This document shows, in pieces, positions 1 through 64,000 of a DNA stretch of 64,000 nucleotides (the stretch's first letter is position 1; each line of letters begins with the position of its first letter). The position numbers and the translations under genes were made by a program. The notes under the pieces were generated by a model that was given only the letters and a program-made list of their open reading frames with translations, searched no databases and was not told the DNA's origin. Source of the stretch: Butyrivibrio fibrisolvens (GTDB taxonomy: Bacteria; Bacillota; Clostridia; Lachnospirales; Lachnospiraceae); the NCBI RefSeq assembly GCF_023206215.1, contig NZ_CP065800.1:62001-126000 (forward strand). The letters run 5' to 3'.

Positions 1-1960
1 CTTTGTCCTTGGGAAGGTACTGCATGATCATAAGTTCAAGCTTCTCCCCTTTTACGGGTTTTGGAAGATAATCTTTAAATCCAATTTCAAGATATTCTTC
101 TCTCATACCTGTCATAACATTGGCAGTGAGCATGATAACAGGAGTATCCTTATTAAGACTATCAGGAAGATCTTGCATCTCTTTGAAGGTCTCAACTCCG
201 TCCTTTACAGGCATGAGATGATCCATGAAGATAATGTCATATTTGAATCTACTTATCAGCTGCAAAGCTTCATCACCGCTTTGAGCTGTATCAACCTGAA
301 TGCGAGAAGGCTCTATAAGTTTCTTAAAGAGCTTTAGGTTAACCTTAGTATCATCTACTACTAATAATCTTGCATCCGGAGCTTCAAAAAGATGATATCT
401 TTCTCTGATACTTGCTTTTCCTCTGTTATCAACGCTCAATTTACCGATAGGCCTTGAATCTGCAATCTTCTGGGGGAAAAATGCTGTGAAAACAGATCCG
501 CTTCCATATGTGCTCTCTACTTCTATATCTCCGCCCATAGCTTTACAGATATCACGGCTAAGTGGCATGCCTAGACCGGTTCCTTCTACCTTGGCATTCC
601 TGGTCATTTCAGCACGGCCGAATTTTTCAAACACCTTATTTATATCTTCTTTTTTTATACCTATTCCTGTGTCGATCACTCTGACTATGAGATTCGCTCT
701 GGAGTCTTCATTATAACAGGCAACCTTCATGGTAACACTGCCTTCGTCGGTGTATTTAACAGCATTGGTCAGCATGTTGACTATGACCTGTCTGATACGG
801 ACCATGTCTCCTATAAGGCTTCCAGGGACATTCTCATTGCATTCAAGATAGAACTTAAGATTCTTTTTCTCTGCTCTGTCGCGTATTATATTACAACTGT
901 CTTGTATAAGTGAAGCTACATCATATTTTTCTTCAATAAGTTCCATATTGCCGGACTCGATCCTGGACAGATCTAAAATATCATTTATAAGCGACAAGAG
1001 CGTATTGCCTGACATAATTGCTGACTCTGCGCAGGATTTGAGCTCAGGATCCTTTTCATTTCTATATATTATCTCATTCATTCCCAGAACTGCATTGATA
1101 GGTGTCCTTATCTCATGGCTCATAGATATGATGAAATTATCCTTGGCTTTAGTTGCGCTTTGAGCTATATCGCGCTGTTTTTCTGCTTCAATTCTGTATT
1201 TGTTCGAGATATTTTTTTCATTTTCAGCATCTCTTCTGGCCTTGTCAAGACTGTTCATCGTCTCCATGAGCTTTCGATAATCAGGCGTCTCTAACAGAAA
1301 CAGAACTCCAAGTGCGCCAAATGCTACAAACAACTCATCAAGCATATAATTAACAAGTATAAAACTTCTTAATGCAACTCCTCCAATTACAAATGAATAG
1401 AAAAAGACCATGATATGTATTTCGAGAATAGATAATACCAGATTGCCAAGTGCCACAAGCACAAGTGAGTACAAAGTCATACAAACCGGCATTGCAAACA
1501 TTATGAAGAAAAAAGGTCCATGTGTGTATCCGTTTTGATGATCAAAATCATTAAAAAATCCATAGAAAAGATTAAATGACATAGTAATGCCGGCTACAAA
1601 AACCAGAATCTTTGAAGGTATCATCTTGGACTTATAGTCATGATTACCTGTACGAAGATCGATAAGACTTGCTATATACGAGCAGATATAATATGCCATC
1701 ATTATCTGACACATGTAATAGATAAAATAATTAATTTTACATACAATGATAGGGAACGTACTTGCGTTGCTGATGCAAAGAGCATTGAGCATATCAAATA
1801 CTGCTGTAAGAAATGAACAAACAATAAATCTTCTATACTTCTGATTCTCAGGAGTTTCTGAATAACGCACCTTCATGACAGTATATATAAAGGCAAGAAG
1901 AAATGCGCCTACAAGATCAAGATCAATATTATAATCCATGAGAAGTTTTGTGCCTGACAT
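1..1960 (-). CDS. Hybrid sensor histidine kinase with receiver domain (C-terminus cut by window edge)
   Basis: Membrane histidine kinase that should autophosphorylate and pass phosphate to its own receiver domain. About 653 residues are visible and the end lies beyond the left edge. The first ~215 residues carry several hydrophobic segments, consistent with a multi-pass sensor module; the signal is unknown. A short coiled coil leads to a HisKA domain with H282 in SHEIRTP. An HATPase domain follows (NMLTNAVKYTD, DTGIGI, GTGLGM), then a receiver with the acidic pair VVDD and phosphoacceptor D580 in FMDHLMP. The ATG at 1958-1960 is preceded by AAGGAGG. His box and receiver Asp are in one uninterrupted frame. 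A further output or Hpt domain could follow outside the window. No partner regulator lies next to it. Confidence 0.9.
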   Translation of the reverse strand, partial: MSGTKLLMDYNIDLDLVGAFLLAFIYTVMKVRYSETPENQKYRRFIVCSFLTAVFDMLNALCISNASTFPIIVCKINYFIYYMCQIMMAYYICSYIASLIDLRTGNHDYKSKMIPSKILVFVAGITMSFNLFYGFFNDFDHQNGYTHGPFFFIMFAMPVCMTLYSLVLVALGNLVLSILEIHIMVFFYSFVIGGVALRSFILVNYMLDELFVAFGALGVLFLLETPDYRKLMETMNSLDKARRDAENEKNISNKYRIEAEKQRDIAQSATKAKDNFIISMSHEIRTPINAVLGMNEIIYRNEKDPELKSCAESAIMSGNTLLSLINDILDLSRIESGNMELIEEKYDVASLIQDSCNIIRDRAEKKNLKFYLECNENVPGSLIGDMVRIRQVIVNMLTNAVKYTDEGSVTMKVACYNEDSRANLIVRVIDTGIGIKKEDINKVFEKFGRAEMTRNAKVEGTGLGMPLSRDICKAMGGDIEVESTYGSGSVFTAFFPQKIADSRPIGKLSVDNRGKASIRERYHLFEAPDARLLVVDDTKVNLKLFKKLIEPSRIQVDTAQSGDEALQLISRFKYDIIFMDHLMPVKDGVETFKEMQDLPDSLNKDTPVIMLTANVMTGMREEYLEIGFKDYLPKPVKGEKLELMIMQYLPKDK

Positions 1961-2018
1961 CGGGCCTCCTTAAAGATGATCACATATTATTTTGACACAC
2001 ACCTCATTATGTAACCCC

Positions 2019-2057
2019 AAAATAAAAATCTCAGCGAAAGATGACTCCTTCGCTGAG
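2019..2057 (-). terminator. Rho-independent terminator of the GH53 gene
   Basis: A 9-bp perfect stem (CTCAGCGAA at 2030-2038, TTCGCTGAG at 2049-2057) reads on the minus strand into ATTTTTATTTT. It lies just past the stop of the galactanase gene. Confidence 0.8.
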
Positions 2058-2106
2058 TTAAATATAGCATTATGATAGTTTTTAGGCAAATAGTATTGGC
2101 TTTATT

Positions 2107-4299
2107 CTATTTGACCATGTACAGATAAGCATCATCAATTGTACCCCAGCCGCCAGGAGCTGTTTTTACGGAAATTGTTACTGTAAGCTCATCTCCTTCT
2201 TCTACTTCCAGCGTATCTGTTGTAGGATTGGTCCATTCAAGCCATCCAGTTACTGTAGTATCTGCCGTTACTGATGTGCCCTTTGTGTTATTGGTTATAG
2301 TGATCGTAATCTCCTGGTCATCTCCGGCATCTCCTCCCTGGATCATCATAGATGCTGTATAATTGCCGGACTTTGCTGCAATATAGTTCTGTGATGCTGT
2401 GAACATAACTTCAGCTTCAGACCAGAAATGAAGTCCATACTCTCCTCGAAATACATCCTCAGAATCTACCCAGGCACCGTTTCCGGAAAACTCCCAGCCG
2501 CTATCGTCTCCTGTTTCAAAATCGCTGTTAATAAGAAGACTGTCCGGGAGTACATTGACTTTAATGATGACTCTTGACGTATTATTCTCATCCTGCGACA
2601 GGATATCTGTAACTGTACCAAATACTTTGTATTCACCAAATTCTGAAATGTCAGAGCAGTCATCCCATTCTACAGGAAGATCAAGTCTTGCACCGCCTGT
2701 ATATTCTCCTTTGACGGTGGAAGGAAGATATGATGCGATATCTTCTCCAAGGCTTACTGTTACTCCGGCAGGTGTTATCGCGCCTTCAAATTCCATTCCT
2801 TCTATCTCATTACCTGTATATACATATTCAAATGTTTTTAAAGAATCAAGAGGATATCCTGCAAAGTCAAAAAGTGCCTGATTGTCCCATGAGCTTCCTC
2901 CGTAATACTTTCCTGCATCATCAGGATCATAACCTCCTGCATAGCTTGAAGCCCAGCCTGATCCATATTTTTCCCAGGCAATGGTATTTTCTTTCAATAT
3001 CTGCTCTGCATTGTCTGTAGTATCTGCATATACGTTAACAGGTATCCATGCAGGTTCCCAGTAGAACATTCCAATTCCGGCTTCGCCTACATCGGCTACT
3101 GCTTTTATAACGTTTCTTATCACTTCACTTTGTCCTTGGACTGAGATCGAGTACTCACTATCATCATCATTACTTCCCTTGGCAACTGTATTACCTGATC
3201 CGTCTCCGTCATCCAGTGTGTAAGCCCATGAAGTCTCGGCAACCATGACTTTTTTATCATAAGTATCAGCAACGTTTTTAAGAGTTTGTGTAAGATTATC
3301 AAGCGTTCCATGCCAATACGGATAATATGATGTTGCAAATACGTCATAGTCAACATCCTCATCAGACAGCATTTTAGCTATTTCCATATAATCACGCTGA
3401 GGATTGGAATAGTGAACCGCAACATAAGCATCAGGTATCACTTCACGTACAGCTCTGCTTCCCGCGCTATACAGTCTGCATTTTTCATGATTCGATGTGA
3501 CACCTGCCATTCCGGGATCTGTCTCATTACCAATAGCTACAAGTCCAACATCTATTCCTGCATCTTTAAGCTTTTGGAGACTTTCTTTGGTATAGTCATA
3601 AAGTGCTGTTTCTCTTTCTGATATGCTCATGCCATCCCATGCTTTTGGCGACATCTGTTTATTGGGATCTGCCCAAAAATCAGAATAGTGAAAATCTATA
3701 TACACTTTCATGCCCGCATTTGTAGCATATTGTCCCATAACAACAGCCCTGTCTATATCACAGTTACCGCCGCCATAACCATTGCCATCTTCATCGTAAG
3801 GATCATTCCAGACCCGGATTCTTATATAATTGACTCCGCTATCACTTAATAGATCAAAGAATCCCTGGCTATCAATATCATTCCCATCATAATCTTTGAA
3901 TACCACACCGCTTTCTTCTTCAGAAAGATATGAAGATATATCTACTCCGCGCATAAAATCATCAGACAATCCGTCAATCTTCTGTACATATACCCTACTG
4001 TCCTTGTAGCTGTTACCATCTGTATCTACAGTTTTAAGTTCTATAGCCTTGGAATCGTCCACATGTTCCTCCTTGCCTTCTGCCGTATTCTCGGCTGTAT
4101 CTGATACCGTAGCTGTATCAAAAGCACCAACACCAGAAGTTTCAATATCAGCAGTCCCTGAAGCTTCACCGGTGCTTACACTGGCATTTTGATCATCACT
4201 TTGTGACATAGCACCACATCCAGACACAGATAATGATAAGCAAACAGCCATAGATACTGACGTTGTCCTTATCAGATTTTTACTGAACTTATTTTTCAT
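2107..4299 (-). CDS. Arabinogalactan endo-beta-1,4-galactanase lipoprotein, GH53, with Ig-like and carbohydrate-binding domains
   Basis: Extracellular enzyme expected to cleave beta-1,4-galactan side chains of pectin (GH53 family activity). The N-terminus is a lipoprotein signal with lipobox SVSGC, so C28 would be lipidated and the protein anchored outside the membrane. After an acidic linker, the GH53 barrel spans about residues 112-480. E259 in IGNE is the expected acid/base and E355 in VAETSWAY the nucleophile. Residues ~505-585 resemble a bacterial Ig-like domain. The C-terminal ~140 residues (NSDFE, GWGTIDD) look like a beta-sandwich carbohydrate-binding module; CBM61 is plausible because it accompanies GH53, but this was not tested. 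The ATG follows AAGGGGG. The gene is flanked by terminators and is probably monocistronic. Confidence 0.93.
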   Translation of the reverse strand: MKNKFSKNLIRTTSVSMAVCLSLSVSGCGAMSQSDDQNASVSTGEASGTADIETSGVGAFDTATVSDTAENTAEGKEEHVDDSKAIELKTVDTDGNSYKDSRVYVQKIDGLSDDFMRGVDISSYLSEEESGVVFKDYDGNDIDSQGFFDLLSDSGVNYIRIRVWNDPYDEDGNGYGGGNCDIDRAVVMGQYATNAGMKVYIDFHYSDFWADPNKQMSPKAWDGMSISERETALYDYTKESLQKLKDAGIDVGLVAIGNETDPGMAGVTSNHEKCRLYSAGSRAVREVIPDAYVAVHYSNPQRDYMEIAKMLSDEDVDYDVFATSYYPYWHGTLDNLTQTLKNVADTYDKKVMVAETSWAYTLDDGDGSGNTVAKGSNDDDSEYSISVQGQSEVIRNVIKAVADVGEAGIGMFYWEPAWIPVNVYADTTDNAEQILKENTIAWEKYGSGWASSYAGGYDPDDAGKYYGGSSWDNQALFDFAGYPLDSLKTFEYVYTGNEIEGMEFEGAITPAGVTVSLGEDIASYLPSTVKGEYTGGARLDLPVEWDDCSDISEFGEYKVFGTVTDILSQDENNTSRVIIKVNVLPDSLLINSDFETGDDSGWEFSGNGAWVDSEDVFRGEYGLHFWSEAEVMFTASQNYIAAKSGNYTASMMIQGGDAGDDQEITITITNNTKGTSVTADTTVTGWLEWTNPTTDTLEVEEGDELTVTISVKTAPGGWGTIDDAYLYMVK

Positions 4300-4472
4300 T
4301 AGAGCCCCCTTGCCGGTCTTATATACCTTATATTTTGCTTTACGAGCGTACTCTCATAAATGACCTCTCAGATTCTATGATACAGCAATTTTTCGTTAAT
4401 TTAATTCTCAAAAATCCCCAAATCTGCGCGCAACTCATTGCGCTATAATCCGGCAGCTATACAGATTACAAC

Positions 4473-4517
4473 AAAAAAAGCTGCAACTGATTGCATAATG
4501 CTATCAGTCTGCAGCTT
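4473..4517 (-). terminator. Terminator overlapping the stop of the 4504-4881 gene
   Basis: On the minus strand a long stem (AAGCTGCAGACTGAT against ATCAGTTGCAGCTT, one bulge) is followed by TTTTTTT. The 5' arm of the hairpin contains the gene's TGA stop, so the last codons are part of the terminator. Confidence 0.88.
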
Positions 4518-4881
4518 CCATTTTCTGATCATTATCTTTTATAAAAATAGCAGGTATCCTGCCATACCTTAGAGTACGAAGATGCTTTTTCCTCTCATTT
4601 ACAATCTTCTTCTCATTGTCATCAAGGCATCTTTGAGCTTCTTCTATAAGCTCCTCCAACCTTCTCTGTTTGGCCTTCTCATTCTCCAAAAGAGACTGTA
4701 GTATCATAACACGCTCCGCTTTGTCGGATTTCTCCCATTTGGCCTTTAAAAACATAATGGATCTGTCATTTGCCTGAAAGTCAGGAAATATATCCGGATT
4801 GACCTGGGAAAAAGAAAAATGCTCTTTTCTAAGTTGGTCTAGAACATCAGCCGCACTGCGACTATCTTTACTATTTTTCAT
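4504..4881 (-). CDS. Small coiled-coil protein of unknown function
   Basis: A 125-residue soluble protein that I do not recognise. The middle third (about residues 50-100) is rich in Glu, Lys, Arg and Leu and should form a helical coiled coil (for example KQRRLEELIEEAQRCL). There is no signal peptide or membrane segment. The ATG is preceded by AAAGGT, a moderate ribosome binding site. It has its own candidate promoter (TTGATA, 18 bp, TATACT) and a strong terminator, so it is probably transcribed alone. It diverges from the HD-GYP gene; nothing in the context points to a specific role. Confidence 0.7.
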   Translation of the reverse strand: MKNSKDSRSAADVLDQLRKEHFSFSQVNPDIFPDFQANDRSIMFLKAKWEKSDKAERVMILQSLLENEKAKQRRLEELIEEAQRCLDDNEKKIVNERKKHLRTLRYGRIPAIFIKDNDQKMEAAD

Positions 4882-4919
4882 GTAATGTACCTTTCTACAT
4901 CCCCTAAACGTACGTAATA

Positions 4920-4949
4920 AGTATATCCCACATATCTTACAGTTATCAA
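4920..4949 (-). promoter_or_regulatory. Candidate sigma-A promoter for the 4504-4881 gene
   Basis: On the minus strand TTGATA (4944-4949) and TATACT (4920-4925) are separated by 18 bp, about 40 bp upstream of the ATG. Confidence 0.55.
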
Positions 4950-5025
4950 CAGCTTGGTAATGTTTTTACTGTTTTTCTGCCTTTTGGTCAATGTATCTTT
5001 TGATTTTTGTATACTATTTACAGTT

Positions 5026-5054
5026 TTGACTTTTGAGATACGTGAATCTATAAT
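5026..5054 (+). promoter_or_regulatory. Sigma-A promoter for the HD-GYP/acyltransferase operon
   Basis: TTGACT (5026-5031), a 17-bp spacer and TATAAT (5049-5054) give a near-consensus promoter about 50 bp upstream of the chosen ATG. Confidence 0.8.
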
Positions 5055-5104
5055 TAAATTGTGGTTTTGTGTACATTTCCATCTTTAGGAGGATACACTT
5101 TTTT

Positions 5105-6190
5105 ATGAAGCGTACTATGACCTCTAATCTGCTGCCGGGCATGGTCCTTGCAGAAAATGTTTACACGTACAATAATGACCAGCTTATTCTTCCAAAGGGC
5201 GCTGTCCTGGATGATAAGTCAATTGCCAAGCTGGAGTTCTATTCTACTGTCAATGTACTTGTTGAAGATGAAATAGAAGAAGTATCCCAGCCATCTATTG
5301 ATGAACTCCAGACTCTTTCTTATGCCCAAAGGCTCCAGCAAACAACGGAGTTCAAACAGTTCAAGCAGGACTTTGAGGCTGCTGCATCTGATTTTGAAAA
5401 GAATATCAATAATGTTGTTCATAACGACAAACCTATTGACGTTGATGCTCTTACAGCTCCAGTAATGGATCTTATAAATTCCACCAATGGTCCTTCGAAT
5501 GTTTTTGATATGATGCATTCACTGCGTCAATACGATGACGCAACATATACTCATTGTATTAATGTTGCGCTTATTAGTAATATCACCGGCCAGTGGCTCA
5601 AGATGTCTGAAGAAGATATAATGACTCTGACTACCGCAGGTCTTCTTCATGATATAGGCAAACTTGTCATCCCCGAGCAGATCATTACCAAACCGGCTAA
5701 ACTTACAGATTATGAGTATACAATTGTACAGACTCATCCACAGGAAGGCTATAAGATATTAAAGAAATCCAATCTTGATCCTCATATCAAGAACGCCGCT
5801 CTTATGCATCATGAGCGCTGCGATGGTTCAGGATATCCCCTTCATCTTCAGGGACCTCAGATAGATCCTTTTGCCAAGATCGTTGCTATCGCTGATGTCT
5901 ATGATGCTATGACAAGTGCAAGAGTATACCGCGGTCCTTTGTGTCCTTTTGTTGCAATATCACTTTTTGAAAGTGAAGGACTTCAGAAATACGATACCAA
6001 CGCTATCATGACCTTCCTCAGTAACATTGTTAATACTTACCTTTTGAACCGTGTCCGTCTTAATAACAGGCTTGAAGGCGATATCGTATTTATTAACAGA
6101 AACCATCTTTCACGGCCTACTATCCGTATTGGTGACAAGTATATAGACCTTACACAGACACCAGATCTATACATCGAAGAAATAATATGA
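5105..6190 (+). CDS. HD-GYP domain protein, probable cyclic di-GMP phosphodiesterase
   Basis: Cytoplasmic 361-residue protein of the HD-GYP family, whose members hydrolyse cyclic di-GMP. An N-terminal ~130-residue region precedes the HD-GYP domain. Counting from the chosen start, the metal-binding HD pair is H182-D183 in LLHDIGK, and the diagnostic motif HHERCDGSGYP starts at H235. All key residues are present. A GTG at 5069 would extend the frame by 12 codons. The ATG at 5105 is preferred because AGGAGG at 5088-5093 lies 11 bp upstream, inside that extension. No receiver or transmembrane segment is seen, so the input may be the N-terminal region. The stop overlaps the next start by 4 bp, implying translational coupling to the acyltransferase. 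Confidence 0.9.
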   Translation: MKRTMTSNLLPGMVLAENVYTYNNDQLILPKGAVLDDKSIAKLEFYSTVNVLVEDEIEEVSQPSIDELQTLSYAQRLQQTTEFKQFKQDFEAAASDFEKNINNVVHNDKPIDVDALTAPVMDLINSTNGPSNVFDMMHSLRQYDDATYTHCINVALISNITGQWLKMSEEDIMTLTTAGLLHDIGKLVIPEQIITKPAKLTDYEYTIVQTHPQEGYKILKKSNLDPHIKNAALMHHERCDGSGYPLHLQGPQIDPFAKIVAIADVYDAMTSARVYRGPLCPFVAISLFESEGLQKYDTNAIMTFLSNIVNTYLLNRVRLNNRLEGDIVFINRNHLSRPTIRIGDKYIDLTQTPDLYIEEII

Positions 6191-7293
6191 AAACTAGAAA
6201 TTATACACTTGATAACGCTAAAGCTTTTGCTATTTTTGTGGTCGTTCTGGCACACGTGCTTAGGGACGGCCGCTATTTTACTTATTTTGTTCCTGCTTCA
6301 GTACCGGTCTTTTTCCTTCTTTCAGGAATCACCTACCATCATAGTTCATCTTTTTTGAACTTCATTTTAAAGAAAATAAAAACCATCGTTGTACCTTACC
6401 TGTTTGCCGGAGTCATAAGTATCATTATATTTGCATTTTTGGGAAGATACGCGTCTAATCTTCTTCATGAAGATATATCAACAACCAAAGTCCTTCCTAA
6501 TATTCTCTTCTTGCTCTATGGCAGTGGTAAATCCGGCCATATGAAATGGAATAATTCACTATGGTTCCTTCCTTGCCTTATGGTGATCATGCTACTTGTC
6601 TATCTGATAGAGACAATCGTAGCCAAATTAAAAAAGAGCCGTTTCCACAGCCTTATTATTAGGATCATTCTTAGTCTTTTTTGTCTATATATAGGATTGT
6701 ATCTTACAAGGAAATTAAATGGCATCGCACTTTGCTGGCATATAGAAACTGCGCTATGCAACGTGATATTTACCGAGATAGGTATCGTCATAGCACCTTC
6801 AGTATTATCTGCTACAATATTTTCAGATCATACCTGCCATAATGCTATACAAAGACTGATAAATAGACTATTAACATGCAAAGCCATAAGGGCTATATTC
6901 TTTTTTGTTCTTGCATTAGTTTTTTCATATCTCAACGGAGAGACAAGCGCCAGAACTGATGAATACGGCATTAGCTTTATACTATATTTCCTAAGTGCTA
7001 TATGCTATGCTATTAGCTATCTGTATGCCGGAAGCCTAATTGGATCAAAGCTTTCTGCGATAACATATACAGGAATGAATACTCTCCCTATACTTTTATG
7101 GAACAAGTATCCTGTTATAGTATTTCAGACACTAATAGGTAAGTTCTCTAATATACTTGATCATCCTGATACTCCGGCAGCACTTATTGCAGCTGTCGTC
7201 CCCGCCATCCTTGTGATCATCCTATGTCTGCTTGCTGGCAAAATTCAGAAAAAATTTCTCCCTGTAACATTGGGAGTCCGGCCAGGAAAATAA
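6187..7293 (+). CDS. Acyltransferase 3 family membrane protein
   Basis: Integral membrane acyltransferase of about ten predicted segments (368 residues), related to O-acetyltransferases that modify sugars or peptidoglycan. The N-terminus has the typical signature: LDNAKAFAIFVVVLAHV, then a PVFFLLSG segment. It resembles the fucose 4-O-acetylase branch; the true acceptor cannot be read from sequence. The ATG overlaps the TGA of the HD-GYP gene (ATGA), so the two are co-translated. Pairing with a cyclic di-GMP enzyme suggests that surface-glycan acetylation is tuned alongside motility or adhesion, but that is inference. A hairpin 50 bp downstream separates it from murA. Confidence 0.85.
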   Translation: MKTRNYTLDNAKAFAIFVVVLAHVLRDGRYFTYFVPASVPVFFLLSGITYHHSSSFLNFILKKIKTIVVPYLFAGVISIIIFAFLGRYASNLLHEDISTTKVLPNILFLLYGSGKSGHMKWNNSLWFLPCLMVIMLLVYLIETIVAKLKKSRFHSLIIRIILSLFCLYIGLYLTRKLNGIALCWHIETALCNVIFTEIGIVIAPSVLSATIFSDHTCHNAIQRLINRLLTCKAIRAIFFFVLALVFSYLNGETSARTDEYGISFILYFLSAICYAISYLYAGSLIGSKLSAITYTGMNTLPILLWNKYPVIVFQTLIGKFSNILDHPDTPAALIAAVVPAILVIILCLLAGKIQKKFLPVTLGVRPGK

Positions 7294-7342
7294 AGTAACT
7301 AAAACTATCTGCTTGGGTGATATAGCAAGTCACATTGCTGAC

Positions 7343-7395
7343 AGTAAAAAAAACAGCTTTAAAGCTATCAATCATGTGATGCTTTAAAGCTGTTT
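7343..7395 (-). terminator. Terminator of murA, possibly bidirectional
   Basis: A perfect 15-bp stem (7351-7365 against 7381-7395, core GCTTTAAAGCTGTTT) reads on the minus strand into eight Ts, just past the murA stop. On the plus strand the T tract is weaker, but the hairpin may also end acyltransferase transcripts. Confidence 0.88.
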
Positions 7396-7402
7396 ACTAA
7401 TT

Positions 7403-8695
7403 TTATGCCATTTTAAGTTCGAATTTCCTGACTTCCTCGTCAGTATTAACTTTCTCAATCTGGGCACCAAGTTCTCTCAACTTGATATCGAAGTCTTCAT
7501 ATCCTCTTTCGATATAATGAATATTGTCTATAGTAGTAAAACCATCAGCTGTAAGTCCGGCGATTACAAGTGCTGCTCCGGCACGAAGATCCGGAGCTGA
7601 TACATCCGCACCGGAGTATCTCTCTACGCCATTGACAATTGCTGCGCTTCCCTCAACCTTAATATTGGCACCCATTCTCATGAGCTGATCAACATACTTG
7701 AAACGATTCTCAAAAATACTCTCTGTAACAATACTGATGCCACTTGCAAGACCTAAAGCTACAGTTATCTGAGGCTGCATATCTGTAGGAAATCCCGGAT
7801 AAGGAAGAGTCTTAACATGTGTAGCTATAGGACGTCTTCTTGCCTCTACTCTTACTGCATCATCAGATTCATGAATCACGCATCCCATTTCGATAAGCTT
7901 AGCCGAAATAGACTCAAGGTGCTTAGGTATAACATTCTTGACTATAACATCGCCTCTTGTAGCAGCGGCAGCTACCATAAATGTTCCTGCCTCTATCTGA
8001 TCAGGAATAATAGTATATTCGCTACCATGAAGCTTCTGAACACCTTTTATACGTATAACATCTGTACCTGCGCCCTTGATATTAGCTCCCATACTGTTAA
8101 GGAAGTTGGCTACGTCAACAACATGAGGCTCCTTGGCAGCATTCTCAATAATAGTCTGTCCATTGGCCATAGAAGCTGCAAGCATTATATTGATAGTAGC
8201 TCCCACAGATACCATATCCAGATATATATGGCTACCGACAAGCTGCTCTGCCTCTGCATTGATAATAGCATGCTCGATATTAACAGTTGCGCCAAGTGCA
8301 TTAAAGCCCTTAATATGCTGGTCAATAGGGCGAAGTCCTATATCGCATCCACCCGGGAGAACAACCTGTGCATGTTTATACTTGCCCAAAAGAGCTCCTA
8401 TAAGATAATATGATGCCCTCATCTTCTTAATGAACTCATTCTCAATCGTATGATTACATACATGGGAAGCATTGATCTTAACACTATGTCTGTCTATGCG
8501 CTCAACAAAAACACCAATGCTCTCCATAGCCTGAAGGAGAATGTTGGTATCCCTTTCATCAGGCATATTGTCAATATATACTGTATCATCAGTCATGATC
8601 GCTGCAGCCAAAATAGCCAGCGCTGCATTCTTAGCACCGCCTATCTCAACTTCACCTGCAAGCGGATTACCACCTTTAATGACATATCTTTCCAT
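7403..8695 (-). CDS. murA: UDP-N-acetylglucosamine 1-carboxyvinyltransferase
   Basis: Cytoplasmic enzyme of the first committed step of peptidoglycan synthesis: it transfers enolpyruvate from phosphoenolpyruvate to UDP-GlcNAc. The 430 residues match the family length. The substrate Lys-Asn pair is K22-N23 (GGAKNAA). The catalytic loop has C117 in LPGGCDIGLRPIDQH, so fosfomycin sensitivity would be expected. Many Firmicutes carry two paralogues, and I cannot say which this is. The ATG is preceded by AGAGAGA, and a strong promoter lies about 90 bp upstream. It appears monocistronic between its promoter and terminator. Confidence 0.97.
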   Translation of the reverse strand: MERYVIKGGNPLAGEVEIGGAKNAALAILAAAIMTDDTVYIDNMPDERDTNILLQAMESIGVFVERIDRHSVKINASHVCNHTIENEFIKKMRASYYLIGALLGKYKHAQVVLPGGCDIGLRPIDQHIKGFNALGATVNIEHAIINAEAEQLVGSHIYLDMVSVGATINIMLAASMANGQTIIENAAKEPHVVDVANFLNSMGANIKGAGTDVIRIKGVQKLHGSEYTIIPDQIEAGTFMVAAAATRGDVIVKNVIPKHLESISAKLIEMGCVIHESDDAVRVEARRRPIATHVKTLPYPGFPTDMQPQITVALGLASGISIVTESIFENRFKYVDQLMRMGANIKVEGSAAIVNGVERYSGADVSAPDLRAGAALVIAGLTADGFTTIDNIHYIERGYEDFDIKLRELGAQIEKVNTDEEVRKFELKMA

Positions 8696-8785
8696 AATTC
8701 TCTCTCATCTGCATACATGGCGTCTTTGCCACTTCTGCCTGATACTATGATACTATGCTTTCAACAACTACTCGCACAAAAAAGT

Positions 8786-8814
8786 ATTATAGCAACGAAT
8801 AGCACTTTTTGCAA
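8786..8814 (-). promoter_or_regulatory. Sigma-A promoter of murA
   Basis: On the minus strand TTGCAA (8809-8814), a 17-bp spacer and a perfect TATAAT (8786-8791) lie about 90 bp upstream of the murA ATG. Confidence 0.8.
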
Positions 8815-8873
8815 CTCATACAGCACATACACTAAACTTTGTTTTTATCATGGTTAAAGGGGCATCACCCTTA

Positions 8874-10463
8874 TCAATACAAGTAATTGAGCGGGTTGAC
8901 CTGAACTCCATTAATTAAAATCTCAAAGTGAAGATGTGCACCGGTACTTACACCCGTATTACCACTAAGAGCTATCTTCTGTCCCTGGGATACATGATCT
9001 CCGACAGATACTAAAATCTTGGACAAATGTCCATATCTTGTCTGTCTTCCATCGGGATGATCTATATAGATAACATATCCATATCCTGATCCCCATCCCG
9101 CTCTTGAGACAACGCCTCCTGAAGAAGCCATAACTGCTGTTCCAACAGGAGTTGCCCAGTCTACACCTTTATGGTAAGTGCTGGCGCCTTTAGTAGGTCT
9201 TGATCTATAACCAAATCCCGAACTAAGTCTTCCGCCAGAAATAGGCTTGATATATGTAGGAGGTACTATTGTTCCTCTTTCGACTATTTTGGCAACAGCC
9301 TCGTAGATTACCTCTTCTTTGATAGTCTCCTGAGACACCTCTTTGTCATTCTCGTAATAATTAAGAACTATGGCATTGTGACGTCCATCTGAAGGTTCCT
9401 GCAAGACAACAGATTTGGTTGTATACCATGAATCATTGTCCACATACTGAACCTCAGCCTGATAGTCCTCTTCCAGATATTCAAGCTCAGTTCTTACAAC
9501 TGTAAGCTCCGGTTCCGGAACTGTTACGATGATCTCATCTTCAACTCTTATGATTGAGTTTTCATTTTCAATAGTCGGATTCATTGCAACAAGATCATCT
9601 ACAGTCAGATTGAATTTGGCTGCGATAGATCCCAGTGTATCTCCGCTCTGAACCTCATATATCTGGTTAGTTTCCTGATCTTTGGTTACTTCTTCTATGG
9701 CAGATGCAAGATCAGTAAGCTCATTCTCAGGAAGATATGCTTCTACAACCTCTACTTTGTCACCAAAATCAAGAGTCTTAACACCAAGATCATAATCATC
9801 AAAATCCATATCATCTGATGAAAGCTCTGTATCTTCCATGAATACTTCATCAAGATAAGCTGCTATTCCATAAGATTTAAATTCACTTATAGAACCTGAT
9901 ACATCAAAATAGTTATCTACAGAAGAAACAACTTCAGTAGTAAGGACATTGACCTCTCTGTCAGGGTCAAGTATCAGTGTAGCTTCGAACTCATCGTCAT
10001 AATCATACTTATCAAGTGCTGCATTAAGGATTTTTAATACTTCTTCCTTGGATGCTACATTAACATAGAAATCGTTGATCTTAATCGTATAGCACCTTTT
10101 AAGCGTATCCTTTTCATTTTGCACCAAAGCATTTTTCATCCTGTTTATGACATCATCTGAACTATCCATCTTCTGCCATACGACATGATCACCTGTTATC
10201 TCAATATCTGCCTTAGCAAGCACAAGCTCAGTATTATCAAGCTGTAAAAGTCTTCTTGCTTCCCTTAAATATTCATAAGCCTGATCTTCTGATGAAACCA
10301 TTCCTACATTTTCACCATTGAGAGTAACATAAAAAATATTATCTTCCGAAAAATCAGCTCTGATAAAACTAGGTATAAAAAACAGCCATACAAATGCAAA
10401 GAAAAGTGATGCTCTTATAAACCAATATCCTATTTTTCTGTAATGTTTGGTAATATGTTTCAT
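8874..10463 (-). CDS. Cell-wall M23 endopeptidase with LysM and G5 domains
   Basis: Membrane-anchored or secreted peptidoglycan hydrolase of 529 residues. Residues 12-36 form an N-terminal signal/anchor. A long region (40-260) without a recognised family follows. A LysM domain (about 268-314, VQSGDTLGSIAAKFNL) should bind glycan, and residues ~320-397 look like a G5 domain. The C-terminal M23 domain has zinc ligands H431 and D435 (YHKGVDWA), plus H479, H510 and H512 (GAHLHFEI), so it should be active. The architecture resembles LysM-G5-M23 proteins involved in wall remodelling or sporulation-type engulfment. Its ATG directly follows the TAA of the coiled-coil gene with no gap, so the two are coupled. 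Confidence 0.93.
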   Translation of the reverse strand: MKHITKHYRKIGYWFIRASLFFAFVWLFFIPSFIRADFSEDNIFYVTLNGENVGMVSSEDQAYEYLREARRLLQLDNTELVLAKADIEITGDHVVWQKMDSSDDVINRMKNALVQNEKDTLKRCYTIKINDFYVNVASKEEVLKILNAALDKYDYDDEFEATLILDPDREVNVLTTEVVSSVDNYFDVSGSISEFKSYGIAAYLDEVFMEDTELSSDDMDFDDYDLGVKTLDFGDKVEVVEAYLPENELTDLASAIEEVTKDQETNQIYEVQSGDTLGSIAAKFNLTVDDLVAMNPTIENENSIIRVEDEIIVTVPEPELTVVRTELEYLEEDYQAEVQYVDNDSWYTTKSVVLQEPSDGRHNAIVLNYYENDKEVSQETIKEEVIYEAVAKIVERGTIVPPTYIKPISGGRLSSGFGYRSRPTKGASTYHKGVDWATPVGTAVMASSGGVVSRAGWGSGYGYVIYIDHPDGRQTRYGHLSKILVSVGDHVSQGQKIALSGNTGVSTGAHLHFEILINGVQVNPLNYLY

Positions 10464-11288
10464 TTAAAAATGTAAAAACCCCATAATATTTAATACATTA
10501 ATGCCTATACCGATCAGCACAGCAATCAGTGTGATGACGCTGACAGTTGTACATGCATGATTTTTGTCTATTGCAAGCTGAAGTTCTTCTATCTTGTGTG
10601 ACAGTTCTTTCTGCTTCTCAGAAAGGCCTTCAAATGCTCTTTGAAGCTGACCTGAAGTCTCATCTGCAACGCTCACTGCAAGATGATCATTCTCATCCAG
10701 GATACGCTTTATAATATCTTCTGTGAGTTTCTTATTCTCATCCTGTGATGATGCCTGAACATTCCTGTAGACCTGAACACCAATATCATGAGTATATTTG
10801 TGTTCTTCATCAAGCCTCTTATAAAGAGATTCAATAAATGCCTTATTCTTATCTTCTATACCATTATTAAAGGCATCATAAAGACTCTTGTTATTATCTT
10901 CTATTCCTCTTCCAAGAGCATCAAGTAGCGCTCTGTTGCTGTCTTCAAATCCGCCGCTAAGGGACTCTAAAAGTGTCTTATTACCGTCAGTTATATTCTG
11001 ACTTATATTTTCAAGAAGCTTTTTGTTCTCGGCATTATCTGTATCTTTTGTATTATCATCAAGCTTCGAGGATATTTTGTTCATTAAAGCTGTAAGTTCA
11101 TCCGCAGTTTTATGAATTGCTTCCATCTCCTCCTGATACTGCAGGGTCTGTGTACGAAGCCTTTGTGTTTCAGCAGCTTCAGCTGCTGCATTAGCCTTGA
11201 TCATTTCTGCTGCGCTTATCTTATCTGCAAGCTTATCCATTATATTATCCACTATCCTTTCTCCCCATGTCCTGCTGTCTTTTTTCAA
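10464..11288 (-). CDS. Membrane-anchored coiled-coil protein with 15-residue repeats
   Basis: Unrecognised protein of 274 residues, mostly helical, with one C-terminal membrane segment (about 247-271) and a short tail. Residues ~88-162 are five tandem 15-residue repeats, each starting N(K/R) and ending near (I/F)(T/E)D, for example NKTLLESLSGGFEDS. A partial sixth unit follows. The start is chosen as TTG at 11286-11288 because GGAGGT lies six bases upstream; a GTG 15 codons earlier has no comparable site. The protein would be cytoplasmic with a C-terminal anchor. Coupling to the M23 peptidase (stop and start abut) suggests a regulatory or scaffolding partner for that hydrolase, which is inference. 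Confidence 0.8.
   Translation of the reverse strand: MKKDSRTWGERIVDNIMDKLADKISAAEMIKANAAAEAAETQRLRTQTLQYQEEMEAIHKTADELTALMNKISSKLDDNTKDTDNAENKKLLENISQNITDGNKTLLESLSGGFEDSNRALLDALGRGIEDNNKSLYDAFNNGIEDKNKAFIESLYKRLDEEHKYTHDIGVQVYRNVQASSQDENKKLTEDIIKRILDENDHLAVSVADETSGQLQRAFEGLSEKQKELSHKIEELQLAIDKNHACTTVSVITLIAVLIGIGINVLNIMGFLHF
10803..11027 (-). repeat. Five tandem 45-bp coding repeats (15-residue units)
   Basis: Within the coiled-coil gene, five consecutive 15-codon units share the pattern NK..L......I.D at the protein level. They are diverged at the DNA level, so this is an old duplication. Confidence 0.8.
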
Positions 11289-11470
11289 TGCTGTACCTCC
11301 AAAAACAAGTGTAGATTTTTGTGAATATTGCACAGTACTTTCTAAAGATGCGACTATTTTTTGTGCACGTTAACTGAGTCTTTACTACTTGTTCATATTT
11401 TATACATAAAACATGTCTATATTAAATATATAAATGATTCAGACAAACAGATAGATATTTTTTCATAATA

Positions 11471-11496
11471 GCCCGGGTGCCGAAAGGTGCTCGGGC
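11471..11496 (-). terminator. GC-rich hairpin after the alarmone synthetase gene
   Basis: An 11-bp stem (GCCCGGGTGCC against GGTGCTCGGGC, one G-T pair) with a short GAAA-type loop lies 30 bp past the stop at 11526. No T tract follows on either strand, so it may be a weak terminator or an mRNA 3' end stabiliser. The rest of 11289-11525 shows no gene. Confidence 0.5.
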
Positions 11497-11525
11497 ACTC
11501 CTCATTAATGGCTTTTCTTGAAGCT

Positions 11526-12182
11526 TTATTCCTCTTTCTGGTTCTTGATCTTTTCAGCAATCTCCAAAATCTCGTTGTTAAGAGAAAGCATACGGGCATC
11601 AAGCTCCGATACCATATGTGCACATTCTAAAAGCTCTGTATTAATATGAGTTGGGGCGTTGCCTTCAAACTTGTACTGAATCTTGTGTTCAAGTGAAGCC
11701 CAGAAATCCATTGCTACTGTTCTAATCTGAATTTCGACTTTAGTATCGATGATACGATCAGACAGGTATACCGGAACAGTGACTACCATATGATAGGATC
11801 TGTAGCCACTTGCCTTGGGATTCATAATATAATCCTTGACTGCTATTATCCTTATATCGCTTTGATTGCTGATGATATCGGCGATTGTATAAATATCGTT
11901 TGTAAAAGAGCATATTACTCTTATGCCGGCAATATCATTGACATATTTTACCATATTTTCAATGGTAGATTCATAGCCATGGCGTTTTAATTTTTTGACT
12001 ATACTTTCTGATGTCTTGATCCTTGCCTTGATATGCTCAATAGGATTATAACGATGAACCTGTTGAAATTCATCATTTATAATCTCTATCTTAGTATTGA
12101 TCTGTTTAAGTGCTGAATGATAGACGAGTGTAACCTGCTCCCAGGTATGAATATCCTGCTCGTTCCCTATTTTAAGCTCCAA
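11526..12182 (-). CDS. Small alarmone synthetase, RelA/SpoT-domain GTP pyrophosphokinase
   Basis: Cytoplasmic single-domain (p)ppGpp synthetase of 218 residues (RelQ/YjbM type), which transfers pyrophosphate from ATP to GDP or GTP. There is no HD hydrolase, TGS or ACT domain, as expected for the small class. Synthetase motifs are visible: ARIKTSESIVKKLKR, DIAGIRVICSF, GYRSYHMVV and the EIQIRTVAMDFWASLEHK block. The start is a TTG at 12180-12182 with GAGGG eight bases upstream. A hairpin follows the gene. It stands apart from neighbours and is probably transcribed alone. The 220 bp upstream (12183-12402) contain no gene. Confidence 0.93.
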   Translation of the reverse strand: MELKIGNEQDIHTWEQVTLVYHSALKQINTKIEIINDEFQQVHRYNPIEHIKARIKTSESIVKKLKRHGYESTIENMVKYVNDIAGIRVICSFTNDIYTIADIISNQSDIRIIAVKDYIMNPKASGYRSYHMVVTVPVYLSDRIIDTKVEIQIRTVAMDFWASLEHKIQYKFEGNAPTHINTELLECAHMVSELDARMLSLNNEILEIAEKIKNQKEE

Positions 12183-12402
12183 GATTTTTCCCTCAATTAT
12201 AAATTATTTTTTGCAATCCATAGCCCCCAAAGGTAGCCGGGAGCCCGCATTATCCGACCATTTCACCCCTAACATGATCAGAAATCTCTTCTTATTAAAA
12301 AGATGTTTTGAATTCTATCCCTCTTATATCTTACATTCAAATGGGTATATTTGGCAAATATTACATAACTTTATAACCCTATATCACGAGCAAAGAAAGT
12401 GG

Positions 12403-13335
12403 CTAATTGTTCCAGTACTCTTTATTAAGACTACAAGCCCTTACAATGCTCTTGGGGAGCCTGTTATACATTTTACCAAGTCTAAATCCCACATACCTGC
12501 TGCCTACAAGGAGTATATAGTGCGGTATCCTATAAGTTTTATGCATATCCTGAAGATATCTGATCGTACCTTTGACCATTTTCATGCCTTCAGACTCATT
12601 GGACAATCCTTCAAATATCTCCGGATGATCTTTTTGAGATACACCTATGTCAAAATTCCTGTGGAACTGCTGCATACATGTATAGTTATGAGAATGTACA
12701 ACTCCAGCGCGAGGAACATATCTTGTCGCATATCCTGCCTTTATAGCTGTTCCCGCATATACCATATCTTCATTGAAGATAGCTTTTCTTATGAATCCTC
12801 CAAGCTTGTCATATATGCTGCGCTTATACATGGCACATACATTAGAGCAAAAATATGTTTTGATTCCCAGTTTTTCTACATCAGCTAGTGTTTTCCTTAT
12901 TGAGGTTACTGAATAGTTGAACTTTCTGGCATAAAGCTCTTCTGGATTACAATCAGGTCTGGGAATCTGCCTTGCATATGAGACAGCCAGCTGATCATCA
13001 CCGTCAAATGCCTTCACAAGCTCCTCTATAAGATTTCTATCTGCAGGGATAGCATCCTGTGTCATACACATAAAGTACTCTGCATCTGAAAACAAAACGC
13101 CCTCATGTCTTGTGCGTCCATGATCAAATTCCTGTTTGGACAGATGAAAAACAGTCACATTTGGATATCTAAGCGTTAGCTGCTCGTCACTTATAAGCTT
13201 TGCAAGTTCCTGTGCCTGCGTATTCATTAGGATGATCTTTGAAGGCTTTATGGTCTGCTCGTTCAGCCTGTCCAAGAGAGTAAATAGTTCTTTATTAGGT
13301 TTATATGTAGGTATTATCACATCAATATCATACAT
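12403..13335 (-). CDS. Rhamnosyltransferase-like GT2 glycosyltransferase
   Basis: GT-A fold glycosyltransferase of 310 residues, last gene of the polysaccharide region. The fold opens with DVIIPTYKPNKELF. The acceptor/metal region reads MTQDAIP in place of a strict DXD, followed by EEL and FNEDMVYAGTAIKAGY, a pattern common in rhamnosyltransferases of the WbbL/RfbF type. The dTDP-rhamnose genes upstream fit that donor, but specificity is inferred. No membrane segment is present. The ATG at 13335 is preferred over one five codons earlier because GGGAG sits about eight bases upstream of it. Confidence 0.85.
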   Translation of the reverse strand: MYDIDVIIPTYKPNKELFTLLDRLNEQTIKPSKIILMNTQAQELAKLISDEQLTLRYPNVTVFHLSKQEFDHGRTRHEGVLFSDAEYFMCMTQDAIPADRNLIEELVKAFDGDDQLAVSYARQIPRPDCNPEELYARKFNYSVTSIRKTLADVEKLGIKTYFCSNVCAMYKRSIYDKLGGFIRKAIFNEDMVYAGTAIKAGYATRYVPRAGVVHSHNYTCMQQFHRNFDIGVSQKDHPEIFEGLSNESEGMKMVKGTIRYLQDMHKTYRIPHYILLVGSRYVGFRLGKMYNRLPKSIVRACSLNKEYWNN

Positions 13336-13412
13336 GCTGGTATCTCCCATCAGGCTCTATACTATAGCCACATTTTATGCTCATCACATGTAGCCTGTTA
13401 ATCTACATGCCA

Positions 13413-13437
13413 CGAGCCGGAGTATATCCCCGGCTCG
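13413..13437. other. GC-rich hairpin between the LCP and GT2 genes
   Basis: A perfect 8-bp stem, CGAGCCGG at 13413-13420 and CCGGCTCG at 13430-13437, around a 9-base loop. There is no T tract; it could act as an intercistronic stabiliser or attenuator. Confidence 0.5.
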
Positions 13438-13440
13438 ATT

Positions 13441-13463
13441 ATGCAAAAAGCCTTTAAGGCTTT
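13441..13463 (-). terminator. Probable terminator of the LCP gene
   Basis: On the minus strand AAAGCC, a five-base loop and GGCTTTTTG form a small hairpin with five Ts, about 85 bp past the LCP stop. Confidence 0.55.
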
Positions 13464-13481
13464 AATGATTATTATATTTAT

Positions 13482-13520
13482 GATCAAGATTTTAGATCAA
13501 TATTTTAGATCAATATTTTA
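13482..13520. repeat. Three tandem 13-bp intergenic repeats
   Basis: Consecutive copies GATCAAGATTTTA, GATCAATATTTTA, GATCAATATTTTA at 13482, 13495 and 13508, with a fourth partial copy. They lie in the gap after the LCP gene. Confidence 0.85.
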
Positions 13521-13547
13521 ATCAACAGTCTTACCTGTGTAATAGTC

Positions 13548-14969
13548 TTAGTTAGACATTCCTGCTGTCTTACCTGATATATATTCACTATATTCCTTGA
13601 CAGTGTCAGAACAGGTATAGCCCTCTTCTCCAAAGAGGAATTCATGAAGCCATACAACATTGGATTCAAGTGAGATAGGTGCTACAACACTTGCTTCTCC
13701 AACTTTACCGGTTGCACGCATTGATTCCTGAGGGAATCCGTCCTCTGCAACAATTGAATAACTGCTTATCTTACCAAGAAGCTCGACTATCTTGGAAAGC
13801 TCAAGTGATGTTGCCATCTCATCAAATACCTTGTTGGCAATATTAGTAAGAGTATCTGTATCTGCAGTCTTAGCCTTGTCCATGATAGCCTGGATAACTT
13901 CTCTCTGACGTGCAGCACGTGCAAAGTCGTTACCTGCTGTATATCTGATACGGCAGTAAGCTGTAGCCTGAAGTCCATCTAGAGTCTGCATTCCTGTTGT
14001 TGTTACTTCTTTGTAGGAGATTCCAAGCTCTTTAGCCATTGTCTGCTGATAGTTGTTGATATGAAGTATCTCTGCATCATCAACTTCTATTTCTACACCG
14101 CCCAGATCATTGATGATATCTGTAAGACCACCAAATCCTATAGTGATAAAGTCTGTGATATCAAGGTCGAGGTTAGTATTGAGCATGTTTATAGCCTGCT
14201 GAGGTCCGCCATAAGCATATGCTGCATTACACTTACCATAACCCTTGTCATTCTGCTGGTTAAGATATGTATCACGATATACTGAGCAAAGCTTGATCTC
14301 GCCTGTATCCTGATTAATAGAAGCTATTATGATACAGTCAGAACGTGTTCCTGATGAGAGGATTCCTTTGGTTGAGTCAACACCAAAAAGTGCTATGTTC
14401 CAGTAGCCTTTCATCGACTCGTTGTTCTTAACTGATTCAGCGATATTCTGATCAAGCTCTTCCTCGTCAACCTTAACTTCTGTTACGTTGGTAATACCTG
14501 CTTTGATAAATACAAAATAAGCAGTTACACCAAGAATAGCTATTATAAGAATCTCAGCTATGATGATAGCTATAGTTTTGTTATTATTCTTCTTTCTTCC
14601 GCGTCCCTGTGAAGAAGGTCTTCCATTCTGAGAATATCCGCCTTGAGGTCTAGCTCCCTGCTGTGGGTATCTTCCCTGAGGTGCTCTGCCCTGAGAATAT
14701 CCACCATTTTGATATCCATTTCCCTGTGAATAACCGTGTCCCTGAGGTGCTCTACCCTGAGAATATCCGCCCTGAGGTCTTGCTCCCTGCTGCGTATATC
14801 TTCCCTGGGGGGCTCTGCCCTGAGGTGCTCTTGAACCCTGAACCGGTCTTCCGTTTCCATTATTCGAAGGTCTTCCCTGCCCGTTTGATACAGTCCTTCC
14901 TGAAGGTCTGCCATTATTTGATGATCTGTTATAATTTCCTCTTCCGTCATGATTATCGAAATTAGACAT
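13548..14969 (-). CDS. LytR-CpsA-Psr (LCP) family cell-wall glycopolymer ligase
   Basis: Membrane protein of 473 residues. LCP enzymes move lipid-linked glycopolymers onto peptidoglycan, so this is the likely attachment step for the polymer made by the surrounding cluster. The N-terminal ~125 residues are cytoplasmic and low in complexity, built from near-repeats such as GRAPQGRY and QQGARPQGGYSQ. One membrane segment follows (about 131-154), then the LCP domain (about 190-400). Conserved Arg/Asp residues in GTRSDCIII and SVYRDTYL match the phosphate-binding site. The ATG follows AAAGGAG at normal spacing. The repetitive Gln/Gly/Arg/Tyr tail is unusual and is echoed in other anchored proteins here. 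Confidence 0.92.
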   Translation of the reverse strand: MSNFDNHDGRGNYNRSSNNGRPSGRTVSNGQGRPSNNGNGRPVQGSRAPQGRAPQGRYTQQGARPQGGYSQGRAPQGHGYSQGNGYQNGGYSQGRAPQGRYPQQGARPQGGYSQNGRPSSQGRGRKKNNNKTIAIIIAEILIIAILGVTAYFVFIKAGITNVTEVKVDEEELDQNIAESVKNNESMKGYWNIALFGVDSTKGILSSGTRSDCIIIASINQDTGEIKLCSVYRDTYLNQQNDKGYGKCNAAYAYGGPQQAINMLNTNLDLDITDFITIGFGGLTDIINDLGGVEIEVDDAEILHINNYQQTMAKELGISYKEVTTTGMQTLDGLQATAYCRIRYTAGNDFARAARQREVIQAIMDKAKTADTDTLTNIANKVFDEMATSLELSKIVELLGKISSYSIVAEDGFPQESMRATGKVGEASVVAPISLESNVVWLHEFLFGEEGYTCSDTVKEYSEYISGKTAGMSN

Positions 14970-15056
14970 GCCATTCTCCTTTACCGCAATCCAGTCAGAT
15001 AATGTATGGTCATACTGCGGTTACCAATAAAACATTTCTCCCTTGACCACCTGTCT

Positions 15057-15085
15057 ATTTTGCCACAAAATGCTTTTTTATACAA
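15057..15085 (-). promoter_or_regulatory. Candidate promoter upstream of the LCP gene
   Basis: On the minus strand TTGTAT (15080-15085), 17 bp and CAAAAT (15057-15062) lie about 90 bp before the LCP start. The -10 is imperfect. Confidence 0.4.
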
Positions 15086-15158
15086 GTATTGCAACTTAAA
15101 CGTAGCTTAAATGCTTTTTTAAATTATATACTTTTTGTATACTTTATGTTCTCAGGAC

Positions 15159-16562
15159 TTAATAGGCATTCTTTTTGCCATGGAAGAAAGTTCCAAAAAG
15201 AATCTTGAGATCAAAGCCAACAGACCAGTTCTCTATATAATAGATATCATAATCTATACGCTTACGGATTGATGTATCTCCTCTATAGCCATTGACCTGA
15301 GCCCATCCTGTTATGCCTGGGCGGACCTGGTGTTTGACCATATATCTTGGTATCTCTTCCCTAAACTTCTCAACAAACTGCGGACGCTCCGGTCTTGGCC
15401 CCACAAGTGACATAGATCCAAACAGAACATTAAAAAACTGCGGAGTTTCATCAAGGTTATGACTTCTTAGATATCTGCCTATCTTAGTTACTCTAGGATC
15501 ATTTTTGGTTGTCCAGCCCTTAGCTTCTTCTTTGGTTGTCTGTACTTCCATAGTACGGAATTTGTACATCATGAAGTTCTTGCCGTTAAGCCCGACTCTT
15601 TCCTGTTTAAATATAATGGGTCCCTTTGAAGTAAGCTTAATACCTATAACTGCAAAGAGCATTACAGGGCTGTAGCATATGATAGCTACAAGAGCGCCTA
15701 TTATATCAATGATCCTTTTTACTATTCTATTACCGGTATCTGTAAGAGGCACATACCTTATATTGATAACAGGAAGTCCCTCTACGTCCTCTGTATAAGG
15801 ACTGCTTGGGAATAAAGATGTATAGTCAGGTATGAACTTGGTGTGGACTCCGGACTTTTCACAGCAGGCTACAAGCTCTTCAAGCATATCGTAGTGATCA
15901 AGTGAAAGAGTTATCGCTATCTCATCGTACGAATTAGCGCTTATAAGCTCGCTAAGCTGATCGATGGTTCCTATGACTCTGACGCCATGATAAGCAGTTC
16001 CAACAGGTATCCTGTTATCAAGTATTCCGTTTATCGCATAGCCCCACTGAGGATTTTCTTCTACTCTGCTGATGTATGCTTCTGCAGATCTTGAATATCC
16101 AACAAGGAGTACGTGCTTTAAGTTATATCCTTTTTTCCTCATAAAGCGTAGAACTCTTCGAACTGCATATCGGGACAAGGACATAACGATTATATTAACT
16201 ACAAAAAATACTGCAATGAGTTTTCTGGAGAAGTGATCCTGGTGAACCAGGTACAGACCGCCTACAAATACTGCAACACCGATAACATTGGCTTCTATTA
16301 TGTTACGGATCTCACTTCCAACCTTACCGGATCTTCTTGGCGTATACAGATTAGTGATATTATAAAGGACAAGATAAGCAGGTACCAGTAGATAAAGTAC
16401 GCTAAAATAGACTTCTCTTGGAAGCGCAACTTCAAGCTCATAGCTATCAACAAATATGGAATAAAACCTTATATAATATGACAGCACGTATGCGACAACA
16501 ATTGTCACCGCATCCACCAGGACCTGTATCCTGTTGAGCTGTTTCTGATTGTTCTTTATCAT
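15159..16562 (-). CDS. Polyprenyl-phosphate sugar-1-phosphate transferase (WcaJ/CpsE type)
   Basis: Integral membrane enzyme of 467 residues that would start polymer synthesis by transferring a sugar-1-phosphate from a nucleotide sugar to undecaprenyl phosphate. Four hydrophobic N-terminal segments (about 10-135) precede a CoA-binding-like region with GYSRSAEAYI. A further membrane hairpin at ~275-300 leads into the catalytic domain: FKQERVGLNGKNF, MYKFRTME, DETPQFFNVL and GPRPERP. The glucose-specific branch is the best match by architecture, but donor identity is inferred. Start ATG with ACGGAG upstream. Three 10-bp repeats lie in the gap before it. Confidence 0.93.
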   Translation of the reverse strand: MIKNNQKQLNRIQVLVDAVTIVVAYVLSYYIRFYSIFVDSYELEVALPREVYFSVLYLLVPAYLVLYNITNLYTPRRSGKVGSEIRNIIEANVIGVAVFVGGLYLVHQDHFSRKLIAVFFVVNIIVMSLSRYAVRRVLRFMRKKGYNLKHVLLVGYSRSAEAYISRVEENPQWGYAINGILDNRIPVGTAYHGVRVIGTIDQLSELISANSYDEIAITLSLDHYDMLEELVACCEKSGVHTKFIPDYTSLFPSSPYTEDVEGLPVINIRYVPLTDTGNRIVKRIIDIIGALVAIICYSPVMLFAVIGIKLTSKGPIIFKQERVGLNGKNFMMYKFRTMEVQTTKEEAKGWTTKNDPRVTKIGRYLRSHNLDETPQFFNVLFGSMSLVGPRPERPQFVEKFREEIPRYMVKHQVRPGITGWAQVNGYRGDTSIRKRIDYDIYYIENWSVGFDLKILFGTFFHGKKNAY

Positions 16563-16587
16563 AACACTCCGTCCCCTGACCGCACTT

Positions 16588-16617
16588 TTGCCTTAAGTTG
16601 CCTTAAGTTACCTTAAG
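16588..16617. repeat. Three tandem 10-bp intergenic repeats
   Basis: TTGCCTTAAG, TTGCCTTAAG and TTACCTTAAG run head to tail 26 bp upstream of the sugar-phosphate transferase start. The unit contains the palindrome CTTAAG. Confidence 0.8.
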
Positions 16618-16662
16618 GCATCCTGCCTATATCCGGCATATATACGGCCGCTTATATTTTGA

Positions 16663-17652
16663 TCATATAAATCTTTTTATTGTATTTATCCACATTTCAA
16701 TCTGAAGGATTGCAAGACTTTTCAGATTCTTTCGTTGGAATCTGACTTTTTTGTCTGATCCTTTATGTATTTTGGATATTCCCTGCATAAGTCCCTGCAT
16801 ATAAGCTCTGCCAAGGCCTTTTCTTGCAAAGAATACTCCCTTTATCACTATTCCTGCAAGAATAAGAGGAAGATTTAATACAATCTGCAAAAAAGGAAAA
16901 TTCTTATATATAAGATACAGATTGTTGCCCGCTGTAAGCTTTTGCTTGAACTCATTATATCTTGAACCCGAGGTTGCACTTCCTGCATGAAGTACTACAG
17001 CTGCCGGCTCTAAAAAGTTTATATATCCATAAACTCTGGCTCTTATTCCTATGTCCACATCCTCAAGATAGCAGAAATGCAAAACGTCAAATCCGCCGAT
17101 CTTGTCAAAGACACTTTTCCTGTATATAGCCGCGCCGGCGCAGGAGGATGTAATACTCTTCCTATTCGAAAAAAGTGATGCAGGCTTGGCTTTACCATCA
17201 GTAAATGCCCATCCCATCGCGCTGTAATAATCTCCGCTGTCATCAACTATGTATGGGTTATTTAAAGATACCATAAGTGCCTGTACAGAGAAAGCTTTTT
17301 TCTTATGATCTATTGCATTTTCAAGTTTTTCTATGCAGTCATTCCTGCAGACAGTATCATTGTTAAGAAGAAATATATACTCAGTACTAGCAAGTTCTAT
17401 CCCCTTGTTCACTGCGTTTGAAAAGCCTGTATTGGAAGAAAGACTTACCAGTTTGCAACTAATCTTGGAACCATCCTTGCAGGTAAGTTCTCCCTCATAA
17501 TTTTCTTTAATATAATCTATACTTCCATCTGTCGATGCATTATCTATGATTATAATATCCGAAGGCAAGGTCTGCACAAGAAGTGATTCTATGCAGTCCT
17601 TTAAATATTTCATTCCATTGTAATTCGGAATGACAACTGTTGTTTTTGACAT
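16663..17652 (-). CDS. GT2 family glycosyltransferase
   Basis: GT-A glycosyltransferase of 329 residues, similar to rhamnosyltransferases. It begins with VVIPNYNGMKYLKDCIESLL and IIIDNASTDGSI (nucleotide binding). The metal-binding region is LLNNDTVC, and FCYLEDVDIGIRARVYG is the usual acceptor-side motif. The C-terminal ~60 residues hold one hydrophobic segment that may touch the membrane. The ATG follows AAAGGATAT at rather long spacing (~12 bases). It sits 38 bp from the preceding GT2 gene and is co-transcribed with it. Confidence 0.88.
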   Translation of the reverse strand: MSKTTVVIPNYNGMKYLKDCIESLLVQTLPSDIIIIDNASTDGSIDYIKENYEGELTCKDGSKISCKLVSLSSNTGFSNAVNKGIELASTEYIFLLNNDTVCRNDCIEKLENAIDHKKKAFSVQALMVSLNNPYIVDDSGDYYSAMGWAFTDGKAKPASLFSNRKSITSSCAGAAIYRKSVFDKIGGFDVLHFCYLEDVDIGIRARVYGYINFLEPAAVVLHAGSATSGSRYNEFKQKLTAGNNLYLIYKNFPFLQIVLNLPLILAGIVIKGVFFARKGLGRAYMQGLMQGISKIHKGSDKKVRFQRKNLKSLAILQIEMWINTIKRFI

Positions 17653-17690
17653 ACAAGCATATATCCTTTAATTTCAATACAGTTTTTATA

Positions 17691-19151
17691 TCAGTCTTTC
17701 ATATCAGTCTTTTTCTGAACCATCTTAGGATCCCATACCACCCTGTAGCCAAGATGTCTTACTGCCCTGCAGAATCTGATACTTTCTTTTTTGATCTTGT
17801 CATCGTCCCAGTTATCAGGAATTATGATATGCCCTACCTTAGATTCGAGAACAGTCTCATCCTCCGGATCAGTAAATGTATCTTTCTGCTTCAGCATCTC
17901 GTTATTGCTATGATAAGTAAGACCTGTAACTTCTTTTAATAACGGTCTTAGTTTCTTCCTTATGCGCATGCATCTAAGATCCACTGCATCTGCATCCTGC
18001 TGGCAGGCAGCTATATGCGTGAATCCGCCGCTGTAGCCTTTAGGAAGACCATAATATACAATGCTTCCGTCTTCTTTATAGATTCCGCCTACCAATGTGC
18101 CTTTTTTATCTACAAGCTTGCCGCCGATTACGCCGATATCCTTCCTGGCTCTGAATATTCCATCCGGATATTCAACTCTGTAGAACCCCACATGCATAAG
18201 TTCACTTACGTTTGCATTAATTCCTTTAGCCTTAAGAATATCATATACAGCTCTTTTACCTGCATCGTAAGCATATTTCTTACTTGCAGGATTGGCTGCA
18301 GTTGATGCTTCGTGACATCTCCAATGATACAGTACCTTATCTATATGCCTTATATCTCTATCATTATCATCCATTGAAAGTGAAAGACAGGTTCTAAGGA
18401 TAAGATCAAAGTCCTGAGCACCATCATATTCTTTTCTAAACATTTCCTTTTGGATAATATCAGCTCTGATAGAAGTAAAGTGGCATATATAGTTGTTGGA
18501 TAAAAGATAATCAAGGTTATAACAAGGCTTGATATTAGGCTCATAGAACCTTGTCATATCTGTATCACACTTATCTTCATCAGAATAGATAAGCCCTATA
18601 GGACAATCAGACAGCTTATCCGGCTTAGAGCTTTCCATTTCATCAAGTATTTCTTTGGCAAAATAATATAAAGCATCAGGCGTTATAACATCATCATGAT
18701 CAAGAAGGCATACATAATCTCCCTTTGCAGCCTTTAATGCTTCATTGGTATTATCTGAAATCCCGCCATTACTTTTAAGATGGATATAAATTATCCTGTT
18801 ATCATCTTTAAATCTATCCAAAAGCAGATTCTTCAATCTCTCATCTGTAGAAGCATCTGCTAATATAAGCTCCCATTTAGGGTAAGTCTGACATACGACA
18901 GACTCTACCATTTCTATAAAGAATTTAGAATCTGTATTGTAGCACGGAACAAGTATACTAAAAAGAGGTGCTATATCAGATTCCCAAACGCTCTTTGTCT
19001 CTTCTTTCTGTCTGGAAAGCTCCTTATCAGATGCAGGTATAAAATTATACTCCTTCTTCTGATCTTCAAGTCTTTCTTTGGCAGCATAATATGCTGCAGC
19101 TATTCCGTTTCTCTTTGCATATGCTATTGTCTTTTTTATAGAACCTAACAT
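17691..19151 (-). CDS. GT2 family glycosyltransferase of the polymer cluster
   Basis: Protein of 486 residues with a GT-A domain after an ~85-residue helical N-terminus. Motifs: FSILVPCYNTDSKFF, LILADASTDE, GDYVCLLDHDDVITPDAL (metal site DHDD) and GAQDFDLILR. The C-terminal part, about 330-486, resembles the tail of two-domain GT2 proteins but lacks a complete second catalytic set. The same N-terminal style (GGISDNTNEAL, DHDD) occurs in the 21133-23148 protein, so the two probably descend from one duplication. Start ATG preceded by AAGAGGT. Donor and acceptor are not readable. Confidence 0.87.
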   Translation of the reverse strand: MLGSIKKTIAYAKRNGIAAAYYAAKERLEDQKKEYNFIPASDKELSRQKEETKSVWESDIAPLFSILVPCYNTDSKFFIEMVESVVCQTYPKWELILADASTDERLKNLLLDRFKDDNRIIYIHLKSNGGISDNTNEALKAAKGDYVCLLDHDDVITPDALYYFAKEILDEMESSKPDKLSDCPIGLIYSDEDKCDTDMTRFYEPNIKPCYNLDYLLSNNYICHFTSIRADIIQKEMFRKEYDGAQDFDLILRTCLSLSMDDNDRDIRHIDKVLYHWRCHEASTAANPASKKYAYDAGKRAVYDILKAKGINANVSELMHVGFYRVEYPDGIFRARKDIGVIGGKLVDKKGTLVGGIYKEDGSIVYYGLPKGYSGGFTHIAACQQDADAVDLRCMRIRKKLRPLLKEVTGLTYHSNNEMLKQKDTFTDPEDETVLESKVGHIIIPDNWDDDKIKKESIRFCRAVRHLGYRVVWDPKMVQKKTDMKD

Positions 19152-19233
19152 ACAACCTCTTAGTGATCACGATATTTGTTCAGATTACAAATGATGTAAA
19201 AACTTGTAATCTTCACTTAGTATAACACAGTTA

Positions 19234-19261
19234 CAGCCCGAGAGCATACGCCCCCGGGCTG
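19234..19261 (-). terminator. GC-rich hairpin after the phosphohexomutase gene
   Basis: CAGCCCG (19234-19240) pairs with CGGGCTG (19255-19261), with further pairs inside. No T tract follows, so termination is uncertain; it may set the ratio between upstream and downstream genes. Confidence 0.45.
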
Positions 19262-19289
19262 AATAATAGCTTAAATATTTAATATCTTA

Positions 19290-21032
19290 TTACTGTCCGA
19301 TAACTTCCTTAACAGCAGCTGTAAGTTTATCCTCAAGTTCTGCGGCATCTTCAAGGCTAGTTCCCTTAACGCCCATATAGAACTTGATCTTAGGCTCTGT
19401 TCCGGAAGGACGTGCACAGCACCATGAATCATTATCAAGTGCAAAGTACAGAACGTTGGATGTAGGAAGTCCTGTCTTGCCCTTAGCTCCTGTAGCAAGA
19501 TCAAGTGTCTCACCTGTCTTGTAATCACGGAACTCTTCTACAGTCCAGTCACCAAACTTCTTAGGAGGATTGCTTCTGAGCTTGTCCATAAGAGCTGCAA
19601 TCTCTTTTGCTCCCTCGATACCCTTCATAGTGATAGAATACTGGCCTTCCTTGTAATAGCCATATTCATTGTAGATATCTACCATTGCATCCCATGCTGT
19701 CTTGCCTTCATTCTTGTAGAATGCAGCAAGTTCGCAGAGCATCATAACTGCTACGATAGCATCCTTATCACGGGCATGTGTACCTGCAAGACATCCATAT
19801 GACTCTTCAAGACCGAATACATAGTTGTACTCGTTATTTCTTTCTTCAAACCACTTGATCTGCTCACCGATGTACTTAAAGCCTGTTAATACTTCGATGT
19901 AGTGAAGGCCGTACTTGTCAGCGATTCTCTTAGCCATATTGGTTGTAACGATAGTTGTTACAAATGCAGGACGCTCAGGCATAAGTCCAAGCTTTGTACG
20001 CTCGCGAAGGATATACTCTCCTATGAGCATACCAGACATGTTACCTGTGAACTGCTTGTATTCGCCTGTCTTAGTATCCTTAGCATAGATTCCAAGTCTG
20101 TCAGCATCAGGATCTGTTGCAAGGACGATGTCTGCATCCTTCTCTTTTGCAAGTTCAAGAGCAAGCTTGAATGCCTTAGGATCTTCCGGATTAGGATACT
20201 CAAGAGTTGTAAAATCAGGATCAGGAAGCTCCTGCTCAGGTACGATATATACCTTGTTGAATCCAAGCTCCTTAAGGATTCTCTGAACCGGCTTATTACC
20301 TGTTCCATGGAATGGTGTATATACGATAGTAAGCTTGTCAGCCATAGCCTTGATAGCTTCAGGATGAAGGATCTGCTTCTTAAGTTCTACCATGTAAGCA
20401 TCATCCATCTCTTTGCCGATTGTCTCGTAAAGACCTGCTGCCTTAGCTTCATCTGCCGACATAGTCTTAACTTCATGATAATCTGTGATAGCTTTAACAG
20501 CATCCATGATTCCTGTATCGTGAGGAGGTGTAACCTGTGCACCATCTTCCCAATATGCCTTATATCCGTTGTATTCCGGCGGATTGTGGCTGGCTGTAAC
20601 CATAACGCCTGCGATACATCCAAGTTTTCTTAAAGCAAATGAAAGCTCAGGTGTAGGACGAAGTTCATCAAATACATATGCCTTAATTCCGTTAGCGGCA
20701 AGGCATCTTGCTGTCTCATCTGCAAATTCAGGAGAGAAGCGACGGCAGTCATAAGAAATAGCAACACCCTTTTTCTTGCCCTCTTCTCCTGCTGTTTTAA
20801 GGATATAGTTTGCAAGGCCCTGTGTAGCCTTACGTACGGTATAGATATTCATGCGGTTGGTTCCGGCTCCGATAACACCTCGAAGTCCACCTGTACCGAA
20901 CTCAAGTTCCTTGTAGAAACGATCTTCCACTTCACTTTCGTTGTTACGAATAGCAAGAAGTTCCTGCTTGGTTGTATCATCAAAATAAGGATCATTCAAC
21001 CAGTACTCGAACTGCTTTGTTGCTTCGCTCAT
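19290..21032 (-). CDS. Phosphoglucomutase/phosphomannomutase family protein
   Basis: Cytoplasmic alpha-D-phosphohexomutase of 580 residues, which interconverts hexose-6-phosphate and hexose-1-phosphate and so supplies glucose-1-phosphate for dTDP-rhamnose and CDP-glucose routes nearby. The phosphoserine loop is VMVTASHNPPEYNGYK with S148. The metal loop is DPDADRLG, the sugar loop GLEESYG, and the phosphate-binding site RPSGTEPK. Length and order fit the bacterial PgcA-type long class. Start set at the ATG 21030-21032 because GAGGAGG lies about eight bases upstream; an upstream ATG 15 codons earlier lacks a site. Confidence 0.94.
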   Translation of the reverse strand: MSEATKQFEYWLNDPYFDDTTKQELLAIRNNESEVEDRFYKELEFGTGGLRGVIGAGTNRMNIYTVRKATQGLANYILKTAGEEGKKKGVAISYDCRRFSPEFADETARCLAANGIKAYVFDELRPTPELSFALRKLGCIAGVMVTASHNPPEYNGYKAYWEDGAQVTPPHDTGIMDAVKAITDYHEVKTMSADEAKAAGLYETIGKEMDDAYMVELKKQILHPEAIKAMADKLTIVYTPFHGTGNKPVQRILKELGFNKVYIVPEQELPDPDFTTLEYPNPEDPKAFKLALELAKEKDADIVLATDPDADRLGIYAKDTKTGEYKQFTGNMSGMLIGEYILRERTKLGLMPERPAFVTTIVTTNMAKRIADKYGLHYIEVLTGFKYIGEQIKWFEERNNEYNYVFGLEESYGCLAGTHARDKDAIVAVMMLCELAAFYKNEGKTAWDAMVDIYNEYGYYKEGQYSITMKGIEGAKEIAALMDKLRSNPPKKFGDWTVEEFRDYKTGETLDLATGAKGKTGLPTSNVLYFALDNDSWCCARPSGTEPKIKFYMGVKGTSLEDAAELEDKLTAAVKEVIGQ

Positions 21033-21132
21033 AATTATTCCTCCTCTTATCCTATATATGCATCTATTATCAAGCACATTTAATTATACATACAAGACTA
21101 TTTCAAAATAAAGACATATTTACAATAAAATC

Positions 21133-23148
21133 TCAATGATCTCCAAGAACTGTATCCCCAAGACCATCCACATTTACTGAAAAATCGCTTCGATCAAGCG
21201 TAAAGTTCTTGTTGTAATAAGGATCTCCTTTTTCAAGGATGTCCTTCCATTTATTTCTGAACTGCTCAGATTCTCTGTTATAACGTTCTGCCTTTTCTCC
21301 CGAATCATCAAGACCTCTTGATGCAGACTCGTGATGGTAAGCTTCTGCGAATGGTGTAAATACGTTAAGGTATCCCTTCTTTCTGAGCTTAAGGCACAGA
21401 TCAACATCATTAAGTGATATGGCAAAAGATGGATCAAGACCTCCCACTTCATCATACTTAGCTCTTGATATCATAAGGCAGGCACCTGTAACTGCGCTCA
21501 TATCCTGCGCGTAGCAAAGGCGCCCCATATATCCAAGGTTAGTTCCTTCCATGCCATAATGGGAATGTCCTGCTGTCCTGTGAGCGCCAAGTCCTAAGAT
21601 AACACCTGCATGCTGAATCTTCCTGTCAGGGAAATACAGCTTAGCTCCTACTGCACCTACATCTGATCTCTGGGCATACATGAGCATCTCTTCCATCCAG
21701 TTAACAGTTATTATCTGAATATCGTTGTTAAGAAGGACAATATAATCGCCCTCGCTGTGCTTTATTCCAAAGTTCATGACATCTGAATAATTGAACTTGT
21801 CCTGGCTTCCAAAGTCCACGACCTTAACAAGCGATGCCCAAGGCTCTTTGGTAAGTTCCTTGTAATACTGCCTTATTTCATCTGTCTTTGAGTTATTCTC
21901 AACTACGATTATCTCATAGTTGTCCCATGTAGACTTTTCTTTGATAGATGTAATACACCTTCTAAGATCATCTGCATGATCACAGTTAGGGATCACAATT
22001 GAAATCTTAGGCCTTCCCTCGATCTCATATGAGATCTTGAAGATAGTTTCAAAAGCCTTGGTACTTGTGATCTTAAAGTGTTTATAGCCGTGTCTTTTTA
22101 AATGATCTGCAACAGCACCTCTTGCTGCTTCTATAGCATAAGTCTTAGCTTCAATTCCTGATGCAACAGAACCTGCATGAGATCTCCAATAATACAGGAT
22201 TCTTGGTATATGTACGATATTCTTTGCTTCGTCTGTAAGGCGAAGTATCATATCATGATCCTGGCTTCCGTCAAATTCCTTACGGAAAAGTTCTGTACCA
22301 TCAAGAAGCGTTCTCTTAAACACACTGAAATGACAGATATAGTTATTGGCTCTTAACGTATCTACCGCATAGTCAGGCTTAAAATGCATTGTTTCCATAT
22401 GGTCAATGCTATTGCCATGGAAAGTAGTCTCATCACAGTAGATATAATCTGCACCCTGTTCATTTATAGCTTTGACATATACATACAAAGCTTCAGGATG
22501 AAGGATATCATCATGATCAAAAAGGCCTATATATTCGCCATCAGCCATCTTAAGACATTCATTGGTATTGCCGGATATTCCTGCATTGACCTTGAGCTTT
22601 TGATAGCAGATACGTCCCTTACCGTCTTTTTCCTGATACTCTTTGATGATCTGACCTACATATGCATGTTCATCATCAGATCCATCGGCAAGACACAGCT
22701 GCCAGTTCTGATAAGTCTGACTTGTTACAGATTCGATCATATCTCTAAGGAACTTCTCAGGAGTATTATATACAGGAGTCAGGATGCTGATCTTGACCAT
22801 ATTTGGGAAAACAGCCTGTGACTCTTCAAGCCTTTTAGCTTCATCCGGAAAACTTGCTGTTCCAAAATGGCTCATAGCCTTCTTTTCCCTTTTCTTATAT
22901 CCGATCTTTGCAATAATTCCTCTTATAGATCCAAGATTTCTGATCCTGTTATTCTGACGCTTCACATAATGGTAGAAACGTCTGAAAGGTCCTGAGATGG
23001 CCCAGAGCTTACTTGTTTTGATCTTATCGAGCTTTCTTATGGCTTCATCTCTTTCTTCTTCAAGTTTTGCAATTCTTTCAGAAAGATCTGCGGTCTTTAA
23101 GCGCTCTTTTTCATATGCACTTTTATAATCAAATTGTTTATCTTCCAA
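21133..23148 (-). CDS. Two-domain GT2 glycosyltransferase
   Basis: Protein of 671 residues carrying two GT-A domains in tandem. A coiled coil (about 10-50) is followed by a basic stretch. Domain 1 (about 118-345) has ISILTPVYNTPEKFL, LADGSDD and GLFDHDDILHPEA. Domain 2 (about 378-640) has ISIVIPNCDHADDL, IVVENNSKTDE, LLNNDIQI and SLNDVDLCLKLRKKGY. Such proteins often add alternating residues of a repeat unit. The start is TTG at 23146-23148 with GAGGCG upstream. It is a paralogue of the frameshifted gene just upstream, separated by 27 bp, so the two are in one transcript. Confidence 0.9.
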   Translation of the reverse strand: MEDKQFDYKSAYEKERLKTADLSERIAKLEEERDEAIRKLDKIKTSKLWAISGPFRRFYHYVKRQNNRIRNLGSIRGIIAKIGYKKREKKAMSHFGTASFPDEAKRLEESQAVFPNMVKISILTPVYNTPEKFLRDMIESVTSQTYQNWQLCLADGSDDEHAYVGQIIKEYQEKDGKGRICYQKLKVNAGISGNTNECLKMADGEYIGLFDHDDILHPEALYVYVKAINEQGADYIYCDETTFHGNSIDHMETMHFKPDYAVDTLRANNYICHFSVFKRTLLDGTELFRKEFDGSQDHDMILRLTDEAKNIVHIPRILYYWRSHAGSVASGIEAKTYAIEAARGAVADHLKRHGYKHFKITSTKAFETIFKISYEIEGRPKISIVIPNCDHADDLRRCITSIKEKSTWDNYEIIVVENNSKTDEIRQYYKELTKEPWASLVKVVDFGSQDKFNYSDVMNFGIKHSEGDYIVLLNNDIQIITVNWMEEMLMYAQRSDVGAVGAKLYFPDRKIQHAGVILGLGAHRTAGHSHYGMEGTNLGYMGRLCYAQDMSAVTGACLMISRAKYDEVGGLDPSFAISLNDVDLCLKLRKKGYLNVFTPFAEAYHHESASRGLDDSGEKAERYNRESEQFRNKWKDILEKGDPYYNKNFTLDRSDFSVNVDGLGDTVLGDH

Positions 23149-23175
23149 TTATCGCGCCTCTTTACTGCTTATTTT

Positions 23176-25199
23176 TTATATAACATCCATGGTCTTAGTG
23201 CCCCAGTTCATGACCCTGGTACGTGAAGTCGTATCTTTATAGAGCATTCCGGCCTGATATGTTCCCTTAGGAAGAACACCCTCTTCTATCCTGGATCTGT
23301 AGCCTGTTATCTCAACACTTTGCTGATCCTTAAGGTTCTTCTCAACATCCTCTCTTAGCATATCATGTACTTTAAACGAATATACACAAGGTTCTACAGG
23401 AGTAAGATCTTCAGAACTCTTTACCCTCCTAAGGAGAAGTGTTCTGTTATATATAGCATTATCAGAACCAACTACAAAGCTGTATCCTTTGATAAAATAG
23501 CCGGTATCATTAACAGGCTTTTCTTTTCTTCCCTTATAATACATCTTGTTCCATTTATTCAATGAACCGATGTAATCTGTCCTAAACCACACGCATTCAT
23601 TCGTCCAGCTATCCGGATATCCCCTGGATACAAGCTGCGCATTTGAGCTTTCTATCTCGTCCGGATGAGGAATTTTGGGATTGGCCATGATATAATCCTG
23701 CGCCACATCATCGTTGACTAAAGCCTGATGATAGAATGGATCTTTGGTATACATATTCATGTGACGCTTCATAAGAGTGTTGTTTTCTCTCATAAGACGG
23801 TCTGTCTTTTTGGCATCTGCATTATCATCACCTCTGCTTAGAGATTCATGATGTACCAGATTAAAATAGTTACAGCAGACGTTGTAATATCCCTCTTCAA
23901 GAAGTCTCCAGTTAAGATCTACATCATTGAAGGCAACAGCAAGACCTTCATAATATCCGCCAAGTGCTTCAAACTTGTCTCTGCTTACCATAAGGCATGC
24001 TGCTGTAACTCCGCACATATCATGGGTTCCTTCGTTGGCTCCAAAATACCATACCTTATTATCAGAAAGTCTCTGAAGCTTGTGCATAGGTCCTATATGA
24101 ATCGCAGTAAGACCTGCATGTTGTATAAGACTTCCATCAGGATTGAGCACAGGATCAGCAGGATATAACAGCTTACATCCTACAGCACCCACATGAGGAA
24201 GCCTTGCATAAAAGGAGAGCTCTCTAAGCCACTCACCGCTTACAATCTCTATATCATCATTAAGAAACAGGATCAGATCTCCTGTAGCATTCTTGGCACC
24301 AAGATTACACATGTATGAGAAATTGAAATCTCTAGGCTCATAAATATATGATATAGATGCACTATTCTCAGTTCTTATCTTATCAAGAAGTTCCTCATAC
24401 TGTTTCTTCTTGTCTTCACAGCTTCCGTTATCAACAACTATTATCTCATAGCTTACATTCTCAGATCCGCTCCCATAATGAGTAAGCGATACAAGACACT
24501 GCTTTAGTACCTCAGGATGATCTTTAGACGGAATGACAACAGAGACTTTGACAGGAGATTCAATTGTATGATTTTCTTTATGAAAAGATCTTCCAAGAAA
24601 AAGATCTTCTCCATGTGCTCTGTGAAAAAGCACCTTATCAAGGTGATAAACAGGGAAATTCATTCCATCCCTTTTATTAAATCCACCTTCGATCAAAGCC
24701 ATATGACCAAAAAGCTTATCACATACAGGCATATTCTCATAATCCAAAGAAGATACCTTACCCCATGGCATGATCAAAGGCTCATCGATATTATTTATAG
24801 CCTTCTTAACAAGTCCTGCCCTGGCTGCATATATACTTCCAATATAAAAAGCATTCAGATATGAATCAGGTGACCAGTCCGGCTTAAAATAAGGGGCAGA
24901 TGGCCTTTCGTTTTCATCAAGTTCATCCTCATCTGCATACAGAAGATTTATATTCTTATTTTCTTCAAATGCATTTCCTATGTACTCTTTTGCATATCTG
25001 ATAGTTTTGCCTTTTTTGCGGCAAAAGATGATTATGTCCTCTTCGCCTGCTTTGTCTATTGCTTTATTATGTGAGGTATTCTGACCTGAATTCTGAGTTA
25101 TTATATCATCAAAAAAATAGTTATTATCTTATGATCGCATAAAGTCTGAGGCTTCTCATTTTCAAACTCCTCAATATGGAGATCATAATGAAAAGTCAT
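23176..25199 (-). pseudogene. GT2 glycosyltransferase interrupted by a frameshift in a T7 tract
   Basis: From the ATG at 25197-25199 (GAGAAGG upstream, 22 bp after the previous stop) the frame reads MTFHYDLHIEEFENEK and runs into TTTTTTT (25111-25117), then reaches TAA within a few codons. In the next frame the sequence continues without a stop from the tract to 23176: FFDDIITQNSG, then YADEDELDENER, APYFKPDWSPDSYLN and a complete C-terminal GT-A domain (VSVVIPSKDHPEVL, LFLNDDIEIV, FNDVDLNWRLLEEGYY). One extra T would give a single 674-residue protein, close to its 671-residue neighbour. The cause could be a sequencing error, true inactivation, phase variation or transcriptional slippage. Confidence 0.8.
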
Positions 25200-25221
25200 A
25201 CTGCGAACAGCCTTCTCATGT

Positions 25222-27393
25222 TTACGCTTTGCGTTTGCGGTCAGATACGCCCGTACTGCCTTTTTTAAGCCCATTTTTAAACAAACCTTTCAGCTTACTA
25301 AATCTAAGCCCCTCATCATCAGATTCATCAGATCCGGCGTACTGATATGAAACCAGGTCCTGAGCCTGCTTCTTCTGAATCGAAGACACTGTAAGCCTTA
25401 TATTTATACGATTTACAGCCCTCTTTTTGAGCTCATCGCTGGTAAAATCAAATTCAATCCAAGGATCATCTGAATCAAATACAATGCTTTCATCAGAAAG
25501 CCATGCACCATTTGGATGTATTCCAAGTGCACTATTATCATCACTTATCCTCTCATCATTCCACTTAACGCTTGTAAGAGATACGATACATGGATGTGAT
25601 ACAGGATCAAGTCGCAGCTTCATGACATTATCATCAAGCTCTAGCTCTATCATGGCTTTGCCATTCTTATCATATTCTGTATCAAGCTCTTTGGAATTCT
25701 CTTCAGAAAATCCCTCGCCATAGTCATAATACAGCTTGATCGCTTCCGGATTAAATACCGGAACTTCCGGTGGCGGAAGAAGCTCTGCAGGAACAGTTGC
25801 CTTCTTGCCAATCTTCTTCCAGATTTCTACCATGGACATTCGATTGCCTGTCACATATTTCTGGAATCCTGCTTCTTCTTCAAGAAGGTCTTTGGCTTCT
25901 TCTTCAGACAGCCCCAGCTCCTTATAGAACTTATCTATTCCTATCTTTCTTCTCTTTTCATCTTCTTCAAGGTAGCAGTAAAGTGCTCTGAAAGCTATCT
26001 CTTTAGTAGGAATCTGCTTGCCATAAGTCCACTCATAATCTATAACTGTCCAGATAGGACCGTTAACCAGGATGTTGTTGAATATAAGATCATAGTCAGC
26101 AACCGCCATCTCCTCATTATAAGAGATCCTGCGAAGATATTCTCTGAAGAGCTTTTCAAAACCTTCAATATCATCTCCTGCAAGACACTTATCCATAAGT
26201 GATGAAAGCGGCTCTCCGTTAACAAAAGAAAAAGAAGCAACACCTGTCTTTTCATCTATCTGACAATCATTGATCTCGAGATCTCCGCCTCTGTAACGCT
26301 CTTTCAAAGCTTCATAAGCATCTCTGATACTATTTATATGATCAACTGCTTCTGCACATAGAGGAGCCTTGGTGATGATCCTTCTGCCGGCTCTGTCCAC
26401 GCAGATATCTGTACGGATCTTAAATTCCGCAGCTCTATCATTAGAATATTTTGAAAATACGGTAGGGAATTCATTACCGATTATTACTTCAAAAGAGTTT
26501 GCAAAATCCTGATACATTCCATCTTTGACAAGCCCGTCAAAGGCATATTTTTCATTAAAAAGTATCATGCGGGAATTATCAAAATTGCGCACATTATCAT
26601 TAAGCTCACCAAGTCCCGGCAGATAATAATCCGAGTGCATCATGGTCATGAACTTATAATCAGGATATGGATAATAGAAATGGTAATTATTGATACCACA
26701 TCTTTTGAAGATCTGTATAAGACCGTTTCTGGTAAATGTTCTTGCAACACTTTCAGAATTATAGCCTTCTATTCCTGAGAAGTAAGTTCCAAGATGATCT
26801 TCTCTGCATCCTGCCAGATACTTAAGACCCATACGGTTCTCAATCGCTATAACGATCCTTCCCCCTGCATGAAGGTGCTTTTTGAGCATTTTAAGGAAGT
26901 TATCGTAAGGATACTCTCCGCCTATATATCCCTGGCCATATTCAAATACACCTATAAGGAAAATATAGTCAAAGTCATTTGGAAGATCCGGCTCTATATC
27001 CTTAAAATTACCGACATGAATAGTTACATTGTCACAATTTTTATTTCTGTATGCATTGATCTCACTTCTTTTCTTGGAAAGATCAACACAGGTAACAGAT
27101 CCGGATTTTTGGGATAGCTTACCGGTAATTGCACCACAGCCGGATCCTACCTCCAATACTTTTTCAGATCCGGACATAGGTATCCACTCTATTATGTTGC
27201 TACGCTGCTCTGAAAGATGGTACAGAACAGGCCAGCTGCCTTTTTTTTCTATTATCTCAGGGAACTTGGACGGATCATTGTTCATAACTATGTCAAGAAG
27301 TTCATCCTCTATCTGCCCGTCGCAGTAGAGATCCATTCCCTTATAGCGGTCAAAATTTAGTGTTACATTACCGATTTTGGTCGTCTGCGCCAT
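25222..27393 (-). CDS. SAM-dependent methyltransferase fused to a kinase-like domain (possible polysaccharide chain terminator)
   Basis: Protein of 723 residues. Residues ~60-235 are a class I methyltransferase with SAM motif VLEVGSGCGA, acidic VDLS and FDYIFLIGVFEY. Residues ~320-500 look like a protein- or aminoglycoside-kinase fold. A Lys-containing segment ITKAPLCAEAVDHI is followed by DYDLIFNNIL (catalytic-loop like) and VIDYEW (metal-binding Asp). The last ~170 residues resemble a beta domain, ending in a basic tail. The order methyltransferase then kinase, next to an exporter with an extended ATPase, recalls E. coli WbdD, which caps O9a chains. The kinase assignment is mine and moderate. 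Start: the second ATG, since GGAGG lies seven bases before it and only one before the first. Confidence 0.75.
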   Translation of the reverse strand: MAQTTKIGNVTLNFDRYKGMDLYCDGQIEDELLDIVMNNDPSKFPEIIEKKGSWPVLYHLSEQRSNIIEWIPMSGSEKVLEVGSGCGAITGKLSQKSGSVTCVDLSKKRSEINAYRNKNCDNVTIHVGNFKDIEPDLPNDFDYIFLIGVFEYGQGYIGGEYPYDNFLKMLKKHLHAGGRIVIAIENRMGLKYLAGCREDHLGTYFSGIEGYNSESVARTFTRNGLIQIFKRCGINNYHFYYPYPDYKFMTMMHSDYYLPGLGELNDNVRNFDNSRMILFNEKYAFDGLVKDGMYQDFANSFEVIIGNEFPTVFSKYSNDRAAEFKIRTDICVDRAGRRIITKAPLCAEAVDHINSIRDAYEALKERYRGGDLEINDCQIDEKTGVASFSFVNGEPLSSLMDKCLAGDDIEGFEKLFREYLRRISYNEEMAVADYDLIFNNILVNGPIWTVIDYEWTYGKQIPTKEIAFRALYCYLEEDEKRRKIGIDKFYKELGLSEEEAKDLLEEEAGFQKYVTGNRMSMVEIWKKIGKKATVPAELLPPPEVPVFNPEAIKLYYDYGEGFSEENSKELDTEYDKNGKAMIELELDDNVMKLRLDPVSHPCIVSLTSVKWNDERISDDNSALGIHPNGAWLSDESIVFDSDDPWIEFDFTSDELKKRAVNRINIRLTVSSIQKKQAQDLVSYQYAGSDESDDEGLRFSKLKGLFKNGLKKGSTGVSDRKRKA

Positions 27394-27415
27394 ACCCATT
27401 CCTCCCGATCAAACA

Positions 27416-28792
27416 TTACTCAACCCTTACTTTGGAATTCATGTCATAATAACCGACTGTATTCTTATCCGAGATCACTGTAAGATTGAGTGCATCATAT
27501 AGCCTATGGTATACAGTAAAGTTTTCCTGTTCATATCCTGTTACACCAAAAGAAATCAGGTACTCACCACCCTGAAGATCAATCTTCTGAGTGAATGTGA
27601 TTTTCTTTCGATCCCCCTTCTTCACAGGAGACAGGAAAGCCTTTTCAAACATTGTATTGGTACCGGTTATCTCTATACCGAGAATATTCTTAAGTGTAAA
27701 TGCAAAAATCGGAGCCGGACAATCTCTCATAAATTCTACTGACATATGAATAGTACACTCATCACCTTTTTGCACAGATGATACCCTGCGTCCTGTATTG
27801 TCAGTAATATAATAATCCTGAATTCTTGCTGCTCCATCGCCATACTCAAGTACGTTAGGATTCTTGCCTACCATCTCAGATTGTGATGGCTCAGCCTTAG
27901 CAGCATTTTTGCCCTTACTGTTTCTTTTTTCCATCGGTGTGCCAACTTTGGAATCAGCTTCGTCAGCATCTTCTCCGGCACGTTTTCTTATATCTTCATC
28001 TTCAAGAAGGTTTAGAGCCACTTCGGCATTTTCCTTGGGAGCCACATACTGACCCACAAGAACCTGCTTGTAGATATCTATCATTTCCTTAGGAGAGCCT
28101 TCTCCAATCTTGACACCCTGATTGATAAGAACAGCTCTATCACAGTATTTGCTGATACTTGAAAGATCATGGGATACAAAAAGTATAGTCTTACCCTGCT
28201 TCTTGAACTCTTCAAATTTGTGATAACACTTAGCCTGGAAGAAAACATCTCCTACAGAAAGCGCCTCATCTACTATAAGTATCTCAGGATCGATGTTGAT
28301 ATTAAGAGCAAAGGCAAGGCGTACAAACATACCGCTTGAATAAGTCTTAACAGGCTGGTATACGTATTCTCCGATATCTGCAAAATCCAAAATAGCATTC
28401 ATACGGTTCTTGATCTCTTCTCTGGTAAAGCCGATCATCATACCGTTTAAATAGATATTTTCAATTCCGTTATATTCCATGTTAAAGCCTGCTCCAAGCT
28501 CAAGAAGAGCAGAGATACGGCCATTAACATTTACAGTTCCGTTTGTAGGTGTAAGTACACCTGTAATGATCTTTAAAAGAGTAGACTTACCGGATCCATT
28601 GGTTCCAATGATTCCGACTGTCTCACCTCTGTGTACTGTAAGATCTATATTATTAAGTGCAAGCTTCTCATGATACTTTTTCTGCTTAGTAAGTCCAAGC
28701 GCTTCTTTGAGCCGGTCGGAGTTCTTATCATAAAGCTTATAGAGCTTTGTGATATTCTTGACCTCTATCGCGACCTCTCTTTGTTCTGACAT
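27416..28792 (-). CDS. ABC transporter ATPase for polysaccharide export (Wzt type, with C-terminal glycan-binding domain)
   Basis: Cytoplasmic ATPase of 458 residues. The nucleotide-binding domain (about 5-250) has Walker A GTNGSGKST, signature YSSGMFVRLAFAL and Walker B ILIVDEALSVGD. An acidic/basic linker (about 265-310) leads to a C-terminal beta domain (about 315-458, ARIQDYYITDNTGR, GGEYLISFGVTGY) of the Wzt_C kind. In Gram-negative O-antigen systems this domain recognises the capped non-reducing end before export. Start ATG 28790-28792 is preceded by GGAGA; an in-frame ATG four codons earlier is less well placed. It lies between the permease and the methyltransferase/kinase gene, a gene order that supports a cap-dependent export mechanism. 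Confidence 0.92.
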   Translation of the reverse strand: MSEQREVAIEVKNITKLYKLYDKNSDRLKEALGLTKQKKYHEKLALNNIDLTVHRGETVGIIGTNGSGKSTLLKIITGVLTPTNGTVNVNGRISALLELGAGFNMEYNGIENIYLNGMMIGFTREEIKNRMNAILDFADIGEYVYQPVKTYSSGMFVRLAFALNINIDPEILIVDEALSVGDVFFQAKCYHKFEEFKKQGKTILFVSHDLSSISKYCDRAVLINQGVKIGEGSPKEMIDIYKQVLVGQYVAPKENAEVALNLLEDEDIRKRAGEDADEADSKVGTPMEKRNSKGKNAAKAEPSQSEMVGKNPNVLEYGDGAARIQDYYITDNTGRRVSSVQKGDECTIHMSVEFMRDCPAPIFAFTLKNILGIEITGTNTMFEKAFLSPVKKGDRKKITFTQKIDLQGGEYLISFGVTGYEQENFTVYHRLYDALNLTVISDKNTVGYYDMNSKVRVE

Positions 28793-28879
28793 ACCAATCT
28801 CCATTCAAGTAATACTAAACTTAGTTACTGTCACCAAATAAGCATAGTAATCCGGTCACAGTCCCTCAAAGAGTCATTA

Positions 28880-29923
28880 TCACAATACATCCGCAAAGTG
28901 AATCTTGGAACGCTTAAATATAAGCGAACCCATACAGAATAATCCAACAACAACGATCCAGAAATATGTTGATGAATAGAAGTGTTCAAAGAACCATCTC
29001 TCTTCATAGATACAGCTTCTGTAACCGCCTACTATATATGTCATAGGATTGAGCTTGATGATCCACTGCATACGCCAATCAGGAACAACCGTATCAAGGT
29101 TCCACAGAATAGGAGTAGCCCACTGGCCAAGCTGAAGTCCAATATTGATAATCTGCATCAGATCACGGAAGAAGACCTGTATAGCACTTGTAGCAAAAGA
29201 TATCGCAAGCATTAACATAAACTCACAGAACATATAATAAAAGATCTGCAGAGTATACACGCTAGGAGTAAAACCTGCTATCCATCCTGCCCCTACAAGG
29301 AGAAGACAGAAAAACATGTGAGTAAAAGTTGCAGCTATTATCTTAATAAGTGGAAGAATACTGATCTTGAATACTACTTTTTTGACAAGATATGTATATT
29401 CAAGAAGTGATGTGGTTCCGTTTGATAAGCCTTCGGTAAAATAAAACCATGGCACAAGACCTGCCATTAAAAATACAACATATGGAACATCAAGTCCTCT
29501 TCCGGCTATTTCCGATTTAAGTCCGAATATCTTTTCGAATACGAACCAGTACATAAGGACTGTAACAACAGGCTGAGTAAATGCCCATACAGCGCCAAGG
29601 TATGATCCTGCATATCTCTTTTTAAAGTCATTGACAGCCATCTGCCATATAAGCTGTCTGTTATCCCATAATTCCAAGGGTACAACTGTAACCCTGTCAT
29701 AATAAACCGAAAAAACCGCGCAACTGAGCGCTATCAGCGTACAGGCGCAGATTTTCTTCAGCCTCTCAGTCTCCTGATCAGCTCCGGGATTATAATGTAG
29801 TACTATTATCAGTGCCAAAACGATCGCACCCGCCAGGAATATGGAGATACCTGCCCATTTAGGCAGGTTTCCGATTCCGGGCAGACAGCGCTTCTTCATC
29901 GTTGTCTTATCTTTATTGTTCAA
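28880..29923 (-). CDS. ABC transporter permease for polysaccharide export (Wzm/TagG type)
   Basis: Integral membrane protein of 347 residues. It has two extra N-terminal segments (about 22-75) ahead of a standard ABC-2 permease core of six segments. WQMAVNDFKKRYAGSYLG is the amphipathic coupling region typical of TagG/Wzm, followed by WAFTQPVVTVLMYW. It should form a dimer with the adjacent ATPase and move undecaprenyl-linked polymer across the membrane. The start is a TTG (29921-29923) with GAGGACC upstream; a possible ATG nine codons later would keep the core intact. The C-terminus FKRSKIHFADVL is usual for the family. Confidence 0.92.
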   Translation of the reverse strand: MNNKDKTTMKKRCLPGIGNLPKWAGISIFLAGAIVLALIIVLHYNPGADQETERLKKICACTLIALSCAVFSVYYDRVTVVPLELWDNRQLIWQMAVNDFKKRYAGSYLGAVWAFTQPVVTVLMYWFVFEKIFGLKSEIAGRGLDVPYVVFLMAGLVPWFYFTEGLSNGTTSLLEYTYLVKKVVFKISILPLIKIIAATFTHMFFCLLLVGAGWIAGFTPSVYTLQIFYYMFCEFMLMLAISFATSAIQVFFRDLMQIINIGLQLGQWATPILWNLDTVVPDWRMQWIIKLNPMTYIVGGYRSCIYEERWFFEHFYSSTYFWIVVVGLFCMGSLIFKRSKIHFADVL

Positions 29924-29952
29924 ACCAAGGTCCTCAAATAAGTGTATTTTTA

Positions 29953-30519
29953 TTAAAGATTTCTTTCTTTTTTGTACTCAGCGATTCCGCCCCATTTAGG
30001 ATCTTTTTCTGAGAAAATAAGCTCGGCACCTTCCCATAAAGGCCACTCGATTCCGATCTCAGGATCGTTCCATAAAAGACCGCCCTCATCATTTGGATGC
30101 CAGAAATCTGAACATTTATAGCAGAACTCAGCATAATCTGAAAGAACTAAAAATCCATGTGCAAAGTTCTTAGGAATGAAGAACTGCTTCTTATTCTCTT
30201 CAGAAAGAACCACTCCAAACCACTTTCCGAAAGTCTTGGAACCTTCACGAAGGTCTACTGCAACATCGAATACCTCACCCTTTATTACTCTTACGAGCTT
30301 ATCCTGTGGGAAATTCTTCTGAAAATGAAGTCCTCTAAGAACGCCCTTCTTACTTGCAGACTGATTGTCCTGTACGAATTCAACGTCTATTCCTGCTTCA
30401 AAAAACTCACGTTTATTGTAAGTCTCCATAAAATAGCCTCTGTTATCACCATGAACTGTAGGTGTGATTATCTTAAGGCCTTCTATATCTCCGCAATTTT
30501 CAACTTTGATCTGTCCCAT
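29953..30519 (-). CDS. rfbC: dTDP-4-dehydrorhamnose 3,5-epimerase
   Basis: Cytoplasmic cupin enzyme of 188 residues that converts dTDP-4-keto-6-deoxyglucose to dTDP-4-keto-L-rhamnose. Family motifs are intact: DNRGYFMETYN, QDNQSASKKGVLRGLHFQ (with the catalytic His of RGLHFQ) and a central NFAHGFLVL, ending in SEKDPKWGG. Start ATG with GGGGAAC upstream. It is split from rfbA and rfbB by the 30614-31378 gene but is in the same direction and presumably the same transcript. The reductase rfbD is not in the window. Confidence 0.96.
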   Translation of the reverse strand: MGQIKVENCGDIEGLKIITPTVHGDNRGYFMETYNKREFFEAGIDVEFVQDNQSASKKGVLRGLHFQKNFPQDKLVRVIKGEVFDVAVDLREGSKTFGKWFGVVLSEENKKQFFIPKNFAHGFLVLSDYAEFCYKCSDFWHPNDEGGLLWNDPEIGIEWPLWEGAELIFSEKDPKWGGIAEYKKERNL

Positions 30520-30613
30520 TTAAATGTTCCCCTTACTACTAAAAATTTAAATTTGATATATTTATATTAAATCAGCTATCTATTTTATATATAAATGATG
30601 TAAGTGTCAAAAA

Positions 30614-31378
30614 TCAGTTATTATCAAGCGTTCCTGATCTCATAGCTGATGCCGTATCATCAAGACCTGAATCATTGGTCAAGCTAGGCGTCTGACCATC
30701 AGGACTTACCGGTGTAGGCGCAGCATTATCTGATGATATGCCATCCATTGAAGTTGTGCTTTCTAAGCCTGTAGTACTACTATATCCACTGCTTCCTTCA
30801 TCTGATGTACCGGCTCTAGTACCATTTATCTCTATGATATCAACGCTCTCTTTGGTAACACGTACTACTGTTCCGTTTGCAGGAACATGGTAGCCTTCTT
30901 TGTCATTAAGTCTGACTATATAAGAACCTATCTCCAGATCCTCAATAAGAATCTGACCGTTCCTGTCTTCATCAAGATAGACCTGTTCGTCTTCTTCGTC
31001 ATCCATGTTGGTGACTGTAACGGCGAATTTCTCGCCGGTCTCAAGGCCTCCGCGTCCATTTTTGATGCTGACTTGTATAAGCCCTTCGCCAGGTTTTAAT
31101 TCCATGGTAAGGGCTGTAACATCAGCCTCATAGATGCTGGCCAGATAATCAGGATCATCAAAAAAATCCTTTTGTGCCATAAATCCTTGCAAGTTGTTTC
31201 CTATCTGCCCGTTTGAAACCGCAGAAAGTTCTGCCATAGATTCATTACTTGAATCTACAGCGGAACCTTTCAGAAAACTATTGATCTTGTCAGCATTGGA
31301 CGCATATACGATGATAAGTATAACTGCAATCAGTGCTGCAAAGACCGCTACTGCGAGCTTCATGACTTTAGAGTCCAT
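30614..31378 (-). CDS. Anchored extracellular protein with a Cna-B-like beta domain, function unknown
   Basis: Protein of 254 residues with one N-terminal membrane segment (about 8-27) and an extracellular remainder. Residues ~90-175 form a small beta domain: [17 protein letters not shown], then [22 protein letters not shown]. It resembles Cna-B or carboxypeptidase-regulatory-like modules. The same pattern, DEDKDGIIYHYDIPAGTYTV, occurs in the 33464-37342 muramidase, so the two domains are probably related. A Ser/Thr/Gly/Asp-rich tail of ~75 residues follows. Its ATG lies inside the end of rfbA (11-bp overlap), which couples translation. It may be a wall-linked structural or assembly factor for the polymer; no enzymatic motif is seen. 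Confidence 0.75.
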
Positions 31379-32249
31379 TAGCTACCTCGATGAGATATTT
31401 ACCATAATTGGTTTTCAAAAGCGGCTGTGCAAGATTTAAGAGCTGCTCTTTATCGATAAAGCCTCTCTTATATGCGATTTCTTCTATACAAGAGATGTAA
31501 AGGCCCTGTCTCTTCTGGAATGTTGCAACAAAGTCTGCTGCATCAAGAAGTGCATCATGATTGCCTGTATCAAGCCATGCAAAACCTCTTCCAAGTGTCT
31601 CAACATAGAGATTTCCACGATTAAGATACTCGTTATTGATACTTGTGATCTCAATCTCACCTCTTGCGCTAGGCTTAACATTCTTTGCAATCTCTACAAC
31701 ATCATTGTCATAGAAGTAAAGACCGGGAACAGCATAGTTAGACTTAGGATTTTCAGGCTTTTCTTCAATTGAAATAGCCTTACCGTTTTCATCAAACTCA
31801 ACTACGCCGTATTCTCTTGGATCTCTTACATAGTAACCGAAGATTGTAGCTCCAGATCCGGGTGTATTATGTCTTTCAAATACATTTCTAAGAACCTTGG
31901 AGAAACTCTGTCCATAGAAAATATTGTCACCAAGAACAAGCGCTGCAGAATCGTTGCCGATAAAATCAGCTCCAATTATAAATGCATCTGCAAGTCCTCT
32001 TGGCTGCTCCTGAACAGCATAATTCATATTAAGTCCAAGCTGTGATCCATCACCGAAAAGCTCTTTGAATGCAGGAAGATCTCTAGGTGTAGAGATGATG
32101 AGAATATCTCTGATACCTGCAAGCATAAGAGTTGATAACGGATAATAGATCATCGGCTTATCATAAACAGGCATGATCTGCTTGGATACAGCCTTGGTCA
32201 ATGGATAAAGACGTGTGCCGGAACCTCCGGCGAGAATAATACCTTTCAT
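31368..32249 (-). CDS. rfbA: Glucose-1-phosphate thymidylyltransferase
   Basis: Cytoplasmic nucleotidyltransferase of 293 residues that makes dTDP-glucose from glucose-1-phosphate and dTTP, the first step to dTDP-L-rhamnose. The opening [17 protein letters not shown] is the nucleotide-binding signature with catalytic Arg. Further motifs are [27 protein letters not shown] (metal Asp) and [20 protein letters not shown]. Length is standard. ATG with AAAGGGG upstream. The reverse-strand order rfbB, rfbA, then the membrane gene and rfbC places it in the rhamnose block. Confidence 0.97.
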
Positions 32250-32275
32250 TTTGGATCCCCTTTTATTTATGACGA

Positions 32276-33367
32276 TCAGTCTGCAAGCTTCTTGCTGTAC
32301 ATACCATCATAATATTTTTCGTAATCACCTGAAGTGATGTGCTCCATCCACTCCTGATGCTCGAAGTACCACTTAATAGTCTTGCGGATGCCTTCCTTGA
32401 ACATTGTCTCAGGCTCCCAGCCGATCTCAGCCTTGATCTTATCAGGTGCGATAGCATATCTTCTGTCGTGACCCTTACGATCTTCTACATATGTGATGAG
32501 ATCATATGAAAGGTGAGCCTTTCTAGGATCATCATCTGTAAGCTCTTCTCTTAAAATATCGATGATTGTCTTAACGATCTCAATGTTCTGCTTCTCATTG
32601 TGTCCGCCGATATTGTATGTCTCAAAGAGTCTTCCCTGTTCCTGAACCATATCGATAGCCTTGGCGTGATCTTCTACATAAAGCCAGTCACGAACGTTCT
32701 TACCATCTCCGTATACAGGAAGCTTCTTGCCTTCAAGTGCATTGTGAATGATAAGAGGTATGAGCTTTTCAGGGAACTGGTAAGGTCCATAGTTATTGGA
32801 GCAGTTAGTAATATTAGCAGGGAAGTGATATGTATCCATATAAGCTTTTACAAGCATATCAGAGCTTGCCTTTGAAGCAGAATATGGGCTATGAGGAGCA
32901 TAAGGTGTTGTCTCATAGAAATATCCGCCGTCCTCAGGAAGTGAACCATATACTTCATCAGTTGATACATGAAGGAATTTCTTGCCTTCCTTGTATGTTC
33001 CGTCAGGAAGCTCCCATGCCTTCTTTGCAGCATTGAGCATAGTAGCTGTTCCAAGTACGTTGGTCTCAACAAAGATCTCAGGATTTACGATTGAACGGTC
33101 AACGTGGCTTTCTGCAGCAAAGTGTACAACACGATCAATATCATTTTCCTCAAAGATCTTAGTAATAGCTTCTCTATCGCAGATGTTAGCCTTTACGAAT
33201 GTATAGTTATCGTTGGATTCAAGATCACTAAGATTCTCAAGGTTACCTGCATAGGTAAGTGCATCAACATTGATGATACGGATTGTATCGCCATACTTCT
33301 TGAACATGTAGTGAATATAGTTTGATCCGATGAATCCGGCTCCGCCTGTTACAAGATAAGTTCTCAT
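32276..33367 (-). CDS. rfbB: dTDP-glucose 4,6-dehydratase
   Basis: Cytoplasmic short-chain dehydrogenase of 363 residues that converts dTDP-glucose to dTDP-4-keto-6-deoxyglucose using bound NAD. The cofactor loop is [28 protein letters not shown], the catalytic STDEVYGSL, and the [11 protein letters not shown]yr/Lys pair are all present, as is [18 protein letters not shown] with AAAGGAA upstream. A TATAAT hexamer lies in the 96-bp gap before it but without a convincing -35 box, so I list no promoter. It is followed 26 bp later by rfbA. Confidence 0.97.
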
Positions 33368-33463
33368 TTTAAAAGTTCCTTTCGATTTTCATCTTTTTAT
33401 TATAATGGGTGCCAACGATCACTCATTTATAGAGCGATAGGACAAATATAGCCCCTTATGTAC

Positions 33464-36400
33464 TTAAAATCCCATGTACGAGATATTCATATCGACTCTT
33501 CCGGATATTCCGGCAACAGAGCCTTTTGAAGAATACTGCCACATATCATAACGAGTCCTTGAATATGTGGGCGCCGCCGAATACTGTGCAAGCCATATCT
33601 TATAGCCGGTAAGAGCCGGTGCATCGATATAACTGTTGAGCCAGGTTTTGTTGGCATATATTCCGGCAGTGTATCCTGCATTCTTTATTGTAGCACAAAA
33701 TGCCTTACATACGGCAGTCCTTGTTGAAACGCTGATTCCGTCTGCTCTTCCGTGGGCAGATTCAACGTCAAGGAATACAGGACAGCTAATATTGTACCCC
33801 TTTATAAGAGATATTACCATCGAAGCTTCCTCTACAGCTTCTACATCAGTCACAGCCTGAGTGAAGAAATATACTCCGACCTTAAGGCCTGCTCCGGTAG
33901 CTCCTTTGATATTAGCCCTGAACTTAGGATCTTCTATAAGTGCTCCTGTAGATGATCCTCTATAACCGCATCTGATTATAACATAAGATACTCCGGAATT
34001 CTTCACCTGTGACCAATCTATACTACCATTCCATTTGGAAACGTCAATACCCAGTACTCCGGATCCAGTTGATAAGCGGCCGTCAGCCCCAAATGAATAC
34101 TTGGCTCCCTGTATTACCTGATCACCTGTTACAAAATTACCATTCTTGTCATAGTAGTATGTATAACCTTCGATTGTCTGCCAGCCGGTATACCTGTAAA
34201 GTTTTCCTTCTTTCTGGATAAAAAACTTATCTGCTTTATCATAATCTGCAATCGTAGCTTTCCTGTATGTTCCATTTTCAGCTACATATACGATATTGCC
34301 GTTTTTATCCTTGAGATCACCTGCACCGTCCTTGACTGTAACTTCGCAGGTAGCTGTAACGTTCGCATCAGCTTTGCTTGTAGCTGTTATCTTAACAGTT
34401 CCTGCCTTCTTGCCTGTTACCTTACCCTTATCAACAACTGCGATACTCTCATCTGAAGATTTCCATATCACTGTTGTATCTTTAAGACCTGTAACCTTGG
34501 CGGTAAGAGTGATAGCTGTACCGCCTGCTATTATAGTAGCTTTTGATGAGCTAAGTTCTATCTTGCCATCACCTTTTGAAACTGTTACAGTGCAGTTTTT
34601 CTTGGTTCCGTCTTTAAATGTCGCCGTGATCACAACAGTTCCTGCAGCTACTGCTGTAACTGTTCCATCTGCAGCAACCTTGGCTATCTTCTCATCCGCG
34701 CTTGACCAGGTTACAGTCTTATCCTCAAGACTCGTATCTGTAGTTATCTTTTCAGTAGCACCAACTTTAAGTGTAAGTGTCTCTTTGGAAATAGAATAAG
34801 TGTATTCTTTTTTCTGAACAGTGATCTGCGCAGTTAATTTCTTTTCACCATTATTAAAATCTGCTGTTATAGTAGCTACGCCTTCGCTTTTACCTGTAAC
34901 TGTTCCGCCGGACACAGTAGCAACAGCTTCATTGTTACTCTTCCATGTAATCTGGCAGCCTTCGTGACTTGTCTTAGCTGTAAGTACTATAGTATCTCCA
35001 ACTTTTATAGTTGCAGATGTAGGTGTAAGTTCATATGTATATGTTTTGGGCTGCTCTGTTGAGCCTCCTGTATTAGATCCGTTACCACCTGTAGTGCCCG
35101 CAGAGGAATTGCCGCTACCAGAACTTCCTGAACCGGTATTTGATTCACCGGATCCTGATGTACTTCCTGAGTTTCCGGTGTTCTGAGTGCTGGCATTGCC
35201 GCTTCCTGTATTATTTGAAGCAGTAGATGCTTCAGAAGAACCGTTAGGAGCTGATGTACTTGTTTCTCCTGATGATGAGCTGTTTCCATTTCCGGAATTT
35301 CCATTACCAGAATCATTCTCATCTATAAGCTGAAGACTATCCGGATCTTTAATGCCTTTTGCAGAGTAGGGGTTAACAATAGTATCCTTTTTGATCTGTT
35401 CATATGATACTTCTCCGCTTGAACCGACTTCTGTCTTAGTAGACTCAACCCATTCAACGGTATCCTTGTTCTCAGATTCTACTACTGTCTCTGCAACAGC
35501 AGTATCTTCTGCTGCAACATTGACCTGGGATTCATCCTTGACTTCATCACTTATATCAACAGGTTTATATTCAATATTCTCTTTGACTTCTATAGACTGA
35601 CTTGTAGTATTGAAGGTATAGTCTGCATACTCATCGCCTTCTAATGCCTTCATTGTAACTGTGTATGTTCCTGCAGGAATATCATAGTGGTAGATGATTC
35701 CATCCTTATCTTCATCCTTCCAGGTAGTCGTACTTCCATCAGGCTTTTTGATCTCCACTTCAAAAGGGATACCTGATACAAGTCTAGCTGACTGGCTGTT
35801 TAGGAACTTGATCTTAAGATCCTGCTTGATGGATGCCATGGACAGATTGATCTTAATGCCCTCATTCTCTTCTTCCTGTGAACTTTCTGCCTCTGCTGCA
35901 TCTGACACAGCTTCTGCAGCTGCCTTTTTGGCAGCCTGAGCATCTGCTACTGCAACAAGTCCTGAGCTTCCCGGAACCTGCATTTCAGAGATCTCACTGC
36001 CCACATTGCTAAAAGAAGATATCTCATTGGCCTTAGATCTGGCACGAAGTATAAATCCTCCAAGAGTAGCACCTGTGATTATCACAACAAGTCCTATTAC
36101 CAGTGATATCTTTTCAAGCGTACTTGAATTACCCAAAAAGAAAATAATACCACTTTTCTTCTTATTTCTCTTTGAAGAAGGTCTTCTTTTAGAAGCTGAA
36201 TTCACATTCCGTCTTCCTGATGAAGCGATATATCCTGACTTATGCCTTCTGCCCTTGCCTTTCACAGCGCCTTTATTAGAACCTTTACCACGAGAAGTTC
36301 CTACAGCGCCTCGAGCACCGTCTGTACTTCTACGACCTTGTCCGGATGATGTATAAGAGGCTTTTGAAGGAGCTTTTTTCCTTCCTTCTTTTTCAGCTTC

Positions 36401-37342
36401 TTCCTTCAGATCATCAGCAAAGTCGTCAGCAATAGCATCTGTCATCTCTTCCGGCGCTGATATCTCACGAATATTGTTATATTCGTCATATGCTGCATCT
36501 TCTCTTTCTTCGAGATATTCTTCATATTCATCGGGAGCATAATCGTCTAGGCCATACTGATCTTCTGATTCATACTGGTCTTCTGATCCATACTGATCCT
36601 CTGAATCATACTGCCTTTCTGATTCGTATGCGTCATCGCTGCCATATTCGGATTCCTCTTCAGATTCGCTTATCATACCGTCTTCAGCATACTCTGAATC
36701 AAAATTCCTAGCGTCATCAGATATTCCATCATCCATAAAATCTATCGGGAACAGAAGTTCATCCCCATCATTTGAGGCATTTCCCAAAGCATCATGTGAT
36801 GACAAAGCCTCTGCATTAGCAGAAGGTTTATTTTTAATATTGACTACAGATTTTAAAAGAACTGTATCATCAAGATTCTGATAAGCTCCGGAGTTTTCTT
36901 CTGCAGCATTATAGATAGCCTCCTCAAGATCTTCGGTATCATGCTTTTCAGAAGCTCTATCACTGCTATCTGTTCCTGCTTCTACAGGATCATCAGCATC
37001 AGATTCTAACGACTTTCTGTGCATATCATCTTCATCAGTCACTTCATTATAGGAGTCATCATAATATGAATCTCCATCATAAGATTCTTTATTATATGCT
37101 GCTTCATCATATGATTCTGAATTATAAGATTCTTCATTATATGATTCTTCGCTATATGGCTCTTCGCTATATGATCCTTCGCCATATGAATTCTCGTCAT
37201 TCCATGCTTCATAATCGTCACGGGAATATTCGTCAATATTCCTACTATTGTCTGCATGGCGACGATTTCTTCCTTTTCTAAACTCTTTTTTTCTATAATC
37301 AGGAATACTCTTTGTTCCAAAAATGCTATGGTGCTTTTTCAT
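33464..37342 (-). CDS. Membrane-anchored GH25 muramidase with Big_2 domains and long disordered cytoplasmic tail
   Basis: Large protein of 1292 residues. Residues 1-~395 are predicted cytoplasmic and disordered: an acidic part with ~10 pentapeptide repeats starting at Tyr (about 53-102, such as YSEES, YNEES), a QYxSED-type repeat (244-265), then a very basic stretch (320-397). One membrane segment (about 410-432) follows. Outside come an Ala-rich linker, a Cna-B-like domain (500-590), a Ser/Gly/Asn linker (675-765), three Big_2 domains (about 768-1003), two short wall-binding-type repeats and a C-terminal GH25 domain (1096-1290) with D1100 (GIDVSKWNG) and catalytic D1192/E1194 in FLDVES. It should cut glycan strands near the membrane, perhaps during wall growth or polymer insertion. 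Start ATG with AAGGAG. Confidence 0.92.
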   Translation of the reverse strand: MKKHHSIFGTKSIPDYRKKEFRKGRNRRHADNSRNIDEYSRDDYEAWNDENSYGEGSYSEEPYSEESYNEESYNSESYDEAAYNKESYDGDSYYDDSYNEVTDEDDMHRKSLESDADDPVEAGTDSSDRASEKHDTEDLEEAIYNAAEENSGAYQNLDDTVLLKSVVNIKNKPSANAEALSSHDALGNASNDGDELLFPIDFMDDGISDDARNFDSEYAEDGMISESEEESEYGSDDAYESERQYDSEDQYGSEDQYESEDQYGLDDYAPDEYEEYLEEREDAAYDEYNNIREISAPEEMTDAIADDFADDLKEEAEKEGRKKAPSKASYTSSGQGRRSTDGARGAVGTSRGKGSNKGAVKGKGRRHKSGYIASSGRRNVNSASKRRPSSKRNKKKSGIIFFLGNSSTLEKISLVIGLVVIITGATLGGFILRARSKANEISSFSNVGSEISEMQVPGSSGLVAVADAQAAKKAAAEAVSDAAEAESSQEEENEGIKINLSMASIKQDLKIKFLNSQSARLVSGIPFEVEIKKPDGSTTTWKDEDKDGIIYHYDIPAGTYTVTMKALEGDEYADYTFNTTSQSIEVKENIEYKPVDISDEVKDESQVNVAAEDTAVAETVVESENKDTVEWVESTKTEVGSSGEVSYEQIKKDTIVNPYSAKGIKDPDSLQLIDENDSGNGNSGNGNSSSSGETSTSAPNGSSEASTASNNTGSGNASTQNTGNSGSTSGSGESNTGSGSSGSGNSSAGTTGGNGSNTGGSTEQPKTYTYELTPTSATIKVGDTIVLTAKTSHEGCQITWKSNNEAVATVSGGTVTGKSEGVATITADFNNGEKKLTAQITVQKKEYTYSISKETLTLKVGATEKITTDTSLEDKTVTWSSADEKIAKVAADGTVTAVAAGTVVITATFKDGTKKNCTVTVSKGDGKIELSSSKATIIAGGTAITLTAKVTGLKDTTVIWKSSDESIAVVDKGKVTGKKAGTVKITATSKADANVTATCEVTVKDGAGDLKDKNGNIVYVAENGTYRKATIADYDKADKFFIQKEGKLYRYTGWQTIEGYTYYYDKNGNFVTGDQVIQGAKYSFGADGRLSTGSGVLGIDVSKWNGSIDWSQVKNSGVSYVIIRCGYRGSSTGALIEDPKFRANIKGATGAGLKVGVYFFTQAVTDVEAVEEASMVISLIKGYNISCPVFLDVESAHGRADGISVSTRTAVCKAFCATIKNAGYTAGIYANKTWLNSYIDAPALTGYKIWLAQYSAAPTYSRTRYDMWQYSSKGSVAGISGRVDMNISYMGF

Positions 37343-37405
37343 AAGTAAACTCCTTCGATGTCTTTCATAACATTACAAAACTATAGCTTCCCATCCTTGG
37401 CTATG

Positions 37406-37436
37406 TTCACTGATCAGTCCCATCCTGATCAGTGAA
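37406..37436. promoter_or_regulatory. Perfect 12-bp inverted repeat in the muramidase leader
   Basis: TTCACTGATCAG (37406-37417) and its exact complement (37425-37436) around a 7-base spacer. It lies downstream of the candidate promoter and about 65 bp before the start. No T tract follows, so an operator or mRNA hairpin is more likely than a terminator. Confidence 0.55.
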
Positions 37437-37456
37437 GATCAAAAATCCTGTATACC

Positions 37457-37485
37457 TTTATACTATTTTCATATATTTAATTCAA
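37457..37485 (-). promoter_or_regulatory. Candidate promoter of the GH25 muramidase gene
   Basis: On the minus strand TTGAAT (37480-37485), 17 bp and TATAAA (37457-37462). The -35 box overlaps the stop codon of the preceding SMR gene. Confidence 0.6.
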
Positions 37486-37815
37486 ATAAAATACTATAAT
37501 TCCTGCAAGAAGAATTGCCATTCCTATAAGTTTCCTTGCAGTAATCTTCTCTCCAAAGAAAAATCTTGATAGAAACATTACGATAACGTAGCCAATAGGC
37601 TCAATAATAACAACCTGCATGTATTCAAGTCCTGAATAGCATACAACAGATATAAGCATTGAGATTCCAAGCATTCCGTACCCTGATATAACCAGCACAT
37701 TAAGATACTGTCTTATAAAAGAGGGATACTCTTTACCGGAACTTTTTTTAAGTAATATCTGGGAAAAAGATGCAATTATCTGTCCCAGGATCGCAAGAAG
37801 AAGGTAGAAGCTCAT
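37477..37815 (-). CDS. SMR/EamA-like small membrane transporter, second of a pair
   Basis: Four-segment membrane protein of 112 residues, of the small multidrug resistance/EamA half-length type. It resembles ArnE/ArnF and related proteins that flip undecaprenyl-phosphate sugars. Features are QIIASFSQILLKKSSG, a central VVIIEPIGYVIVMFLSRFFFGEKIT and a final segment GMAILLAGIIVFYLN. Its ATG overlaps the end of the upstream partner by 4 bp, as in heterodimeric SMR pairs. The nearby ArnC-like transferase and GT-C-like protein make a lipid-sugar flippase the most economical role, rather than drug export. Confidence 0.8.
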   Translation of the reverse strand: MSFYLLLAILGQIIASFSQILLKKSSGKEYPSFIRQYLNVLVISGYGMLGISMLISVVCYSGLEYMQVVIIEPIGYVIVMFLSRFFFGEKITARKLIGMAILLAGIIVFYLN

Positions 37816-38219
37816 CTTTCATCCTCCTTCTTATTATCTGCCATAGCAGCTTCAGAAGCTGTAGGATCCGTGTTGAGTATCACTGTTCCAGCCATCACCA
37901 TAAGAACTCCAATCACCTTAAATGCTGTCACGTCCTCATGAAACAGGATGATACTCCACATAAGTGACCATAAAAGTGTCATTGCCTTGTTGGCATAAGC
38001 TATTGAGAGCTGAAACCTTCCTATAAGCTGCTGCCACAGTACCGCATACACGCCAAGGACGAATACTTCCAGAAACAAAAGTCCTATTGTCTTAACCGAT
38101 AATGCGCCGTTTTCATTAAGGGAATTACCAACAAAACCGCCTACAACAGTATTTATACTATATATTCCAACAGCAAGCTGCAGGAGTAATATATCTTTTA
38201 ATGCTACTTTCCTTTTCAT
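37812..38219 (-). CDS. SMR/EamA-like small membrane transporter, first of a pair
   Basis: Membrane protein of 135 residues with four predicted segments and a short charged C-terminal tail (EAAMADNKKEDER). It is distinct in sequence from its partner but has the same layout: LLLQLAVGIYSINTVVGGFVG, FQLSIAYANKAMTLLWSLMWSIILFHEDVT and VIGVLMVMAGTVIL. Start ATG with AAAGGAT upstream. Its stop overlaps the next ATG, consistent with a heterodimer made in equal amounts. The 118-bp gap upstream is pyrimidine-rich, with loosely repeated TTTTACTTCTT words. Confidence 0.8.
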   Translation of the reverse strand: MKRKVALKDILLLQLAVGIYSINTVVGGFVGNSLNENGALSVKTIGLLFLEVFVLGVYAVLWQQLIGRFQLSIAYANKAMTLLWSLMWSIILFHEDVTAFKVIGVLMVMAGTVILNTDPTASEAAMADNKKEDER

Positions 38220-38337
38220 TTATAAAATCCTTTTTACTTATTTATCTTTTTTACTTCTTATACTTTTTCTGTTTTACTTCTTTTCCTACTTCTTTTGTCG
38301 TGCTTCCTTTATCTGCGTTGAAAAGAATCTATAGAAC

Positions 38338-39471
38338 TCACTCTTTGCCAGCCACCGACTGAGGATATATAAGAAGTGCAAAGTGGTAAGCGACATACTG
38401 TCTTGCGCTTACATTAAGATGAATATTGTCATTAAGGTATTCCTCAGAATTAGACTCCGTGATAAAGCCCATGTAGTCATCAATAAATGACACATTAAGA
38501 CTCTCTGTAGCCTGGAATAATCTTCCATAATAATCGGTCAGTGTTCCGTTGCCATAATTGAGCGCATCTCCGGGCTGCATAGCACCTGTATCGTTAGGAG
38601 CAAGGCAATAAGTGAAGGTGTTTACAACTATCCTTATATGAGGATAAGCTTCGTGGATAGCCTTAACTCCTGCTACAAATCCGCCCATATAAGTATATTC
38701 ATCAAACTCATATCCGGGTGTCAGAAGGTTATCTACATCTGTAGGATTATAAAGTGTCCTCTTCTGAATATAATCATTGCCATCATACATGATGCAAAGA
38801 GTATCTACTTTGTTAAAATCAATACCTTTAAGAACATCAACGCTTGAGACATAGTCTACTCCCATATCTCCTGCCTTATTAGAAAGCTCGGAATAGTCTC
38901 CGCTTCCTATAGCTTTAGCTACGCCTACGAAGCTGAAAGTATCTATCTCGGTTCCCATTCCAAGAGGAGCATATGCAACAGTCGTTCCGGGAAAAGATAC
39001 ATTATAAACTGTAGCTCCGGTCTTATCAGCGATCATATTGGCAAGACCTGTTTCTTCATCTCTGTCATAGGAGAAGACATCATTGCCAAGGCATAGGATC
39101 GTATCTGTTCCATCATCTTCATATCCCTCAAGATCAGCGTCTAAAGGATACAGGATATTATCTTCGGCATTAAGACTTATATCAGGTACATAATCAGGAT
39201 CGTATTCTACTGTTATACCTCCGAACTGGAATTTCCAGATAACTCCAAGAAACAGTACTACAAAACACAGAATAACTATAAGTAATATAACAGGAAGACT
39301 TATCTTACCACTGTTAGAACTACCATTTCTTTTCCTGTTGCCTCTACTGCTGTTATTATTTACACTTCCTCTATAACCTGCGCCGCTTCTACTGCCGGCA
39401 TTATTCCTACTGCCACCGTCGCTTCTATTATTAAAATTACTTCTATTATCAAAATCACTTCTGTTACTCAT
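38338..39471 (-). CDS. Membrane-anchored SGNH-like protein
   Basis: Protein of 377 residues. The N-terminal ~55 residues are cytoplasmic, rich in Asn, Arg, Ser and Gly; one membrane segment (57-80) follows and the rest lies outside. The outer part has SGNH hydrolase blocks: block I LCLGNDVFSY (about 127-136), block II NVSFPGTTVAY, block III MYDGNDY (231-233) and block V DNIHLNVSARQY with H351. Block I reads GND where the family has GDS, so the usual catalytic Ser is not in its normal place; either S134 substitutes or the protein is not a standard esterase. A role in acylating or deacylating the exported glycan is plausible. Confidence 0.72.
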   Translation of the reverse strand: MSNRSDFDNRSNFNNRSDGGSRNNAGSRSGAGYRGSVNNNSSRGNRKRNGSSNSGKISLPVILLIVILCFVVLFLGVIWKFQFGGITVEYDPDYVPDISLNAEDNILYPLDADLEGYEDDGTDTILCLGNDVFSYDRDEETGLANMIADKTGATVYNVSFPGTTVAYAPLGMGTEIDTFSFVGVAKAIGSGDYSELSNKAGDMGVDYVSSVDVLKGIDFNKVDTLCIMYDGNDYIQKRTLYNPTDVDNLLTPGYEFDEYTYMGGFVAGVKAIHEAYPHIRIVVNTFTYCLAPNDTGAMQPGDALNYGNGTLTDYYGRLFQATESLNVSFIDDYMGFITESNSEEYLNDNIHLNVSARQYVAYHFALLIYPQSVAGKE

Positions 39472-39517
39472 AAAAACCTCTTTGTATATTATATTTGGTT
39501 CTTTTGTCAGTAAATTC

Positions 39518-39608
39518 CTATATTAAATATCTATAGTAAATTTCTATAATAATTATCTATAGTAATTCTCTATAATAAATCCCTATAATAATTCTCTATA
39601 CTAAATAT
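39518..39608. repeat. Seven tandem 13-bp intergenic repeats
   Basis: Seven head-to-tail copies of a 13-base unit beginning CTATA, such as CTATAGTAAATTT and CTATAATAATTCT, with an eighth degenerate copy to 39621. They fill nearly the whole gap between two genes. Confidence 0.9.
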
Positions 39609-39626
39609 TTTTAGTAAACAACTACA

Positions 39627-40409
39627 TCAGCTTTCTTCTACAACAAGTGGATCCATATAAATGCTGTAACCATCCATCTGAGCCAGAAGGACAAGTCCCT
39701 GAGTCGTAGGATCTATATCAGCAGGAACACTCATATTAAGGACCACATAGGTGCATTTCTGCTGCCTTGTAGTTTCTAAAAGCGCCTCTATATTATAGCT
39801 TCCACCCGGTTCTATATTCATCTGTTCATAAACAGCATTCCAGTAATCCCACTGTGCTTCAACATAATCTCGTCCATACGGAAGCATAATATCCGTATTA
39901 TACTGCCTTATAAAATATACAAGCTCCGGAGGGCATGCAGCTCTTACTCTGGCTTCACCTTCTTTAGGAGCGATGAGATTGCAGATATCAATAGCAGCAG
40001 TCGGTATGTGGAATCTGTTCTCAGCCTTAGTGATATACTGACTTCTGTAGACAAGGTTAAAGCCGCTCAAGACTACAACAATCAAAGTCGCTACTACAAG
40101 TCCAAGCTTCCTCCTTCTTTCAAAGAGCCTGCAAAAAGCATATGCAACGTCTACTCCCATAGGGACAAGCCATAGTACGCGGTAGTACGTTCCGTCTTCC
40201 ATACCAACTTTCTCATAAACTGCTCTTGTAAAAGGCATAAAGAACATGACTATTATAAAAAGTGGCACAACGCCCAGTATCATCTTCTTCCAGACGATCT
40301 TCTCAGTAACCAGGATATATATAGCACATGCTATAAACAAAAGAGGCAGTATGCCACTCCCGCAATAAGCTTTGAACGTATCTATATTTGCCAAAAAATA
40401 TTGAACCAT
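39627..40409 (-). CDS. Membrane protein, probable C-terminal part of a GT-C-like pair
   Basis: Protein of 260 residues with four to five hydrophobic segments in the first half (about 17-120) and an extracytoplasmic second half with no recognised family (PPELVYFIRQYN, GRDYVEAQWDYW, CTYVVLNMSVP). That layout, last membrane helices plus an outer domain, is what one expects for the C-terminal half of a GT-C glycosyltransferase. The gene directly upstream (40483-41688) ends where such a protein would continue. The start has its own ribosome binding site (GAAAGG), so it is a translated gene rather than a simple frameshift remnant. Either the enzyme is naturally in two subunits or a fusion gene was split. 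Confidence 0.7.
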   Translation of the reverse strand: MVQYFLANIDTFKAYCGSGILPLLFIACAIYILVTEKIVWKKMILGVVPLFIIVMFFMPFTRAVYEKVGMEDGTYYRVLWLVPMGVDVAYAFCRLFERRRKLGLVVATLIVVVLSGFNLVYRSQYITKAENRFHIPTAAIDICNLIAPKEGEARVRAACPPELVYFIRQYNTDIMLPYGRDYVEAQWDYWNAVYEQMNIEPGGSYNIEALLETTRQQKCTYVVLNMSVPADIDPTTQGLVLLAQMDGYSIYMDPLVVEES

Positions 40410-40426
40410 ACAAAACCTTTCTAATT

Positions 40427-40468
40427 ATCAGTATTTCTTAATCAGTATTTTTTAATCAGTATTTCTTA
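40427..40468. repeat. Three tandem 14-bp intergenic repeats
   Basis: ATCAGTATTTCTTA, ATCAGTATTTTTTA and ATCAGTATTTCTTA, end to end in the 73-bp gap between the two GT-C-like genes. Confidence 0.88.
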
Positions 40469-40482
40469 ATATTTTTAATTCA

Positions 40483-41688
40483 TTACATACTCAGATACAT
40501 AAGAAGATAGATAACATTTGGGATACAGGTTGCAGCACCCATAAAAGCAATTGACAGCTTCTTGTATCTGATCATAAGAATAAGTGAGCATGCGCCTATA
40601 AGTATAGTCCCAAGCATTACTCCCATAGAAGAATAAATTCCGGAAGCCATATTCACAAGGATCATGAGTATCCATGGGGAGAGTTTGTTGATACCAGACA
40701 GTTTCTGTCTGCCCTCACGTTCCAGATCCTCTCCAATCCACAAGAACAGCCATATTATAAGAGGTATGGCAACATTGGCAAGCATTGATTTGCCCTGCCA
40801 TGTCCTTGTAAGGAAAAAAGTCTCTGTCGTCGAGATAGATGTATGACCAAATAATTGAAAGACAGCCATTATGATCATGAACATAGGAAGCTTATTGGGG
40901 TCTTTTCTAAAAAGCATGCGCCCTATCTCAATATAGATCATGTAAGTAAAAGGTATCAGGAACATAGGAAGAAGCGTATGTGCCAGAATCGTCGCATGTA
41001 CTCCTGATATCTTTGCAATAAAGGCAATCCACATCGTAATAACAGCAAGAGCATGCCTTATATCAAGTGTTGTGGATCCTCCTGTATAGGGAAGTATAGT
41101 ATTCATAGTATCTGTCTGAACCGCAAGGACAGATTCTACAACATAATATGCATCATCACCATCAAATGAGGCATAGAAAAATGCCATGTACAGCTGAACA
41201 AGAAGCAGTATACCGAATAAACCCCATAAAACCTTGCCTTCAAAAGAATATCTTACACGTCTTCCATATACGTCTCCTCTTGGATCCATATAGTCTTCTG
41301 CAAGAACATGCTGTTCTCCCGGAAATACCGCTTCGAGCCTATGCTTAATGCCTCTATAGGTGATAGAGTTTAGTTCTCCTGATGCAAGGTCTTCTTGTTT
41401 CTTCTTGTTAATAAGGATTATACCTATGATAAATCCTATAACAGCAAGACCTATCTCTGCTCCTGCATAGATCTTAACGCACGTGGAAAAGGCACTATAT
41501 GTGATAAGAAGCATACATGGAATAGCCACCAGTTCAAACACAGCCATTGACATAAGATACCCTGCAATAAAAGTAACCGCCCATGACCGCCTTCTTTCAG
41601 GAAGTATACAGGCCGGTATTATCCCTATCAAAGTAGGAATAAGGATAAGCCATAATATCAGCATTATAAGTGTATAAATTGTTCCCAT
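40483..41688 (-). CDS. GT-C-like integral membrane protein, probable N-terminal part
   Basis: Protein of 401 residues with about ten membrane segments. Three N-terminal segments (about 1-95) are followed by a cytoplasmic insertion (100-155). After a further segment (about 157-175) comes FYASFDGDDAYYVVES. An acidic DGDD in the first outer loop after a helix is characteristic of GT-C glycosyltransferases, which use polyprenyl-phosphate sugars outside the membrane. It ends in a helix (IPNVIYLLMYLSM) without the outer C-terminal domain; the next gene could supply it. It fits downstream of the ArnC-like transferase as the enzyme that transfers the flipped sugar. Start ATG with ACGGAT. The family assignment is from topology and one motif. 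Confidence 0.7.
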   Translation of the reverse strand: MGTIYTLIMLILWLILIPTLIGIIPACILPERRRSWAVTFIAGYLMSMAVFELVAIPCMLLITYSAFSTCVKIYAGAEIGLAVIGFIIGIILINKKKQEDLASGELNSITYRGIKHRLEAVFPGEQHVLAEDYMDPRGDVYGRRVRYSFEGKVLWGLFGILLLVQLYMAFFYASFDGDDAYYVVESVLAVQTDTMNTILPYTGGSTTLDIRHALAVITMWIAFIAKISGVHATILAHTLLPMFLIPFTYMIYIEIGRMLFRKDPNKLPMFMIIMAVFQLFGHTSISTTETFFLTRTWQGKSMLANVAIPLIIWLFLWIGEDLEREGRQKLSGINKLSPWILMILVNMASGIYSSMGVMLGTILIGACSLILMIRYKKLSIAFMGAATCIPNVIYLLMYLSM

Positions 41689-41703
41689 TGTAATCCGTCA
41701 CTT

Positions 41704-42783
41704 TCAGTCTATAAATTCTTTGATCTGCTCATCCATACAGGAAGGTATATCTCCCTTGTCTATCAGGACTTTGGTAAATTCAATGATCCTGTCCAGAGCA
41801 TCACTTACATTGGTTCTTCTCTTATATCCAAGCTTCTGTCTTATCTTGGAGGTATCAAGTTTTAAAAAGCCAGCTTCATGAGGCCCCTTATCAGATACAT
41901 TCTGCCATGAAGCCCCGCTATATATCATGTTCCATTTATGACAGAACATGTCTGTTATATCGCCGGTAGTAAGTATATCATTGTCATCCGGTCCTACATT
42001 ATAACTTCCTTCAAGTGTCATATCCTCATACTGCCTTGCAGCAAGATACAGATAGGCATATACCGGCTCCATTACAAACTGATACGGACGTATTGAATGA
42101 GGATTCCTTACTATTATCTGCCTGTTATCAAGAACTGCCCTGATACAGTCAGGTATTATACGATCCCTTGCAAAATCTCCTCCGCCTATAACATTGCCTG
42201 CTCTTACCGTAGAGATGGCACAGCTTCTTTTATCTTGTCCAAAAAAAGAATTCCTATATGAATCTGTAACAAGTTCGCTGCAGGACTTTGAGCTTGAATA
42301 GGGATCATATCCTCCAAGCACGTCACTTTCCCTGTAGCCCCACTCCCATTCATTATTCTTATATACCTTATCTGTTGTCACATTAACTACAGATCTTACA
42401 CAGCTGCACTGCCTCACGCATTCGAGCACATTGACAGTTCCCATGACATTGGTCTCATAGGTATAGACAGGCTCTTCATAAGAAGTTCTGACGATAGGCT
42501 GCGCTGCCATATGAATGACAATCTCCGGTTTTGCCTTATCAAAAGCTTTTTTGAGAGACTCAAGATCTCTTATATCGCCTTTTAGATGGCAGATATGATC
42601 TTTGATATCTGCCATTTCAAATAGAGATGGATCTGTTGGTGCATCCAAAGAATACCCGGTAACCTGCGCTCCCAAAAGGATAAGCGTCCTCATCATCCAG
42701 CTTCCTTTAAAGCCTGTATGGCCTGTTACCAGAACTCTTTTGTCTTTATAAAATTCTCTAAGTGAAAAGCTTCTGTCTTTCAA
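41704..42783 (-). CDS. rfbG: CDP-glucose 4,6-dehydratase
   Basis: Cytoplasmic SDR enzyme of 359 residues that converts CDP-glucose to CDP-4-keto-6-deoxyglucose, the entry to 3,6-dideoxy and branched sugars. The cofactor loop TGHTGFKGSWM with the FKGSW signature separates this family from dTDP dehydratases. HMAAQPIVRTSY, TTDKVYKN and YDPYSSSKSCSELV (Tyr/Lys) are intact, as is RAGNVIGGGDFARDRIIPD. The start is TTG (42781-42783); its GAGGTGA ribosome binding site overlaps the stop of the preceding gene. The cytidylyltransferase rfbF that should make CDP-glucose is absent from the window. Confidence 0.94.
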   Translation of the reverse strand: MKDRSFSLREFYKDKRVLVTGHTGFKGSWMMRTLILLGAQVTGYSLDAPTDPSLFEMADIKDHICHLKGDIRDLESLKKAFDKAKPEIVIHMAAQPIVRTSYEEPVYTYETNVMGTVNVLECVRQCSCVRSVVNVTTDKVYKNNEWEWGYRESDVLGGYDPYSSSKSCSELVTDSYRNSFFGQDKRSCAISTVRAGNVIGGGDFARDRIIPDCIRAVLDNRQIIVRNPHSIRPYQFVMEPVYAYLYLAARQYEDMTLEGSYNVGPDDNDILTTGDITDMFCHKWNMIYSGASWQNVSDKGPHEAGFLKLDTSKIRQKLGYKRRTNVSDALDRIIEFTKVLIDKGDIPSCMDEQIKEFID

Positions 42784-42786
42784 AGG

Positions 42787-43767
42787 TCACCTCTTAGCAT
42801 CTGCTTCTTTTTCTATATCTGCATCTGTATCAAATCCTATGCGTCTTTCCTCAACTACAATAGGCCTGTGAATAACTCTTGTATTGATATTAAGGATATA
42901 TTCTCCCATAAGTCCTATGAAAAACAGCTCTATAGACATAAAGAAGAAAAGTCCTACGATAAGCGGCGCCTGTCCTGCATCAAAGCCGTACCAGTTAGTT
43001 AGCTTGAGCACAAGATATATAAATGCTACAAGTAGTGATAAGATCGAACAGATAAAACCAAAAATAGTAGCCACGCGAAGTCCTACCTTGGTATATGAAG
43101 TAATGCTCAGCATCGCTGCATCATATAAGGTATAGAAATTGTTGTGGGTCTTGCCGGCACGTCTTCTAGGCTGCTCATACTCTACAAGCTTTAGATTAAA
43201 TCCTGCTCCGTACTCAGCAACAATACCTCTGATAAAAGGGACCGGGTCATCCAGCTTTCTAAGAAGCGCCACAAAAGTCTTATCATACAGACCAAAGCCT
43301 GTAAAATGCTCGATCATATGAACCTGAGACATCCCTTTGATAAGCTTATAGTATATAGTTCTCAGAAAATAGATTATCCCATTCTCACGGCTCTTTGATT
43401 TAACTCCTGATACTATCCTGTGCCCTTTCTCCCATTCATGTACAAATACAGGGATAAGTTCAACAGGATCCTGAAAATCCGCACATACAGGTATCACACA
43501 ATCTCCGTCAAGACTGCATATCCCGTGGAACGGCGAATTGAACTGTCCAAAATTAGTTACGTTAAATATAGCTTTGATCTTTGAATTATTCCTGCACAGC
43601 TCTTCTATTTTATCTCTTGTTCCGTCAGTGGATGCATTATCTATAAAAACAATCTCATAATCATATGAAGAAAGGTCTTTTTTCAGAACATCTTCTACAG
43701 CAGTGCTTATAGGTCCGACATTTTCTACTTCATTAAAACATGGAATTAGTATACTTATTTTTTTCAT
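42787..43767 (-). CDS. ArnC/GtrB-like polyprenyl-phosphate glycosyltransferase
   Basis: GT2 enzyme of 326 residues with a cytoplasmic GT-A domain (about 1-225) and two C-terminal membrane segments (about 232-255 and 268-292). This layout is typical of enzymes that load a sugar onto undecaprenyl phosphate (ArnC, GtrB, DPM1-like). Motifs: ISILIPCFNEVENV, FIDNASTDGTRD, VCADFQDPVELIP (DXD-like) and EYEQPRRRAGKTHNNFYTL. The C-terminal EYILNINTRVIHRPIVVEERRI is conserved in the GtrB group. Donor sugar is unknown, but the CDP-sugar genes on both sides suggest a CDP-linked deoxyhexose. ATG with AAAGGAA upstream. Confidence 0.9.
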   Translation of the reverse strand: MKKISILIPCFNEVENVGPISTAVEDVLKKDLSSYDYEIVFIDNASTDGTRDKIEELCRNNSKIKAIFNVTNFGQFNSPFHGICSLDGDCVIPVCADFQDPVELIPVFVHEWEKGHRIVSGVKSKSRENGIIYFLRTIYYKLIKGMSQVHMIEHFTGFGLYDKTFVALLRKLDDPVPFIRGIVAEYGAGFNLKLVEYEQPRRRAGKTHNNFYTLYDAAMLSITSYTKVGLRVATIFGFICSILSLLVAFIYLVLKLTNWYGFDAGQAPLIVGLFFFMSIELFFIGLMGEYILNINTRVIHRPIVVEERRIGFDTDADIEKEADAKR

Positions 43768-43784
43768 AGGTTCCTTTATGGCCT

Positions 43785-45668
43785 TTATATTTTTACAGTA
43801 TTAGCAAGTAACTCTGCTCTTGAAAGAAAAGGTGCAAGATCATCAAGTGGCGGAGATACAAGACTTCCGTCGGCAAGCTTTTTGGTAGCTGACTTAGGCT
43901 CAAAGAACTGCTCTGGCGAGCAGAACACCTCACATATAGAAAAAGAATCTTCTGAAAGAGTCTTCGCAATGCTATCTTCAAGCTCTTCATTACTGTGGCA
44001 TGCATAATAAGGATACCCGTAAGCATATGCAAGTTTTGAAAGATCAGGAAATGATAAGCCACCACTTTCAGGTCCTATTCCAACATAATGCCTTCCAAAA
44101 AGATTGGTCTGGGTCTGTCTTATGGAGTGATATCCTTCATTGTTTATAACAAATATATGTATAGGGAGCCTTCCTGTAACAATAGTCTGAAGCTCCTGAA
44201 GATTCATCTGGATACTTCCATCTCCTGTTACAAGAGTTACATCCTTATATCCATCTGCAACGCAGGCTCCGATTGCTGCCGGAAGACAGTATCCCATGGA
44301 TGCGATCGCAGAATTGATTATAAATCTCTGACCTTTTTTGATGTGAAAAGAATGACTTCCTACAACGCAGGCAGAGCCGTTACCTACAACTACTGTACTA
44401 TCTTCGGAAAGCCTCTGGGACAACTTCCCAAAGAAGGCATAAACATTGGTCTTTCTTGTATCTGTATACTTATCTTTTGTGATAACCGGATACGCTTTTT
44501 TCCAAAAATCACAAAGGCTTGTCCAATCAGATGGTCTTACACTTCTTCGTAATTCTCCGGCAGATTCTTCTATATCGCCAGATGATCCCTGCATACTTAC
44601 AGGCATAGACCTATATAGGACTTCTTCCTGTGCCAGGGCATCCTCCATCTTATTAAGAAAATCAGCAGCATCTGCCCATACAGGCATATCAACATGTATA
44701 GTAGGCTTTACAAGTTCATTACGGTCAACGTCTACATCTATGACATAGGCGCCTTTGGCCCAGTTTCTATAATTATATCCAACCTGTCTTATAGAAAGCC
44801 TGCTTCCTACTGCAAGGACAAGATCAGCATTTTGAACTGCATAATTGCCTGCCCGATCTCCCATTATCCCACCGCGGCCTACATAGAGAGGATTATCGTC
44901 ATCTATAAGATCTATAGAGTTCCATCCGGTGACAACAGGTATACCCAGCTTTGGCACAAGCCTTTCAAATATCTCAAAAGCTCCGGCTGCTCTGATACCG
45001 CTTCCTGCATATAATACAGGTCTTTTTGAATTTCTAATCCTGGAAATAATACTTGAAACTGTCTCTTTAGATACAGCACCAGGGATATCCCTGTCATCTT
45101 CTGCTAAGTCATAAGCTTCCAAACTATCCGGATCGATCATCCTTGCCTGAATGTCAACCGGTATATCGATCCATACAGGTCCCGGCCTCCCCGTTACTGC
45201 AAGATGATAAGCTTTTTCCATTACTTTTTTTATATCAGAAGCACAAGTAACCATCTGCGCATATTTTGTCATATTCTTCGCAGATAATGTTATATCAAAC
45301 TCCTGATCTCCCATAGAACGCAGATCAAGTCCCGTACTTCTTACAGTTGTATCATATCTGACCTGACCACTTATAACTATCATAGGGATAGAATCAAGAT
45401 ACGCCCCGGCCACGCCTGTCATCGCATTAATACCACCAGGTCCTGTGGTAACACATACACATGCAGGATTCTTACTGATCCTTGCATAACTCTCTGCAGC
45501 CATACTACAGGCCTGCTCATGATGATTAAACATAAGTGAAAGGCCATCACATTTTGCAAGACTGTCATCCAGATGCATAGCGCCTCCTCCGACGACCATG
45601 AACACCTGGCTTATCCCATGCTGCACAAGGAATTCTGCTACATAATCAGAAAGTTTGATCAAAGCCAC
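43785..45668 (-). CDS. Thiamine-diphosphate enzyme, acetolactate-synthase-like (YerE candidate)
   Basis: Protein of 627 residues with three ThDP-enzyme domains. The N-terminal PYR domain has the catalytic Glu E51 in FNHHEQACSMAAESYA and TTGPGGINAMTGVAGAY. The central domain includes RPVLYAGSGIRAAGAFE. The C-terminal PP domain has GDGSIQMNLQEL and an NNEGYHS metal site. Length and order match acetolactate-synthase-like enzymes. In polysaccharide clusters with CDP-glucose dehydratase, the known relative is YerE, which adds a two-carbon branch in yersiniose formation. A genuine acetolactate synthase would be out of place here. The start is GTG (45666-45668) with GGGAGG and a near-consensus promoter upstream, making this the first gene of the operon. 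Confidence 0.82.
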   Translation of the reverse strand: MALIKLSDYVAEFLVQHGISQVFMVVGGGAMHLDDSLAKCDGLSLMFNHHEQACSMAAESYARISKNPACVCVTTGPGGINAMTGVAGAYLDSIPMIVISGQVRYDTTVRSTGLDLRSMGDQEFDITLSAKNMTKYAQMVTCASDIKKVMEKAYHLAVTGRPGPVWIDIPVDIQARMIDPDSLEAYDLAEDDRDIPGAVSKETVSSIISRIRNSKRPVLYAGSGIRAAGAFEIFERLVPKLGIPVVTGWNSIDLIDDDNPLYVGRGGIMGDRAGNYAVQNADLVLAVGSRLSIRQVGYNYRNWAKGAYVIDVDVDRNELVKPTIHVDMPVWADAADFLNKMEDALAQEEVLYRSMPVSMQGSSGDIEESAGELRRSVRPSDWTSLCDFWKKAYPVITKDKYTDTRKTNVYAFFGKLSQRLSEDSTVVVGNGSACVVGSHSFHIKKGQRFIINSAIASMGYCLPAAIGACVADGYKDVTLVTGDGSIQMNLQELQTIVTGRLPIHIFVINNEGYHSIRQTQTNLFGRHYVGIGPESGGLSFPDLSKLAYAYGYPYYACHSNEELEDSIAKTLSEDSFSICEVFCSPEQFFEPKSATKKLADGSLVSPPLDDLAPFLSRAELLANTVKI

Positions 45669-45693
45669 GGCTAAATCCTCCCATATCCTTCTT

Positions 45694-45722
45694 ATTTTAT
45701 CAGATAGAAACTACAATGTCAC
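45694..45722 (-). promoter_or_regulatory. Promoter of the CDP-sugar operon
   Basis: On the minus strand GTGACA (45717-45722), 17 bp and TAAAAT (45694-45699), about 25 bp before the GTG start of the ThDP enzyme. Confidence 0.65.
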
Positions 45723-45755
45723 GAACGCTACACTCTATGACTCATAAAAAGGCAA

Positions 45756-45801
45756 AGAAAAAAAGACCTGTACAAAGGATACATGTTCCTGTACAGATCT
45801 T
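45756..45801 (-). terminator. Terminator of the HTH gene
   Basis: On the minus strand a 12-bp stem with one mismatch (AAGATCTGTACA, TGTACAGGTCTT) runs into seven Ts. It isolates the small HTH gene from the CDP-sugar operon. Confidence 0.88.
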
Positions 45802-45849
45802 ACCTTCTTATACTTAAATATTACTTAAATATTATCCCGGCAAAAGATA

Positions 45850-46182
45850 TTAAGCCTGATACTTCTCAAGCTCAGAGAAATCAGTCATGATGTCAAGAAT
45901 CTTCTTACGTCCCGGCTTGTTAAGCTTGATGTACTGCTTCATTACGCGATTCTCAACGATGCTGTTTCCAAGATCCTGTCCTCTTTCAAGGGGAGAAAAA
46001 TCTACAGGGTTAAGGTTAAGTCTGTCACACATACGAATTACAGTACCATATGCCATACCCTCAATACCACGGTCAAGAGCAGTTACAAGTGTGCTGTATG
46101 GAATAGACATTTCGATAGCGAACTGTCTTACGCTCTTATACTGTGATAAAATCTCTTTCTTTAAAATCTGTGCCTTTGTCAT
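45850..46182 (-). CDS. Small helix-turn-helix DNA-binding protein
   Basis: Cytoplasmic protein of 110 residues. The centre reads SVRQFAIEMSIPYSTLVTAL then GTVIRMCDRLNLNPVDFSPL, a pattern like Xre/Cro-type helix-turn-helix domains. A C-terminal helix (LNKPGRKKILDIMTDFSELEKY) resembles the end of short Xre-like regulators. It is probably a transcriptional regulator, but the target is unknown. The start at 46180-46182 is set by AGGAGGT eight bases upstream; the open frame extends 26 codons further without a good site. It has its own promoter and terminator. It lies between the CDP-sugar operon and the epimerase gene, so control of surface glycan genes is possible but unproven. Confidence 0.78.
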   Translation of the reverse strand: MTKAQILKKEILSQYKSVRQFAIEMSIPYSTLVTALDRGIEGMAYGTVIRMCDRLNLNPVDFSPLERGQDLGNSIVENRVMKQYIKLNKPGRKKILDIMTDFSELEKYQA

Positions 46183-46303
46183 TGTTGTCCACCTCCTGGT
46201 AATGGTAATTTTTCCTGTTGAACCAAAACACATCAGCTGTGTCTGATATGTGATATGCAATAACTGCGAAATAATCTCCCGGTTACTTTTACATCAGCTA
46301 CAA

Positions 46304-46332
46304 AGTATAAAACATAAACTGTTTTACGACAA
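46304..46332 (-). promoter_or_regulatory. Promoter of the HTH gene
   Basis: On the minus strand TTGTCG (46327-46332), 17 bp and TATACT (46304-46309), giving a leader of about 115 bases. Confidence 0.65.
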
Positions 46333-46777
46333 CCCCTTTTTGTGTAAAAATTCTGTGAATCTATATAGAATTTTTATACGTTTTTTTGGTAAAAATTTAA
46401 AAATGCCCAATTGGTGTTTTCCATTTCATAATATGGCTTTTATGCGGCATTTCAAAAGCCACCATGAATTATTCACACAAATCAGGCATTTTTTATATAA
46501 AATTTTTGGTTATTTTTTCAGAAACGTGCGTTATCTTATAAAACAATCAGTATTTTATCGTTATATAGTCATGTATAACCTTGCCGTTTTTTTTGCATTG
46601 AAATTATAGCACATAAAACCGTTATTGCAAGTACGAAACAAACGTAAATTACCATCTTTTTAAAATTTGTACTTACAGGATAAAAAAAGGAAGCAAAAGG
46701 GGACTTGTTTTGTGTATTATGATGTAGATTTTAGACTTCGCTAACGCCAAACATATGCCGCCCTTTGAGATAGTTTA
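46333..46777. other. AT-rich intergenic stretch without a recognisable gene
   Basis: About 445 bp of very AT-rich sequence between the HTH promoter and the epimerase stop. An open frame on the plus strand exists only because stops are missed by chance; its translation is Phe/His/Ile-rich with no ribosome binding site. I see no RNA gene or repeat here. Confidence 0.5.
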
Positions 46778-47722
46778 TTAAAGATTATCACAGTAGTCTT
46801 TTAGGCTAGTCTCAAATTCCACCTCCGGTTGCCAGCCTGTATCTGTATAGAGCTTGTTGCCATCGGGGTTTAGGGATATGAATGGATCCGGGTCGTCTCC
46901 GTAGGTTAGTTCTGCCATATGGCCGGACCTTGCCAGCATCCATCTGTTAGCTCTTTCTACATATTGTCTTAGGGTCAAGCAGCTTCCGTCTGTAATGTTA
47001 TAGATTTCTCCGCTTACGCCTTTAGTGGAAATAGCTATAAGGGCCCTGGCGCAGTCTCTTGCATCCAGATAGTTCCAGCTCTGCCTGCAGGATGAGAGAT
47101 TCATCTTCATACCGCTTTGGGCCCTGTCCATAAGATCAGGTATCATCCTGCCTCTTGGTTCAAATCTTCCTATAAGACTGAATATTCTCCCCCATACCCA
47201 TTCAATTCCAAGTGATGCGCATAAGCTTTTTGTCATATAGCAGGCCGCAGTCTTGCATGCTCCATAAGCTGTGACAGGGTCAGGGGCAAGAGTTTCTGTC
47301 ATTATCTTGTCGGTAGCGCCGTATTCTGCCTGGGATCCTATACCGATGAAGCGTCTACAACCCATTATAAAAGCAGCTCTTACTGCATGGAGTGATCCTT
47401 CTACATTGACCTTTTGGACCTCAAAGTCATTCCTGTCACCACCCCACATAAGATGGAAGAATGAATCGAAATAGGCATCTTCATCGCTAAGTTCAGGGAA
47501 CCTTTCGAATATCTCTGATGGGAGTCTTTCAAGTTCATCCATTTCAAGAGGGATGATATGAAGATTATCCGAATCTATCTCTTCAAGTCTTGCATTATGA
47601 CTTGATCCCGGTCTGACTACTGCATAGACATCCGTTTCATTATCAAGAAGTTCCATAACAAGGTTTGCTCCGGCAAAGCCTGCAGCACCTGTTACTATCA
47701 CATTTTTATTTTTATCAGCCAT
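46778..47722 (-). CDS. NAD-dependent nucleotide-sugar epimerase/reductase
   Basis: Short-chain dehydrogenase of 314 residues. The cofactor loop is VTGAAGFAGANLVMEL. The active-site segment has GSQAEYGA followed by AYGACKTAACYM, a Tyr-X3-Lys pair. Its best role is 4-keto reduction or epimerisation of a nucleotide sugar. Given the CDP-glucose dehydratase and the YerE-like enzyme nearby, a YerF- or paratose-synthase-like reductase is a reasonable guess, not a demonstration. Start ATG 47720-47722 is supported by GAGGA eight bases upstream; an in-frame ATG 20 codons earlier has none. It is separated from the CDP-sugar operon by the HTH gene, so it is a separate transcript. Confidence 0.82.
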   Translation of the reverse strand: MADKNKNVIVTGAAGFAGANLVMELLDNETDVYAVVRPGSSHNARLEEIDSDNLHIIPLEMDELERLPSEIFERFPELSDEDAYFDSFFHLMWGGDRNDFEVQKVNVEGSLHAVRAAFIMGCRRFIGIGSQAEYGATDKIMTETLAPDPVTAYGACKTAACYMTKSLCASLGIEWVWGRIFSLIGRFEPRGRMIPDLMDRAQSGMKMNLSSCRQSWNYLDARDCARALIAISTKGVSGEIYNITDGSCLTLRQYVERANRWMLARSGHMAELTYGDDPDPFISLNPDGNKLYTDTGWQPEVEFETSLKDYCDNL

Positions 47723-47770
47723 ATCTTTGTCCTCTGTTTTTGTGATCAGCATCTTCGAAAACCTCATACA

Positions 47771-47841
47771 TTTTTGAATCAAAGATTCAAAAATGCAGCA
47801 ATAGAGCAGGTTGAGTTCACCTTCGGTGAAGGCTCTATTGC
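47771..47841. other. Nested stem-loops in the divergent intergenic region
   Basis: TTTTTGAATC (47771-47780) pairs with GATTCAAAAA (47784-47793). Beside it, GCAATAGAGC (47798-47807) pairs with GCTCTATTGC (47832-47841) and encloses TTCAC-CTTCG-GTGAA, a cUUCGg tetraloop hairpin if transcribed on the plus strand. The region lies between the epimerase start and the plus-strand GT2 gene. The rest of 47723-48043 contains only a possible TATAAT at 47998. Confidence 0.65.
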
Positions 47842-48043
47842 CAACAGATTCATTGAATCATATTTACGTTCAAGAAAACATACTCTTTTTACATAAGGTT
47901 ATTTAAGAAGCTTATCACATTTTTTAATCGCTATTCATTACCTTTTGTAAGCGCCTTTATTAAGTCGTTTACTATAGCTTATAGATGCAAAATAGAATAT
48001 AATGTAATTAAAGATAGTTATTTTTTTGTCAAAGGAGAACACC

Positions 48044-49114
48044 ATGCCGGAATTATCCGTATGCATTATTTCTAAAAATGAAGAGGAGAATATAGAAAAA
48101 TGCCTTAGAGCGATCACCCCGCTTCAGAGCGAGATCATCCTTACGGATACCGGAAGCAGTGACAGGACAGTTGAAATCGCCAAAAAGTATACTAAAAACA
48201 TCTTTCACTTTGACTGGTGCGATGATTTCAGCGCTGCCAGGAACTATTGTGCTGCCCGTGCCTCCAATGACTGGATTCTTTTTATAGACTGCGATGAATA
48301 TCTGGTTCTTGCTGATATTCTGCGTCTTAATGAGATAATAAATGAACACCCTCTTGAGATTGGAATGGTCAACAGGATAAGCCCTTACCCGGGAGATGAA
48401 GCCCAGCAGTCAAGGCACGATTTTGTTGCAAGGCTCTACAACAGAAACCTTTATACCTACAAGGGGACAATTCAGGAAACTATTGAACCTATCAATGAAG
48501 AGCTTGTTCCTATGGATTATGACAGTCCAAAATATTTCGAGATACCTCTCACTTTCTATCATGCCGGTTTTGAAACTATCAACAACAGGCGCAAAAAAGC
48601 TGAACGAGATCTCACCATGCTTCAGGACATTTTAAGAACAGAAGGCCCTTCAGCTTATACCTATTACCAGCTTGGCAAATGCTATGTTGCCATGAAAGAT
48701 CCCGCGCTTGCTGCCCACTACTACTATAGCGGAATCTCCCTTAATCCAAATCCTGTTCACACCTATGTCCATGACATGGTAGAAAGCTATGGTTTCTGCC
48801 TTTTAGAGCTCAAGCAATATGATAAAGCGCTGTCTCTTGAGCAGTACTATGATAATTTTTCAAGCCGTGCAGACTACGTATATCTCATGGGACTTATTTA
48901 TATGAACAATGCAAGATATGACGAAGCTATCGCTCAGTTCAAAAAGGCCATCGGCATCAAGAACTACTCCATAGAAGGTGTCAATACCTATGCTCCAAGA
49001 TACAACATAGGTCTGATATACGAAAGCCTCGGAAAACCGGATGAAGCTATCTCATTTTATAAACAGTGCGGATCTTACGCTCCTGCAATTAAAAGGATAG
49101 CAGCTCTAAGCTAG
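48044..49114 (+). CDS. GT2 glycosyltransferase with C-terminal TPR-like repeats
   Basis: Protein of 356 residues. The N-terminal GT-A domain (about 1-215) has LSVCIISKNEEENIEKCL, LTDTGSSDRTVEIA, FDWCDDFSAARN and ILFIDCDEYL (DXD). The C-terminal third has two to three tetratricopeptide-like helical pairs (AYTYYQLGKCYVAMKDPALA, YVYLMGLIYMNNARYDEAI, YNIGLIYESLGKPDEAI). TPR-linked GT2 enzymes of this kind modify proteins or lipids. Proximity to flagellar genes suggests flagellin glycosylation. The ATG at 48044 has AAAGGAG upstream; an in-frame TTG six codons earlier overlaps that site. Its TAG stop overlaps the stop of the convergent gene within one CTAG. Confidence 0.85.
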   Translation: MPELSVCIISKNEEENIEKCLRAITPLQSEIILTDTGSSDRTVEIAKKYTKNIFHFDWCDDFSAARNYCAARASNDWILFIDCDEYLVLADILRLNEIINEHPLEIGMVNRISPYPGDEAQQSRHDFVARLYNRNLYTYKGTIQETIEPINEELVPMDYDSPKYFEIPLTFYHAGFETINNRRKKAERDLTMLQDILRTEGPSAYTYYQLGKCYVAMKDPALAAHYYYSGISLNPNPVHTYVHDMVESYGFCLLELKQYDKALSLEQYYDNFSSRADYVYLMGLIYMNNARYDEAIAQFKKAIGIKNYSIEGVNTYAPRYNIGLIYESLGKPDEAISFYKQCGSYAPAIKRIAALS

Positions 49115-50742
49115 ATCTCTACTACATGTATGCTCTTTGGAATCGTATTTTTGCAGCCTTTTGAAACTATGACATATCCGTCTTTTTTCAAAAGGCGAAG
49201 GAGCTTCATAAGTAACTCATCCTGATTCTCAGCATAGTTTAGTGCATCATAGATACATATTATGTCAAAAGAGTGATCAGTAAAAGGAAGATCTGTCACC
49301 TCTATATTACCTGCAATTATGTCTCCCATGTATTTACCAAGAGCTGCAACCTTGCCATACCCTTCCGTTCCTGCCACGTAACAGTCATTAAATCTGTATT
49401 TGAGTGCAGACATATTAACTCCGAATCCGCACCCTATCTCAAGAAATCTGAACCAGGGATATATAGGCTTTCCTCCAAGCTTGCCTTTTACTATATCACC
49501 AACAGCATTTATAAGATCATCCGATACTGCTTCAAACTTCCAGATATCGAATCCCCATTTTTCCTCAAATAATCTGCGGTTTTTTAGCATGAGATTTTTT
49601 CTGTATTCTGCGCCCTTCTCATCTTCTGTATCTCCGCCCTGATGATATACAAATGCATTATGACACAAGATCTGCCTAAAGCCAGCTTCAGATATCCTTA
49701 TCCCAAGATCATCATCCTCAAAATATGCAGGAGTAAATCTTGGATCAAAAAGAAGTTTACGTTCTCTCATGCTCTTTAGAGCATTCTGAACAGACTCAGG
49801 AAAATGAGCTTCATCCTCACTGGTATGTTCTATAAAGACACTATTTATCGCTTCTCTTTTTATAAGCTCGCAAAATCCCGTAAGTCTGACCTTGTTTTCA
49901 TAAGGATGCTCCATAGGGATGTTATGAGCAGATCCGTACTTGATAGCTGCATCTATCTGATCTGTCGTGCCAAGGTAGACCTCTACACTTTGTTCTGTAG
50001 CATTATTGGATACTGCTCCAACCGCGCCAACATTAGAATCTTCATATAATCCCATCCTCATCCAGAACAAGGCTCCGGGAGTAAGGACCGCATCATTATT
50101 GATAAGCAGTACATCATTTTCTTCCTGACTTGCTATGATTCCTATATTACAACCTATCGAAAAACCGACATTGTCTCCATTTTCTATAAGCCTTATCCCA
50201 GTCTGCTGCCTTAGCCATTTGGCAATGCCATCGGTAGAAGCATTGTCTACAACGATTATCTCATCGCCTTCAAAGCATTCATCTTTTATTGCCTTAATGC
50301 ACTTTTTCATAAGCCATTCATCATTGTAAGACAATATGATAAAAGAAATATTCCTGACTCTGAAATATGGTTTTTTCCTGCACTCATTGATCTCATCCCT
50401 GATAGGCGCAATATCTTCTTCAAGTGTGCAAAACCTTGAAGCCTGCTCAAAGCAAAGATAAGCCTGGTCATTGTTCATCCTTTTGTAGATAAGACCAAGC
50501 ATATAATAAAGTTCATAATTGCGCTGATTTTTGGAAAGACCTTTCCCAATAGCAAGAAATTCTCCCCGCAGATCCCCGAGTGCTTCACACACAGTGGCTT
50601 CAAGAAGATAGAGCTGTTCAGGATTTTCATCATCGCCGGAAAGAAGACTCTTTTGATCTTCAGAGTTTTTAAGCTCCCTGATCTTCTGTGCAGCTTTTTG
50701 ATATTCTCCGTTTTCTACCAGCGATCTGATATTCTCGTACAT
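49111..50742 (-). CDS. TPR - GT2 glycosyltransferase - methyltransferase fusion
   Basis: Protein of 543 residues with three parts. Residues ~1-130 are helical repeats (LYLLEATVCEALGDLRGEF, YYMLGLIYKRMNNDQAY). Residues ~130-385 are a GT-A domain (ISFIILSYNDEWLMKKC, IIVVDNASTDGIAKWL, LLINNDAVL and AYFEDDDLGIRISEAGF). The last ~130 residues are a class I SAM-dependent methyltransferase (FLEIGCGFGVNMSAL, FDIICIYDALNYAEN). It could add and then methylate a sugar on the same acceptor. The ATG at 50742 is preferred over one 14 codons earlier because GAGGAGGT precedes it. It converges on the 48044-49114 gene, and both fit a flagellin glycan role. Confidence 0.88.
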   Translation of the reverse strand: MYENIRSLVENGEYQKAAQKIRELKNSEDQKSLLSGDDENPEQLYLLEATVCEALGDLRGEFLAIGKGLSKNQRNYELYYMLGLIYKRMNNDQAYLCFEQASRFCTLEEDIAPIRDEINECRKKPYFRVRNISFIILSYNDEWLMKKCIKAIKDECFEGDEIIVVDNASTDGIAKWLRQQTGIRLIENGDNVGFSIGCNIGIIASQEENDVLLINNDAVLTPGALFWMRMGLYEDSNVGAVGAVSNNATEQSVEVYLGTTDQIDAAIKYGSAHNIPMEHPYENKVRLTGFCELIKREAINSVFIEHTSEDEAHFPESVQNALKSMRERKLLFDPRFTPAYFEDDDLGIRISEAGFRQILCHNAFVYHQGGDTEDEKGAEYRKNLMLKNRRLFEEKWGFDIWKFEAVSDDLINAVGDIVKGKLGGKPIYPWFRFLEIGCGFGVNMSALKYRFNDCYVAGTEGYGKVAALGKYMGDIIAGNIEVTDLPFTDHSFDIICIYDALNYAENQDELLMKLLRLLKKDGYVIVSKGCKNTIPKSIHVVEI

Positions 50743-50948
50743 AAGACTCAACCTCCTCGGCAGGACTGCGAAAAAATTAACCACTCTTTATATACCATTA
50801 TAATTTGAATATCAATATTATACAAAGGTGTTTATTTTATGCACGTTTGGAGCCTGTTTTTGGAACCGGAGCAAGTGGTAAAAAGTGCATTTAACCGTTA
50901 ACATATAATTAAAAATAATAAAATTTTGTCATTTTTAACGAAATTTAG

Positions 50949-50977
50949 TTGATTAATAATGTTTTTTATGATAGTAT
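50949..50977 (+). promoter_or_regulatory. Promoter of the fliD-like gene
   Basis: TTGATT (50949-50954), 17 bp and TAGTAT (50972-50977), giving a leader of roughly 150 bases. I do not see a sigma-28-type element. The 200 bp before it (50743-50948) are AT-rich with no gene. Confidence 0.6.
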
Positions 50978-51001
50978 CATAGTAAGTATAAATATATTTA
51001 T

Positions 51002-51121
51002 AGCCAAAAGTGGCTTGCCCCGCAAGGAAATCGCTTAAGGAAGAGCGAGACGTATCAGCAAATGAAAGGAAAAGCTGAAGATTCGAAAGAATCTACCTTG
51101 CATCAATCAAGGAAGAAAGGA
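51002..51121 (+). promoter_or_regulatory. Structured mRNA leader with five AAGGA motifs (candidate CsrA target)
   Basis: Five short hairpins can form in series: AGCCA/TGGCT (51002-51015), CTTGC/GCAAG (51014-51026), TCGCT/AGCGA (51031-51048), AGATTC/GAATCT with a GAAA loop (51079-51094) and CCTTG/CAAGG (51096-51112). AAGGA occurs at 51024, 51037 (in a hairpin loop), 51066, 51109 and 51117, the last inside the ribosome binding site. ANGGA in loops and over the Shine-Dalgarno is the known CsrA binding pattern; csrA and fliW are both in this window. Confidence 0.55.
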
Positions 51122-51132
51122 GGGCATCATAC

Positions 51133-52431
51133 ATGGCTAACAACATCATGTCAAATGGTATCTACAACCATTTTCTAACGTCATATGCATCGAATGATAT
51201 CACTAAAGCCGATTCTCACAAAAAAGATGAGCTTAAAGATATCTACAAATCGATAGTCCGTATTAACAAAGATTCCCCTCTTTATCTTCTTAAACAGGAT
51301 AGTGTTAATGAGGAAACCGCTATTGCATTCAAAGAATCTGCACGTAAATTGCAGGGTGATCTTGCTATGCTCAAAGGTGACGGCGACAGTGGTGATTTTA
51401 ATAACAAAGTCGCATTTTCATCCGATACAGAAGCGGTATCCGCTACCTATATAGGCCAGGCGTCAGCCGATCCTCCTTCATTTGATATAACTGTAGAAAG
51501 GCTTGCACAGTCACAGGTCAATACCGGCAATTTCCTTCCAAATGAAAAGTCAGCTCTGGAAGAAGGAAGTTACTTCTTTGATGCCAAGATAGGCGAACAG
51601 AGTTTCGAGTTCCAATTCTCTATCGGAGCGAATGATACAAATCTTGATATCCAGCAGAGAATTTCAAGGCTTATCAACAAAGCCGGTGTTACATTGGAAG
51701 CAGAAGTTATAAGTAACGAAAACGGCGAGAATGCCATAGAAGTCAAGGCTTCCAAGCAGTCTCTAAAACAGGGACAGACAAGACAATTTGATATAATGGA
51801 TGCCCTAAACAGTCCCAGACACGGCATCGTTCCATATTTTGGCCTTGGCAACACAAGTATAGAACCGACCACTGCACAGTTTACTATAGGCGGAGAGACT
51901 CACACATCGCAGTCCAATCACTTCACGGTTGCTTCTGTATATGAAATAGAATTAAAAGAACCCACAAATGGACAAGAACCTGTACACATCGGCGTCAAAT
52001 CCGACAATGATGCTCTTGTAGAAAACGTCAAGAATCTTGTATCAAGTTATAACACCTTCCTTGACAGCGTCTCATCATCAGATGAAAACATGCCTGCAAG
52101 GACCAAGATGCAGACCTCAATAAAGTCTGTTGCATCGCAGCATATAGGAAGTCTTGGACAGATAGGAATAGGTCAGCTTGAAAACGGACATATAGAACTA
52201 AATGAAGAATCACTAAGGCAGATGCAATCACAGGCACAGGATCCTTCAGAACTCATGGTTCCTGTCAAAGAGTTTGCAGATCATCTTAAGAGTATCAGTA
52301 AAGAGATAATGCTGGATCCTATGAAGTTCACGCATAGGCCTATAGTTAATTACAAGAACCCGGGTCATGAATATGCTAACCCATATATGACCAGCGAATA
52401 CTCAGGTATGATGTTCAACAACTATTGCTGA
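51133..52431 (+). CDS. FliD-like flagellar filament capping / hook-associated protein
   Basis: Secreted structural protein of 432 residues. The region ~100-130 (AVSATYIGQASADPPSFDITVERLAQ) matches the FliD N-terminal domain. VHIGVKSDNDALVENVKNLVSSYNTFLDSV matches its closing segment. The length is short for FliD, the C-terminal coiled coil is reduced, and the protein ends in MMFNNYC. It may be a variant cap or a paralogue rather than the main FliD. No signal peptide is present, as expected for flagellar export. It is alone between its own promoter and a strong terminator, away from the flgK-flgL operon. The ATG has AAGGAGGG upstream. Confidence 0.75.
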   Translation: MANNIMSNGIYNHFLTSYASNDITKADSHKKDELKDIYKSIVRINKDSPLYLLKQDSVNEETAIAFKESARKLQGDLAMLKGDGDSGDFNNKVAFSSDTEAVSATYIGQASADPPSFDITVERLAQSQVNTGNFLPNEKSALEEGSYFFDAKIGEQSFEFQFSIGANDTNLDIQQRISRLINKAGVTLEAEVISNENGENAIEVKASKQSLKQGQTRQFDIMDALNSPRHGIVPYFGLGNTSIEPTTAQFTIGGETHTSQSNHFTVASVYEIELKEPTNGQEPVHIGVKSDNDALVENVKNLVSSYNTFLDSVSSSDENMPARTKMQTSIKSVASQHIGSLGQIGIGQLENGHIELNEESLRQMQSQAQDPSELMVPVKEFADHLKSISKEIMLDPMKFTHRPIVNYKNPGHEYANPYMTSEYSGMMFNNYC

Positions 52432-52455
52432 TCATAAGCGTATCAATAAAGATGT

Positions 52456-52498
52456 ATAAAAAGCCGAAGCATGTTTTTTATAATGCTCCGGCTTTTTG
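52456..52498 (+). terminator. Bidirectional terminator between the fliD-like gene and glf
   Basis: A 15-bp stem with one mismatch (AAAAAGCCGAAGCAT against ATGCTCCGGCTTTTT). T tracts follow on both strands, so it can end the fliD-like transcript and the convergent glf transcript. Confidence 0.88.
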
Positions 52499-52533
52499 GA
52501 TCTAATTAAGATTTTAATATTATGAGGCAGGTG

Positions 52534-53772
52534 TCAAAAGTTCCTTTTGACAGCATCAAGTGCCTGTCTGATGACCTGATCCATATTGTAATATTTGTAC
52601 TGACCAAGACGACCGCCGAAGATAACCTGTGTCCAGCTTTCAGCTTCTCTTTGGTATCTGGCAAAAAGGATATTGTTCCTGTCATTGTTCATAGGATAAT
52701 AAGGTTCATCACCAGGCTTCCACTCTGAAGGATATTCCTTGGTGATCACAGTTCCTCTACCCTTACCAAACTCAAAATGCTTGTGTTCGATGATCCTTGT
52801 ATAAGGAACTTCTCTTTCTGTATAGTTAACAACAGCATTGCCCTGATAGTTATCAACTTCAGGCATGCTTGTTGTCTCGAATCTTAGAGAACGATACTCA
52901 AGATTACCAAGTTCATAACCAAAGAACTCATCGATCATACCTGTATATACGACCTTAGCAAATGTATCTCCGTCTTTGGATGTGATCTCGCGTCCCGGTC
53001 TTTGCTTTTTCATATCTACAAATTCAAAGAAATCTGTTGAGAGCTGTACTGTGATATTGTTATGAGCCTGAATACCGCAGATCTGGCCGCCCATATCATC
53101 ACGCATTCCCAGAAGTCTCTCACACATTGCAGTATATCCGCCTACAGGGATTCCCTGATATGGATCGTTGAAGTAATTGTTATCATATATGAATCTGAAA
53201 GGAAGACGCTTTATGATAAATGCAGGCAGCTCGCTGCAGCTTCTGCCCCACTGCTTCTCTGTATATCCTTTTATGAGCTTCTCAAAGATATCCTTGCCTG
53301 CAAGAGAAAGTCCCTGCTCTTCAAGATTATCAGCTTCAAAATTACTGATATCGTAATCAGTCGGCTCTGATACTCCGCGATTTTTGAGGATCTCTATCAC
53401 AGCTTCACGGCTCTGCTTACCAATTATTTCCTGAGCCTGCTCGGGTGTTCTGATACCCCACATCTTGGAAAAAGTGTTCATATTAAACGGAAGATTGTAA
53501 AGCTCATCCTTGTAAACAGCCATCGGAGAATTCACATAGTTGTTAAAATGAGCAAACTTCTGAACATACTGCCATACTTCCTCATCTGATGTATGGAAGA
53601 TATGTGCACCATAATCGTGAACCTGGATTCCCATATTCTCACTGGTATGGACATTACCGGCAATAGTGTCCCTTTTATCAATGACAAGGCACTTTTTGCC
53701 CGCCTTAGCGGCTTCATGTGCAAATACACAGCCATAGAGGCCTGCACCTACTACAAGATAGTCATAATTCAT
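52534..53772 (-). CDS. glf: UDP-galactopyranose mutase
   Basis: Cytoplasmic flavoenzyme of 412 residues that converts UDP-galactopyranose to UDP-galactofuranose. The FAD loop is DYLVVGAGLYGCVFAHEA, followed by VIDKRDTIAGNVHT. The family-specific HDYGAHIFHTSDEEVW, the KGYTEKQWGRS active-site segment and PVGGYTAMCERLL are intact. The C-terminal FGGRLGQYKYYNMDQVI is diagnostic. Presence of this gene implies galactofuranose in a surface glycan, perhaps used by the GT2 enzymes nearby. ATG with GGGGAGA upstream. It is isolated from the main polysaccharide cluster. Confidence 0.97.
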   Translation of the reverse strand: MNYDYLVVGAGLYGCVFAHEAAKAGKKCLVIDKRDTIAGNVHTSENMGIQVHDYGAHIFHTSDEEVWQYVQKFAHFNNYVNSPMAVYKDELYNLPFNMNTFSKMWGIRTPEQAQEIIGKQSREAVIEILKNRGVSEPTDYDISNFEADNLEEQGLSLAGKDIFEKLIKGYTEKQWGRSCSELPAFIIKRLPFRFIYDNNYFNDPYQGIPVGGYTAMCERLLGMRDDMGGQICGIQAHNNITVQLSTDFFEFVDMKKQRPGREITSKDGDTFAKVVYTGMIDEFFGYELGNLEYRSLRFETTSMPEVDNYQGNAVVNYTEREVPYTRIIEHKHFEFGKGRGTVITKEYPSEWKPGDEPYYPMNNDRNNILFARYQREAESWTQVIFGGRLGQYKYYNMDQVIRQALDAVKRNF

Positions 53773-53952
53773 AATAATTCTCCCCTGGAAAAAAATTCTG
53801 CTGAAGGAATACTCCGTATAACCGCAGTACGGATGACAGTCTTTGTGGATACTGTAATCCGGAAAGCGAAAAAGTTACGAAAATTTTCCGACAACAGAAT
53901 TTATGATATCAGACTTTCTATATTTTTTAAAGAAGATAATAATTTACATATT

Positions 53953-55719
53953 TTAGTTTTTGAGATATATTTCAGGGACATTAGTAATAATATCAGTCAC
54001 ACCGAATTCTGAATACTTGCCCATGTCTCTTTCTTCAAGCATCCTACCATCATTAAAGAAGGGCTCTTCCATATTCCAGGCGCGGATCGGCACATCTTTA
54101 AGCCTTCCTTCTCCTCTTGCATTCATTCCTCCTATCCATGGATGAAGAGCATCGGCGCCTGCATAAACAGCCCCTTGTATACAGCCTTCCATGGTACCTG
54201 AAAGCATGCCTGTCTTTGCAGAAGGAAGGAGCTCTTTGATTATCTTGATAGATTCTGCAAGGAATGATGAATATACTATATATTTCTCCATCTCAAATTC
54301 GCTTACAATATCAAGAACCTTCTGCTCAATTCCTGGATATCTCACAACGCTTGTTTTAAGCTCTATGTTAATAAGAAGACCATTTTCTTCGCAGTAGGGC
54401 TTGAGGAGCTCTAGCATCTGCTTCAAGGTAGGTATAGTCGTAGTCTCACCGCCCGCCATCTGTATATGGAGTTTTTTTAGCTGATCAAGTGTATAGTCTC
54501 TTACATACCTTGTTCCATCAGTAACCCTTCCTGTATGCTCATCATGGAATACAACAACCTCTCCGTCCTTGGTAAGCTGCACATCAGTTTCTATACCTGT
54601 GATGCCCGGGATTTTGGCTGCTGCCTCGAAAGCTTCCAGCGTATTCTCAGGATATGCCATGCTGCATCCTCTGTGAGCCCAGATCTTAACCTCTTTTCTT
54701 TCGCCCTGTTTTGGTCTTTGCTTTACAAAAGCTTCTATGACAGAGGCTGCGGCGATACTCTCTTTGGTAGAAAGAATCGTTACAGGATCACTGCTTACTA
54801 CCTGATTTCTGATCTTCTCATAAGTATTCTCGGACATATGATCAGTCAGATTGTTCCTGCCAATAGAAGCAACTCTTCTTCTAAACTCTGCAAGATCATA
54901 CGTAAAGCCGTTACTGTTGCTATCGCAGTAGATGATGTCATTGTTCTTATCGTCATAGGACTTGATAGTAAATTTGCGCATAAGATACCAGGGCGACTCA
55001 ACATTGATACAGCCCATGGAACCCGTGATGGTAAGAGCATCATCGCTTAGTACCGCCGTAGCAGTCTTGACCGTTGCCTGTGCATGATCGTACTTTAGAG
55101 TTACTTTAGTATATGTATCAATACCATTTAATCCGTATACGGCATTTATGTTTATATCCTTGTACGAGGTTCCAAGCAGTCTTAGAACAGGAGCCAATAC
55201 AAAATTACCAAAAGTTTCAAAACAACCACCTTCAGGGAATGAATGCTCTCTCTCATTGGTAGGAATAAGTCTGGAAAAAGAAGCTTCTATATCCACAATG
55301 CTTCCTATAACTCCACTTTTAAGAACCTCTGTTAGTTTCATAAAACCGGGCGTATTAAGGCTTCCGGTTGCCTCCATAAGGACAAGTCCTTTGTTAGAGG
55401 CCATATCATAAAGGTCTTCTGCTGTCTTTCCGGACATAGATATAGGAGCCTGACACAGTACATGTTTACCTTCATCAAGCATCTTTTTGACAAGTTCTTC
55501 TCTGCAGCTGTTCTCTGCAGATATATAGACCATGTCACAGCTTCCGGATACAACTTCAGGATCAAAGGTTGATGTCCCGCAGTGGTATTTTTTTGCAAAG
55601 TTCTGCGCCTTATCAATTCTTGTATCATAGATGCATGTAAGATCATATTCTCTGCTCTTTGCTACTACCTGTGCAATAATATCCGCAGTTCTACCCGTTC
55701 CCATTATTCCAATCTGCAT
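53953..55719 (-). CDS. Fusion of Gfo/Idh/MocA oxidoreductase-like domain and glycerophosphodiester phosphodiesterase
   Basis: Cytoplasmic protein of 588 residues joining two families. Residues 1-~330 form a Gfo/Idh/MocA fold: QIGIMGTGRTADIIAQ (dinucleotide binding), YISAENSCREELVKKML and an alpha/beta C-terminal part. The usual EKP motif reads CQAPIS (89-94), so the expected catalytic Lys is missing. Residues ~345-588 are a GDPD domain with H349-R350 (WAHRG), E377 and D379 (GIETDVQ) and H392 (FHDEH), all typical of an active phosphodiesterase. The two frames are continuous. ATG with GGAGGAA upstream. Substrate is unknown; cleavage of glycerophosphodiesters, with the first domain binding a cofactor or sugar, is the simplest reading. 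Confidence 0.88.
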   Translation of the reverse strand: MQIGIMGTGRTADIIAQVVAKSREYDLTCIYDTRIDKAQNFAKKYHCGTSTFDPEVVSGSCDMVYISAENSCREELVKKMLDEGKHVLCQAPISMSGKTAEDLYDMASNKGLVLMEATGSLNTPGFMKLTEVLKSGVIGSIVDIEASFSRLIPTNEREHSFPEGGCFETFGNFVLAPVLRLLGTSYKDININAVYGLNGIDTYTKVTLKYDHAQATVKTATAVLSDDALTITGSMGCINVESPWYLMRKFTIKSYDDKNNDIIYCDSNSNGFTYDLAEFRRRVASIGRNNLTDHMSENTYEKIRNQVVSSDPVTILSTKESIAAASVIEAFVKQRPKQGERKEVKIWAHRGCSMAYPENTLEAFEAAAKIPGITGIETDVQLTKDGEVVVFHDEHTGRVTDGTRYVRDYTLDQLKKLHIQMAGGETTTIPTLKQMLELLKPYCEENGLLINIELKTSVVRYPGIEQKVLDIVSEFEMEKYIVYSSFLAESIKIIKELLPSAKTGMLSGTMEGCIQGAVYAGADALHPWIGGMNARGEGRLKDVPIRAWNMEEPFFNDGRMLEERDMGKYSEFGVTDIITNVPEIYLKN

Positions 55720-55998
55720 AACATTCCTCCACTTTTAACCCTGTTTTTCTTTTCAAACTTCGCACTTGTCAAACATTCGTCGCCTTTTGCAGCTGCTCCA
55801 ATACGGATGTTTGGCAAGTATTTAGTTTTATACCTATGTCTATTATATTCCTAAAGCTGGCGCTTTACCAAGCCTGACAGGGGCAAATAGATAGAGCAAC
55901 GGCTATTATCATGAGATTCTGACTGACCTGAGCATGAAAAAAGTCATACGTGAATCCATGAAAAAGTAATAATATATAGCTACACGTTATTTTGTTAA

Positions 55999-56027
55999 TT
56001 GACTTTTGAAAATTCATATGATAAAGT
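55999..56027 (+). promoter_or_regulatory. Candidate promoter of the DUF2798-like gene
   Basis: TTGACT (55999-56004), 17 bp and TAAAGT (56022-56027). A leader of about 210 bases would follow. The preceding 55720-55998 contain no gene. Confidence 0.5.
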
Positions 56028-56088
56028 AATCCCTGTTGAAAAATTTAATACCCAGATGAAAATGGTAGCGAGACTTTGATAAAACCAA

Positions 56089-56135
56089 AAGGCTGTTATG
56101 CAGCCTTACAGAATGAGAATGACTTCTTATTCTGT
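56089..56135 (+). other. Two adjacent hairpins in the leader of the DUF2798-like gene
   Basis: AAGGCTG/CAGCCTT with a TTATG loop (56089-56107) is followed directly by a 12-bp stem with one G-T pair (ACAGAATGAGAA against TTCTTATTCTGT, 56108-56135). No T tract follows. I do not recognise a riboswitch class. Confidence 0.55.
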
Positions 56136-56245
56136 GTCCCCCGCGAAAGTTATAATTGCAGGTGACCACAATTTTATCGATGTCTTTTTTTTATGTTTAT
56201 TTGGCACTAAGCATATGTACCATTTGTTTTAAAAGGAGGATTATT

Positions 56246-56713
56246 ATGCCACAGACAAAACTTCAGAACGTTATATTCACTATCATGATGGTGCTTGTAA
56301 TGGTATACGGTATGGTCGTATACAACATCACTTTGGATAGAGGTGCACTTACTAACGATGTATTTTACATTGCTCTTTTTGAGCTTCCTATTATGGGCGT
56401 GATCGGTTTCATTATTGAATTCCTTATTGCAGGAAGGCTTGCACAGAAGATGGCGTTCAAGATCGTAACACCAGGTCAGGACAAGCCTATCATGATAATA
56501 CTTGCAATATCTACTATGACAGTTATGTGCATGTGCCCCATGATGAGCCTTGTAGCTACATGTCTTTTTAAGGGAATCGATTCTCAGATCATCGCTAAAT
56601 GGATCCAGCTCACTGTGACCAACTTCCCTATGGCTCTTTGCTGGCAGATCTTCGTAGCAGGCTCTGTTGTCCGCTTCATATTCGGCCACACATTTGCAAA
56701 AAGCAATAAGTAA
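56246..56713 (+). CDS. DUF2798-like four-segment membrane protein
   Basis: Membrane protein of 155 residues with four predicted segments arranged as two similar halves (TIMMVLVMVYGMVVYNI then ELPIMGVIGFIIEFLIAG; MIILAISTMTVMCMCPMMS then NFPMALCWQIFVAGSVVRFIF). This matches the small DUF2798 family, whose function is not known. The ATG at 56246 is chosen because AAAGGAGG lies about seven bases upstream; the frame continues 30 codons further up without a site. It has a long structured leader and is followed 22 bp later by the first long palindrome. Confidence 0.8.
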   Translation: MPQTKLQNVIFTIMMVLVMVYGMVVYNITLDRGALTNDVFYIALFELPIMGVIGFIIEFLIAGRLAQKMAFKIVTPGQDKPIMIILAISTMTVMCMCPMMSLVATCLFKGIDSQIIAKWIQLTVTNFPMALCWQIFVAGSVVRFIFGHTFAKSNK

Positions 56714-56735
56714 GAAATCCAATACTTCGCCGCAC

Positions 56736-56999
56736 GACCAGTCAGCATCCCCAAAGCCTTTACAGGGTGCAGATAGTACATAAATCATTACCACGCTACT
56801 AATCGTTTTATAATTTATGGCACGATATCTGGAGCTTTTCATTCTGGGGTCCAAACTCGCTTCGCTCAGACATGTGGACCCCGAACAGAATGAAATTCTC
56901 CATCTATCATGCTCATAAATTTAATAAAACGATTATAAGCGTGGTAATGATTTATGTACTATCTGCACCCTGTAAAGGCTTTGGGGATGCTGACTGGTC
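56736..56999. repeat. Long palindrome, element 1
   Basis: A 264-bp inverted repeat. The outer ~62 bp of each arm, starting GACCAGTCAGCATCC, are perfect complements. The inner ~55 bp are imperfect. The central GGGGTCC (56846-56852) and GGACCCC (56876-56882) enclose a 23-base loop with CAGACATG. It fills the gap between convergent genes. Confidence 0.95.
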
Positions 57000-57022
57000 C
57001 AAGTCGTAGTATAGGTATATTA

Positions 57023-57511
57023 TTAATCGCCTAGAAGCTCCATGGCTTCATTAACATAGCGCATGGCATTTTCTTTAAAGTGAGCTTTTTGAGAAGGAGA
57101 TACTTTTTTGACTACCTTGGCTGGTACGCCCATTACAAGGCTGTCATCGGGAATGACTGTGTTCTCTGTAACAAGTGCTCCTGCGCCTATGATGCAGTTC
57201 TTGCCTATATGGCAGCCGTTCATTATAGTTGCATGCATGCCTATAAGACTATAATCATCAACATATGATCCGTGGACTATAGCACTATGGCCTACTGTTA
57301 CATATTTACCTATTGTAACAGGAAGGCCTTTTTCTTCATGTATGACTGCATTGTCCTGTATATTAGACCCTTCACCTATAGTTATGGTATCTCTATCTGC
57401 TCTTATGGTTGCATGATTCCATACGCTGCACATAGGCCCTATGGTCACATCTCCTATTACATCAGCAGAACTAGCTATATAAGCTCTTTTATCTATCACA
57501 GGTTCTTTCAT
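57023..57511 (-). CDS. Gamma-carbonic-anhydrase-like hexapeptide-repeat protein
   Basis: Cytoplasmic left-handed beta-helix protein of 162 residues, of the YrdA/PaaY/CaiE type. Hexapeptide repeats run through the centre (IGDVTIGPMCSVWNHATIRAD, IQDNAVIH, IGKYVTVGHSAIVHG, LIGMHATIMNGCHIG). His residues in VGHSAIVHG and GMHAT are in the positions that bind metal in gamma-class carbonic anhydrases. Several relatives lack measurable carbonic anhydrase activity, so the reaction is uncertain. ATG with AAAGGGG upstream. It sits alone between the two long palindromes. Confidence 0.88.
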   Translation of the reverse strand: MKEPVIDKRAYIASSADVIGDVTIGPMCSVWNHATIRADRDTITIGEGSNIQDNAVIHEEKGLPVTIGKYVTVGHSAIVHGSYVDDYSLIGMHATIMNGCHIGKNCIIGAGALVTENTVIPDDSLVMGVPAKVVKKVSPSQKAHFKENAMRYVNEAMELLGD

Positions 57512-57680
57512 TCAAGTGCCCCTTTCACGCAAATAACTATGTAACAATATATACATCAATTACATACATATATATTATAATGGCATATTAGTTATAATGA
57601 TTACTTTTTGAAAATAAACTTCCATCCTTATTACACACCGCTAGATTAGAGAATATATTTAAGCTTCAATCTTTTCACTT

Positions 57681-57948
57681 GGACAATGCAGTATCACCAA
57701 AGGATTTTCAGGGACGGGCAGTATATAAATCATTGCCACACTTTTTACTCGTTTTATAAAATTCATGAGCGTGATAGATGAAGTTTTTTATTCTGCCAGG
57801 GGTCCGCATGTCTGAGCGTCAGCGAGTTTCGGACCCCAGAATAAAAAACTCCAGATATCATGCCATGAATTTATAAAGCGAGTAATAGTGTGGCAATGAT
57901 TTATATACTGCCCGTCCCTGAAAATCCTTTGGTGATACTGCATTGTCC
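57681..57948. repeat. Long palindrome, element 2
   Basis: A 268-bp inverted repeat. The outer ~61 bp, starting GGACAATGCAGTATC, are perfect complements. The core has the same GGGGTCC...GGACCCC pair (starting at 57799 and 57831) and the same loop as element 1, but in reverse orientation. It lies between the start of the gamma-carbonic-anhydrase gene and the csrA terminator. Confidence 0.95.
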
Positions 57949-57969
57949 TGGCGAAAATTATGAATCAAA

Positions 57970-58005
57970 ACAAAAAAGCTGCTGCCTCATATTGGCAACA
58001 GCTTT
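57970..58005 (-). terminator. Terminator of csrA
   Basis: On the minus strand AAAGCTGTTGCC pairs with GGCAGCAGCTTT (one mismatch) around a short loop and is followed by TTTTTT. Confidence 0.85.
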
Positions 58006-58018
58006 GCATTACACGTAA

Positions 58019-58240
58019 TCACATAAGTTTGTTGAGTTCATCAAGATTAGCGCCTGCAGCTTCAGTAGCCTTCTTATTCTCGGCCTGAATCTGTGCATAT
58101 ACTTCCTGACGATAGATCGGAATTTCTTTTGGAGCTGCGATTCCGAGCTTAACCTGATCTCCGCGAATCTCGAGAACGGTGATCTCTATATTGTTGTTGA
58201 CGATAATTGCTTCGTTCTTTTTTCTGGATAAAGCTAACAT
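58019..58240 (-). CDS. csrA: Carbon storage regulator / translational repressor CsrA
   Basis: RNA-binding protein of 73 residues that forms a dimer and represses translation by binding ANGGA motifs near ribosome binding sites. The conserved start [20 protein letters not shown] and [22 protein letters not shown] are intact, including the RNA-contacting Arg of the last motif. A longer frame exists five codons upstream, but GGAGGG seven bases before the chosen ATG decides the start. It is downstream of fliW in the standard Firmicute order, in which FliW sequesters CsrA until flagellin is exported. Confidence 0.96.
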
Positions 58241-58410
58241 ATGACGTCCCTCCATGACCTCTGACTTTTTTCTTGATGTATAATTGTCCTCATGTCTTGA
58301 GTAAGATTATTAATTACTCTTCCCATACCCGCTTAATCTTAACACGGGCAGACTTTGTGTGCAATGATTATTTTTACACAGTAAATCAAAAAAGTCAGAT
58401 ATCCTGTATT

Positions 58411-58878
58411 TTAGGCCTTTTTCTCATTATTATCTTTCATCTTCTTGAGAATGTCATATATCGGATATTTGATCTGATATTTATCATCGTCAAGTATAAC
58501 CTGACAGCCCTTACGAGTGTCGGCGTTAATGATAAAAGGTCCCTTAAGATTAGCAGTCATCTTAGTAAGATCATGCGGAACTGTTAATGTTACAAGAACA
58601 AGCATATTATCATCAGTGATAGGCTTTACATCCTCAAGCACGTCATCTTCAACTTCAGGATTATAATCTTCCTGAACATGAAGCGGATCCATCACAGGCA
58701 TTGCAAATGCAGGTTCATCCAATGATTGAAGCCACTGAATATTATGACTTCCCTTATCCTTGTCATACATAAGTGAAAACCTGTTAAGATCAGGAAATCC
58801 AATGATTCCATTTGGAAAAACAATTATCTTGTCATCCGCAATTTCAATCTCACCAAAAATCTTAGTTGCAATTTTCAT
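58411..58878 (-). CDS. fliW: Flagellar assembly factor FliW
   Basis: Cytoplasmic beta-barrel protein of 155 residues that binds flagellin and CsrA in a partner switch. Family features: TKIFGEIEIADDKIIVFPNGIIGFPDL, FAMPVMDPLHV, LVTLTVPHDLTKMTANLKGPFIIN and GCQVILDDDKYQIKYPI. Start set at the ATG four codons into the open frame, because GGAGGA lies a few bases upstream of it. The 170-bp gap to csrA is longer than usual and shows no gene. The final ~10 residues are a charged tail. Confidence 0.95.
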   Translation of the reverse strand: MKIATKIFGEIEIADDKIIVFPNGIIGFPDLNRFSLMYDKDKGSHNIQWLQSLDEPAFAMPVMDPLHVQEDYNPEVEDDVLEDVKPITDDNMLVLVTLTVPHDLTKMTANLKGPFIINADTRKGCQVILDDDKYQIKYPIYDILKKMKDNNEKKA

Positions 58879-59097
58879 GCTATCCTCCACATAGTATCAC
58901 TTAGCACCAAAACATGTTTATTAATTCAATACAAAAATACTAATCCAAAACATTTTTCGGATTGTTTAGTGATATTCATAACCCTAAAATGCATGTTTCA
59001 TCATTATCAGTACTGGTCATTATATAGATTTATATTCTGCCTGACATGGTGAGGACTTCGCGGACACGGCACCGCCCGGGTGGCTAGGCCAAGATTA

Positions 59098-61407
59098 TTA
59101 TATATAGTTCATCAGCGATTCCTTCATTATCTTGCTTGTTGCCATAAGTGATGACTGATATATAAGCTCTGCTGTTGAGAGGTTGGTTGCTGTCTCAGCA
59201 AGATCGATATCTTCGTTATTGCTCTGAAGAGTCTTAAAAGTTGTCAGCTGGTTTTTAAGTCTGTCCTGTGTCATAGAAAGTCGGCTTGATCTGGTACCAT
59301 TTTCTGTAACCGCAACATTGGCTTTATCAAGTGCAGCCTGCATCGAAGTGATCTTCTTGCCAAACATATCCTTTAATTCTTCCTTCATGTAGTCATACGA
59401 CTTCTGGGAAGCAGCGATTTCTCTCTTGATACTTGCAATCGCATTTTCATCTGTTGTTACAGATAGAGTACTGTTCATAGTACCCATCATAGTCTTGATA
59501 TTCTTCATCTGATCAACAAGTCTTCTTATGTCCTGAACATCCCTTTTTACAGTTGTAGTGAAGACTTCATCTGCGGTTGTATTAACTTCTATAGTCTGTC
59601 CGTATCCTACGTCATACTGCATGATATGACTTGAATTGCCGCCATTATAGACTACTGTCACGCCGTCATCTATGTTGGTGCACTTCATAAGATTTTCAGG
59701 TCTTGTATCGCCGGAGAGCCAGGATGACTTATCATACAATACGTTTATATTATTGGCATTGGTTATATCAGTAAGAGATTCAAGTTTTTCTTTAAGCTTT
59801 GCTGACAGCAGGATCTCTCCTGTATAAGCATTAAGGCAGAAGCACTCATTCTCAGTATCTTTTTCCAGTGCTACATATATATCGTCAATAATATCTTCTG
59901 TAGTAGTTGAGTCTATAACCTTGGGAAGACTTGGTGCATTTAAGACACCCGGCTTTATAACTGTCTCGCAGTAGGAGCTGTATACACTTCCGTTAGAAGA
60001 TAAGTTTACAACATTGATACTCTCTCCTGAATCTATAAGAGAGCTTTCGTTGCTTATCTGATATGTGCCGTCAGTATTGACTGTCATAGAGTATGCATTA
60101 CCTGCAAGGTCATATACATCAACTTCATAAGGGGCATCCGATGCACCTGTAAGAGGGACCTGAATGGTTGTCTGATCACCGTTAATAGTAAAATTGAAGG
60201 TAGAGAGCGCTGCATCTGCAACAGTAGCTGTAATATCATACGCCTTGACTTCACCATTGTGATCTACTGTAAAAAGACTTGTACCTGACTGTGAGTTTAC
60301 TGCCTTTATAGTATAGCCTTCGTCAGCTTCCGGTGTGATGGAATATGTAGTAGTCGATCCATTGGATTCTGTAACTGTTGTAGACTGAAGTATGCTGACC
60401 TGAGCCTTCCTCGGGCTTCCTGCTGCATCTGTATAGCTTATCATAAGGTCTGTTCCATTGATATCTACATCTATATCAGTTGCTGTAGCAACGCCGTTTT
60501 GATTAAGGGTCATTGAGAAAGGTCCAAAAGATGAATTCTCACCCTTTATGGTATATCCATAATCATCATTTCTTGAAGCAGTATATGTTGTCACAGAACC
60601 ATCAGCTTCTGTGACTGTTACAGCATTATCCTTATAAGTCGAAATATTAACTTTACGAGTTATTCCGTCCCTGTCTTTAAAAGCAAGATATACAGTATCT
60701 TCATCTGATGATGTTGACAAAATAGATGTAGCAGGAACTGTAAAATTCTCACGATATCTTACAGACACGTTACCTGTATCAGGATCGATATTGTCATATG
60801 AAAGTCGTATACGACCTACATATGAAGCAGACATATCACTTTCTGCAGGATATGATGTATCACTAGCTCCAAGACTATATGCTCCTATTACCCTTTGAGA
60901 TGTATCTATATTATTTTCATTAAATTCATCGTGAAGCTTTATATACTGTGTACTCTCATCATCCTTAAATGTAAGTGACTGCTGGGTTCTGTATCCTGTG
61001 AAAATATATCTCCCGGCATAATCTTCATTACCTGTAGAATAATACTCATCAGAAAGAGCACTCATCTCTGTAAGGATAGTGTCTATATCATCAAGTGTCT
61101 CGTACTGGTTTACACCCTTATTGCACTGCTGGATCATAGATGTCAGTACATCTGTGATAGTAGAAAGGGCATCTTCAGTTACGCTCAGCCAGCTTTCTGC
61201 ATCATTTGCATTCTTCTCATAATACTGGGACAGTTCTGTAACATTGCTGCGAAGGCGAAGCGCTCTTATTGCAATAACAGGATCATCAGATGGTCTTGTA
61301 AGCTTCTTGCCTGTAGCTATCTGAGTATTAAGATCATCCTCTGCCACCTTATTATTATTGATATTATAGATTGAGTTATTGTGCATTATCTTGTTAGTAA
61401 TTCGCAT
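59098..61407 (-). CDS. flgL: Flagellar hook-filament junction protein FlgL, enlarged by internal repeats
   Basis: Structural protein linking hook and filament. Conserved ends are present: RITNKIMHNNSIYNINNNK, IATGKKLTRPSDDPVIAIRAL and EDYAGRYIFTGYRT at the start; RSSRLSMTQDRLKNQLTTF and DIDLAETATNLSTAELIYQSSL at the end. At 769 residues it is about twice the usual length. The extra mass is a central region (about 200-480) with two related ~80-residue units: TVTEADGSVTTYT with DYGYTIKGENSS, and TVTESNGSTTTYS with DEGYTIKAVNSQ. These would be surface-exposed domains. ATG with GGAGG upstream, held in a hairpin. It follows flgK. Confidence 0.94.
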   Translation of the reverse strand: MRITNKIMHNNSIYNINNNKVAEDDLNTQIATGKKLTRPSDDPVIAIRALRLRSNVTELSQYYEKNANDAESWLSVTEDALSTITDVLTSMIQQCNKGVNQYETLDDIDTILTEMSALSDEYYSTGNEDYAGRYIFTGYRTQQSLTFKDDESTQYIKLHDEFNENNIDTSQRVIGAYSLGASDTSYPAESDMSASYVGRIRLSYDNIDPDTGNVSVRYRENFTVPATSILSTSSDEDTVYLAFKDRDGITRKVNISTYKDNAVTVTEADGSVTTYTASRNDDYGYTIKGENSSFGPFSMTLNQNGVATATDIDVDINGTDLMISYTDAAGSPRKAQVSILQSTTVTESNGSTTTYSITPEADEGYTIKAVNSQSGTSLFTVDHNGEVKAYDITATVADAALSTFNFTINGDQTTIQVPLTGASDAPYEVDVYDLAGNAYSMTVNTDGTYQISNESSLIDSGESINVVNLSSNGSVYSSYCETVIKPGVLNAPSLPKVIDSTTTEDIIDDIYVALEKDTENECFCLNAYTGEILLSAKLKEKLESLTDITNANNINVLYDKSSWLSGDTRPENLMKCTNIDDGVTVVYNGGNSSHIMQYDVGYGQTIEVNTTADEVFTTTVKRDVQDIRRLVDQMKNIKTMMGTMNSTLSVTTDENAIASIKREIAASQKSYDYMKEELKDMFGKKITSMQAALDKANVAVTENGTRSSRLSMTQDRLKNQLTTFKTLQSNNEDIDLAETATNLSTAELIYQSSLMATSKIMKESLMNYI

Positions 61408-61414
61408 ATAAAAC

Positions 61415-61529
61415 CTCCACGAATGGAGTTAATTTCACGAAGTGAAATTAATCTCCCTATTACGGAAATAAATATCACCATGTGATATTTATTTCCCGGA
61501 GTTAAAATCACGCAGTGATTTTAATCTCC
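61415..61529 (-). promoter_or_regulatory. Triple hairpin leader and sequestered ribosome binding site of flgL
   Basis: On the mRNA strand three hairpins follow the flgK stop, each with a CAC-NNN-GTG tip: C at 61498-61529, B at 61464-61496 (a perfect 15-bp stem plus outer pairs) and A at 61425-61456. Then CTCCA-TTCG-TGGAG (61415-61428) places the flgL Shine-Dalgarno in a UUCG hairpin. The CTCC of that hairpin can instead close hairpin A, so the two structures exclude each other. Confidence 0.75.
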
Positions 61530-61530
61530 C

Positions 61531-63399
61531 TTATACCCCAGTATTTAGTATCAGCTGATCGTACATCTCTGTCAGTGTCTGTACCACTTTCGAGCTTAGC
61601 GTATAAGCATTCTGGAACTTTACAAGGTTAGCTGCTTCTTCATCTTCGTCAACGCCCGATGTTGATAGCCTCTGATTTCCGATCGTATTTCTAAGACCCG
61701 AATATGTTTTTTCCATAGTATCTGCATTACTTGTATTAAGCGATGCATCAGCCAGTATCTTATCAAGGAACTCTCCTGAAGTTGCTCCTCTGAATATCTC
61801 TTTGGAATTGAACATGTTACCAAGCTTTTTGATATTACCAAACTCATCATCACCTTCTGTGATATCAGCCTTGGTTGCAAGAATATTGGCATTGTGTTCC
61901 ATTGCCGAATATACTGCAAAGTTATCAGCTGTAAGATAGTAATATCCGTAGTTGGTCGTAGTCAGTTCTTCGAATGTATACTGGGCAGGTGATGTATTAC
62001 TGGATACTGTTCTGTCACCTGTTAGCATGTAGCATCCATCTTCTCCTGTTGATGTGTATCCTGTAGTAGTTATGTTATTGACTTCTCTTGCGAAGTTCCT
62101 GATCCACTCATTCATCTGAGCCTGATAATACGGAACACCCTGATAGTCTATAGACTTTCCGATATTGACTGTATCATAAGTTCTTGACTGAAGTCTGGAA
62201 AAATCTACTGCGCGTCCTGTCTCATCATCAGTGTCATCCAGGGTAAATGTATAATTACTGTCTCCATCATAGGTCCAGCCTGTATATTCATAGCTTCTTG
62301 CACCAATCTGGATCACACCCTGAGCAGGGAGTGTACACTGTGCCATATCCTTAAGATAATCATTTGATACAGATACTGTCATAGTATGAGTAAGAGGATT
62401 CCAGGCACCGCTTGTACCGTTGAAGAATTTCTGATTATTGCCATCTCTCATCTGAAGAAGGCCGTATAACTTGCCGCCTATATTGGCATTATCCAGATCA
62501 AAGTTAGATATGAACTTGCCGCTTCCTTCTTCATAGTTACTTCTTGCAACCTTAATGTTATAAAGACCTGTAATATCGTTTTGGTTTATGGATTCATCTT
62601 CATCTCTGGCAACGCACACAAGCTTGTTATAGCTATAGGTATCTACAAGGCACTGACCGCCTGCGACCCAGATCTCATATCTTGTGGCACCGGTATCTCT
62701 TTCAGGATCATTTTCATCTATAACATCAGTCTCTCTGACATTGACAGATATATATTCAGAAAGATGATCTATAAGAAGATCTCTTGTATCTCGAAGATCA
62801 TTGGCAGTAGTTCCTGTCATCTCGACGATATTGATCTGCTCATTAAGACTTGCAACTTCTTCTGCTATAGAGTTAATAGCATCACAGGTGGATTTTATCT
62901 CCAGATTGATATCATTTTGAAGATTCTGAAGATTTATGGACATTGTATTGAAGTAATCTGTGATAGCTGTCATGGAAGCTACATATGTAGCCTTGGTTGT
63001 TGTAGTTCCTGCGGCAGTCATTACTGACTGAAGATTGGCCTGCATTCTTGAAAAAAGAGTTGAAAAGCCCGTCTCTCCATTGTCGTCAAGATACTGCTCT
63101 ACAAGGCTTTGATAGTAATTTTTCTGAGAATACTCACCGTAGAGCTTTTCATTGTCACGGTATCTTCTGTCATAGAATTCGTCTCTTATTCTCTCTATAG
63201 CTACCGTATCAACGCCTGCTCCGGCGCAGCCGTATGTGGTAAATACCCTAAGAGCATCAGCAGCTTCCTGATCAACCTTCTGCCTTGAATATCCATCAGT
63301 ATTGGTATTCGATATGTTATTGGCTGTCGTATTCATTGCCGCATTTGCTGCCCTTAGGCCTGATGCTGCAATATTAAGTCCGAAAAATTGAGATGGCAT
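61531..63399 (-). CDS. flgK: Flagellar hook-associated protein FlgK
   Basis: Structural protein of 622 residues at the hook-filament junction. The N-terminus FGLNIAASGLRAANAAMNTTANNISNTNTDGYSRQKV is the classic FlgK/FlgE-type rod-hook signature. The C-terminus SGVDEDEEAANLVKFQNAYTLSSKVVQTLTEMYDQLI is the FlgK coiled-coil end. There is no signal peptide, as expected for the flagellar export route. ATG with GGAGAT upstream, 18 bp after the stop of the upstream flgK-like gene. The flgL gene follows after 120 bp of hairpins. Confidence 0.94.
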   Translation of the reverse strand: MPSQFFGLNIAASGLRAANAAMNTTANNISNTNTDGYSRQKVDQEAADALRVFTTYGCAGAGVDTVAIERIRDEFYDRRYRDNEKLYGEYSQKNYYQSLVEQYLDDNGETGFSTLFSRMQANLQSVMTAAGTTTTKATYVASMTAITDYFNTMSINLQNLQNDINLEIKSTCDAINSIAEEVASLNEQINIVEMTGTTANDLRDTRDLLIDHLSEYISVNVRETDVIDENDPERDTGATRYEIWVAGGQCLVDTYSYNKLVCVARDEDESINQNDITGLYNIKVARSNYEEGSGKFISNFDLDNANIGGKLYGLLQMRDGNNQKFFNGTSGAWNPLTHTMTVSVSNDYLKDMAQCTLPAQGVIQIGARSYEYTGWTYDGDSNYTFTLDDTDDETGRAVDFSRLQSRTYDTVNIGKSIDYQGVPYYQAQMNEWIRNFAREVNNITTTGYTSTGEDGCYMLTGDRTVSSNTSPAQYTFEELTTTNYGYYYLTADNFAVYSAMEHNANILATKADITEGDDEFGNIKKLGNMFNSKEIFRGATSGEFLDKILADASLNTSNADTMEKTYSGLRNTIGNQRLSTSGVDEDEEAANLVKFQNAYTLSSKVVQTLTEMYDQLILNTGV

Positions 63400-63417
63400 A
63401 TTATAAATCTCCTTAAA

Positions 63418-64000
63418 TCAGCTACCAAGAGATGTAACTACATGTTCAAGCATCTCACTTACTACATTGATAAATCTGCTTGCTGCATTGTAAGCATTCT
63501 GAAACTCTATCATGAATTCCAGCTCTTCATCACTTGATACTCCTACTATCTGCTCTCTTGCTGAAGAGATAGTATTAACTGTGATGGTCTGATTCTCAGA
63601 AAGAGCTTTATTGATACTTCCCGTATTGGCAACCTGAGATACAAGAGCGCTGTAATATTCCATGAGGTCTATCTGGGTAGCTACATTGGGATTAAGCTTG
63701 TAACGTGGATCTGTAAATACTTCTTTTAATGCTGTTGCAGCAGCAGTATCTTCTTCTCCCTCGATGGTTACGAAAGTATTCTGGGTTGGCGTCTGAAGGA
63801 GTTTTTCATTAACCTCGGTATTAACGATAGTAAAACCTGTAAGGTTATTGCCTGCCTTATGAAAATCATCAATATCATAGATAAGGGCATCGTCATCATC
63901 TATCATGTTGAACATCACATAATCTGCAGGATTAGCCTTGCCCTTGCCATCTCTTAGGTTCTGAAGTGTAGCAGGATTGCTGGCTGCATTCTCATACACA
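63418..64000 (-). CDS. Second FlgK-like protein (C-terminal part only)
   Basis: The last ~193 residues of a flagellar hook-associated protein; the N-terminus lies beyond the right edge. DLMEYYSALVSQVANTG, ISSAREQIVGVSSDEEL and EFMIEFQNAYNAASRFINVVSEMLEHVV match the FlgK C-terminal domain, separately from the complete flgK downstream. Two consecutive flgK-type genes therefore occur. Which one is the canonical FlgK cannot be settled without the missing half. The 18-bp spacing to flgK puts them in one operon. Confidence 0.85.
   Translation of the reverse strand, partial: VYENAASNPATLQNLRDGKGKANPADYVMFNMIDDDDALIYDIDDFHKAGNNLTGFTIVNTEVNEKLLQTPTQNTFVTIEGEEDTAAATALKEVFTDPRYKLNPNVATQIDLMEYYSALVSQVANTGSINKALSENQTITVNTISSAREQIVGVSSDEELEFMIEFQNAYNAASRFINVVSEMLEHVVTSLGS

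Follow-up and report, generated by a model that had tools for sequence, protein, structure and literature searches.

The window, i.e. the whole analysed stretch of 64,000 nucleotides from Butyrivibrio fibrisolvens (contig NZ_CP065800.1, positions 62,001 to 126,000), carries two long palindromes in opposite orientation in the neighbourhood of a carbonic anhydrase gene and csrA. Both had been reported in a preliminary description made from the sequence alone, and the present analysis recovers them at a size of about 290 bp when their degenerate ends are included. The two types of inner arm (A and B), the GGGGTCC...GGACCCC stem and the outer arms agree with that description, and the arms are 97% and 91% complementary in elements 1 and 2, respectively. 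Coordinates below are those of the window, except where the prefix G000:C1 marks positions in the genome to which the window belongs (G000).

55755..55828, + strand: short relative of about 74 bp with the same end motif (AAACTTCGCACTTG...), without the core
56722..57012, + strand: element 1, whole palindrome with degenerate ends, A-loop-B (ends set by eye against the family length of 288-297 bp)
56736..56811, + strand: element 1, A-side outer arm, 76 nt, 97% complementary to 56924-56999
56824..56834, + strand: element 1, A inner arm GATATCTGGAG, the conserved internal-loop side (from the sequence and the family alignment)
56846..56882, + strand: element 1, tip GGGGTCC - AAACTC(GCTTCGC)TCAGACATGT - GGACCCC
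56898..56908, + strand: element 1, B inner arm CTCCATCTATC
56924..56999, + strand: element 1, B-side outer arm, pairing with 56736-56811
G000:C1:118807-118923, + strand: element 1, covariance-model match
About 57664..57965, - strand: element 2, whole palindrome, B-loop-A on the + strand and hence A-first on the - strand (ends set by eye)
57665..57745, - strand: element 2, B-side outer arm, 81 nt, 91% complementary to 57884-57964
57799..57837, - strand: element 2, tip GGGGTCC ... GGACCCC, with the mini-hairpin variant GCTGACGC on the - strand
57884..57964, - strand: element 2, A-side outer arm, pairing with 57665-57745
G000:C1:119758-119876, - strand: element 2, covariance-model match

The earlier placement of both palindromes at the 3' ends of minus-strand genes needs refinement, as element 1 sits between convergent ORFs (56156-56713 on the + strand and 57023-57511 on the - strand) and element 2 lies beyond csrA's own terminator, a hairpin and T-run recognised by eye at 57970-58005. 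A role of element 2 as the csrA terminator is ruled out by this separate hairpin in between. When folded alone, the minus strand of element 1 reaches -194.5 kcal/mol (z -24.9, 0 of 200 shuffles as good) and that of element 2 -197.0 kcal/mol (z -24.5, 0 of 100 shuffles as good); values of z near -25 for both single strands exclude chance palindromes. In the surrounding DNA, the short relative at 55755-55828 adjoins a Gfo/Idh-type gene, the ORF at 53953-55719 (- strand, 588 aa) appears by eye to combine a Gfo/Idh-like N-terminal part with a glycerophosphodiester phosphodiesterase-like C-terminal part, and the ORF at 59098-61407 (- strand), also judged by eye, encodes a FlgL-like protein of 769 aa with a very large internal insert.

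Anatomy and distribution of the family

Read A-first, the members of the family comprise outer arms, a GGC/GCTC bulge, a GATATCTGG/CCATCTATC internal loop (absent from the G057 and G016 type), an ATTCT...AGAAT stem with a bulge of 3-4 nt on the 3' side, an apical stem and a terminal loop of the form AAACTC-mini-hairpin-TCARACA. The mini-hairpin reads GC-TNC-GC with a variable middle base in 87 of 110 copies from G000 and 79 of 95 from G041, another genome of the genus (12 and 15 copies, respectively, were unreadable), and outside these genomes it is often longer and self-complementary. On the opposite strand the motif reads GC-GNA-GC, and GC-GNA-GC loops are unusually stable in DNA. The family ends are AAACTTC(C/G)CACTTG...CAAGTG(G/C)GAAGTTT, which mostly delimit 288-297 bp; core-less elements bounded by these ends but shorter (60-209 bp among those viewed) look like centre deletions of long palindromes. 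Near G000:C1 position 3368602 (locus L140), one element seems to sit within older palindrome arms, at their apex, flanked by CATCTTGATAGTTTTAT ... ATAAAACTCTCAAAGATG; this hints that elements can insert into palindrome centres.

From 29 copies a covariance model (R1) was made that covers the inner 117 bp; of 2558 candidates in G000, 150 were scored, and they gave 111 places without overlap, one of which is a contig-end duplicate and a few of which are partial or degenerate. The search for further copies proposed in the preliminary description thus makes the window pair two of about 110, besides the shorter core-less relatives. The elements at G000:C1 7607 and 4112420, near the contig ends, are identical together with their near flanks, and the contig probably carries an overlap. 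A blastn search with element 1 returned at least 40 distinct places and one weak match in its own genome (40 of 139 candidates scored), and no match outside G000 in a set of 40 relatives, 24 of them from the same genus, which excluded G041 and G094. Matches to R1 occur in 11 of the 79 genomes of the genus, own included, with 104 distinct places in G041; they are strong in G041 and G094, and weak but with 6-13 copies in G016, G043, G057 and G089.

The tip pattern was found in 14 of the 79 genus genomes, own included (a reversed-pattern control gave 0, except for 4 in G041), and in at least 117 stretches across wider genome contigs. Among the matches listed are Hungatella effluvii, H. hathewayi, Clostridium sp. 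chh4-2, C. lacusfryxellense, C. bowmanii, C. tagluense, Niameybacter and further Butyrivibrio, together with single or few matches in Acetocimmeria, Syntrophales, Botryobacter, Natronospirillum, Pelomonas and others. Folding of 27 loci showed hairpins that occupy most of the viewed stretch in Hungatella, chh4-2, Clostridium, Niameybacter and Butyrivibrio. Of 122 tip matches, 99 extend into a stem of 8 bp or more, vs 33 of 607 in a control which is itself contaminated by true sites; the matches in Elusimicrobium, Parcubacteria and a gammaproteobacterial MAG have no such stem and are probably due to chance. Loss of SbcCD as the reason for palindrome tolerance is unsupported: SbcD is above the cut-off in G057 and in the element-rich G000, G041 and G094, and below it in G016, G043 and G089.

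Long palindromes are prone to chimeric reads, and this general proneness is what speaks for an assembly or chimeric-read artefact, which had been named earlier as a possible refutation. Such an origin is extremely improbable and is contradicted by the data, since each copy has its own flanks and arm sequences, the same family is present in other genomes, and the assembly consists of two contigs at 99.94% completeness.

Mobility and placement

The family is MITE-like and probably non-autonomous, being composed of short non-coding DNA with terminal inverted repeats, target-site duplications and presence or absence at orthologous sites. A direct repeat scoring at least 7 accompanies 18 of the 69 copies with recognisable ends (41 of 110 copies being too degenerate), vs 3.07 expected on re-paired flanks; these duplications are AT-rich, about 8 bp long and seen at young copies. 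The earlier observation that target-site duplications are lacking is valid for the two degenerate copies of the window, at which none is visible, and does not extend to the family, where they are significant. Empty sites were recognised by eye in G041 for three G000 copies, a fourth being ambiguous. For both window elements, too, relatives show empty sites: G041 and G094 lack element 2 at the corresponding position, where the carbonic anhydrase gene adjoins the csrA terminator, and no element follows the carbonic anhydrase gene in these genomes within the 350 bp viewed.

No transposase or autonomous element with the same ends was recognised at six single-end sites and 14 loci (ORF starts, by eye), and no transposase was recognised by eye among the first members of the 25 largest ORF clusters (1390 ORFs from the fetched loci). 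These clusters look like ordinary paralogue families, with no recurrent neighbour gene. The earlier remark that a transposase is missing stands within the loci and ORF clusters inspected, in which no parent insertion sequence was found either.

In comparison with MITEs as treated in passages of PMC10969869, the elements are alike in being short and non-coding, with terminal inverted repeats, target-site duplications, many copies and empty sites, and differ in being almost wholly palindrome, with arms that vary more than the tip. The REP and REPIN sequences associated with RAYT (TnpA-REP) transposases, in the relevant passages of PMC3733652, PMC3116915 and PMC8266576, are likewise interspersed high-copy palindromes, but they are tagged (GTAG or CGTC) hairpins of 20-40 bp, vs about 290 bp here, a length outside the REP hairpin range. 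A Y1 transposase as partner is ruled out, as it is uncorrelated with the elements across the 79 genomes: PF01797 is found in 60 of them (10 of 14 with the tip pattern and 50 of 65 without), and there is none in G089, yet 11 tip matches occur there. ERIC/YPAL-type repeats, as presented in part of PMC2267715, are also palindromic stem-loop families, with models of 115-168 bp, whereas the present elements are longer and their arms are highly variable between copies. No published description of this repeat family was found in the literature searched. Another interspersed repeat of about 200 bp (positions 1733-1932 of locus L182, with copies in L154, L129 and L150 at 85-99% identity in the matched parts) adjoins the G041 element at 219566.

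The position of the elements relative to genes is not random. When genes are predicted by a simple ORF caller, 81 copies in G000 have the A side closer to a gene vs 26 with the opposite arrangement (p=9e-8), and in G041 the numbers are 70 vs 24 (p=2e-6); a second definition gives 64:20 and 51:19. Elsewhere the ratios are 27:20 in H. effluvii and 14:12 in chh4-2, which are not significant, and 6:0 in H. hathewayi (p=0.03). Since gene starts and gene stops both show the bias, transcription direction alone does not account for it. Furthermore, all 12 of the 12 G000 pairs closer than 1100 bp (a limit set after the list was seen) are (+,-), with A sides out and B sides in. Neighbours up to 3.5 kb apart in G000 comprise 13 (+,-), 5 same-strand and 0 (-,+) arrangements (n=18), and five close pairs in G016, G043, G057 and G089 are also (+,-), two of them probably orthologous. 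An interpretation of close pairs as composite elements was discarded, the DNA between them being unrelated by eye and the copies often deriving from different subfamilies.

Matched changes on the two arms

The two arms of a copy resemble each other far more than arms of different copies do. Median identity over 70 nt is 0.877 for a copy's own arms vs 0.611 between copies in G000 (109 copies), and 0.845 vs 0.644 in G041 (95 copies); for outer arms the values are 0.980 vs 0.608 in H. effluvii (the 50 of 55 copies with long arms) and 0.932 vs 0.679 in chh4-2 (24 of 28 copies). Only 61 of 109 copies in G000 and 67 of 95 in G041 have an own arm that is more similar than the nearest other copy, and the outer arms of copy 184079 differ and have been left unlevelled. 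The matched substitutions reported in the preliminary description are borne out by an alignment of 25 copies, in which 97.4% of 2395 cells are paired (about 62 are unpaired, so one-sided changes do occur) and 53 of 96 pairs have changed on both sides. The count of covarying pairs that it had proposed gave 199 double-change cells, vs 45.0 by shuffling and at most 22 in slid controls, and only 15 one-sided standard-pair (wobble) cells. A young subfamily of 24 related copies holds 164 paired doubles vs 129 single cells, many of the doubles being shared by descent, and copy-specific doubles are found in otherwise nearly identical copies (e.g. 490894 and 3223559).

Selection for a very long hairpin had been offered earlier as one of two readings, the other being arm-to-arm conversion. 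In the former, a duplex of about 130 bp in an mRNA leader or 3' end would be maintained as RNA, with mutations rescued by compensatory ones. The strong covariation in the 25 aligned copies is consistent with this, as are the bulges and tip kept in distant relatives, the non-random placement beside genes, and a tip mini-hairpin that varies yet stays complementary (e.g. GCCCATAAATGGGC, GCGCATAAATGCGC, GCCCGCAAGCGGGC). Selection for RNA pairing as the source of the pattern is nevertheless rather unlikely. In the 24 related copies paired doubles are no rarer than singles, and the mismatch bias is opposite in the two genomes (AC>GT 175:129 in G000 but GT>AC 151:91 in G041), with no one-strand wobble enrichment; the GT/AC asymmetry as evidence for one RNA strand was dropped when the second genome gave the opposite sign. 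Rfam provides no match: a scan of the elements yielded only sub-threshold matches, those to miRNAs far below gathering scores, and a scan of 16 related loci at the gathering threshold yielded only a tRNA. Because RNA selection should leave one-strand wobble intermediates, and those seen are few and inconsistent between genomes, the pattern favours DNA-level arm-to-arm conversion over selection for RNA pairing.

Orthologous copies in G000 and G041 bear on whether the arms change in place. Over 487 columns at five orthologous sites, 20 both-arm and 39 one-arm differences were counted, and by arithmetic independent arm mutation would give well under 1 matched double. Twelve of the 20 doubles lie at two sites (559952 and 3275850), mostly in blocks near the core: at 559952-/209323+ eight paired core columns differ on both arms, and four do at 3275850-/3405760-, where the outer arms show no difference between genomes, one flank has 96.7% identity over 941 bp and the other flank is unrelated. 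At 1124460+/4347525+, with flanks 96-98% identical, the outer asymmetries are in register and the inner ones swapped, which means that an inner segment, bounded on both sides within the arms, has flipped. This inversion is clear at one of the five sites examined, and the 3405760 element is not inverted. At 549721/219566, the flanks are 96-97% identical but the element is very different, with an insert of about 200 bp alongside.

These sites also weigh on the alternative that palindromes are rebuilt only on moving, when a fold-back or hairpin intermediate would copy one arm, or by ectopic conversion that exchanges entire elements or cores, with no levelling in place. We regard it as unlikely given the both-arm changes between orthologous copies at one site and the inner inversion at another, whose ends lie inside the arms, even though the copy-specific doubles of the young subfamily, a core difference between otherwise identical elements and the very different element between near-identical flanks at 549721/219566 count in its favour.

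Probable levelling of arms and conservation of the tip

The best explanation, and in our judgement a probable one, is a MITE-like insertion followed by in-place levelling of the arms at the DNA level, with the tip conserved. A palindrome of about 290 bp would insert in AT-rich intergenic DNA with target duplications of about 8 bp, as is evident for young copies. Its arms would then repeatedly be made identical, one being copied from the other, most likely by a polymerase that switches templates at the hairpin while the DNA is replicated. The same copying would sometimes invert the inner segment in place, as observed at one orthologous site, and recombination between copies may swap cores, as at one site. 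Single-arm mutations would in this manner become compensated pairs without selection for RNA, and the asymmetric tip, with its bulges and AAACTC-mini-hairpin-TCARACA loop, would resist levelling.

Template switching homogenises the arms of inverted repeats and inverts their spacer according to passages of PMC8604942, and can maintain RNA hairpin stems according to passages of PMC8794818; arm homogenisation and spacer inversion between related genomes are both encountered here. The portion of PMC8604942 concerned covers short inverted repeats, whereas the present family is interspersed, about 290 bp long and represented by about 110 copies with a conserved asymmetric tip. Matched arm changes need not mean RNA selection. 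We infer template switching from the pattern, part of which classical recombination between arms or copies could produce, and the DNA-level reading is limited by ectopic exchange between copies, which also spreads matched changes.

Two further points count against in-place levelling as the best explanation, namely that pure levelling would also erase the asymmetries of the tip and that the bias of the A side towards genes is not predicted by it. Of the two readings first proposed, conversion is the better supported, although the conservation of the asymmetric tip still seems to call for selection or protection. This tip is probably the functional, recognised part, kept between genera for mobility and/or for a structured transcript leader or 3' end. 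It is conceivable, at a low probability, that an as yet undescribed enzyme recognises the folded single-stranded DNA or RNA tip. The elements would then form a new class of mobile hairpins in Lachnospiraceae, Clostridium and probably other phyla, defined by the tip (stem - AAACTC - mini-hairpin - TCARACA - stem, with a fixed 3' bulge); their stems would be freely replaceable, since nothing but the folding and the tip would count, and in-place flips of the tip in 5' leaders would act as an orientation switch on neighbouring genes.

Covariation between paired bases is widely accepted as evidence that proves selection on an RNA structure, and the elements described here, whose heavy covariation is better accounted for by arm copying in DNA, are a caution for RNA discovery. 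With about 100 copies in each of two genomes, and with in-place inversion, they offer a natural setting in which to study bacterial template switching, and their conserved tip and placement bias point to a recognition system.
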